Below, piece after piece: positions 1 to 32,615 of a stretch of 32,615 nt of DNA. Position 1 is the stretch's first letter. Each line of letters begins with the position of its first letter. The notes under the pieces were generated by a model. The model was not told where the DNA came from and made no database searches. It worked only from the letters and a program-made list of their open reading frames with translations. The DNA lies in contig VAWZ01000104.1 in assembly GCA_005888365.1 (NCBI GenBank), positions 1 to 32,615 of the forward strand. Reading direction: 5' to 3'. This DNA comes from Actinomycetota bacterium (GTDB lineage: Bacteria > Actinomycetota > Thermoleophilia > Gaiellales > Gaiellaceae). The position numbers and the translations under genes are program-made.

Positions 1-115
1 AATCTCCGTGCACGATCGGCTCGGCCTTCGGCCGTACGACTCCAGCGGCGGCAAACGGCACCGGCCAGGCGTCGATCTGGCGAAGTGCCTGCACGCGCGC
101 GATAGTAGTGGCGCC
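1..115. other. Intergenic or upstream flank, no gene recognised
   Basis: No convincing coding region was recognised. A short inverted repeat CGGCC-TTC-GGCCG lies at 22-34 and may be the end of an upstream terminator. The open frame that runs into the Rid-family gene from position 8 has no family similarity before residue 37, so it is treated as non-coding. Confidence 0.35.
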
Positions 116-496
116 ATGGAGCGCCGCTCGATCTCCGGACACTCGCCCTACGAGCCGATCATGGGCTACTGCCGTGCGGTCGTGGCAGGCGAGCACGTGT
201 ACGTCGCAGGCACGGCGCCGATCCCTGTGGACGGCTCCGCGCCGCCCGACGATGCCTATGAGCAGATGCGGCTCTGCCTCGAGATCGTCGGAGAGGCGCT
301 CGGGCGCGCCGGTGCAAGCTTCGAGGACGTCGTCCGTACCCGCGTCTTCGTAACGGATCCCGTCCATTTCGAGGGCGTTGCGCGAGCGCACGGCGAAGTT
401 TTCCGCGACGTGCGGCCGGTCAACACAACCGTGGTCACGTCGCTCATGGACCCAGCCTGGAAGGTCGAGATCGAAGTGGACGCGATGCTGCCGTGA
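116..496 (+). CDS. Rid (YjgF/YER057c/UK114) family protein
   Basis: This 126-residue protein has the normal length for the Rid fold, a small trimeric cytosolic family. Canonical RidA hydrolyses reactive enamine/imine intermediates released by PLP enzymes. The central DVVRTRVFVTD strand and the C-terminal KVEIEVDAM strand are typical. ATG 116 is chosen because the family similarity begins there; the frame is open further upstream but without similarity. In RidA the catalytic arginine follows a Pro-Ala; here the equivalent stretch reads RPVNTTVV, so that arginine appears to be Asn. That places the protein in a subfamily that may lack imine deaminase activity (inference from motif alignment by eye). 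Its stop overlaps the GTG start of the ligase gene by four bases, so the two are probably co-translated. Confidence 0.85.
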   Translation: MERRSISGHSPYEPIMGYCRAVVAGEHVYVAGTAPIPVDGSAPPDDAYEQMRLCLEIVGEALGRAGASFEDVVRTRVFVTDPVHFEGVARAHGEVFRDVRPVNTTVVTSLMDPAWKVEIEVDAMLP

Positions 497-1707
497 CGGA
501 GGAGAAGCAGGTCTTTCCGCCCTCGATCACGGGCAAAGGAGCCGCGCACTCCGGCAGCGTGCTCGACCACGCCTTCGGGACCGGCGACGCCTACACGCTC
601 GGTGTGGAGGAGGAGTATCAGCTTCTCGACGGCGAGACATTCGACCTCGTCCAGCACATCGACACCATGCTCGAGGCGGTCAGCGGGCACGAGCTCGAGG
701 CACGCATCAACGCCGAGCTCATGCAGTCGGTCATCGAGATCACGACTCCCGTCTGCCACTCCGCGGGCGACGTCCTCCGCTGGCTGACCACGCTTCGCGG
801 ATACGTCACCGAGATCGCGCAGAAGGAGGGACTACGGGTCGGATCGGCCGGCACGCACCCCTTTAGCCTCTTCGAGCGGCAGCGGATCACGGCGAAGGAT
901 CGATACAGGGCGCTCATCGACCAGATGCAGTACGTCGCCCGTCGCGAGCTGATCTTCGGCATGCACGTCCACGTCGCTGTCGACGATCCCGAGAAGGCGA
1001 TCCAGGTCGTGAACGGGCTCCTCCCCCAGCTGGCGCCGCTGCTCGCCCTCTCCGCGAGCTCGCCGTTCTGGCGCGGCGAGGCGACCGGGCTCGCATCGAG
1101 CCGGCAGATGGTCTTCTCGGCGTTCCCGCGCTCGGGCCCTCCCCCTCGCTTCCGCGACTACGCGGACTACGCGGAGGTGGTTGGACAGCTCGAGCGCTCG
1201 GGCTGCATCCCGGACTACACCCACATCTGGTGGGACATCCGTCTTCATCCCCGGCTCGGCACGATCGAGATCCGGATCTGCGACGGCGTCACGCGGGTCG
1301 AAGACGCGGTTGCCATCGCCGCCTACTGCCAGGCGCTCGTGAAGCAGCTCTGCGAGCGCTACGAGGCAAGCGAGGAGATCCCCTCGTACCACCGCATCCT
1401 GACGAGCGAGAACAAGTGGCTCGCCGCGCGCTACGGCCTCGAGGCCCCGGTGATGGACCTCGGATCGGGTAGACGGAACCGCGTTCCCATCGCTCGGCTC
1501 GTTCGCCGGACGGTCGCCGACGTCGAGCCGCACGCGCGCGAGCTCGGCTCCGAGCGGGAGCTCGAAGGGATCCTCGACATTCTCGCGCGCGGCTCGAGCG
1601 CCGACACGCAGCTTCGGATCTTCAACGCGAACCGGGACATCACCGAGGTCGCGCGCGGGATCGCAGACGCGACCGAGGCGTTGCCGGCCGCTGTCAGTTC
1701 CTTCTAG
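493..1707 (+). CDS. Carboxylate-amine ligase, GCS2 / YbdK family
   Basis: This 404-residue ATP-dependent ligase belongs to the glutamate-cysteine ligase 2 superfamily. Members join an amino acid to a carboxylate through an acyl phosphate; E. coli YbdK has weak gamma-glutamylcysteine synthetase activity, and the actual substrate here is unknown. The diagnostic N-terminal motif GVEEEYQLLD is at residues 37-46, HMHVHV is mid-protein and WWDIRLHPRLGTIEIRICD follows, all typical of the fold. GTG 493 overlaps the upstream stop. The roughly 35 residues before the first conserved motif make it slightly longer than the usual 370, so a later start is possible. The 3' end overlaps the convergent gene at 1704 by four bases, leaving no room for a terminator. 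Confidence 0.9.
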   Translation: MTEEKQVFPPSITGKGAAHSGSVLDHAFGTGDAYTLGVEEEYQLLDGETFDLVQHIDTMLEAVSGHELEARINAELMQSVIEITTPVCHSAGDVLRWLTTLRGYVTEIAQKEGLRVGSAGTHPFSLFERQRITAKDRYRALIDQMQYVARRELIFGMHVHVAVDDPEKAIQVVNGLLPQLAPLLALSASSPFWRGEATGLASSRQMVFSAFPRSGPPPRFRDYADYAEVVGQLERSGCIPDYTHIWWDIRLHPRLGTIEIRICDGVTRVEDAVAIAAYCQALVKQLCERYEASEEIPSYHRILTSENKWLAARYGLEAPVMDLGSGRRNRVPIARLVRRTVADVEPHARELGSERELEGILDILARGSSADTQLRIFNANRDITEVARGIADATEALPAAVSSF

Positions 1708-2540
1708 CCGTTGCGAGCCTCCAGCTTCTCCATGTCGACGGTTGCGAGCGTCGCGCGTCCGGCTCGGACGCGCAGCTCGGTCGCTCCGTGGAACGAGAGC
1801 TTCAGCCGCATCTGCCTCTGCTGGCTCAGCCGCAGCGGGAGGTCGATGCAGTACGCCTCGCGCTTGACGGTGTCGAGCGCGTGGACGAACGGCGCCTGGC
1901 CCTGCCGTGCGTACAGCGTGTACGCCCAGCGCCCGTCGACGGTCGTCGCCCTGTCGACCGGTACGCCGGCCATGGCTTCGTCGGGCTCGCGCTTGTCGAC
2001 GATCGCACCCGGGACCAAACTTCGCGCAGCGAGGTCATAGGCCCGCACGCGATAGCGGTTGTAGTCCTGAGCCGAGGTGTATTGGATGAGGTAGAGCGTC
2101 GACGCGTCCGGCGACAGCCCATCGAACGAGAACGAGCCTCGCAGGGAGATCACCGGGTTTGCGCGTAGCGTGCGCGTGTTCAAGGCGACGAACCGAGTTA
2201 CCGCGTGCGAGCCCGGAAGACCGGTCTGCGATGCGAGCACGAGCATCTTCCCGTCGTGTGACAGCCCGCCGGCTCCGCCGAAGAGCGTCACGAGCGGGAT
2301 CCCGTAGGTACCCCGGATCGAGGTCCAGCGGAGCACGCGGCCCCCGAGGACGCGCACGACCTCGACCACGGTCACGCGGTTACTAGGGATCGCGACGTAG
2401 CGGGTCTCGTGACCGGGGGCAAGCACACCGTTCCAGCCCCAGGAGACCCCTGGCGACGGACCTCCGTCGGCGGCTGCAGCAACCGCGGAGACGGCCGCCG
2501 CCACCGTCGCGGCGAGCAACATGAGCCCGGATCTCTTCAT
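1704..2540 (-). CDS. Secreted protein, probable beta-propeller, unknown function
   Basis: The 278-residue product begins with a classical Sec signal peptide (Lys/Arg, a long Leu/Ala/Val core, then AAAADGG, about residues 1-25). The body is rich in beta-strand segments such as RYVAIPSNRVTVVEV, LSHDGKMLVLASQ and FDGLSPDASTLYLIQYTS. These resemble blades of a TolB/YVTN-like propeller, although no family was firmly recognised. Translation is well supported: TAAGGAGG lies just upstream of ATG 2540, and its TAA is the stop codon of the Tat-exported propeller gene. The two minus-strand genes are therefore coupled and probably work together outside the membrane. Partner or ligand is unknown. Confidence 0.8.
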   Translation of the reverse strand: MKRSGLMLLAATVAAAVSAVAAAADGGPSPGVSWGWNGVLAPGHETRYVAIPSNRVTVVEVVRVLGGRVLRWTSIRGTYGIPLVTLFGGAGGLSHDGKMLVLASQTGLPGSHAVTRFVALNTRTLRANPVISLRGSFSFDGLSPDASTLYLIQYTSAQDYNRYRVRAYDLAARSLVPGAIVDKREPDEAMAGVPVDRATTVDGRWAYTLYARQGQAPFVHALDTVKREAYCIDLPLRLSQQRQMRLKLSFHGATELRVRAGRATLATVDMEKLEARNG

Positions 2541-2550
2541 CGCTTCCTCC

Positions 2551-3522
2551 TTAGGTGGTACTGACGATGCAGGCGTCGTGTGCGGCCTTCGCGATCCGGC
2601 GGACGATGCGGACGCGACCGCCCGCGTCGAGGATGCTCACCGTCCCGCGGCCGAGCGAGGGCGTGACGGCGCTGCCCCAGCCGAATGTCACGTTGTACGA
2701 GTCGAGCGGAACGCGCGCGCGGCTCAGGAGCTCGCCGTCGAGCCGGTGGCGGCGCACGGTGCCGTCGTCGCCACTCGCGACGAAGACTTCTCCCCGCCCG
2801 AAAGCAACGTGCTGGGGCGGCGCATCGGCACCGATCACGCGGGCCGGTCGCCGCGACTCACGGCCGTACAGCGCGACCCGGCGCTCCGAGCCGGAAGTGA
2901 CCCAGACGCTCCTTGCGTCCGGCGAGAAGACCACGTCGTGGGCGAGAAACGGCGGAGTGATCGTGGTCACGAGCCGCGGCCGGCGGGGCTCGCTCGTGTC
3001 GAAGACCGCAAGCTGGCGCGCCGTCGAGCCGAGAGAGGTCCAGAGTGCGCGCCCGTCGGGGCTGATCGAGACATGTCGCGCGGGGCCGGGCACGTCCACC
3101 CTCGCCAGCACTCGGCCGCGAGCAAGATCGACCGCGACGACTTGCCGGTTCCCAGAGTCGGTGACGTAGGCGATCGCGCCGGAAGGGTGGACGGCCGTGT
3201 AGCGCGGCTCGGTGAAGGCGTCGAGCTCCTTTCGAACGGCCCCCGGGGGAACATCGACCAGCGACACGACACCGTGCTGCGTGTGGGCGACCACGGCTAC
3301 GCCGGCGGGCGCGCTCTCGATACTCCGCGGGCCGGGCCCCGTCGGGATGCGGCCAATGCTCGCGCCGTTCGGGAGCCGGACCATGACGACGTGGCTCTCC
3401 AGGTCGGCCGTGACGAGCGCCAAGGGGCCGGACATCCCGGCGCGAGCGACGCCGACTCGCGGCCCGAGCGCGAGCGCGAGGGGTGCGGTTGCCGCGCCCA
3501 GCAGGAACTCGCGCCTGTTCAT
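2551..3522 (-). CDS. Tat-exported YVTN/WD-like beta-propeller protein
   Basis: This 323-residue protein starts with a twin-arginine signal, MNRREFLLGAATAPLALAL, followed by an Ala-rich cleavage region (about residues 1-28). The mature part contains repeated strand motifs: YTAVHPSGAIAYVTDSGNRQ, HVSISPDGRALWTS, DVVFSPDARSVWVTS and HVAFGRGEVFVASGDDGTV, about 40 residues apart. This is the pattern of a seven-bladed YVTN propeller. Such proteins bind ligands or partners extracytoplasmically; none can be assigned here. The frame is open far upstream to 4278, but ATG 3522 is chosen because the Tat signal starts there and the upstream DNA codes for the sigma factor on the other strand. It is divergent from the ECF sigma gene across a 111-bp region with a 16-bp palindrome. 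Confidence 0.85.
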   Translation of the reverse strand: MNRREFLLGAATAPLALALGPRVGVARAGMSGPLALVTADLESHVVMVRLPNGASIGRIPTGPGPRSIESAPAGVAVVAHTQHGVVSLVDVPPGAVRKELDAFTEPRYTAVHPSGAIAYVTDSGNRQVVAVDLARGRVLARVDVPGPARHVSISPDGRALWTSLGSTARQLAVFDTSEPRRPRLVTTITPPFLAHDVVFSPDARSVWVTSGSERRVALYGRESRRPARVIGADAPPQHVAFGRGEVFVASGDDGTVRRHRLDGELLSRARVPLDSYNVTFGWGSAVTPSLGRGTVSILDAGGRVRIVRRIAKAAHDACIVSTT

Positions 3523-3549
3523 GCTCCTAGTACGCCTGAGGCAGGCGAG

Positions 3550-3565
3550 AAGGTCCCGGGACCTT
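3550..3565. promoter_or_regulatory. 16-bp perfect palindrome between divergent genes
   Basis: AAGGTCCCGGGACCTT is a perfect two-fold symmetric 16-mer in the 111-bp gap between the Tat propeller gene (minus) and the ECF sigma gene (plus). A second inverted repeat, GCCCGT-7nt-ACGGGC, follows at 3574-3592. Position and symmetry suggest an operator for a dimeric regulator. A hairpin in either transcript is the alternative. Confidence 0.45.
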
Positions 3566-3618
3566 TGCCGCGCGCCCGTCCGTATCACGGGCATGGACCT
3601 CCTGGACAGGTTCGGTCG

Positions 3619-3624
3619 TAGTCT
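3619..3624 (+). promoter_or_regulatory. Putative -10 box for the sigma factor gene
   Basis: TAGTCT fits the TANNNT consensus and lies 9 nt before ATG 3634, which has no Shine-Dalgarno sequence. This suggests a leaderless or nearly leaderless transcript. No clear -35 was seen. Confidence 0.35.
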
Positions 3625-3633
3625 GGGCACGGG

Positions 3634-4143
3634 ATGCGCGCGGCTCGAGACGAGCGCGCCCGCGTGCGCGGGGCGCAGCGAGGATCCGCCTCGGACCTGG
3701 AGGCGCTCTTCCGGATGCACTGGCCTCGCGCGCTCCGCGCCGCCTACCTCGTCACACATGACGCGCAGGCGGCCGAGGACATTGCCCAGGAGTCGTTCCT
3801 GGCTGCGATCCGCGCGCTCGACACCTTCGATCGCCGCCGCCCCTTCGGCCCTTGGCTGCACCGCATCGTGGTCAACCGGGCGATCGACTGGTCGCGCGCG
3901 CGGCGGCTTCGATCCGAGGTGGAGCTCGGCGAGCTCGTCCCCGCTTCCGAGGAACAGCCGGAACTCGCGGACGAGACGCTCGCAGCGCTCGCCCGCCTCG
4001 CCCCCGAGCACCGGGCGGTAGTCGTGATGCGCTACCTGCTCGAATTCACTCCCGGTGAGATCGCCGAGGCGCTCGACCTCCCGAGAGGGACTGTCAACTC
4101 GCGGCTCCGGCGCGGACTCGACACGCTCGCGGAGGAGCTGTGA
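3634..4143 (+). CDS. ECF-type RNA polymerase sigma factor
   Basis: This 169-residue protein has the two-domain layout of group IV sigma factors. Region 2 (about residues 20-88) includes AAEDIAQESFLAAIRALDTF for -10 recognition and core binding, then WLHRIVVNRAIDWSRAR. Region 4 (about 112-165) has the LAPEHRAVVVMRYLLEFTPGEIAEALD helix-turn-helix for -35 recognition, followed by GTVNSRLRRGLDTL. It directs polymerase to a small regulon, normally under an anti-sigma factor. Its stop overlaps the GTG start of the next gene, a membrane protein with a short cytosolic N-terminus, which is the usual place for the cognate anti-sigma. The inducing signal is unknown; the extracytoplasmic propeller and peptidase downstream suggest an envelope signal. 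Confidence 0.92.
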   Translation: MRAARDERARVRGAQRGSASDLEALFRMHWPRALRAAYLVTHDAQAAEDIAQESFLAAIRALDTFDRRRPFGPWLHRIVVNRAIDWSRARRLRSEVELGELVPASEEQPELADETLAALARLAPEHRAVVVMRYLLEFTPGEIAEALDLPRGTVNSRLRRGLDTLAEEL

Positions 4144-5252
4144 AGCGCGAGCTCGAGCGAGTCGAGATCCCGGACGAGCACGGCGCGCGGGAGCGAGCCT
4201 GGGCTGTCCTGTCCTCCGCGTTCGCCAAGCGCACTCCGGCCTCTCGTAGATCGCTCCACTGGAGACCGGCCCTCGCACTCGCAGTCGTACTCGCGCTCGT
4301 CGCGGCTGCCTTCAGCTCGCCTGGGAAGGGAGTCGTCGACCGCATCCGCAAGACGGTAGGGATCGAGCATGCGGCCCCCGCGCTCTTCTCGCTCCCTTCC
4401 CCGGGCAAGCTCCTCGTCCGCACCGACGCGGGTGTGTGGGTCGTGCAGCGGAACGGCTCACGGCGCTTCCTCGGCGGGTATCGCGAGGCGAGCTGGTCGC
4501 CCTTCGGGCGCTTCCTCGTCGCGGCGAGGACGAACGAGCTGGCCGCAATCGAGCCGAACGGAGACGTCCGCTGGACCCTCGCACGGCCGGGAGTGCGACT
4601 CCCGAGCTGGGGCGGGACGCGAACGGATACCCAGATCGCCTACCTCAGCGGGCGATCGCTGCGGGTGGTCGCAGGCGATGGCACCGGCGATCGCGTGGGC
4701 TGCGCGAGGCGTGTCGCGCGCGTCGCTCCGGCATGGCAGCCCGGCGCTCCGCGCGTACTCGCCGTCGCCGCTCACAGCGGGAGCGTTCGCGTCTACTCGG
4801 TCGATACGTGTCGGCTCCTCTGGCACTCGAAACCGGGGCCGGTTCCGACGAAGCTCGAGTGGTCGAGCGACGGCCACCGGCTCCTCGTGCTCGCGCCTCC
4901 CGGCCTCCGCGTCTACGACGCACGGGGTCGCCTCCTTGCCGAGGACCGTCCGCCCAACCCCGCGCGTGACGCGGATGCGACGTTCGTCGGTCCCGAGAAT
5001 TACGGCGTCGTCGGGATCCGCGTCCGCGGCGGCCAGAGCAACATCTTCGCTCCCCGCACGCTGTTTCACGCTAGAGGCTCGTTGCGGCAAGTCACGGCTT
5101 CGCCGGACGGTCGCTGGCTTCTCATCACCTGGCCAACGGCGAATCAGTGGATCTTCGTGCGCGCGGACGGAAAGCGCATCCGGGCGATCTCGAACGCGTC
5201 GTCGCAGTTCGAGTCGGGGACATTCCCCAAGGTCGAGGGCTGGGCGCGGTGA
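4140..5252 (+). CDS. Membrane-anchored beta-propeller, putative anti-sigma factor
   Basis: The 370-residue product has a cytosolic N-terminal stretch of about 40 residues, one hydrophobic segment (PALALAVVLALVAAAFSS, about residues 43-60) and a large extracytoplasmic domain. That domain has propeller-like strands such as EASWSPFGRFLVAARTNELA, KLEWSSDGHRLLVLAPPGLR and QVTASPDGRWLLITW. No zinc anti-sigma HxxxCxxC motif is present, so the anti-sigma role rests on context: GTG 4140 overlaps the ECF sigma stop, and topology is right for a sensor. The C-terminal stop overlaps the GTG of the carboxypeptidase gene, giving a three-gene coupled unit. Alternatively it is simply a sigma-regulated surface protein. 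Confidence 0.75.
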   Translation: MKRELERVEIPDEHGARERAWAVLSSAFAKRTPASRRSLHWRPALALAVVLALVAAAFSSPGKGVVDRIRKTVGIEHAAPALFSLPSPGKLLVRTDAGVWVVQRNGSRRFLGGYREASWSPFGRFLVAARTNELAAIEPNGDVRWTLARPGVRLPSWGGTRTDTQIAYLSGRSLRVVAGDGTGDRVGCARRVARVAPAWQPGAPRVLAVAAHSGSVRVYSVDTCRLLWHSKPGPVPTKLEWSSDGHRLLVLAPPGLRVYDARGRLLAEDRPPNPARDADATFVGPENYGVVGIRVRGGQSNIFAPRTLFHARGSLRQVTASPDGRWLLITWPTANQWIFVRADGKRIRAISNASSQFESGTFPKVEGWAR

Positions 5253-6352
5253 GGCTTGCCGCGTTCGGGGTGGCCGCCGCGCTGTCGCTCGCCGTCGCAC
5301 CAGCGCAAGGCAGCACCCGAGCCATCCGCTTCGAGAACCGAGTCGATGGCTACACCATCGCGCTCCCCTCTGGTTGGCACGCTGCCGTGATCCCGGACGA
5401 CGGCTCGGCGACGATCGCCAGCTACCGACCGCGGTCCGTCTACCACATCGCAGTCACACCGCCTCGTGAGCAGACCTGGATCCGCCTCTACGACGAAGGT
5501 CCGCTCTGGAGTCGCAGACACTTCATGAGGCGCCGCCCGCCTCGTTTGCCAGCAGCAGTTCCTCCCGTGAAGCCCTTCGAAGGCTTCGGGTCGGCCCGGC
5601 GCCTCGAGTTCCGTCTCGACGGCCACGCGTTCCTCGCGTTCGTGAAAGGGAAGCCGCGAGGCGACGTCTTGTCGATGCTGGCGAGCATTCGGCTGACCGC
5701 GCGAGGACGGGCACTCGCGCTCGTCCAATCCGTGCGCGTCATCGGTCGCTCGGTCGAAGGTCGCCCGATCCGCATGTGGCGCATCGGAAACCCGCACAGC
5801 TCGACGCGTGTGCTCGTCGTCGGCTGCATCCACGGCAACGAGTGCGCGGGGATGGCGATCACGCAGCAGCTGGCGAACCTCGGCCTGCCGATCACGTTCG
5901 ACCTCTGGGTCGTCCAGGACCTGAACCCGGACGGACTCGCAGCCGGAACGCGCCAGAACGCGCACGGCGTGGATCTGAACCGTAACTTCGGCGCGATGTG
6001 GAAGCGAATCGGGCGCCACGGAACCTTCGCGTACTCGGGGCCGAGGCCGTGGTCCGAGCGCGAGACGCGAATCGCTCGCTCACTCGTCCTCCGCATCCAC
6101 CCGCAGGTGACGATCTGGTTCCACCAGCCGCAGGCGATCGTTCGCGCTTGGGGCCGGAGCATCCCGACCGCCCGCCGCTACGCCCGTCTCGCGCACGTTC
6201 CGTTCCGGGCAATTCCCTGGCCGAACGGGACGGCCGCCAACTGGCAGAACCATCTCGGCGAGGTCTCGTTCGTGGTCGAGCTTCCGGCCGGCCGCCTCTC
6301 GCTCGCGGGGGCGCGCCGCTACGAGAGCGCCATTCTCGGCCTGCCGCGGTAG
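5249..6352 (+). CDS. Secreted M14-family zinc carboxypeptidase
   Basis: This 367-residue protein has a signal peptide (VRLAAFGVAAALSLAVAPAQG), a roughly 150-residue N-terminal domain with strands such as YTIALPSGWHAAVIPDDGS, and an M14 peptidase domain. All zinc and catalytic residues are visible: HGNECAG gives His195 and Glu198, NPDGL and GVDLNRNF (Arg245) bind substrate, WFHQPQ gives His292, and VVELPAG supplies the general base Glu344. The relatives it most resembles are MpaA-type amidases that trim murein peptides, so cell-wall peptide cleavage is likely but unproven. GTG 5249 is chosen because the signal peptide starts there and it overlaps the upstream stop. The longer open frame to 5147 overlaps the upstream gene and lacks signal-peptide features. 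Confidence 0.9.
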   Translation: MRLAAFGVAAALSLAVAPAQGSTRAIRFENRVDGYTIALPSGWHAAVIPDDGSATIASYRPRSVYHIAVTPPREQTWIRLYDEGPLWSRRHFMRRRPPRLPAAVPPVKPFEGFGSARRLEFRLDGHAFLAFVKGKPRGDVLSMLASIRLTARGRALALVQSVRVIGRSVEGRPIRMWRIGNPHSSTRVLVVGCIHGNECAGMAITQQLANLGLPITFDLWVVQDLNPDGLAAGTRQNAHGVDLNRNFGAMWKRIGRHGTFAYSGPRPWSERETRIARSLVLRIHPQVTIWFHQPQAIVRAWGRSIPTARRYARLAHVPFRAIPWPNGTAANWQNHLGEVSFVVELPAGRLSLAGARRYESAILGLPR

Positions 6353-6358
6353 TAGCGT
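6353..6358 (+). promoter_or_regulatory. Putative -10 box for the Sec-peroxiredoxin gene
   Basis: TAGCGT (TANNNT) starts directly after the carboxypeptidase stop and lies 6 nt before GTG 6365, which has no Shine-Dalgarno sequence. This is the spacing of a leaderless actinobacterial start. Confidence 0.4.
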
Positions 6359-6364
6359 GCGGGC

Positions 6365-6841
6365 GTGCTCGGCTCCGGGAACGACGTGCCCGACGTTCGT
6401 GTCTGGGTGACACCCGGCGAAGGGCCACGATCGCTTCGCGAGATCCTGGACGAGGGTCTTGCGCTCCTCTGTTTCTACCTCTGGGACTGGTCCCCGACCT
6501 GAACGAACGAGGTGCTGCTCCTGCGGGACAGGAGCGAGGACCTGGCTGCGGCAGGCGTAAGGCCCTTCGCCATCTCGCGCGACTCCGTCTGGTCGCACGC
6601 CGCCTGGGCGCAGACGCTCGGCGTCGACGTTCCGCTTCTGTCCGATTGGAACGGAGAGGCGACCCGGGCCTTCGGCGTGGCCGCCGAGCTCCTCGAGATG
6701 AGAGACGTCGCATCCCGCACGGCGTTTCTCATCGAGGACGCTAAGACGATCAGACACACCTGGAGGCTCGGCCGTGAGCTCCCCGACATCGCTAACGTGA
6801 TCGAAGCCGCGAGCGCTGCGGCCGCGCGAAGGCCCGACTAG
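6365..6841 (+). CDS. Peroxiredoxin-like selenoprotein with in-frame UGA as Sec46
   Basis: This is a 158-residue redoxin-fold protein if TGA 6500-6502 is read as selenocysteine. Residues before it (LALLCFYLWDWSPT) and after it (TNEVLLLRDRSEDLAAAGV) match the peroxiredoxin pattern FYPxDFTPxC-TxE-ALRD, so the UGA falls exactly on the peroxidatic cysteine. The S-x-x-U motif replaces the family T/S-x-x-C, and an Arg in ASRTAFLIED fits the conserved active-site arginine. FAISRDS, QTLGVDVPLLSDWNGEATRAFGV and the C-terminus are typical of AhpE/BCP-like members. Such enzymes reduce peroxides with a thiol partner. There is no other cysteine after Sec, and Cys36 is the only one before it, so it looks like a 1-Cys (1-Sec) type. 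GTG 6365 is chosen from family length and a -10 box. A hairpin fitting bSECIS follows the UGA. The alternative, a pseudogene with one nonsense mutation, is less likely because the rest is intact. Confidence 0.87.
6517..6535 (+). promoter_or_regulatory. Bacterial SECIS hairpin of the peroxiredoxin gene
   Basis: GCTCCTG (6517-6523), loop CGGGA (6524-6528) and CAGGAGC (6529-6535) form a perfect 7-bp stem with a 5-nt loop. The loop starts 21 nt after the UGA and has G at its second position. This satisfies the bSECIS pattern of a small apical loop with G in the first two positions, 16-37 nt from the UGA. It would recruit SelB with Sec-tRNA. Confidence 0.8.
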
Positions 6842-6912
6842 ATAGAGCCAGCTTTCGTTCTGCGCGTTGCAGGCGTAGCGTGGTCGGTTGTCAACGAGAA
6901 GGAGGTCTCGCC

Positions 6913-7746
6913 GTGGAAGCCGCCAGCACGAATCGCCCTCCCCTGATGCTCGTGCACGGAGCGTGGCTCTCTGCACGGAGCTGGGAGAACTTCGCCGACT
7001 ACTTCCGCGACCGAGGGTTCACCGTCTCCGCTCCCGAGTGGCCACGCAAGCACGGAGACGTGGAGCAGCTGCGAGAGGCTACGGAGGAGCTCGAGGGCCT
7101 CGGTCTGACCGAGATCGTCGACCACTACGGGAATCAGATCAAGTCGCTCGAGGAGCCTCCGGTCCTCATCGGACACTCGTTCGGCGGCCTCATCGTGGAG
7201 CTGCTGCTCGACCGTGGCCTTGGACGAGCCGGCGTGGCGATGAGCCCCGCACCGCCGAAGGGCATCCTCGTGCTGCCCTTCTCGTCGCTCAAGGCCGCAG
7301 CACCTGCGCTGGCCCATCCGTCGAAGCGGCACGGCGTCGTGCCACTGACTCTCGAAGAGTTCACGTACGGGTTCGTGAACACGTTCTCGCCCGAGGACGC
7401 CTCGGCGGCATATGACAGGTACGCCGTTCCCGAGACCGGTCAGATCTTCTACGAGGCGGGCTTCGCGAACTTCCATCTGCACCCGCCGACGGAGGTCCAT
7501 TTCAAGAATGGCGACCGCGCTCCGCTGCTCATCGTCGGGGCGGAGAAGGATCACACGGTTCCCGCATCGCTCTCCCACAAGCAGTTCGAGAAGTACGCGA
7601 AGTCGAACGCTCGGACCGACTACATCGAGCTACCCGGCCGGCCTCACCTCATGATGGTCGGTGAGGGGTGGGAGGACGTCGCCGCTCGCATCGAGAGCTG
7701 GCTCGACAGTGTTCTCGCCACGCCGCCCGTGACCACCTCGGCGTAA
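6913..7746 (+). CDS. Alpha/beta-hydrolase fold protein
   Basis: This 277-residue cytosolic enzyme has a complete catalytic triad: nucleophile Ser89 in GHSFG, Asp213 in LIVGAEKDHTVP and His245 in GRPHLMMVGEG. The oxyanion-hole motif MLVHGAW is at the N-terminus. The layout resembles non-haem chloroperoxidase/esterase-like hydrolases, but no specific substrate can be named. GTG 6913 is chosen because AGAAGGAGG ends 7 nt upstream, a strong ribosome site; the frame is open 33 bases further but without family similarity. It stands 71 bp after the selenoprotein gene on the same strand. A 7-bp inverted repeat follows the stop. Confidence 0.88.
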   Translation: MEAASTNRPPLMLVHGAWLSARSWENFADYFRDRGFTVSAPEWPRKHGDVEQLREATEELEGLGLTEIVDHYGNQIKSLEEPPVLIGHSFGGLIVELLLDRGLGRAGVAMSPAPPKGILVLPFSSLKAAAPALAHPSKRHGVVPLTLEEFTYGFVNTFSPEDASAAYDRYAVPETGQIFYEAGFANFHLHPPTEVHFKNGDRAPLLIVGAEKDHTVPASLSHKQFEKYAKSNARTDYIELPGRPHLMMVGEGWEDVAARIESWLDSVLATPPVTTSA

Positions 7747-7769
7747 CTGCCCGTCGAGTAGCCGGGCAG
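7747..7769 (+). terminator. Candidate hairpin terminator after the hydrolase gene
   Basis: CTGCCCG (7747-7753) and CGGGCAG (7763-7769) form a 7-bp stem with a 9-nt loop immediately after the TAA. There is no T-run after it, so efficiency is uncertain. Confidence 0.45.
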
Positions 7770-7838
7770 AGACCCACCCGTCCGAGGGGATTTACGCGGC
7801 ATCGCTAAAGACCATCGTCCCGGAAGCCGATTCGTTCC

Positions 7839-8264
7839 ATGATGCCCCGGGAAGCCGCCTCCGAAAGACCGCGCGGCCGCCGGCCCGTTTTCTCCGAAGA
7901 CGAGCTCCGGCACGCCGCCCAATTTGCGTACGCGCGCCGGGTCCGCACACGGCGAGGCGCCCAGGATCTCGTCTACCGCAAGTTCGCCGTCGCCGTGATT
8001 GAGCTCTACCGGGAGGCGCACCCAGTGGAAGGAGCGCCGCTCGAATGGCTGCTGCGCCCGATGCCCCGCTACAGCCTGCTGTCGGAGCTCGGCCGGGTCG
8101 CCGAGCCGAGGTCGAGCACAGAGGGCGAGCTGCAGTGGAACGAGCCCGATGTCAACCGGCTCATCCAGGTGGCGCTCGAGATCGCCGCAGCCAAGCCGAG
8201 CACCAAGGTCGGGGTGTCGATGATCCGCGATCGCCGGAGACGACACCGCGAGGAAGCCGCGTAG
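7839..8264 (+). CDS. Hypothetical protein, unrecognised family
   Basis: The 141-residue product is basic at both ends (PRGRRP near the N-terminus, RDRRRRHREEAA at the C-terminus) and has no signal peptide or membrane segment. Its middle is mainly predicted helix (DELRHAAQFAYARRV, YRKFAVAVIELYREAH, DVNRLIQVALEIAAA). It resembles no family I can name; a DNA-binding role is possible but not shown. ATG 7839 and ATG 7842 are both possible starts. Codon use looks like that of its neighbours. It converges with the PPOX gene, leaving 10 bp between stops. Confidence 0.65.
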   Translation: MMPREAASERPRGRRPVFSEDELRHAAQFAYARRVRTRRGAQDLVYRKFAVAVIELYREAHPVEGAPLEWLLRPMPRYSLLSELGRVAEPRSSTEGELQWNEPDVNRLIQVALEIAAAKPSTKVGVSMIRDRRRRHREEAA

Positions 8265-8274
8265 CAGCGAAGAT

Positions 8275-8691
8275 CTACGGCCCGGCCGCCCACGACCTCC
8301 ACTCGTCGACGTCGATCGCGAGCACGGGGAGACCCGGTGGCGCCTCGCGGTACTGCTCGTACTTCGCCACGAGCAAGTCAAGTGCCTTCTCGGCCTCGGC
8401 TCCTTCGTCGAGGACACGTGCCCGCCCACGCAGGCGCACCCACCACAGACGGCCCCAGTCGTCGTCGTAGTCGTCGACCAGCACGGTGACGTTCGGCTCG
8501 CGCCGCGCGTTCTCTATTCGGCGGAGCACGCGCGAGCGTTTCGGCTTCGCGTCGACCGCGGAATAGAGCGTGTTCCCGTCGAGCACGAAGACGATCGGAA
8601 CGAGGTGCGGCCGGCCGTCTCGGTCGATCGTCGCGAGCCGTGCCACCCTCGACGCAGCGACGCGCGACCTGACTACAGTCGAGTCGTGCAT
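8275..8691 (-). CDS. PPOX-class (pyridoxamine 5'-phosphate oxidase-like) F420/flavin oxidoreductase
   Basis: This 138-residue protein has the split-barrel FMN/F420-binding fold. ASRVARLATIDRDGRPHLVPIVFVLDGNTLYSAVD is the N-terminal hairpin, RIENARREPNVTVLVDDYDDDWGRLWWVRLRGRARV is the core, and the C-terminus ends in a DVDEWRSW strand typical of PPOX-class F420-dependent enzymes. In actinobacteria these reduce diverse substrates with F420H2; the substrate here is unknown. ATG 8691 fits the family N-terminus. Its first six bases overlap the start of the divergent LLM oxidoreductase gene, another F420-type family, so shared regulation is plausible. Longer frames to 9126 only cover the opposite gene. 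Confidence 0.87.
   Translation of the reverse strand: MHDSTVVRSRVAASRVARLATIDRDGRPHLVPIVFVLDGNTLYSAVDAKPKRSRVLRRIENARREPNVTVLVDDYDDDWGRLWWVRLRGRARVLDEGAEAEKALDLLVAKYEQYREAPPGLPVLAIDVDEWRSWAAGP
8674..8679 (+). promoter_or_regulatory. Putative -10 box for the LLM oxidoreductase gene
   Basis: TACAGT (TANNNT) lies 6 nt before GTG 8686, inside the coding region of the divergent PPOX gene. No Shine-Dalgarno sequence precedes the start, so a leaderless transcript is likely. Confidence 0.42.
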
Positions 8692-9435
8692 CTCGGCGTC
8701 ATCCTGCCCAACTATGGGGAGCAGGCGAGCGTCGACACCATCCGTCGCACCGCCGAGCTCGCGGAGGAGCTCGGATACGACTCGGTGTGGGCGACCGAGC
8801 ACATCATCGTCGGTCCCGATGCCGCCCAGACGTATGGCCGGGTCTACGAGCCGCTCGCCACGCTCGCCTGGATCGCGGGCTTCACGGAGCGAATCGGTCT
8901 CGGCACGTCGATCGTGCTCGCGCCCCTGCACCACCCGATCGAGCTGGCGAAGCAGATCGCGACGCTGCAGCTCATCTCTGGGAGAAAATTCCGGCTCGGG
9001 ATCGGGATGGGCTGGCACGAGGACGAGTTCCGGTTCATGGGCGTCGACTTCCACGGCCGCGGACGACGAGCGGACGAGGCGCTGCGGGTCATGAGAGCGC
9101 TGTGGGGCGGGGAGCGCTCCTTCCAAGGCAAGCTCTGGTCGTTCGAGAACGCGACGTTCTCGCCTCTACCGGACGAGCGACCGGAGATCTGGGTGGGAGG
9201 AAGCTCGGAGCGCGCGTTGCGGAGAGCTCGCGAGCACGGGGACGTCTGGCATCCCTCCCGCGGCTCGAGCCCCGACCACGTGCGCGAGGTGAAGGAGCGC
9301 TTTCCCGAGCTCCGTGCCGTTCCACGGGCCACGGCCGACAACGCCGATGCGTTCCTCGACGCCGGCGCCGAGGGCGTCGTCGTGAGCTTCCCCGAGGAGA
9401 CCGGGATGCGCGAGCTCATTCGCCGCTATCGCTGA
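8686..9435 (+). CDS. LLM-class F420-dependent oxidoreductase
   Basis: This 249-residue TIM-barrel enzyme of the luciferase-like monooxygenase superfamily starts with the family signature VHLGVILPNYGEQ. It continues with ELGYDSVWATEH, IGLGTSIVLAPLHHPIELAKQ, FRLGIGMGWHEDEF and PEIWVGGSSERALRRA, all regular landmarks of the F420-dependent branch. It would transfer hydride between F420 and an unknown substrate. It is somewhat shorter than the usual 280-300 residues; the missing part lies in the variable region before the C-terminal strands, which seem intact. GTG 8686 is chosen because the first beta strand begins there and a -10 box lies 6 nt upstream. Confidence 0.9.
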   Translation: MHLGVILPNYGEQASVDTIRRTAELAEELGYDSVWATEHIIVGPDAAQTYGRVYEPLATLAWIAGFTERIGLGTSIVLAPLHHPIELAKQIATLQLISGRKFRLGIGMGWHEDEFRFMGVDFHGRGRRADEALRVMRALWGGERSFQGKLWSFENATFSPLPDERPEIWVGGSSERALRRAREHGDVWHPSRGSSPDHVREVKERFPELRAVPRATADNADAFLDAGAEGVVVSFPEETGMRELIRRYR

Positions 9436-9472
9436 GGGCTGCCGCGAGCAGATGGCTGAACGCTGCGCGGGC

Positions 9473-9565
9473 TCAACGATGCGCGATGTGCAGCTTGTGC
9501 CGGAGTCGACGCTTTCCGACCGTCCAGACGAGCCAGCCGAGAAGCGCATAGCGCCATTTGAACAT
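9473..9565 (-). CDS. Putative 30-residue membrane-associated small protein
   Basis: The ORF encodes 30 residues: a hydrophobic aromatic helix (KWRYALLGWLVWTVG, residues 3-17) followed by a strongly basic tail (KRRLRHKLH). This is the layout of a single-pass small membrane protein with a positive cytosolic tail. It fills most of the otherwise empty gap between the LLM gene and the metallophosphoesterase gene. The ribosome site is weak (GGGA upstream of ATG 9565). The composition is distinctive, but the short length leaves real doubt. Confidence 0.42.
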   Translation of the reverse strand: MFKWRYALLGWLVWTVGKRRLRHKLHIAHR

Positions 9566-9577
9566 GGGTTGTTGATT

Positions 9578-9606
9578 CCCAGGCCCTGGGGACGGCCAAA
9601 CGTCCC
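9578..9606 (-). terminator. Tandem small hairpins after the metallophosphoesterase gene
   Basis: CCCAG-GCC-CTGGG (9578-9590) and GGGACG-6nt-CGTCCC (9589-9606) lie just beyond the minus-strand stop at 9613. They may terminate transcription. There is no clear T-run. Confidence 0.35.
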
Positions 9607-9612
9607 ACGGAC

Positions 9613-10329
9613 TCAAAACTCGAAGCGCACGAAGTCCTCGCCCGTTACATGGACCGCGACGTTTCGCACCGGCACCTCTCCGACGGCGCCGCGAGCAGCG
9701 CCGTGGTGGGCGTGGCCGTGGACGACCAGATCCGGGCGATGCATCCCGATCGGTGCCGCGAGCCGCCCCGATCCGAGAAACGCCCAGATCCGCTCGGGCT
9801 CGCCGACGAGCGTGTCCGCGATCGGCGCGTAGTGCATGAGGACGATGCGAACGTGGCACCCGGCGACGGCCTCCAGCCCCTCTTCGAGCGCCTCCACCTC
9901 GAGCGTGGTCTCCTGGTAGATGCGGCGGAGGAGCGGCTCGCCGAAATCAGGCAGCTCGGCACCCGCAAACCCGCCGACGAACCCTTTCACCCCCACGACT
10001 CCGACCTCTCGCTCACCGATTTCGAGGATGAGGTGCTCGCGATCGAGAACGTGCACTCCCGCGGCCTCGAGCACGTCGACGATCTCGTCGCCACGATTGG
10101 AATGCTGGTCGTGGTTGCCGAGGACGGCGAGGATGCGAGTCGGGAGTCCGCGGCAGGCTTCCGCGAGCACCGCGGCCTGCTCAGGCAGCCCATGCGTCGT
10201 GAGGTCGCCGGCGAGCAACACGAGGTCGGTGTCCTCCGCCACTGCCGCGAACGACCGCCGGATGTGATTGCCGAGGGGCTCGGCTGCGTGGATGTCGCCG
10301 GTCGCTGCGACCCGGATCGGAGTGGTCAC
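9613..10329 (-). CDS. Calcineurin-like metallophosphoesterase
   Basis: This 238-residue enzyme carries the five metal-site motifs of the superfamily in order: AATGDIH (residues 9-14), LLAGDLTTHG, LGNHDQHS, VLMHYAP and VVHGHAHHG. It is a cytosolic di-metal phosphoesterase; the substrate, whether phosphoprotein, nucleotide or phosphodiester, cannot be told. GTG 10329 is chosen because the first conserved strand follows at once. A frame extends to 10443 but the extra residues are unlike the family and would overlap the divergent Rho_N-like gene. Confidence 0.87.
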   Translation of the reverse strand: MTTPIRVAATGDIHAAEPLGNHIRRSFAAVAEDTDLVLLAGDLTTHGLPEQAAVLAEACRGLPTRILAVLGNHDQHSNRGDEIVDVLEAAGVHVLDREHLILEIGEREVGVVGVKGFVGGFAGAELPDFGEPLLRRIYQETTLEVEALEEGLEAVAGCHVRIVLMHYAPIADTLVGEPERIWAFLGSGRLAAPIGMHRPDLVVHGHAHHGAARGAVGEVPVRNVAVHVTGEDFVRFEF

Positions 10330-10441
10330 GAAGACCCGCTTACCCGCGGCCGCGATTGCGAGAACGCGCGGACGCAAGGCCGCTCTGGGTTTGCCGCCCG
10401 GTGACGGGGGTATCGACGAGCCACGAACCGAGGAGGTGACC

Positions 10442-10780
10442 ATGCCGCCACGCGGTGTGAAGAAGGGCTCGAAGAGAGGTCGTCAGTACGAGCACATCAA
10501 GCAGTCGTTGCGGAGTCGCGGCACTTCCGCCGAAACTGCGGAGGAGATCGCCGCCCGCACGGTCAACAAGGAACGCGCACGCCACGGCGAGGCGAGGGAG
10601 TCCTCGCGGTTGTCGCGAGAAGACATCTCGTCCGGCCGGCGTGGAGGGATCCGTGCTCACCGTCGGAGCCCGCGGGGACGAACGAAGGAGCAGCTGTACG
10701 AGGAGGCGCGAGAGCGGAACATCCGCGGTCGCTCGAAGATGACGAAGGCGCAGCTGCAACGCGCGCTCGGCGGCCGCTGA
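10442..10780 (+). CDS. Small basic protein with Rho_N-like C-terminus
   Basis: The 112-residue product is very basic. Its N-terminal half (YEHIKQSLRSRGTSAETAEEIAARTVNKERARHG) matches the short helical module often annotated as plasmid stabilisation protein in actinobacteria and proteobacteria. Its C-terminal TKEQLYEEARERNIRGRSKMTKAQLQRAL is a SAP/Rho N-terminal-like helix-extended-loop-helix that commonly binds nucleic acid. A nucleic-acid-binding role is inferred; the biological job is unknown. AGGAGG at 10431-10436, 5 nt before ATG 10442, is a strong ribosome site. Confidence 0.8.
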   Translation: MPPRGVKKGSKRGRQYEHIKQSLRSRGTSAETAEEIAARTVNKERARHGEARESSRLSREDISSGRRGGIRAHRRSPRGRTKEQLYEEARERNIRGRSKMTKAQLQRALGGR

Positions 10781-10822
10781 TCAGAGACTTGGAGAAACGT
10801 ACGGCCTGAGCGTGCGCAGGAT

Positions 10823-11602
10823 CTACATGCCCATCGAGTGGTAACCGGAGTCCACGTAGAGCGTGGTTCCGGTGACGTTCCGCGCGTCGTCGGACAGCAG
10901 ATAGGCAGCGGCGCTCCCCACGTCGTCCGCCTCGATGTGTCGGTGCAGCGGCGCCCGCTGCTCGACGATCTCCTCCATCGTCGTGAAGCCTGCGATCGAG
11001 CGTGCAGCGAGCGTCCGGACCGGGCCGGCGGAGATCGCGTTCACCCGGATTCCCTTGAGCCCGAGATCCCACGCGAGGTAACGAACGGAAGCGTCGAGAG
11101 CAGCCTTCGCGACGCCCATGACGTTGTAGTGCGGAACCGCGCGCTCGCCGCCGAGGTAGGTCATCGTCAGGACCCCGCCACCACCGCGCGCCTCCATGAG
11201 CGGCTCGGCGGCGCGAGCACAGATCACGAGTGAGTAGGCGCTCACGTCGAGCGCAAGCCAGAAGCGGTCGCGAGGCGTGTCCGTGAAGCGGCCCTCGAGG
11301 TCCTCGGCGGCCGCGAACGCGACCGAGTGGACGAGGAGGTCCAGCCCGCCTCCGAATACGCCGCCGACCTCGGAGAAGACACGAGCGACGTCGTCGTCGG
11401 AGCGCACGTCGCACTCGGTCACGAGCGGGCTCGAGACGCTCTCGGCGAGCTCACGGACACTCTTCTCGATCCGCTCGCCCTGATACGTGAAGGCGAGCTG
11501 CGCGCCCTCCTCCGCGAGCCGGCGCGCGATGGCCCACGCGATCGAGCGTCGGTTCGCGACTCCCAGGACGAGCGCCTGCTTCCCCTCGAATCTGCCTGCC
11601 AC
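10823..11602 (-). CDS. fabI: Enoyl-[acyl-carrier-protein] reductase (NADH), FabI
   Basis: This 259-residue SDR-fold enzyme catalyses the last step of each type II fatty-acid elongation cycle, reducing trans-2-enoyl-ACP with NADH in the cytosol. FabI-specific features are the LVLGVANRRSIAWAIA cofactor loop (residues 11-26), TYQGERIEK, and the active-site spacing Tyr149, Tyr159 and Lys166 (Y-x6-K), the same spacing as in E. coli FabI. SAGPVRTLAARSIAGF is the substrate-binding loop. GTG 11602 has a TANNNT box 6 nt upstream and no Shine-Dalgarno sequence. It is divergent from another SDR gene across 42 bp. The Tyr/Lys site and motifs rule out FabL or FabV. Confidence 0.95.
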   Translation of the reverse strand: MAGRFEGKQALVLGVANRRSIAWAIARRLAEEGAQLAFTYQGERIEKSVRELAESVSSPLVTECDVRSDDDVARVFSEVGGVFGGGLDLLVHSVAFAAAEDLEGRFTDTPRDRFWLALDVSAYSLVICARAAEPLMEARGGGGVLTMTYLGGERAVPHYNVMGVAKAALDASVRYLAWDLGLKGIRVNAISAGPVRTLAARSIAGFTTMEEIVEQRAPLHRHIEADDVGSAAAYLLSDDARNVTGTTLYVDSGYHSMGM

Positions 11603-11608
11603 GCGGCG

Positions 11609-11614
11609 ATCCTA
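11609..11614 (-). promoter_or_regulatory. Putative -10 box for fabI
   Basis: On the minus strand TAGGAT (TANNNT) lies 6 nt before GTG 11602, with no ribosome site. This is a typical leaderless arrangement. Confidence 0.45.
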
Positions 11615-11629
11615 GTCGGCGCACCGATG

Positions 11630-11635
11630 TAGGGT
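11630..11635 (+). promoter_or_regulatory. Putative -10 box for the SDR gene
   Basis: TAGGGT (TANNNT) lies 9 nt before ATG 11645. With the fabI box it gives two divergent, non-overlapping -10 elements inside a 42-bp gap. Confidence 0.38.
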
Positions 11636-11644
11636 CACGCGGCA

Positions 11645-12433
11645 ATGGCGGACGAGCGGGTAGCGGTCGTGACGGGTGCCTCCGCAGGGATCGGCGAGGC
11701 GACCGCCCGCGAGCTCGCCCGGCGCGGCTGGCACTGCGTCCTGCTCGCGCGCCGCCAGGAGCGGATCGAGGCACTCGCTTCGGAGATCCGTGGTGAGTGG
11801 GAGGTCTGTGACGTCATGGATCGAGCGCAGGTCGACGACGTCGCGGCGCGCGTCCTCGCTCGTCATCCTCGAATCGAGCTGCTCGTCAACAACGCAGGAG
11901 TCCCCGGACGCGGCACGTTCGTGTCGGTCGAGCCCGACACGGTCGAGCGCGTGCTGCGGACGAACTACCTCGGCGGAGTCTGGTGTGCTCGGGCTTTCCT
12001 GCCCGGCCTCCGTGAAGCGGCGGAAAACGGTGGAAGTGCCCACATCGTGAACGTCGTCTCCGTCGCCGGAACGATCGCATTCGCGCCGGCAGGGCCCTAT
12101 GCAGCGGCGAAGCACGCACAGCTCGCGTTCTCCCGCTCGCTCGCCGCCACGCTTCGGCGTGAGCGCATCTACGTGCACTCCGTTCTCCCCGGTTTCGTGG
12201 AGACCGAGGGGTTCACGCCTCGCTCGACCCTCAAGAATCCGCTCATGCGCCGGTTCGTGATCGAGGCGGACGCCGTGGCAAAGACGATCGTCAAGGCTGT
12301 CGAGCGGAACAGGCGCGAGGTGACGATTCCCTGGTTCCCGTATCGGCTGGTTTCGATCGCGCAGGCGCTGGTTCCCGGTGTGGTCGCGCAACTCGGCGGG
12401 CGGTTCGGCTACCACCCCTGGGTTCAGGACTGA
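11645..12433 (+). CDS. Short-chain dehydrogenase/reductase (classical SDR)
   Basis: This 262-residue NAD(P)-dependent oxidoreductase has the full classical SDR set: TGASAGIG (residues 10-17) for the cofactor, NNAG (82-85), and the catalytic Ser139, Tyr152 and Lys156 in GPYAAAKHAQ. The C-terminal region (LKNPLMRRFVIEADAVAKTIVKAVERNRREVTIPWFPYRL) resembles DltE/YqjQ-like SDRs whose substrate is often lipophilic or unknown. It sits opposite fabI, so a lipid role is conceivable but unproven. Confidence 0.9.
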   Translation: MADERVAVVTGASAGIGEATARELARRGWHCVLLARRQERIEALASEIRGEWEVCDVMDRAQVDDVAARVLARHPRIELLVNNAGVPGRGTFVSVEPDTVERVLRTNYLGGVWCARAFLPGLREAAENGGSAHIVNVVSVAGTIAFAPAGPYAAAKHAQLAFSRSLAATLRRERIYVHSVLPGFVETEGFTPRSTLKNPLMRRFVIEADAVAKTIVKAVERNRREVTIPWFPYRLVSIAQALVPGVVAQLGGRFGYHPWVQD

Positions 12434-12590
12434 GCTAGGGCATGCCCGCCATGTAGCCCCCATCTCGACCTCGCCGATCGAAGAGGGCATGAGGTCGCGC
12501 GCACGCACCAAGGTTGAACGCAGCGCCCGCCGGGTATGGATCTGGCGGCGGCATCACTTCAAACACCCCGGTACAGAAAGGGCGTTCGAG
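12434..12590. other. Short intergenic region
   Basis: A 10-bp palindrome GGGCATGCCC lies at 12438-12447 just after the SDR stop and could form a weak hairpin. The remainder shows no recognisable gene or promoter. Confidence 0.3.
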
Positions 12591-14087
12591 ATGACGAGAT
12601 TGCTCTCTGGAGTCCTTCTCGCCTCCGCGGCGCTGGCGCTTGTCGGCGGCGCCTCAGCTGCGAAGCCGACGGGCAGCAGCCAGTTCACCGACTTCACGCT
12701 GGCGGCGACGCCGCCTAATCCGGCCAGGACCGTCTGTCCAGGCTCCACGCTCTGCTACAACGGCGCGGCCGAGCCCGCGATCGCCGTAGCACCGAACGGA
12801 CGCTTCTACGCGTCCTCGGAGAACGGCCTCGGCGGCGGCACGCTCGCCTGGACGTCGGCGGACGGCGGCGGGCACTACGCGTCGACGCCCTCGCCGAACG
12901 ACGTCTCCGTCGGCTCGGACTCCGTCGGACAGGAGACAGGGTTGGAGCCCGGCGGCGGCGACACGGACGTCGCGGTCGCGACGGCGCAGAACGCGCTCGG
13001 GAACTACAACGCATACGTCGTCTCCCTCACACTGGCAAACGTCGACGTCTCGTCGTCGACGGACAACGGCGCGACGTGGCGCCTCAACCCGGCGACGGCT
13101 CTCCCGATAGACGACCGACCCTGGGTGGCGGCAACAGGCGCGTCGAAGGTTTGCATCTCGTACCTGACCGCGCCGGGGATTCTCCTGCCGAACGTCGGAC
13201 TGCACGTGCAATGCAGCTCCGACGCCGGGCAGACGTTCCCTCAGCTCGCGAACGCCTACGACACGTCGGATGTCGGTCTCGCCGCATCGCAAGGAGGGAG
13301 CCGCACGGGCAATCTCGTGTTCGATCCGTCCAACCCCTCGTACCTGTACACGGTATTCGCGTACGAGAACATCGAGGACGCACCGAATCCGTCCGCGTTC
13401 CTCCACAACGTCGGCATGGCGGTCTCGTCGGACGGAGGTCTCACCTGGCACGACTACGCCGTGCACGTCAACCCGGACATCGGCGCGAAGTACGACAACC
13501 AGTTCGTGAACGTCGCGGTCGACAGCGGCGGAGCCGTCTACGTCGCGTACTCGGACAACCACGGCGTCTTCTACCAGTACTCGACCGACCACGGGCAGAC
13601 CTTCAGCGCACCCGTGCAGGTGTCACAGGGCAACGACACGGCCGTCATGCCGTGGCTAGCGGCCGGCGACGCCGGCAAGATCGACCTCGTCTACTACCAG
13701 GCCACCGGCTATTCCGGAAATCCAGAGCAGGCGCCCGCGAGCGTCGCGTGGAAGGTGGTCATGGCACAAAGCCTCAGCGCCGCCTCCTCGGCTCCGGGTT
13801 TCGTCTACACGACCGTCAACCCCGTCGTCCACCACGGCGGCGTGTGCGAGGGCGGCGCGCTCTGTACGGGCAATCGCGATCTCTACGACGACTTCGGGGT
13901 CGAGGCGTCGCCGAAGTCGGGCTTCGCGTCGATCGTGTACTCGGACGACCAGTATCAGAGCGATCCGAATCACAAGCCGAACCCGGTATACGGCTGCGTG
14001 CCAGCGGACAACGACACCTCGACGTGCGATCACACGAATGTGGCCACGCAAACATCAGGCACCGGTATCTACTCGAAGAAGAAGTAG
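12591..14087 (+). CDS. Secreted Asp-box (BNR repeat) beta-propeller protein
   Basis: The 498-residue product has a signal peptide (MTRLLSGVLLASAALALVGGASA) and a mature domain with at least four Asp-box motifs of the S-x-D-x-G-x-T-W/F type: SSTDNGATW, SSDAGQTF, SSDGGLTW and STDHGQTF. These form turns in sialidase-fold propellers. The sialidase catalytic arginine triad could not be confirmed, so enzymatic activity is not claimed; many such proteins are binding modules or unknown. Several Cys pairs (VCPGSTLC, VCEGGALC, GCVPADNDTSTC) suit disulfides in an exported protein. ATG 12591 is chosen because the signal peptide starts there; the open frame to 12378 overlaps the SDR gene. Confidence 0.83.
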   Translation: MTRLLSGVLLASAALALVGGASAAKPTGSSQFTDFTLAATPPNPARTVCPGSTLCYNGAAEPAIAVAPNGRFYASSENGLGGGTLAWTSADGGGHYASTPSPNDVSVGSDSVGQETGLEPGGGDTDVAVATAQNALGNYNAYVVSLTLANVDVSSSTDNGATWRLNPATALPIDDRPWVAATGASKVCISYLTAPGILLPNVGLHVQCSSDAGQTFPQLANAYDTSDVGLAASQGGSRTGNLVFDPSNPSYLYTVFAYENIEDAPNPSAFLHNVGMAVSSDGGLTWHDYAVHVNPDIGAKYDNQFVNVAVDSGGAVYVAYSDNHGVFYQYSTDHGQTFSAPVQVSQGNDTAVMPWLAAGDAGKIDLVYYQATGYSGNPEQAPASVAWKVVMAQSLSAASSAPGFVYTTVNPVVHHGGVCEGGALCTGNRDLYDDFGVEASPKSGFASIVYSDDQYQSDPNHKPNPVYGCVPADNDTSTCDHTNVATQTSGTGIYSKKK

Positions 14088-14113
14088 CCGCCCGAGCTCG
14101 ATCATGCACCGCT

Positions 14114-14146
14114 CCGCGCGAGAGGTCCCGAGGGCCTCTCGCGCGG
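14114..14146. terminator. Strong bidirectional hairpin between convergent genes
   Basis: CCGCGCGAGAGG (14114-14125) and CCTCTCGCGCGG (14135-14146) form a perfect 12-bp stem with a 9-nt loop that can pair further (CCC/GGG). It sits between the convergent stops at 14087 and 14160 and should end transcription from both sides. Confidence 0.75.
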
Positions 14147-14159
14147 AAGTCGGTTCAGG

Positions 14160-14837
14160 CTACGGTGGCGGCTTTCGCGCGACGTACCAGCCGACCTCGA
14201 TCTCGTAGACCGGGCCTGGCGCAAGACCTCGGACGCGGACACGTTGCTCTTCCGGAACGTCCGCGAGCGCGAGCCGCTCCTCGAGGTCGACCCGCTCGTG
14301 GACGACCTCGAAGGACGTGAGCACCAGGTCGTTCGCGTCGAGGTAGCCGCGAATGTCGGCGTCAGGAAGGAGCCGTTGGTGCGTCGGGTCTCGCAGGCGC
14401 TCGAAGCGATCGAGCTCCGGGGTCCGCAGCGGGTCGACCGACCCCAGCTGATCGGCGATGAGGACGCGCCCGTTGTGCCTGGTCACGCGTGCGAGCTCGG
14501 ACACGGCGAGCTCGGGACGACGAACGTGATGCAGCACGCGCACGCAGCCCGAGATGTCGAAACGGCCGTACTCGAACGGGAGCCGGGTCGAGTCCGCCTC
14601 GAGGAACTCCGCGTTCTCGAGGCCAAGCTCTCGGGCAGCCTCGAGGTAACCGAGATTCGTGTCGGTGCCAACGACCTCGCCGACGAGCGGGGCGAGCGCG
14701 GCCGCGAGAGCCCCGGTCCCACAGCCGGAGTCGAGCGCCAGCTCGGTGCCGGTGAACGGGCCGAGCAGGCGGCGAACTTTGGTCGAGAGCTCCGCGGCTC
14801 GCTGTTCCTGGAGTGCCAGCCGAAGGGCGACGCTCAC
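14160..14837 (-). CDS. Class I SAM-dependent methyltransferase
   Basis: This 225-residue cytosolic enzyme has motif I ALDSGCGTGALAAALAP (residues 34-50), the acidic residue of motif II in VVGTDTNLGYLEAAR, motif post-I LEADSTRLPFEYGRFDISGCVRVLHHV, and RVLIADQLGSVDP. It is of the UbiE/BioC-like methyltransf_11 group; the acceptor is unknown. Its start overlaps the stop of the CCA-adding enzyme gene, making it the last gene of the minus-strand operon starting at 19409. Motif I reads DSGCGTG rather than the commoner DVGCGTG, a mild variation. Confidence 0.87.
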   Translation of the reverse strand: MSVALRLALQEQRAAELSTKVRRLLGPFTGTELALDSGCGTGALAAALAPLVGEVVGTDTNLGYLEAARELGLENAEFLEADSTRLPFEYGRFDISGCVRVLHHVRRPELAVSELARVTRHNGRVLIADQLGSVDPLRTPELDRFERLRDPTHQRLLPDADIRGYLDANDLVLTSFEVVHERVDLEERLALADVPEEQRVRVRGLAPGPVYEIEVGWYVARKPPP

Positions 14838-15859
14838 GATGCGGCCGCCAGCGAGCGCGCGAGCGCAAGCGCCTCCTCGCGTGTCGAGATCGTCCCCACA
14901 GCCCGCTCCTCGTCGATGATCGCGAGCATACGTCCGATCTCCGGGCCGGGAGGAAGCCCCAGCTCGTCCCCCCGGACGAGCGGCTCGGGAGGATCTCGCC
15001 GACGCGCATCCTCCACCGAGCCGGTGAGCTCGGGACGGCCGACGAACGCGAGGGCGTCCAGGGCCCAGGGCTCGGTCGAACGGCGAAAGCGATGGATCGC
15101 GCGTCGCGAGTCGTCCCGCGGCGGGTTCGCCCGTAAGAGAGTGCTCGCGTACCGTCGCAACCCGTTCGAGACCGGCAATCGTCGAAGGTCTTCGCGAAAG
15201 GCCGCCACGAGCCGGAAGTCGGCGTCGTCCACCGCGTCGATCGCCCCGTCGAGAGAGCCGCCGAGCGCCGCCAAGATCCCGAGCTCGTGCAGCCGCCGAT
15301 AGCCGTCCGCTGAGAGGCGGCGAAGCTCGCCGAGGATCCGCTCTCCAGCGGGCAGGCCCGCGAGATCAGCCGATTCGCGGACCAGCGCTTCCGTCCGCTC
15401 GTCCATACGGAAGCCGAGCTCGTCCTCGAGCCGCACGGCACGCAGCAGACGCAACGGATCGTCGCTGAAGACGGAGTCGGAGACGGCGCGAACGATTCCT
15501 CCCTCGAGGTCGGCGCGACCGTCATGCGGATCGCACAGGCCCCCTCCACCGACCGGAACCGCAATCGCGTTGAACGTGAAGTCGCGCGTCGCGAGGTCCG
15601 CCTCGATCCCGTCGGGCAGCGGAGTGAAGTCGACCGTCTCTTCGGAGCCGGTCGCCACGCGCCATGCCCCGTGCTGGTCGGAGAGCGGAAAGACGGCCCC
15701 GCCGAAGCGCTGCGCATACCGGTGGGCGGCCTCGCGCGGGTCGCTGCAGGCGACGTCGAGGTCCAGGACCGGCCGCCCGAGGAGGGCGTCCCGCACCGCC
15801 CCGCCGACGACCCACGCCTCCTCGCCCGCGAGCACCTCGCGGACCCTCGTGTCATCCAT
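14834..15859 (-). CDS. CCA tRNA nucleotidyltransferase / poly(A) polymerase family
   Basis: This 341-residue class II nucleotidyltransferase shows WVVGGAVRDALLG (residues 16-28), the catalytic DxD in VLDLDVA (Asp33, Asp35), RDFTFNAIAV, and DDPLRLLRAVR with the ERILGEL segment of the neck domain. The family adds CCA to tRNA 3' ends, or only the A or CC part in split systems, or polyadenylates RNA. It is shorter than many CCA enzymes and has no C-terminal HD domain, so a partial-specificity role is possible. It overlaps alr by eight bases and the methyltransferase by four, in a tightly packed operon. Confidence 0.88.
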   Translation of the reverse strand: MDDTRVREVLAGEEAWVVGGAVRDALLGRPVLDLDVACSDPREAAHRYAQRFGGAVFPLSDQHGAWRVATGSEETVDFTPLPDGIEADLATRDFTFNAIAVPVGGGGLCDPHDGRADLEGGIVRAVSDSVFSDDPLRLLRAVRLEDELGFRMDERTEALVRESADLAGLPAGERILGELRRLSADGYRRLHELGILAALGGSLDGAIDAVDDADFRLVAAFREDLRRLPVSNGLRRYASTLLRANPPRDDSRRAIHRFRRSTEPWALDALAFVGRPELTGSVEDARRRDPPEPLVRGDELGLPPGPEIGRMLAIIDEERAVGTISTREEALALARSLAAAS

Positions 15860-16880
15860 TCCTGGCGACCCGCCGTGCGCGCCCTGACCGCGTGTTGAGG
15901 CCGGTGGCGATCTCGTACCCGATCGTCTCGGCGACCCGCGCGTGCTCCTCGATCAGGACGCCGTCTCCGACGAGCGTGACAGGCGTGCCGACGGGGAGCT
16001 TGCGGTCGAGCTCGACCGCAAGAGCGTCCATCGAGATCGTGCCGACGACACGACGCCGCTCGCCGGCGACCAGGACCTCTGTTCCAGTCATGTCCCGGCG
16101 GAACCCGTCCGCATACCCGACCGGGACGATGCCGATCCAGGTCGGCTGCTCGGCGACGAACCGGCGCCCGTAGCCCGTGCTCTCACCCGGCGCCAGCCGC
16201 TTCACGAGCGCGAGCGAGGAGTCCCAGCGGAGGGCGGGCTCGAGGCCGTCTGCACCCGGATCTGTCCCGAAAGGCGAGATGCCGTAGAGCGCGATCCCGC
16301 AACGCACGGCGTCGAAGGCCGCTTCCGGGTAGCGGAGGGTCGCAGCGCTGTTCGCGATGTGATGCGTGATTCCGGCCAGCCCTGCCGTTGCCGCGCGAAA
16401 GCGCTCGATCTGCGTGCGGGTGAAGTCCGGGTCCGACTCCGCGACAGCGAGGTGACTCATCACGCCCACGACGTCATGTGTCGGCGCCGGGAGCTCGGAG
16501 AGCCCCCACCGCCCCATGCCCGTGTCGAGCTTCAGGTGCACGCGCAGCCCCTCAGGCACCCGACCGTCGGCCGCCACGAGCTCGAGGTGCGCGGCGCGCG
16601 CCTCACCCACCTCTCGATCGCTCACCGGGCACATGACGATGATCCGGGCCTCGTGCAGCGCCGCACGCAGGTGGAGTGCCTCGGGGAGTGTCGCGACACA
16701 CAGAGCCGAAGCACCGGCGTCGAGCGCCGCCCGGGAGACGTCGGCCGCTCCGTGGCCGTACCCCTCGGCCTTGACGACGGCCCAGAGCTCGGCTTCTCCG
16801 GCGGCGCGTAGCAACGTCGCCGCGTTGCGCCGGACTGCACCGAGATCGATCGTGAAGCTCGAGCGCTCCACGGCGCTCAT
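15852..16880 (-). CDS. alr: Alanine racemase
   Basis: This 342-residue PLP enzyme makes D-alanine for peptidoglycan. The PLP lysine is Lys37 in AVVKAEGYGHG, HLKLDTGMGRWG follows at about 115-126, and the second catalytic base Tyr256 is in VPVGYADGF. GTISMDALAV is the conserved C-terminal domain motif. ATG 16880 is chosen because it is the normal family N-terminus (SFTIDLGAVRRNA) and overlaps the nnrD stop in an ATGA junction. The open frame continues to 17228 without similarity. The pairing with NAD(P)HX repair and acpS genes is common in bacteria. Confidence 0.94.
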   Translation of the reverse strand: MSAVERSSFTIDLGAVRRNAATLLRAAGEAELWAVVKAEGYGHGAADVSRAALDAGASALCVATLPEALHLRAALHEARIIVMCPVSDREVGEARAAHLELVAADGRVPEGLRVHLKLDTGMGRWGLSELPAPTHDVVGVMSHLAVAESDPDFTRTQIERFRAATAGLAGITHHIANSAATLRYPEAAFDAVRCGIALYGISPFGTDPGADGLEPALRWDSSLALVKRLAPGESTGYGRRFVAEQPTWIGIVPVGYADGFRRDMTGTEVLVAGERRRVVGTISMDALAVELDRKLPVGTPVTLVGDGVLIEEHARVAETIGYEIATGLNTRSGRARRVARNG

Positions 16881-18256
16881 TCTCGAGTATTCGCGACTTC
16901 TGACTCCAGGGCAACGGGAAGCGTCTCGAGCAGGTCGCTCGCGACGAGACCCGCCTGCTGAGGCAAGAGTCTTGCGGCCACTCCGTGCGCGACCGCCGCA
17001 GCGACGGCTGCGAGTTGCCCCTCCATGCCCTTGGCCAGAAACGCCGCGACGATTCCCGTCAACACGTCTCCCGTGCCCGCAGTCGCAAGTGACGGCGGGC
17101 CGAGGTCGCTGACGATCACTCCCTTTCCGGGCTCCGCGACGATCGTGTCCGGGCCCTTGAGCAGGACCACGGCGTCGAAACGGTCCGCCGCCCGTTGCGC
17201 TGCTTCCAGGCGATGCGCATCGACCCACCCCGAGTCGGTGTCGAGCAGCCGGGCGAGCTCGCCCGCATGCGGCGTGAGCACGGTTGGCGCGTCCCGCTCG
17301 ACGGGGTCGAGCTCGAAGAGCGCGTCCGCGTCGACGACCGCGGGGACGTCGAGTCGCCGGAGAAGCTCCCGGACCAATGCCCGCCGCTCGTCCGAGCGGC
17401 CGAGCCCCGGCCCGATCGCGACAGCGCCCGCGCGCTCGGCGGCGCGGGAGATCTCCTCTACCGCGTCGGCGTCACGCCAGCCGATCTTCACCGGCTCGAG
17501 AACCATCGTCTCGACTATCGGTAATGACTCCGCGGGAACGGCGAGTGTCACATACCCGGCATCGGCGCGCAGTGCCGCCCGTGCCGAGAGGCATGCCGCA
17601 CCGGTCATTCCTGGCTGGCCCCCTACGATGAGAACCGAGCCCGACGTGTACTTCGTGTCCCCCGGTTTCCGCCGGGGAACGAGCGAGAGGAGGGCAGGAG
17701 CGGCGCGTCGGCTCTCTGTCGGCGCCCGTTCGAGGCCGATGTCGGCAACGACAACGCGGCCGGCCTGGAATCGGCCCGGTGCGATGACGAGGCCCACCTT
17801 CAAAGAATGAAACGTGACCGTGAGGTCGGCGCGGACGACGGCTCCTGCGACCTCACCCGTGGAGGCATCCACGCCCGAGGGGAGGTCGACCGAGACGACG
17901 GGAACGCCTGCGGCGTTGACCCGCTCGATCAGCGACGCCGCATCCGGCCGGGGCGCGCCGTGAAAGCCGGTCCCGAAGAGCGCGTCGACGAGGACGTCGT
18001 ACCCGTCTACGTCCTCCGTTTCCTCGGCGACGAGGCCCGCCTCGCGGAGCACTCGGGCGGCGACGCGTCCGTCACCGCCGTTCGAGCCCCCCCCGCAGAC
18101 GCATCCGAACCGGCGAGCGTCCGGAAACGCGAGCATCGCCTCCCGCGCCACGGCCGCCCCCGCGCGCTCCATGAGCTCGGGGACGGAGCTCGGGTAGTCG
18201 GGATAGCGCTCCTCCACGGCGCGCATCTCGGCTGCGGTGTAGAGCTGCTCGAACAA
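16877..18256 (-). CDS. nnrD: Bifunctional NAD(P)H-hydrate epimerase/dehydratase
   Basis: The 459-residue protein repairs hydrated NADH and NADPH. The N-terminal YjeF_N epimerase half (about residues 1-200) shows CGGGSNGGDGRVAARVL, VDALFGTGF and VSVDLPSGVDASTGEVAG. The C-terminal ADP-dependent dehydratase half (about 205-455) shows GSVLIVGGQPGMTGAA, AIGPGLGRSDERR, VVDADALF, VLTPHAGELARLL, LLKGPDTIV and the nucleotide motif TAGTGDVLTGI. The start is uncertain: TTG 18256 gives the usual short lead LFEQLYTAAEM and lies two bases past the acpS stop; the ATG inside TAAEMRAVEE would shorten it by ten residues. Confidence 0.92.
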   Translation of the reverse strand: MFEQLYTAAEMRAVEERYPDYPSSVPELMERAGAAVAREAMLAFPDARRFGCVCGGGSNGGDGRVAARVLREAGLVAEETEDVDGYDVLVDALFGTGFHGAPRPDAASLIERVNAAGVPVVSVDLPSGVDASTGEVAGAVVRADLTVTFHSLKVGLVIAPGRFQAGRVVVADIGLERAPTESRRAAPALLSLVPRRKPGDTKYTSGSVLIVGGQPGMTGAACLSARAALRADAGYVTLAVPAESLPIVETMVLEPVKIGWRDADAVEEISRAAERAGAVAIGPGLGRSDERRALVRELLRRLDVPAVVDADALFELDPVERDAPTVLTPHAGELARLLDTDSGWVDAHRLEAAQRAADRFDAVVLLKGPDTIVAEPGKGVIVSDLGPPSLATAGTGDVLTGIVAAFLAKGMEGQLAAVAAAVAHGVAARLLPQQAGLVASDLLETLPVALESEVANTRE

Positions 18257-18258
18257 CC

Positions 18259-18618
18259 TCAGCCGCGCGGGCTGACGACGCACACGGCAGCCGCGATCTC
18301 GCGCGAGTGCGTCAACGAGAGGTCGATCGCGCCCGCGGCCACCCGCTCGGCGAAGGCGGCAGTGCGGCCGGACAGTCGGACGCCGGGCCTCGGTCGGCCC
18401 ACGATCTCCACCTCTCGCCACGTGAAGCGAACGCCGCAGCCGAGCGCCTTGCCGACCGCCTCCTTGCCCGCGAAACGGGCGGCGTAGCTCTGTGCCGGAT
18501 GGGGCCGAGAGTCGCAGTAGGCCTGCTCGGCCGTCGTGAAGCAGCGGTCGCGAAAACCGACCCGGCGAAGCGCGCGCCGGACTCGCTCGATCTCGATGAC
18601 GTCGATCCCGACTTTCAC
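18259..18618 (-). CDS. acpS: Holo-[acyl-carrier-protein] synthase
   Basis: This 119-residue phosphopantetheinyl transferase of the AcpS type moves 4'-phosphopantetheine from CoA to a serine of acyl carrier protein, enabling fatty-acid synthesis. VGIDVIEIERV gives the metal-binding Asp near the N-terminus, and ARFAGKEAVGKALGCG carries the Glu and Lys of the active site. LSLTHSREIAAAVCVV is the C-terminal strand. GTG 18618 is chosen as the family start and its GTGA overlaps the upstream HAD gene stop. The open frame to 19779 is not coding upstream of this point. Confidence 0.94.
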   Translation of the reverse strand: MKVGIDVIEIERVRRALRRVGFRDRCFTTAEQAYCDSRPHPAQSYAARFAGKEAVGKALGCGVRFTWREVEIVGRPRPGVRLSGRTAAFAERVAAGAIDLSLTHSREIAAAVCVVSPRG

Positions 18619-19409
18619 GAGTGCCAGCCGCCGGTCAGGTCCTCCTCGAGCAGTGCGGGGAACTGCGCGAGCGAGGAGACGACGATGTCGGGCGAGGACT
18701 CCGCGAGCTCGAGCGTCTCGGGACGGAACTTCCCGGTGCGCACCAGAACGGTGCGCATGCCGAAGAGGCTCGCGCCACGGACGTCCTGCTCGACGTCGTC
18801 CGTGACGAGCCAGGTGAGCTCTGGCACGGCGTCCAGAGCATCGAGTGCGGCCGCGAAATAGGAGGGGCTCGGTTTGCCGAGCACCGTCGCGTCCACGCCC
18901 GTGGCGTACTCGAGCCCGGCGACGAAGGCTCCGGCGTCGAGCATCGGCCCGCGACTCGTCTGCCACCACTTGTTCTTGTGCAAGCAGAAGAAGGAAGCCC
19001 CCGCCTGGATCTCCGAGAACGCGCGTCCGAGGTTCATGTAGCTGAAGACCTGGTTCGGCTCGAGCGTCTCGTCGCAGCCGCCGATGAGGACGGCCTCCGC
19101 GTCGTGTCCGACGAGCTCCAGGCCCTCGAGGTCGGGAACGATCGCCTCCATCACCAGCGCGAGGACGCGCTTTCCGCTCAGCTCGCGGGCCGCGGCGCCC
19201 GGCGTTGTCTGGAGCTCCCGATCTTCGATCGGGAATCCCATTTCCCGCAGCTCTGCTGCGAGCCGGGAACGCGGTCGGGTCGAGTTGTTCGACACGAAGC
19301 GGAGGTTGTGACCCGCTTTCCGGAGATCGGCAATGGCGTCGACGGCCCCTGGAATGGGCTCTCCCGAGACGTGGAGCACGCCGTCGATGTCGAGCAGAAT
19401 GCAAGCCAT
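18615..19409 (-). CDS. HAD-IIA family phosphatase (NagD-like)
   Basis: This 264-residue haloacid-dehalogenase-fold hydrolase has motif I LLDIDGVLHVSGEPIPGA (nucleophile Asp7, acid Asp9), motif II FVSNNSTRPRSRLAAEL, motif III lysine in LGKPSPSYF and motif IV WLVTDDVEQDV. This is the order and spacing of NagD/HDHD2/PGP-like members that dephosphorylate small metabolites. Motif I reads DxDG with Val rather than Thr, an accepted variation. ATG 19409 heads the minus-strand operon through acpS, nnrD, alr, the CCA-adding enzyme and the methyltransferase. Its ATG shares two bases with the ATG of the divergent arfB-like gene in the palindrome CCATGG. Confidence 0.92.
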   Translation of the reverse strand: MACILLDIDGVLHVSGEPIPGAVDAIADLRKAGHNLRFVSNNSTRPRSRLAAELREMGFPIEDRELQTTPGAAARELSGKRVLALVMEAIVPDLEGLELVGHDAEAVLIGGCDETLEPNQVFSYMNLGRAFSEIQAGASFFCLHKNKWWQTSRGPMLDAGAFVAGLEYATGVDATVLGKPSPSYFAAALDALDAVPELTWLVTDDVEQDVRGASLFGMRTVLVRTGKFRPETLELAESSPDIVVSSLAQFPALLEEDLTGGWHS

Positions 19410-19821
19410 GGAGCGTGAGTCTATTCGGGTCACGCGCTCCGTCTTGCTCCCGCTTTCCGAGCTCGAGATGAGAGCCTCGCGGTCGAGCGGACCGGGTGGG
19501 CAGCATGCACAGAAGTCGTCGACGCGAGTCGAGGCCGTCTTCGACGTCGAGGCGTCGGCCGCGCTCACCGAGGCTCAGAAGCGCCGCGTGGTTGCGCGAG
19601 CAGGACCTCTGCTGCGGGCGGTCGCTCAGGACGAGCGGAGCCAGCTCCGTAATCGCGAGCTCGCCCTCGAGCGGCTGGTCGAGAAGCTCCGCGCGGCGCT
19701 CGCGGTGCCGCGTCGCCGTGTCGCGACCCGGCCGACGGCTGCTGCGAGGGAACGGCGTCTGAGTTCCAAGAAGCGACACTCGAGGACGAAACGACTCCGT
19801 CGACCGCCGGCCGAAGACTGA
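19408..19821 (+). CDS. arfB: Class I release factor-like peptidyl-tRNA hydrolase (ArfB/YaeJ type)
   Basis: The 137-residue product has a single RF-1 domain with the catalytic GGQ (residues 30-32) in SRSSGPGGQHAQKSSTRVEAVFDV and a long basic C-terminal tail (RRRVATRPTAAARERRL then KKRHSRTKRLRR). The tail inserts into the empty mRNA channel of stalled ribosomes. It lacks the codon-recognition domains of RF1 and RF2, so it is a ribosome-rescue factor. ATG 19408 puts the usual ITRS-like start (IRVTRSVLLPLSELEM) six residues in. It overlaps the start of the divergent HAD gene by two bases. Confidence 0.9.
   Translation: MERESIRVTRSVLLPLSELEMRASRSSGPGGQHAQKSSTRVEAVFDVEASAALTEAQKRRVVARAGPLLRAVAQDERSQLRNRELALERLVEKLRAALAVPRRRVATRPTAAARERRLSSKKRHSRTKRLRRPPAED
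19418..19423 (-). promoter_or_regulatory. Putative -10 box for the HAD-acpS-nnrD-alr operon
   Basis: On the minus strand TAGACT (TANNNT) lies 8 nt before ATG 19409, within the arfB coding sequence. No ribosome site is present. Confidence 0.4.
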
Positions 19822-19825
19822 GATT

Positions 19826-19831
19826 TAGACT
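19826..19831 (+). promoter_or_regulatory. Putative -10 box for the formate dehydrogenase genes
   Basis: TAGACT (TANNNT) lies 7 nt before GTG 19839, and no Shine-Dalgarno sequence is present. It fits a leaderless start. Confidence 0.45.
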
Positions 19832-19838
19832 CGCGGAC

Positions 19839-21428
19839 GTGGACGCGCTCGGACTCGTTGCGTTGCTGCCCGAGCTTCCGCCCGAGCGAACGCGGTTGCT
19901 GGACAACCTCGGTCGAATCAGGCGGGAGGTCGGGCCGATCACGCCCGAGCTCTCCGACGCGCTCGCCGACCACATGAACATTCGCCGGGGGGAGGTCCAC
20001 GAGGTCGTCTCCTTCTATTCCTTCCTGCAGGTGCCACCGAGCGCGACGCGCGTCTGCACCGGCCCGATCTGCGACTGCATGGGTGCGCGCACGCTGCTCG
20101 AGCGGCATCCAGGCGCCCTCGAGGTGGCCTGCCTCGGCCACTGCGACCTCGCTCCGGTGATGACCGAGGGGGAGACGATCGTCCCCGACGTCACCCACTC
20201 GACGAACGACGGGCCGGCGATCGGCCTCGGTCGAGCCGACGAGAAGCTCGCAGACTATGCCGCGCAAGGGGGCCTCGCGCTCCTGCGCGAGCTGCCCTCG
20301 CCCGAGCGGATCGTCGAGGAGCTCAAGGCCTCGGGGCTTACGGGCTACGGCGGCGCGGGATTCCCGACGGGGGTGAAGTGGGAGGCGGTGCGGAACGAGC
20401 AGGGGCCGCGGTACGTGGTTGTGAATGCCGACGAAGGCGAGCCGGGGACGATCAAGGACCGCTACGTGATGGAGCTCCGGCCGCATCTCCTGGTCGAGGC
20501 GATCGTCGTCGCCATGCGCTTCGCCGAAGCCACGGAGGGCTTTGTCTACCTGCGCGAGGAGTATGCGACCTCACGCCAACGCCTCCAGCGCGCCATCGAG
20601 GAGTTTCGGGCTGCAGGTCTGCTCGAAGGATGCTCGCTCGAGCTGGTCATCGGAGCGGGCGCGTACATCGCAGGCGAGGAGACGGCGATGCTGGAGTCGA
20701 TGGAGGGGCGTCGCGCGATGCCGCGGCTGCGTCCACCTTTCCCCGCTCAGGTCGGCTATCTCGGGCGGCCTACGTTGATCAACAACGTCGAGACGCTTGC
20801 CCACCTCCCGGCGATCCTCGTGCAGGGCGGCAAGTGGTGGGCGGACCTCGGAACGCGGGGGGCGAACGGCTCCAGGCTGTGGTCGGTCTCGGGTGCCGTC
20901 TCGAGGCCGGGATGCTACGAGGCGCCGAACGGGATCACGACGCGAGAGCTCATCGAGGAGCACGCCGGCGGCTTCGCGGGGGAGACGGGTGCAGTCGTCC
21001 CCGGCGGGGCGGCGAGCGGCATCTTGCCGCCAAAAGCGCTCGACGTGCCGCTGACACGTGACGCTCTCCGCGAGTACGGCGCAGGAGTGGGCTCGGCCGC
21101 GGTGCAGGTCTTTCCCTCGAGCTACTCGCCGCTTCGCCTGCTCGCGGAGACGATGCGCTTTTTCGCCGAGGAGTCGTGCCAGAAGTGCACGCCGTGCCGC
21201 ATCGGAAACCGCGCTCTCCACCATCTCTTCGTCGAGCTCGGGAGCGGCGAGGCGCCGATGTCGCGCGAGAAGGTCGACGAGTGGCTCCTGGCGATGGAGA
21301 AGACCTCGATCTGCGGGCTCGGCCAGGCATCGCCGTTCCCGGTGCGCAACGCGCTGCAGTGGTGGCCCGATCTGTTCGGTGCGCTCGCGGCGCACCCAAC
21401 CCCGGTGTCAGACACCGCCAGGCAGTAA
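19839..21428 (+). CDS. fdhB: NAD-linked formate dehydrogenase diaphorase subunit, NuoE-NuoF fusion
   Basis: This 529-residue protein fuses a NuoE-like thioredoxin-fold [2Fe-2S] domain (about 1-135; Cys73, Cys78, Cys98, Cys102) to a NuoF-like domain (about 155-515). The latter has the FMN/NAD motif GYGGAGFPTG (169-178), NADEGEPGT (196-204), AYIAGEETAMLES, and [4Fe-4S] ligands Cys447, Cys450, Cys453 and Cys492 in SCQKCTPC and SICGLGQ. Such fusions pair with a molybdenum FDH catalytic subunit and pass electrons to NAD+. The C-terminus is odd: the last residues (VSDTARQ) are read out of the left palindromic end of the inserted element, so the native end was replaced. GTG 19839 follows a stop-containing region and a -10 box. 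Confidence 0.9.
   Translation: MDALGLVALLPELPPERTRLLDNLGRIRREVGPITPELSDALADHMNIRRGEVHEVVSFYSFLQVPPSATRVCTGPICDCMGARTLLERHPGALEVACLGHCDLAPVMTEGETIVPDVTHSTNDGPAIGLGRADEKLADYAAQGGLALLRELPSPERIVEELKASGLTGYGGAGFPTGVKWEAVRNEQGPRYVVVNADEGEPGTIKDRYVMELRPHLLVEAIVVAMRFAEATEGFVYLREEYATSRQRLQRAIEEFRAAGLLEGCSLELVIGAGAYIAGEETAMLESMEGRRAMPRLRPPFPAQVGYLGRPTLINNVETLAHLPAILVQGGKWWADLGTRGANGSRLWSVSGAVSRPGCYEAPNGITTRELIEEHAGGFAGETGAVVPGGAASGILPPKALDVPLTRDALREYGAGVGSAAVQVFPSSYSPLRLLAETMRFFAEESCQKCTPCRIGNRALHHLFVELGSGEAPMSREKVDEWLLAMEKTSICGLGQASPFPVRNALQWWPDLFGALAAHPTPVSDTARQ
21403..21417. repeat. Left palindromic end of the RAYT element
   Basis: CGGTGTC-A-GACACCG, a 7-bp stem around a central A. The transposase stop (minus TGA 21408-21410) and the last FdhB codons both lie in or just after it. 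It is the reverse complement of the right end. Confidence 0.85.
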
Positions 21429-21971
21429 CGAATCCTCAACGAGTTCCCGGTAGCGCGCCACCCCGGATTCGGGCTCGTCCGACAAGAACGAGAGCATCAT
21501 GCGAAGGGCGAGAAACGGAGGCGGCTCCGAAAGGCCGACGGATGCGCGGTAGCTGCTCCACGGCCATTCATGTGGCCGAGCGCAGAGTCCTGCCTCGACA
21601 GGGTTCGTGGCGATATATCGAAGGGTCCAAAGAAGCTGAGACTCCGTCTCCTGTTCGACGGCCCCGAATCGATTCTTGAAGAGGTGAGCGTCGCGTGTGT
21701 AGCGCTGGTTGAAACGCAGTGAGTAACGACCGTTCAGGGCCTTCATCGCGCCGGAGAGACTGTCGTCGAGACATTGGAGCAGGAGGTGGTAGTGGTTCGG
21801 CAAGAGGCAATAGCTCAGACAAAGAATTCGGTGCCGCGAGAGGACACGCTCGAGACACGAAAGAAAATCGATCCTGTCCGCGTCGAAGAGGAATATCGCC
21901 TGACGATTGCTTCCGCGCGAGAAGACGTGGTAGATGCTCCCGGACGTAAATTCACGCGCTGCTCGCCCCAC
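21408..21971 (-). CDS. REP-associated tyrosine (Y1) transposase
   Basis: This 187-residue HUH endonuclease carries the metal-binding HYH (His60, His62) in LPNHYHLLLQ and the catalytic Tyr119 in RYIATNPVEAGL. The N-terminal GSIYHVFSRGSNRQAIF is the usual RAYT/TnpA_REP opening. It would cut and join single-stranded hairpin DNA at the element ends. All key residues are present and the frame is intact, so it may be active. GTG 21971 is the family-consistent start. Its 3' end overlaps the fdhB 3' end by 21 bases within the left repeat. Confidence 0.92.
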   Translation of the reverse strand: MGRAAREFTSGSIYHVFSRGSNRQAIFLFDADRIDFLSCLERVLSRHRILCLSYCLLPNHYHLLLQCLDDSLSGAMKALNGRYSLRFNQRYTRDAHLFKNRFGAVEQETESQLLWTLRYIATNPVEAGLCARPHEWPWSSYRASVGLSEPPPFLALRMMLSFLSDEPESGVARYRELVEDSLLPGGV

Positions 21972-22015
21972 TTCGCGAACGTAGCCGCATATGGCTCACA
22001 GGCGTGTGCTGTGGA

Positions 22016-22032
22016 AAGATCGGCGCGATCTT
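22016..22032. repeat. Internal hairpin AAGATCG-GCG-CGATCTT in the RAYT element
   Basis: A perfect 7-bp inverted repeat with a 3-nt loop lies upstream of the transposase start and inside the right end of the element. It could be a transposase recognition hairpin or an RNA hairpin. Confidence 0.6.
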
Positions 22033-22059
22033 GCAAGTCTCAGCCCTCTTGACAGGCTC

Positions 22060-22074
22060 CGGTGTCTGACACCG
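22060..22074. repeat. Right palindromic end of the RAYT element
   Basis: CGGTGTC-T-GACACCG, an exact reverse complement of the left end and itself a 7-bp palindrome around a central T. It ends 23 bases before the fdhA start codon. Confidence 0.85.
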
Positions 22075-22084
22075 AGGTGAGCGG

Positions 22085-22090
22085 TACAGT
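22085..22090 (+). promoter_or_regulatory. Putative -10 box for fdhA
   Basis: TACAGT (TANNNT) lies just outside the RAYT right end and 7 nt before ATG 22098. It supports ATG 22098 over the in-frame GTG 22062 inside the hairpin, and suggests that fdhA kept its own promoter after the insertion. Confidence 0.45.
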
Positions 22091-22097
22091 GACCGGG

Positions 22098-24818
22098 ATG
22101 GTCGAGTTCACGCTCGACGGCCGGGCGGTGACCGCTTCCGAGGGTGAGCTGCTCGTGCACGCGGCCGCCCGGCACGGCACCTTCATCCCGACGCTCTGTC
22201 ACGACGACAAGCTGGACCCCTACGGCGGCTGCCGCATGTGCGTCGTCGAGGTGGAGGGCGCGCCGCGCCCTCTTCCCGCATGTGCGACCCGAGTGACCGA
22301 AGGGATGGTCGTCTCGACGAACGGGCCGATGACCGACTTCCGCAAGACCTTGACCGAGATGCTCCTCTCCGAGCATCTCAACGCCTCCCCCGGGGGACGC
22401 CCGAACGAGCTGCTCGACCTCGCGAACGAGCTCGGCGCCGAGGCGCCCGTTGTCCTGCCGGACGCGAAGCGGAAGGAGTACGACGACCGCAACCAGCTCA
22501 TGGGCTACGACCCGGACGCGTGCATCCTCTGCAACCGCTGCGTTCGCTACACGCAGGAGGTCATGCAGTGCTCGGCGCTCTCGCTCGAGGGCCGAGGCGG
22601 GCATGCGCGGATCGTTCCCACCTGGGAGCTCTCCTGGCTCGACACCGAGTGCGAGCTCTGCGGTGGCTGCCTCTCCGTCTGCCCGACCGGTGCGATCTAC
22701 GAGAAGTTCGAGGAAGGAACGACTCGGCCCGAGCGCTCGCTCGAGCAGGTGAGGACGACGTGCACGTTCTGCGGCGTCGGTTGCCAGATCGACCTGAATC
22801 TCGACCCGCAGACGAAGCACATCGTCAAGGTCACATCGAAGCCGGAGTACCTCCCGAACGAAGGGAACCTCTGCGTCAAGGGGCGCTTCGCCTTCAACTT
22901 CGTGCACCATCCGGACCGCCTCACGCAGCCTCTCGTCCGCGGCGAGGACGGAGACCTCCACCCGACGACCTGGGAGCACGCGCTCGAGACGGCTGCGACC
23001 GGCCTCCAGAAGGTCATCGCCGAGCACGGGCCGCAGGCGGTCGGCTTCCTCTCATCCGCCCGCCTGACGAACGAGGAGAACTACCTGACCCAGAAGCTCG
23101 CCCGGGCAGTGGTCGGAACGAACTCCGTCCACTCCTGCGAGTCGACCTGACACGGTCCGACTCTTTACGGCCTGGTCAGGTCGTTGGGCAGAGGAGCAAG
23201 CACCAACTCGATCCCGGAGATCGAGAACGCGCGTTTCCTGTTCGTCATCGGCTCGAACACGACCGAGGCACATCCGGTGCTCGCGCTCCGGATCAAGAAA
23301 GCAGTCCGAAACGGCGCCACCCTCGTGGTCGCCGATCCCCGCCGGATCTGGCTGACGAAGATCGCGAAGCGCCACCTGCAACTGCGCCCAGGGACTGACG
23401 TGTGGCTGCTGAACGCGATGATGCACACGATCCTCGCCGAGGGCCTCCAAGACGAGGACTACATCCGTGAGCTCACCGAGGACTTCGACGCCGTGCGCGA
23501 GATCGTCGTGCGCTACTCGCCGGAGGATGCCGAGAAGGTCACGGGCGTCCCCGCAGACGCGATTCGAGCAACCGCGCGCGAATACGCGACGGAGCGCCAC
23601 GCGGCGGTCTTCTACACGCTCGGGATCACCGAGCACGCATGCGGAGTCGACAACATCTGGTCGCTCTCGAACCTCGTCCTCATGACCGGCCATCTCGGGT
23701 ACGAGTCGACGGGCCTGAACGCCCTGCGGGGCCAGAACAACGTCCAGGGACTGAACGACTCCGGCGCCAACCCGATGTACTTCCCGGGCTACCAGCCCAT
23801 CGAGGATCTCGAAATCCGGCGCAAGTTCTCGGAGGCCTGGGGCGGCGCGGAGCTGCCGGAGACGACGGGATATCGGCTCGATCAGATGATGAGCGGCCTC
23901 CACGACGGCCGGATTCGCGCGCTCTACCTGATCGGTGAGAACCCTGCGCAGACCGAGCCGAACGCCCACCGCGTCGAAGAAGGGCTCGGGAAGCTCGAGA
24001 TGCTGATCTCACAGGACATCTTCCTGCACGACATGACCCGCAAGCACGCGGACGTCGTCTTCCCCGCGTCGTCCTTCGCCGAGAAGGACGGCACGTTCAC
24101 CAACACCGAGCGCCGCATCAGCCGCGTGCGCGAGGCGGCTCCGCTCCCCGGAGAGGCCAAGGGCGATCGGGAGATCGTCCTGCTCATGGCGAAAGCGCTA
24201 GGCGCGAGCTGGCCTGAGTATCCGGACGCCGAATCCGTCTGGAACGAGCTCGCCGATCTCGCGCCGAACTGGTACGGCGTCCGCTACGACCGGCTCGAGG
24301 AGAACGGGATCCAGTGGCCGGTGACCGAGATCGGCGGCGAGCCCACCAGGTTCCTCCACGCTCCGCGCCCCGCGCGCGCTGGAGGGCGCGCCAAGTTCTT
24401 CCCCGTCGAGTACCAGCGCCCGATCGAGGAGCCGGACTCCGAATACCCGCTCGTCCTCTCCACCGGCCGGACGCTCTACCACTACAACTCCGCGACGATG
24501 ACGATGCGCGAGTCCGGAATCACCGACAAGCAGGAGGATCCCTTCTTCGAGATCTCAGCCGAGGATGCCTCGGCGCTCGGGCTCGGCGAAGGTGAATTGG
24601 CGCAGCTCGTGTCGCGGCGCGGAGTACTCGAGGCGCGCGCCCACATCACGGAGCGCGTCTACCCGGGCCTCGTCTGGATGGCCCTGCACTTCGCCGAGCA
24701 GAAGGTGAACTGGCTCACGCACGACGTGGGCGACTCCCTGATCGGAACGCCCGAGTTCAAGGTCAGCGCGGTGCGAGTCGAGCCCGTGGGCACCGGCGTG
24801 CGGCCCGCCGCGCGGTGA
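22098..24818 (+). CDS. fdhA: Formate dehydrogenase catalytic subunit, selenocysteine-containing (Sec351)
   Basis: This is a 906-residue molybdenum/tungsten bis-MGD enzyme, if TGA 23148-23150 is read as Sec351. The context C-E-S-T-U-H-G-P-T matches the family motif with Sec before a conserved His. The N-terminus is NuoG-like: [2Fe-2S] Cys34, Cys45, Cys48, Cys62; a 2[4Fe-4S] ferredoxin domain with Cys142/145/148 and Cys185/188/191/195; then the [4Fe-4S] of the molybdopterin domain at Cys222, Cys225, Cys229 and Cys259. After Sec come the two molybdopterin domains and the C-terminal binding domain (EYPLVLSTGRTLYHYNSATMT). It oxidises formate to CO2, feeding NAD+ through FdhB. The NuoG-type His-Cys3 cluster ligands, expected around residues 93-110, are missing: His is there but no Cys. 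Its stop overlaps birA. Confidence 0.93.
23167..23184 (+). promoter_or_regulatory. Bacterial SECIS hairpin of fdhA
   Basis: ACGGCCT (23167-23173), loop GGTC (23174-23177) and AGGTCGT (23178-23184) form a 7-bp stem with one G-U pair. The loop starts 23 nt after the UGA and begins with GG. It fits the bSECIS pattern and resembles the spacing of the peroxiredoxin hairpin. Confidence 0.78.
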
Positions 24819-25579
24819 GCACTCCGACCACCGCCTCGCTCACGAGCGAGGCGGTGGAGCCGCACCTTCGGGGCCGTTTCGGGAAGCCGTACCTCTACGA
24901 GCCGGAATGCGAGTCGACCCAGCTCCTCTTGCTCGGCTCGGGACTGTCGGAGGGAGCCGTTGGCGTGACGGACCATCAGACCCGCGGTCGAGGACGGCTC
25001 GGGCGTCCGTGGGTCGAGCCGTCCGGGACGTCCGTTCTGGCCTCCGTTCTCCTCCAGCCTCCGCCCGAGCGCAACGCGCCGGAGCTCTCGCTCGTCGCGG
25101 CCGTCGCGGTCGCCCAGGTGATCGACCGGACAACCGGCCTCACGAGCCAGATCAAGTGGCCGAACGACGTCATGCTCAACCGCAGGAAGGTGGCCGGAAT
25201 CCTGACCGAGCTTTCCGACAGGACAGTCGTGCTCGGAATCGGCGTCAACGTCAACCAGACTCGGGAGCAGCTTCCTTCGGACACCCCCACTCCCGCCGGC
25301 TCGCTCCTGACGCTGACCGGGACACGTCACGAACGAGCCCCGCTCCTTGGCGCGCTTCTCCTCGAGCTCGAGCGCATGTACGACGCGTGGAGAGAAGGGG
25401 GCCTCGACAGCGTCTACGGCGAGCTCGGCGCGCGCGACTTCCTCCGCGGGCGCAGGATCACGCTCGACGGCGCGCCGGCGACCGCGGTCCAGATCCTCCG
25501 CGACGGGCGAATCGAGATCGAGACTGCGGCAGGCGAGCTGCGCGCGGTCGAGTCCGGCGAGGTTCTCTATGCAGCGTGA
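24815..25579 (+). CDS. birA: Biotin--[acetyl-CoA-carboxylase] ligase, catalytic type
   Basis: This 254-residue enzyme activates biotin as biotinyl-AMP and attaches it to carboxylase carrier domains. RGRGRLGR (residues 57-64) is the nucleotide/biotin loop, KWPNDVML (114-121) and RRKVAGILTEL contain the catalytic and substrate residues, and LGIGVNVNQ plus a C-terminal SH3-like segment complete it. There is no N-terminal helix-turn-helix, so it is a group I ligase without repressor function. GTG 24815 overlaps the fdhA stop by four bases, linking its translation to FDH, an unusual neighbour probably without functional meaning. A strong hairpin follows its stop. Confidence 0.93.
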   Translation: MSTPTTASLTSEAVEPHLRGRFGKPYLYEPECESTQLLLLGSGLSEGAVGVTDHQTRGRGRLGRPWVEPSGTSVLASVLLQPPPERNAPELSLVAAVAVAQVIDRTTGLTSQIKWPNDVMLNRRKVAGILTELSDRTVVLGIGVNVNQTREQLPSDTPTPAGSLLTLTGTRHERAPLLGALLLELERMYDAWREGGLDSVYGELGARDFLRGRRITLDGAPATAVQILRDGRIEIETAAGELRAVESGEVLYAA

Positions 25580-25583
25580 GCGC

Positions 25584-25611
25584 GGGTGCACCCGGTCGCC
25601 CGGGCGCACCC
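25584..25611. terminator. Hairpin terminator between convergent birA and Ig-like gene
   Basis: A 12-position stem (25584-25595 with 25600-25611) with a single A/C mismatch closes a TCGC loop. It lies between the stops at 25579 (plus) and 25618 (minus) and can serve both directions. Confidence 0.7.
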
Positions 25612-25617
25612 ATGGAG

Positions 25618-26553
25618 CTACGCAGTCACGGAGTTGCTGAGGCCCGTGAGGTAACCGGGCGCTGTCTGGCTCCGAGGCAGGATCACTCGCAGCTTCACGC
25701 CGCCGAGTCGCGCATGGAACAAGGCACGCGACACGATGGTCGGCGAAATGCCCGCGAAGGCGCTCCTGAAGAACACCCGCCGGATGCCGATCCAGTGCTG
25801 CCTCGGAGAGCTCCAGCGCTGGACCACGGCGTACCTGCCCCTGAACGAGCGGGCTGCAATCGCACGGAGCAGGAAGCGATGCAGTCCGGTGTGGGACACG
25901 CGCAGTCGTGGCCGCACGCTGAGCGAGACGGCGTTGCTGCTCGTCTCACCGGTCGTCGCCTTGTAGAGCGTGTGGACGAGCGGCTGGACCGCGAGGCTGA
26001 ACGAGCCGTCGGCCGTCGTGTGCACGGTCGCCACGTCGCGGACCTGCAGGCCGCGAACCGCGGGCAACAGGTGCTCCACGATCTGCACCGGCTCACCGGC
26101 CTGGCCGTTCGAGACGGAGCCGGTCAGCATCGCCGATCCGCCGTAGACGACGATCGACTGGCTGCTTTCGAGTGAGATCGACTTCGGCGGCCGGGCCGAG
26201 ACCACGGCGGTCGGAGCCGACACCGCGACGCGCGAGCCGGCCGTATTCGACGCACGCACTCGCACGCGCAGCGTGTTTCCGACATCGACCGACGCGAGCG
26301 TGTACGTCTTGCTCGTCGCGCCGATGATGTTCGCGCAGTTCGATCCGTTCGAGTCACAGCGCCGCCACTGGAAGGCGAACGTGATCGGCTGGGTCCCGGA
26401 CCACGTGCCCGGGTCCGCCGTCAGCGTCTCCCCCTGGCGCGTGCTACCCGAGACCGCGGGCAGGACCGTGTTCTGCGGCGGTGTCGGAGCTGCGGCCGCC
26501 GATCCGATGCCCACGAGCGAGAGTACTGCGATTGCGAAGAGGATCTTCCGCAT
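25618..26553 (-). CDS. Secreted Ig-like domain protein, unknown function
   Basis: The 311-residue product has a signal peptide (MRKILFAIAVLSLVGIGSAAAA), then an Ig-like domain of the kind common in actinobacterial surface proteins: GSTRQGETLTADPGTWSGTQ, FQWRRCDSNGSNCANIIGAT and TLRVRVRASNTAGS (about residues 35-115). A second beta domain follows (SIVVYGGSAMLTGSVSNG onwards), then a basic C-terminal part with repeated strands. It probably binds or structures something at the cell surface. ATG 26553 is chosen because AAGGAGG lies 8 nt upstream; the in-frame GTG at 26562 overlaps that ribosome site. Confidence 0.82.
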   Translation of the reverse strand: MRKILFAIAVLSLVGIGSAAAAPTPPQNTVLPAVSGSTRQGETLTADPGTWSGTQPITFAFQWRRCDSNGSNCANIIGATSKTYTLASVDVGNTLRVRVRASNTAGSRVAVSAPTAVVSARPPKSISLESSQSIVVYGGSAMLTGSVSNGQAGEPVQIVEHLLPAVRGLQVRDVATVHTTADGSFSLAVQPLVHTLYKATTGETSSNAVSLSVRPRLRVSHTGLHRFLLRAIAARSFRGRYAVVQRWSSPRQHWIGIRRVFFRSAFAGISPTIVSRALFHARLGGVKLRVILPRSQTAPGYLTGLSNSVTA

Positions 26554-26570
26554 TCGAGACACCTCCTTGC

Positions 26571-26585
26571 GGGAGACCTACTCCC
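26571..26585 (-). promoter_or_regulatory. Leader hairpin just upstream of a ribosome site
   Basis: On the minus strand GGGAG-TAGGT-CTCCC folds immediately before the AAGGAGG of the Ig-like gene. A GCGGG further upstream can pair with CCCGC, which overlaps the 3' arm, so two exclusive structures are possible. Function is speculative. Confidence 0.35.
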
Positions 26586-26623
26586 TACGAATACCCGCAC
26601 TAGCAGGGAAAAATCGTCAAGAT

Positions 26624-26633
26624 CCCGTACGGG
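26624..26633. promoter_or_regulatory. 10-bp palindrome upstream of the Ig-like gene
   Basis: CCCGTACGGG is a perfect palindrome about 70 bp upstream of the Ig-like start. A second inverted repeat GTAAC-GGCT-GTTAC lies at 26653-26666, closer to the end of the GerMN gene. Either could be an operator or a terminator hairpin. Confidence 0.35.
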
Positions 26634-26678
26634 TCGCGTAAGAGCGCTGTTAGTAACGGCTGTTACGCGGGCAATCGG

Positions 26679-27431
26679 CTAGCCGCTGCGGAGCTGCAGC
26701 GGGACCTCTGCGACGTGGATCCGCTTCCCGTTCTCTGCGGAGAGCTCGAAGACGACGAGCTTGCCCATCCCGCTGCGATGAATCGTGAAGGGCGCCGTGA
26801 AGTCGAAGGTACCGCGCATGCCGCTTCCCGAAGTTGCCGTGACGAAGTGGTGCGCGACGACCTTCCCATCCGGATCTCGGAGCTCGTAGTTGAAGGTGGC
26901 CTCGAACGTGTTCGCGGTCCCGGTGGCGTGCAGCGGGCTCGTGACCTGCCGGAAGGGAAGCGGCGACTCGACGAGGATCAAGGGCGTCAGGTCCTCGAAG
27001 TCGGCTCGCGTGTAGGACTTGCCCTTGACCTCGACGGAGTCGACGGTCGGGAACTGTGTCAGCGTGTACACGAGCTGCGAGAGAGCTGCCCGGGGCAGGT
27101 CGCCCGTCTTCACCCGTGCAACCCCGCTGGAGACGTCGATCTCGGCCTTGCTCACGCTGTCCGGAATGGCGCTGGTCGCCTTCAGGCCCGACTTCTCCGT
27201 GTCACTCGGCCCGAGCAGGAGCTGGGCGACCGTCCCGTTGACGATGCCTCCCGTCGTGTCGACCTCGCGGCTCACGGGCCAGACCCGGCCGTCCCGGAGC
27301 CAGTAGACGCGGACCTCGGTCTTCTGGCCGACGGTCGGCAGGGTGGTTTCCGTCTCCGTGGCGGTGCTGCCGCCGCATCCACCCGCGACGAGGACGACCG
27401 GCAGCAGGAGGACGAAGCGCGCGAGTCTCAT
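26679..27431 (-). CDS. GerMN/Gmad2-domain lipoprotein
   Basis: The 250-residue product has a lipoprotein signal with the lipobox cysteine at Cys19 (VVLVAGGCGG), so it should be anchored on the outer face of the membrane. A GerMN domain (about 40-140: VYWLRDGRVWPVSREVD, VAQLLLGPSDTEKSG, LSQLVYTLTQFPTVDSVEVKGK) is followed by a Gmad2 immunoglobulin-like domain (about 160-248: ESPLPFRQVTSPLHATGTANTFEATFNYELRD). The pair is known from spore-germination and cell-surface proteins; nothing here suggests sporulation. Its ATG 27431 overlaps the mobA stop (ATGA). Confidence 0.88.
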   Translation of the reverse strand: MRLARFVLLLPVVLVAGGCGGSTATETETTLPTVGQKTEVRVYWLRDGRVWPVSREVDTTGGIVNGTVAQLLLGPSDTEKSGLKATSAIPDSVSKAEIDVSSGVARVKTGDLPRAALSQLVYTLTQFPTVDSVEVKGKSYTRADFEDLTPLILVESPLPFRQVTSPLHATGTANTFEATFNYELRDPDGKVVAHHFVTATSGSGMRGTFDFTAPFTIHRSGMGKLVVFELSAENGKRIHVAEVPLQLRSG

Positions 27432-27985
27432 CGCGCCGGAGAGTATCCGGGCCGCGCGTCGACGACGGTCTCGGAGATTCGCGCCAAGTCCTCGGGAGCG
27501 TTGACGTTCGTGAGAAGCGACTGGTCGAGCTCCAGCACGCACGAGTTCAACCCTCTCAACGAGCGCTCGCCCGCAGCGAGCCGGCGCTCGAGCTCGGCGA
27601 TCATCCAGCGCTCGTACGCACCGGGCAGAGGGCCGGTCTGCGGGACCGCACGCGCGTCCGCGAGGGCTCGAAGCGCATCGGCGGTCAGGAGAGGACAGTC
27701 CACGGGCAGCGCGACGCAAACGTCGTGGGATGCCGCCCGCAGGCCGGCGAGCACACCGTAGGCGGGAGCATGTTCCGGCGTCCCGTCGTCGAGGATCGGG
27801 AACGGAAGCTGTAAGCCGTGGGAGCCCTTCCCGACGGCAATGCGCTCGTCGCAGACAGCGCCGAGCAGGCGCCAGGCCCGCTCGGCCAAAGTCTCGTCCC
27901 CGAGGCGCGCCAGCGCCTTCGGCGAGCCGAAGCGGCGCGACTCCCCTCCGACGAGCAGGATGCCGGTCAGCCCGTGATCCGACAC
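27428..27985 (-). CDS. mobA: Molybdenum cofactor guanylyltransferase
   Basis: This 185-residue enzyme joins GMP to molybdopterin to form the MGD cofactor needed by the formate dehydrogenase in this window. The nucleotidyltransferase motif ILLVGGESRRFGSPKAL is at residues 9-25, the metal-binding VALPVDCPLL is mid-protein, and TNVNAPEDL is near the C-terminus, all typical of MobA. GTG 27985 overlaps the fdhD 3' end by 19 bases; the upstream context has no clear ribosome site, so coupling to fdhD translation is likely. The loop reads VGGESRR rather than the common AGGxSxRM. Confidence 0.9.
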   Translation of the reverse strand: MSDHGLTGILLVGGESRRFGSPKALARLGDETLAERAWRLLGAVCDERIAVGKGSHGLQLPFPILDDGTPEHAPAYGVLAGLRAASHDVCVALPVDCPLLTADALRALADARAVPQTGPLPGAYERWMIAELERRLAAGERSLRGLNSCVLELDQSLLTNVNAPEDLARISETVVDARPGYSPAR

Positions 27986-28761
27986 GGCTCCGTGTACACG
28001 GTGAGCCGGCCCTCACGGACGAAGCCGCAGAGCGTTAGGCCGCGGTCGTCCGCCACCTCGATCGCGAGCGAGGACGGTGCCCCGACGGCGACGAGAACCG
28101 GACAACCCGCGACGGCCGCCTTCTGCACCAGCTCGAACGAGAGCCGCCCGCTGACGCAGAGCACGTGCTCCGAGAGCGGGACGAGCCCTGCAAGGAACGC
28201 CCAACCGACGACCTTGTCCATTGCGTTGTGGCGACCGACGTCCTCGCGCACGCACGCGAGCTCCCCGCTCGCGGTGAAGAGCCCCGTCGCGTGCAGGCCG
28301 CCAGTCGCGGCGAACGCTCGCTGCGCCGACAGCAGGCGATCGGGGAGCGCGGCGGCGAGCGCTTGGCTCAGCCGGAGCGCGCTCTCGACTCGCTGGGAGG
28401 CGACGCGTACCGCCTCGATCGCACCCTTCCCGCAGACACCGCAGGAGGACGACGTGTAGAAGTGCCGGCGGAGCCGCTCGGGATCGAACCCGGAAGCCTC
28501 GACGTCGATCGCGTTGACCGCGAGATCGTCGGGCACCCGCGCCGCGACAGGCGCAAGCCCTTCGGTAAGACAAAAGCCGAGCGCGAGCTCCTCGTCGTGG
28601 CCCGGCGTCCGCATCGTGACCGCGACGGGCTCGCCGCCGATGCGGATCTCGAGCGGCTCCTCGACGGCGACGAGATCGTCCTCCTCGTGACCCGTCGGGA
28701 ATCTCCGCGCGCGCACCTCGACCGTGCTGTACGCGGGTGCCTTGGCCGAGCTCTTGCTCAC
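27967..28761 (-). CDS. fdhD: Formate dehydrogenase accessory sulfurtransferase
   Basis: This 264-residue protein transfers sulfur from a cysteine desulfurase to the molybdenum centre of FDH, which is required for its activity. The redox pair is in SSSCGVCGKG (Cys107, Cys110); EEPLEIRI, TPGHDEELALGFCLTEGL, REDVGRHNAMDKVVGW and VSGRLSFELVQKAAVAG are the conserved family motifs. It stands in an operon with mobA and about 3 kb from birA-fdhA, on the opposite strand. GTG 28761 has a TANNNT box 7 nt upstream and no ribosome site. Confidence 0.94.
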   Translation of the reverse strand: MSKSSAKAPAYSTVEVRARRFPTGHEEDDLVAVEEPLEIRIGGEPVAVTMRTPGHDEELALGFCLTEGLAPVAARVPDDLAVNAIDVEASGFDPERLRRHFYTSSSCGVCGKGAIEAVRVASQRVESALRLSQALAAALPDRLLSAQRAFAATGGLHATGLFTASGELACVREDVGRHNAMDKVVGWAFLAGLVPLSEHVLCVSGRLSFELVQKAAVAGCPVLVAVGAPSSLAIEVADDRGLTLCGFVREGRLTVYTEPCRITG

Positions 28762-28768
28762 GCGCCGA

Positions 28769-28774
28769 AGCGTA
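28769..28774 (-). promoter_or_regulatory. Putative -10 box for fdhD-mobA-GerMN operon
   Basis: On the minus strand TACGCT (TANNNT) lies 7 nt before GTG 28761, consistent with a leaderless start. Confidence 0.42.
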
Positions 28775-28792
28775 GACAGACGCGTGGGTTAG

Positions 28793-30619
28793 CTACTCGA
28801 CGGTGACGGTCTTCGCGAGATTCCGTGGTTGGTCGACGTTCAGGCCGCGCAGGCGCGCAATCCTGTACGCGAGCAGCTGCAGCGGGAGGATCGCGAGCAC
28901 GACCTGCAGGAAGGCGGGCGTCTTCGGTACGAAGATCACGTCGTCCGCGTGGTGCTGGATGTCCTCGTTCCCGTCGGTCGCGATGGCGATGACGTGCGCG
29001 CCCCGTGCGCGAACCTCCTGGATGTTGGAGACGATCTTGTCGTACACGTGGAGGTTCGTCGCCACGACGACGACGGGCGTCGCCTCGTCGAGGAGCGCGA
29101 TCGGGCCGTGCTTCATCTCCCCGGCGGAGTACGCCTCGGTCGGGATGTAGGAGATCTCCTTCAGCTTGAGCGCGCCCTCGAGCGCGACCGGGAGCCCGAT
29201 GTGCCGGCCGAGGTAGAGGAAGAACGGCGCCTCGTAGTAACGCTGCGCGATCTCCGCTATCGGGTGATCGGCCTCGAGGAACGCCCGGATCTTGCGCGGC
29301 AGCTTGTAGACGAAATCGAGAATGAACTCGATCTCACCCGCCGGAAGGGTTTCACGTACCTGGGCGAGCTTCAAAGCGACGAGGTAGAGCAGCGCCACTT
29401 GGGCGGTGAACGTCTTGGAGGAGGCGACGGCCATCTCGATCCCCGCGCGCGTGTACAGGACCGAGTCGACCTCGCGCGTGATCTGCGAGCCCATCATGTT
29501 CGTGATCGCAACGGTGTGCGCACCCTTCTCCCGTGCGAGCTGCATCGCTGCGATCGTGTCGCGCGTCTCGCCCGACTGCGAGATGCCGATGACGAGCGTG
29601 TCGTCTCCGATGACCGGGTTCCGGTAGATCCACTCGCTGGCGATGTCGAACTCGACCGGCACCCGGGCCCACTCCTCGATCATGTACCGGCCGACGACTG
29701 CCGAGTGGTAGGCGGTGCCGCAGGCGACGAGCACGATCCGAGCGAGTCCGAGGAGCTTCTCGTCCGTCATCCCGAGCCCCTCGAGCACGAGCGTCCCGTG
29801 CCGGACGCGGTCGCCGATCGTCTCCGCAACGGCATCCGGCTGCTCGAAGATCTCCTTCAGCATGAACGTCTCGTAGCCGCCCTTCCCTGCGCTCTCGTCA
29901 TCCCAGTCGAGCTCGACGAGGTCGTGCTCCACAGAGGTGCCGTCTGCCCGGAGAAAGACTGCGCCCTCGGAGGTGACGGCGACGATCTCGCCGTTGTCGG
30001 GGAACTGCACCACGCGCGTCTCGCGCAGGAACGCTGCGGCGTTCGAGGCGAGGAACGTCTCGTCGCGACCGACCCCCACGACCAGCGGGCACTCGTGACG
30101 CGCGCCCACGAGCAGGCCCGGGTGGTCGCGGTGGATGACGACGAACGCGAAGTGGCCCTCGAGCTCGGCGAAGGTGCGACGGACCGCTTCGACGAGATCG
30201 CCGTCGTAGTTCCGCTCGACGAGATGGGTCACGGTCTCGGCATCTGTCTCGGAGGCGAAGCCGTGGCCCTCCTCGCTCAACTGCACTTTGAGCTCTCGGT
30301 AGTTCTCGACGATGCCGTTGAGCACGATGGAGACGCCCTCGGGCTCACAGCCTGCGAGCGGGTGCGCGTTCTCCTCCGTGACTGCACCGTGCGTCGCCCA
30401 GCGGGTATGACCGAGGCCGGTCGTTGCCCGCGAAGCGCGGTTCGCCGCGCGCTCTTTCAAGTTGTCCAGATTCCCGACCGCACGGACGTACGCCAGGCCG
30501 TCCTCCTCGAGCAGGGCGAGCCCGGCCGAGTCGTAGCCGCGGTACTCGAGCCGCTCGAGACCCCGAACGAGTAGCGGCTTGCACTGCCGCGATCCCACGT
30601 ATCCGATGATTCCGCACAT
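28793..30619 (-). CDS. glmS: Glutamine--fructose-6-phosphate aminotransferase (isomerizing)
   Basis: This 608-residue enzyme makes glucosamine-6-phosphate, the first step of UDP-GlcNAc synthesis for peptidoglycan. The N-terminal Ntn glutaminase domain starts MCGIIGYVG with the nucleophile Cys after Met removal, and shows GLGHTRWATHGAVTEENAHP. Two SIS domains follow (GISQSGETRDT and the SAGEMKHGPIALLDE region), and the C-terminus RNLAKTVTVE is the canonical family end. ATG 30619 is fixed by that N-terminus. A long purine-rich stretch (AGAGGAG) lies 14 nt upstream and is rather far for a ribosome site. No glmS ribozyme was recognised. Confidence 0.97.
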   Translation of the reverse strand: MCGIIGYVGSRQCKPLLVRGLERLEYRGYDSAGLALLEEDGLAYVRAVGNLDNLKERAANRASRATTGLGHTRWATHGAVTEENAHPLAGCEPEGVSIVLNGIVENYRELKVQLSEEGHGFASETDAETVTHLVERNYDGDLVEAVRRTFAELEGHFAFVVIHRDHPGLLVGARHECPLVVGVGRDETFLASNAAAFLRETRVVQFPDNGEIVAVTSEGAVFLRADGTSVEHDLVELDWDDESAGKGGYETFMLKEIFEQPDAVAETIGDRVRHGTLVLEGLGMTDEKLLGLARIVLVACGTAYHSAVVGRYMIEEWARVPVEFDIASEWIYRNPVIGDDTLVIGISQSGETRDTIAAMQLAREKGAHTVAITNMMGSQITREVDSVLYTRAGIEMAVASSKTFTAQVALLYLVALKLAQVRETLPAGEIEFILDFVYKLPRKIRAFLEADHPIAEIAQRYYEAPFFLYLGRHIGLPVALEGALKLKEISYIPTEAYSAGEMKHGPIALLDEATPVVVVATNLHVYDKIVSNIQEVRARGAHVIAIATDGNEDIQHHADDVIFVPKTPAFLQVVLAILPLQLLAYRIARLRGLNVDQPRNLAKTVTVE

Positions 30620-30735
30620 GCTCCGGTGTCAGTTCTCCTCTGCCGAGGGGCTTTCCTTGCTACCGGTCGTTGCGAAACGTCGTCCTAGAAACACAGAAGA
30701 GCCCGGCGGCACCCCAGCTGGAAAGACACTGCAGG
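30620..30735. other. Intergenic region between glmM and glmS
   Basis: The 116-bp gap presumably holds the glmS promoter and leader. GCTCCGGTGTC at 30620-30630 equals 11 bases at the right end of the RAYT element, but the other arm is absent. No clear promoter was identified. Confidence 0.35.
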
Positions 30736-31998
30736 CTAGCCGAGCTCCGTCGCTACGAGCCGCGCGATCGTAGCACAGATTTTCCCTGCTTCTTCCGCGG
30801 TTTCAGCCTCTGCAAGAACCCGGACAACCGGCTCCGTGCCGGACGGACGGACAAGCACCCGACCCCGGTCGCCGAGCTCGCGGCTCAGGCGCGCAGCCTC
30901 GTCGAGGATCGACTTCGGCACCTCGCGCTTCCGGACGCGCACGTTCTCCTTGGCCTGCGGATACCGGGGCATTGTCGCCGCAGCCTCGCTCAGCGTCCGG
31001 CCCGCCAGGGCTCCGCACAGCAGCAATCCCGCAGCCAGCCCGTCCCCGGTCACGTGGTCGCGGAGCCAGATGATGTGCCCGGACTGCTCGCCTCCCAGGA
31101 GACCGCCGAGATCGCGCAGCGCCTCGAGCACGTAGCGGTCGCCGACCGGCGTCGTGACGACCCGGATGCCGTGCTCCTCCATCAGGCGGTGAAAGCCCAT
31201 GTTCGTCATCGCGGTGACGGCGACGAGGTCGACTCCGAGGGCGGGCGCGAGGATGGCGAGAATCTCGTCGCCGTCGACGGGCTCGCCGCGCTCGTCCACT
31301 GCGAGCATGCGGTCTCCGTCCCCGTCGAAGGCGATTCCGAGATCCAGGCCGCCGTCTCGCACGACGCTCGAGAGGAGCGAGAGATCGGTGGCTCCGCATC
31401 CGACGTTGATGTTCTCGCCGTCCGGTTCGTCCCCGATCGCCCGCACGGTCGCGCCGAGCTCCTCGAACGCGCGAGGCGCGAGGCCGGAGAACGCACCGTT
31501 CGCACAATCGACCGCGATCCGCAGCCCCGAGAGATCCGAACCGAAGCGCTCGCCGAGGTGACGCAGGTAGTTCGCGGCCGCACCGTCGAGCCGTTCGATC
31601 GTGCCGGTACCGTGCGCGACCGCGTCGAACAGGGCCTCGATCTCCTCTTCCTGAGCATCTGTGAGCTTCCGGCCCTCGCGATCGAAGAGCTTCACGCCGT
31701 TGTATTCGGGCGGGTTGTGCGAGGCGGACACGACAGCGCCGAGATCCTCGGCGAGCAGCGCAACCGCCGGTGTCGGAAGAACGCCGGCGAGCACAGCGGT
31801 TCCTCCCGCCTCGACGATGCCGTGGCTGAGTGCCGCTTCGAGCTCGGGCCCCGAGGCTCGGGTGTCTCGACCCACGAGCATGCTCCCGCCATCCGCCCAA
31901 AGCGTCGCGGCCTTCCCGAGGCGCTCGACGAGATCGGGCGTCAGGTCTTTGCCGTAGACGCCGCGAACTCCATCGGTTCCGAAATACCGCCGTGCCAC
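30736..31998 (-). CDS. glmM: Phosphoglucosamine mutase
   Basis: The 420-residue enzyme interconverts glucosamine-6-phosphate and -1-phosphate, directly after GlmS. The start ARRYFGTDGVRG is the family N-terminus; the catalytic phosphoserine lies in VVSASHNPPEYNGVKLF, the metal loop in FDGDGDRMLAVDE, the sugar loop in GGEQSGHII and the phosphate site in RPSGTEPVVRV. It is slightly shorter than the usual 445 residues. GTG 31998 lies 11 nt after the rpsI stop in an operon with the ribosomal protein genes; the extended frame to 32319 is not coding. Confidence 0.95.
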   Translation of the reverse strand: MARRYFGTDGVRGVYGKDLTPDLVERLGKAATLWADGGSMLVGRDTRASGPELEAALSHGIVEAGGTAVLAGVLPTPAVALLAEDLGAVVSASHNPPEYNGVKLFDREGRKLTDAQEEEIEALFDAVAHGTGTIERLDGAAANYLRHLGERFGSDLSGLRIAVDCANGAFSGLAPRAFEELGATVRAIGDEPDGENINVGCGATDLSLLSSVVRDGGLDLGIAFDGDGDRMLAVDERGEPVDGDEILAILAPALGVDLVAVTAMTNMGFHRLMEEHGIRVVTTPVGDRYVLEALRDLGGLLGGEQSGHIIWLRDHVTGDGLAAGLLLCGALAGRTLSEAAATMPRYPQAKENVRVRKREVPKSILDEAARLSRELGDRGRVLVRPSGTEPVVRVLAEAETAEEAGKICATIARLVATELG

Positions 31999-32009
31999 GG
32001 CGGCCGAAC

Positions 32010-32405
32010 CTACCTCTTCGAGAACTGCGGAGCTTTCCGCGCCTTGTGCAGGCCGGCCTTCTTGCGCTCCACGATGCGCGCGTCGCGGGTCAGGAAGCCC
32101 TGGCGCTTGAGCGCGACCCGCAGCTCGGGGTCGGCCTCGACAAGGGCACGCGCGACCCCGTGGCGAACCGCGCCGGCCTGCCCGGAAATGCCGCCGCCGT
32201 GGACGCGGATGCGAAGGTCGTAGGTCCCGCTCGCGCCTGCGACGTCGAGCGGCGCAAGAACCATTCGCCGATGGCCCGGTCGCGAGAAGTACTCCTCGAG
32301 CGTGCGTCCGTTGATCCACGTCTTCCCGTCGCCTGGGCGAAGGATCACGCGGGCAACCGACGTCTTACGCTTTCCGGTCCCGAGGTATTGCGCGAGCTGG
32401 CTCAT
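32010..32405 (-). CDS. rpsI: 30S ribosomal protein S9
   Basis: This 131-residue protein has the S9 signatures [12 protein letters not shown], the [19 protein letters not shown] core, [31 protein letters not shown] and the conserved C-terminal Lys-Arg that contacts P-site tRNA. The start [14 protein letters not shown] is typical of actinobacteria. ATG 32405 overlaps the rplM stop (ATGA). Confidence 0.97.
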
Positions 32406-32615
32406 GTCCGCTCCTTCGAGCCTACGCCGCTCGAGAGCTCCAGGGTCTTCGGCGCCTGGGCCTCGTGCGGATGCTCCGGCCCGGCGTAGATCTTCAGCTT
32501 CCGGAGCTGCACGGCAGCGAGCTTGTTCTTGGGGAGCATGCCCTTGACGGCCTTGCGCAGGACCTCCGTCGGACGCCGGGCGAGCTGCTCGCGGAGGGTG
32601 CGCGACCTGAGCCCG
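32402..32615 (-). CDS. rplM: 50S ribosomal protein L13, C-terminal part (gene runs off the window)
   Basis: The last 70 residues are present: [33 protein letters not shown] and [16 protein letters not shown] are the conserved L13 C-terminal motifs. The tail ([15 protein letters not shown]) is longer than in many species. Its TGA overlaps the rpsI ATG, the standard rplM-rpsI pairing. The 5' part lies beyond position 32615. Confidence 0.95.

Follow-up and report, generated by a model that had tools for sequence, protein, structure and literature searches.

The 32,615-nt stretch of DNA analysed here (the window) is one contig of a 2.66-Mb draft genome, estimated to be 92% complete, from the actinobacterial class Thermoleophilia. 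It contains a peroxiredoxin gene interrupted by an in-frame TGA, with a predicted hairpin directly downstream of that codon:

6365..6841, + strand: predicted selenocysteine (Sec)-containing 1-Sec peroxiredoxin; 158 aa, GTG start, TAG stop at 6839-6841; AhpC-TSA match, kin in 72 loci
6500..6502, + strand: UGA, predicted Sec codon, residue 46, peroxidatic position; 72 distinct homologous loci have TGA here and six in-group relatives TGC/TGT
6517..6535, + strand: predicted bSECIS hairpin; stem 6517-6523/6529-6535, loop CGGGA at 6524-6528; conserved pairs, folding z-score of -3.65, rare codons

The peroxiredoxin frame continues through a TGA codon

As originally predicted, one frame runs on either side of the TGA: 6365-6838 is open but for 6500-6502. 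The alignment to the peroxiredoxin family across the UGA, proposed with that prediction, gives 75.9 bits for the read-through product against the AhpC-TSA profile (PF00578; cut-off 26), and the match spans residues 7-131, covering both flanks of the TGA. The codon aligns with the Cys of homologues, which places the UGA at the peroxidatic position, where it had been put. Two observations back the GTG start: in relatives the gene overlaps its upstream neighbour by 4 nt, and a conserved TANNNT element is located 6-7 nt upstream. Mechanical ORF calling leaves a 109-aa frame 3' of the TGA (6512-6841), the very remnant that had been anticipated, and gene callers of the standard type probably cut or miss the peroxiredoxin.

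We searched 399 genomes of the class Thermoleophilia for homologues and recovered many one-TGA matches in two families (f1 and f3). Counting the window's own gene, the peroxidatic codon is TGA at 72 distinct loci, and it is TGC or TGT at six in-group loci, the Cys homologues in relatives that were to be looked for. Frameshifts or multiple stops in homologues had been named as evidence against a selenoprotein; the alignments contain none, and the position is either TGA or Cys. Since 72 distinct homologous loci share the codon, a chance origin of the in-frame TGA is ruled out. Second in-frame TGAs in three loci (L018, L019 and L063) were dropped, as they proved to be terminal stops.

A conserved hairpin follows the UGA

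The hairpin GCTCCTG-CGGGA-CAGGAGC at 6517-6535 has the perfect 7-bp stem and 5-nt loop first described, with the loop beginning 21 nt past the UGA. It agrees with the published bSECIS model, in which the loop lies 16-37 nt after the UGA, is 3-9 nt long and has G in its first two positions (PMC13188914). When compared with 200 shuffles, the 48 nt 3' of the TGA fold with a z-score of -3.65, and none of the shuffled sequences is equally stable. TGA forms retain the hairpin as CTCCTG-CGTGA-CAGGAG, and across the 72 TGA sequences 94.2% of the 7-bp pair cells are kept, as compared to at most 57.5% for slid controls.

Covariation is weak because the stem sits in a conserved LLRDR stretch of the protein: the sole compensatory pair of the 7-bp structure is the outermost one (G-C to C-G in five sequences, 5 cells), and RNAalifold, applied to the 72 sequences, retained only the five inner pairs and detected no double changes. 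The RNA argument is, therefore, carried by codon bias and by the contrast with the Cys forms. The Arg codon of the 3' arm is AGG in 71 of the 72 TGA forms and that of the loop is CGT in 69, whereas elsewhere in these genes the two account for 30 and 32 of 722 Arg codons, respectively (about 4% each). Among eight Cys forms AGG is used once, and CGT never, at the hairpin Arg codons. The in-group Cys forms keep the LLRDR motif (followed in one by a different residue) with 2-4 of the 7 pairs left; one of them, L023, retains AGG, as expected of a relic. As judged by these comparisons, codon choice is the strongest evidence for the predicted hairpin, and the hairpin decays following Sec loss.

The genome encodes the selenocysteine machinery and a second predicted selenoprotein

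A genome lacking selA, selB, selC and selD was to have counted against the prediction. All four genes are found, the three protein genes scoring above curated cut-offs: selA (518.7 bits, cut-off 267.9) and the adjoining selB (319.6 bits, cut-off 242.25) by profile match on contig C75, selD (347.4 bits, cut-off 125) on contig C160, and a tRNA-Sec (selC) with the anticodon UCA. Among the genomes compared, selA is present in 34 of 40 with a TGA-form peroxiredoxin versus 17 of 32 without (p = 0.004). The remaining six TGA-form genomes are drafts, 81-91% complete, and the missing selA probably reflects assembly gaps. Below about 55 bits the Rfam tRNA-Sec model also matches other long-arm tRNAs in these genomes, and it was not used for calling Sec loss. 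In the genus g12, selA is above cut-off in none of six genomes and the peroxiredoxin is absent too; similarly, the one-contig genome G009 lacks the peroxiredoxin, with selA below cut-off. This suggests that the Sec trait was lost wholesale in these lineages.

The window holds a further interrupted gene:

22062..24818, + strand: alpha subunit of formate dehydrogenase, interrupted in frame by a TGA at the Sec position (23148-23150); TIGR01591 750.7 bits (cut-off 666.25) with the TGA read through

A SECIS-like hairpin with the loop GGUC lies 23 nt past this UGA, its z-score alone being only -1.33. On sequence grounds this is the second selenoprotein gene in the window, and it serves as an internal positive control. 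Gene calling would break it in two at 23150/23184. An fdhD gene is located at 27967-28761.

Sec and Cys forms within Thermoleophilia

Outside f1 and f3, the extracted matches are Cys peroxiredoxins of 29-40% identity. No further Sec forms were detected in a 396-genome sample of the phylum, and a plasmid collection yielded homologues only below 60% identity; within the samples searched, the Sec peroxiredoxin is confined to one order of Thermoleophilia. A tree of 82 rows requires at least 4 U/C state changes, versus 14.0 in shuffles, and one clade unites the Sec forms with three separate Cys branches (L022 and L023; L078; L067 and L072). The simplest reading that fits is one Sec origin followed by about three Sec-to-Cys losses; the tree is rooted at midpoint, and the direction of change is read from this root with help from the relic AGG. 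The dN/dS ratio is 0.1-0.5 both upstream and downstream of the TGA, indicating purifying selection on both sides.

One genome with a Sec copy also carries a Cys copy of the peroxiredoxin (L107, G215:C105), the open frame of which runs 267 aa past the Cys and may encode a fusion protein. Separately, we observed a second, rarer Sec-type peroxiredoxin-like family with the site FTGSPEGG-U, represented in the 399 genomes by two TGA forms (L108:1989-2486 on G174:C211; L109 on G168:C99:18340-18837) and two Cys forms (G096 and G209). L108 has the hairpin TGTCCCA-GTT-TGGGACA past its UGA.

Predicted fold and active site

An AlphaFold2 model built with 60 aligned sequences has a mean pLDDT of 95.8 and a pTM of 0.90. 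The solved structures closest to it are all peroxiredoxins, namely Burkholderia Ahp (5enu), Bcp4, BcpB, PrxQ and AhpE, and the best PDB sequence matches are Mycobacterium tuberculosis BcpB (5epf, E 1.7e-12) and an Aeropyrum thiol peroxidase (2cx3, E 9.1e-12). The active-site set of Thr/Ser, Cys/Sec and Arg is complete (S43, U46 and R118): position 43 is kept as Ser or Thr in the family, and Arg118 is invariant in the 60 sequences. Glu49 is kept in 65 of 67 Sec forms. The Pro position of the motif (L39 here) is occupied by Leu in 64 of the 67, by Pro in two and by Ile in one; the Leu could lower reactivity.

The absence of a resolving Cys after the Sec holds as first described, with zero Cys downstream of the Sec in the product. 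In the family no second Cys is conserved, there is no second Cys or Sec beside the Sec, and 51 of the 67 Sec forms are devoid of Cys altogether. Resolution would, therefore, be intermolecular, with an outside thiol as the reductant.

A glutamate-cysteine ligase family gene is a frequent neighbour

To survey the neighbourhood of 80 loci, genes of the window were used as tblastn queries. Upstream of the peroxiredoxin, the following features are relevant:

8..496, + strand: RidA-family protein; PF01042 84.8 bits; upstream partner of the ligase gene in 28/80 loci
493..1707, + strand: GCS2/YbdK-family carboxylate-amine (glutamate-cysteine) ligase; PF04107 197 bits, NF010039 406.9 bits (cut-off 371)
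5147..6352, + strand: M14 carboxypeptidase-like gene; PF00246 63.3 bits; ends 12 nt before the peroxiredoxin, nearby upstream in 11/80 loci including the window
6353..6358, + strand: predicted -10 element, TAGCGT, located 6 nt upstream of the GTG; the transcript would be leaderless

In the window the ligase gene lies 4.6 kb upstream of the peroxiredoxin, separated by two minus-strand ORFs and by genes for a sigma factor, a WD40-like protein and the M14 protein. Of the 80 loci, 33 have a GCS2/YbdK ligase gene upstream and in the same orientation; in 26 of these it ends -4 to 45 nt from the peroxiredoxin start, and in seven loci the two genes overlap by 4 nt (GTGA). Because several Cys forms also keep this neighbour, the link belongs to the enzyme and not to selenium. 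The adjacency suggests a low-molecular-weight thiol donor for the peroxiredoxin. That the two form a translationally coupled module, with the ligase's gamma-glutamyl thiol as the dedicated reductant, i.e. an analogue of glutathione/glutathione peroxidase arisen separately in Thermoleophilia, is a doubtful extension. The order RidA, ligase, peroxiredoxin is conserved (in L018, L022, L024 and others; 8-1707 in the window), and the sigma factor/WD40-like/M14 block is an optional insertion in it. The window ligase is over cut-off for the NF010039 carboxylate-amine ligase and is not EgtA.

A TANNNT element 4-9 nt before the start is present at 56 of 72 loci versus 10 of 4053 control places, pointing to a putative promoter of leaderless mRNAs. 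Its usual sequence is TAGGCT, 6-7 nt ahead of the start codon, and the stop of the upstream gene often lies within it.

Proposed mechanism and alternatives

The original reading as a Sec-dependent peroxiredoxin is well supported, with sel genes, hairpin and TGA-or-Cys homologues all present: the gene at 6365-6841 passes all available sequence tests and almost certainly encodes a selenoprotein. The explanation we hold with high confidence is a 1-Sec peroxiredoxin with the UGA read as Sec and an external reductant. Ribosomes supplied with SelB and Sec-tRNA(UCA) would read the UGA at 6500-6502 as Sec, cued by the hairpin 21 nt downstream; Ser43, Glu49 and Arg118 of the peroxiredoxin fold would position the selenolate, which would attack the peroxide; and the resulting selenenic acid would be reduced via a selenosulfide by an outside thiol, such as thioredoxin or a low-molecular-weight thiol. 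To the frame, its conservation, the Sec machinery, the hairpin and the predicted fold, all observed here, knowledge of the family lets us infer Sec insertion in vivo, peroxidase activity and the external reductant.

The main role of the selenoprotein might be other than that of a peroxidase, namely in redox relay, sensing or thiol-disulfide chemistry. The loss of the PxxxT Pro in 65 of 67 Sec forms and the frequent proximity of genes for an ECF-type sigma factor and a WD40-like protein would suit such a role; it is, however, unlikely given that S/T43, E49 and R118 are retained and that the protein has no CxxU/UxxC pair of the thiol-disulfide oxidoreductase type.

A narrower form of the 1-Sec peroxidase explanation takes the enzyme as the selenium counterpart of the AhpE system. 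M. tuberculosis AhpE is reduced by Mrx1/mycothiol (PMC4360819), and the 1-Sec architecture and AhpE-like fold are reminiscent of that enzyme. In the 92% complete genome, however, the mycothiol ligase MshC is not over cut-off and the mycoredoxin model reaches 23.9 bits against a cut-off of 89.5, and we consider reduction by mycothiol/mycoredoxin improbable. An apparent MshC match (242 bits, with a TGA inside) turned out to be an ordinary CysRS, the TGA lying just upstream of its start.

The UGA could also be read as Cys or another residue, through Cys on tRNA-Sec or another UGA-reading tRNA, making the active protein a Cys peroxiredoxin. While Cys homologues exist and the fold family is kept, this is very improbable: selA and selD are over cut-off, the hairpin is retained only in TGA forms, and TGA is an ordinary stop in the close homologues L018 and L019, so UGA is not generally sense. 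Finally, while TGA is formally a stop and the ORF at 6512-6841 exists, a pseudogene, sequencing error or true stop, leaving the part after 6512 or no product, has next to no probability, and for the family the conserved TGA and hairpin have refuted it already: the same TGA recurs in 72 loci from independent assemblies, selection acts on both of its sides, the rare codons are specific to the stem, and the post-TGA product would be without an active site.

Relation to known peroxiredoxins

Experiments have established Sec peroxiredoxins (TxxU, PF00578) as a family of bacterial selenoproteins, which bears out the earlier statement that Sec occupies the peroxidatic position of some bacterial peroxiredoxins (PMC13188914, PMC9312934). 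The Thermoleophilia protein shares with them Sec at the peroxidatic AhpC-TSA position, a TxxU-type site (SxxU here) and a bSECIS directly after the UGA. PrxU of Eubacterium acidaminophilum was the first bacterial Sec peroxiredoxin, with the motif PxxxTxxU. The present sequence departs from this full motif (LxxxSxxU, with Pro in 2/67 Sec forms), reaches 38.1 bits with the PrxU model NF040737 (cut-off 270), and is a shorter, 1-Sec protein. AhpE and other 1-Cys actinobacterial peroxiredoxins are alike in size, fold (TM about 0.82, 27% identity), conserved Arg and lack of a resolving Cys, but have Cys in place of Sec and PxxxT in place of LxxxS, and mycothiol/mycoredoxin genes are not over cut-off here. 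Bcp/PrxQ proteins (5epf, 2cx3) give the top PDB sequence matches, their Cys aligning with the Sec. Many PrxQ proteins have another Cys close to the active site, which is absent here.

By Sec position and fold the predicted enzyme is of the same kind as known Sec peroxiredoxins, within which it is a distinct subfamily; this branch is over cut-off for no named NCBI protein-family model. We found no papers on Thermoleophilia selenoproteins in a literature search of incomplete coverage, which is weak evidence of novelty.

The finding adds a conserved selenoprotein subfamily, the genes of which are truncated by standard ORF calling, from at least 72 species-level genomes of a hardly cultured actinobacterial lineage. 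It provides a well-sampled natural Sec/Cys series of a single enzyme, in which the SECIS decays once Sec is lost, and the ligase neighbour offers a lead toward the thiol partner.
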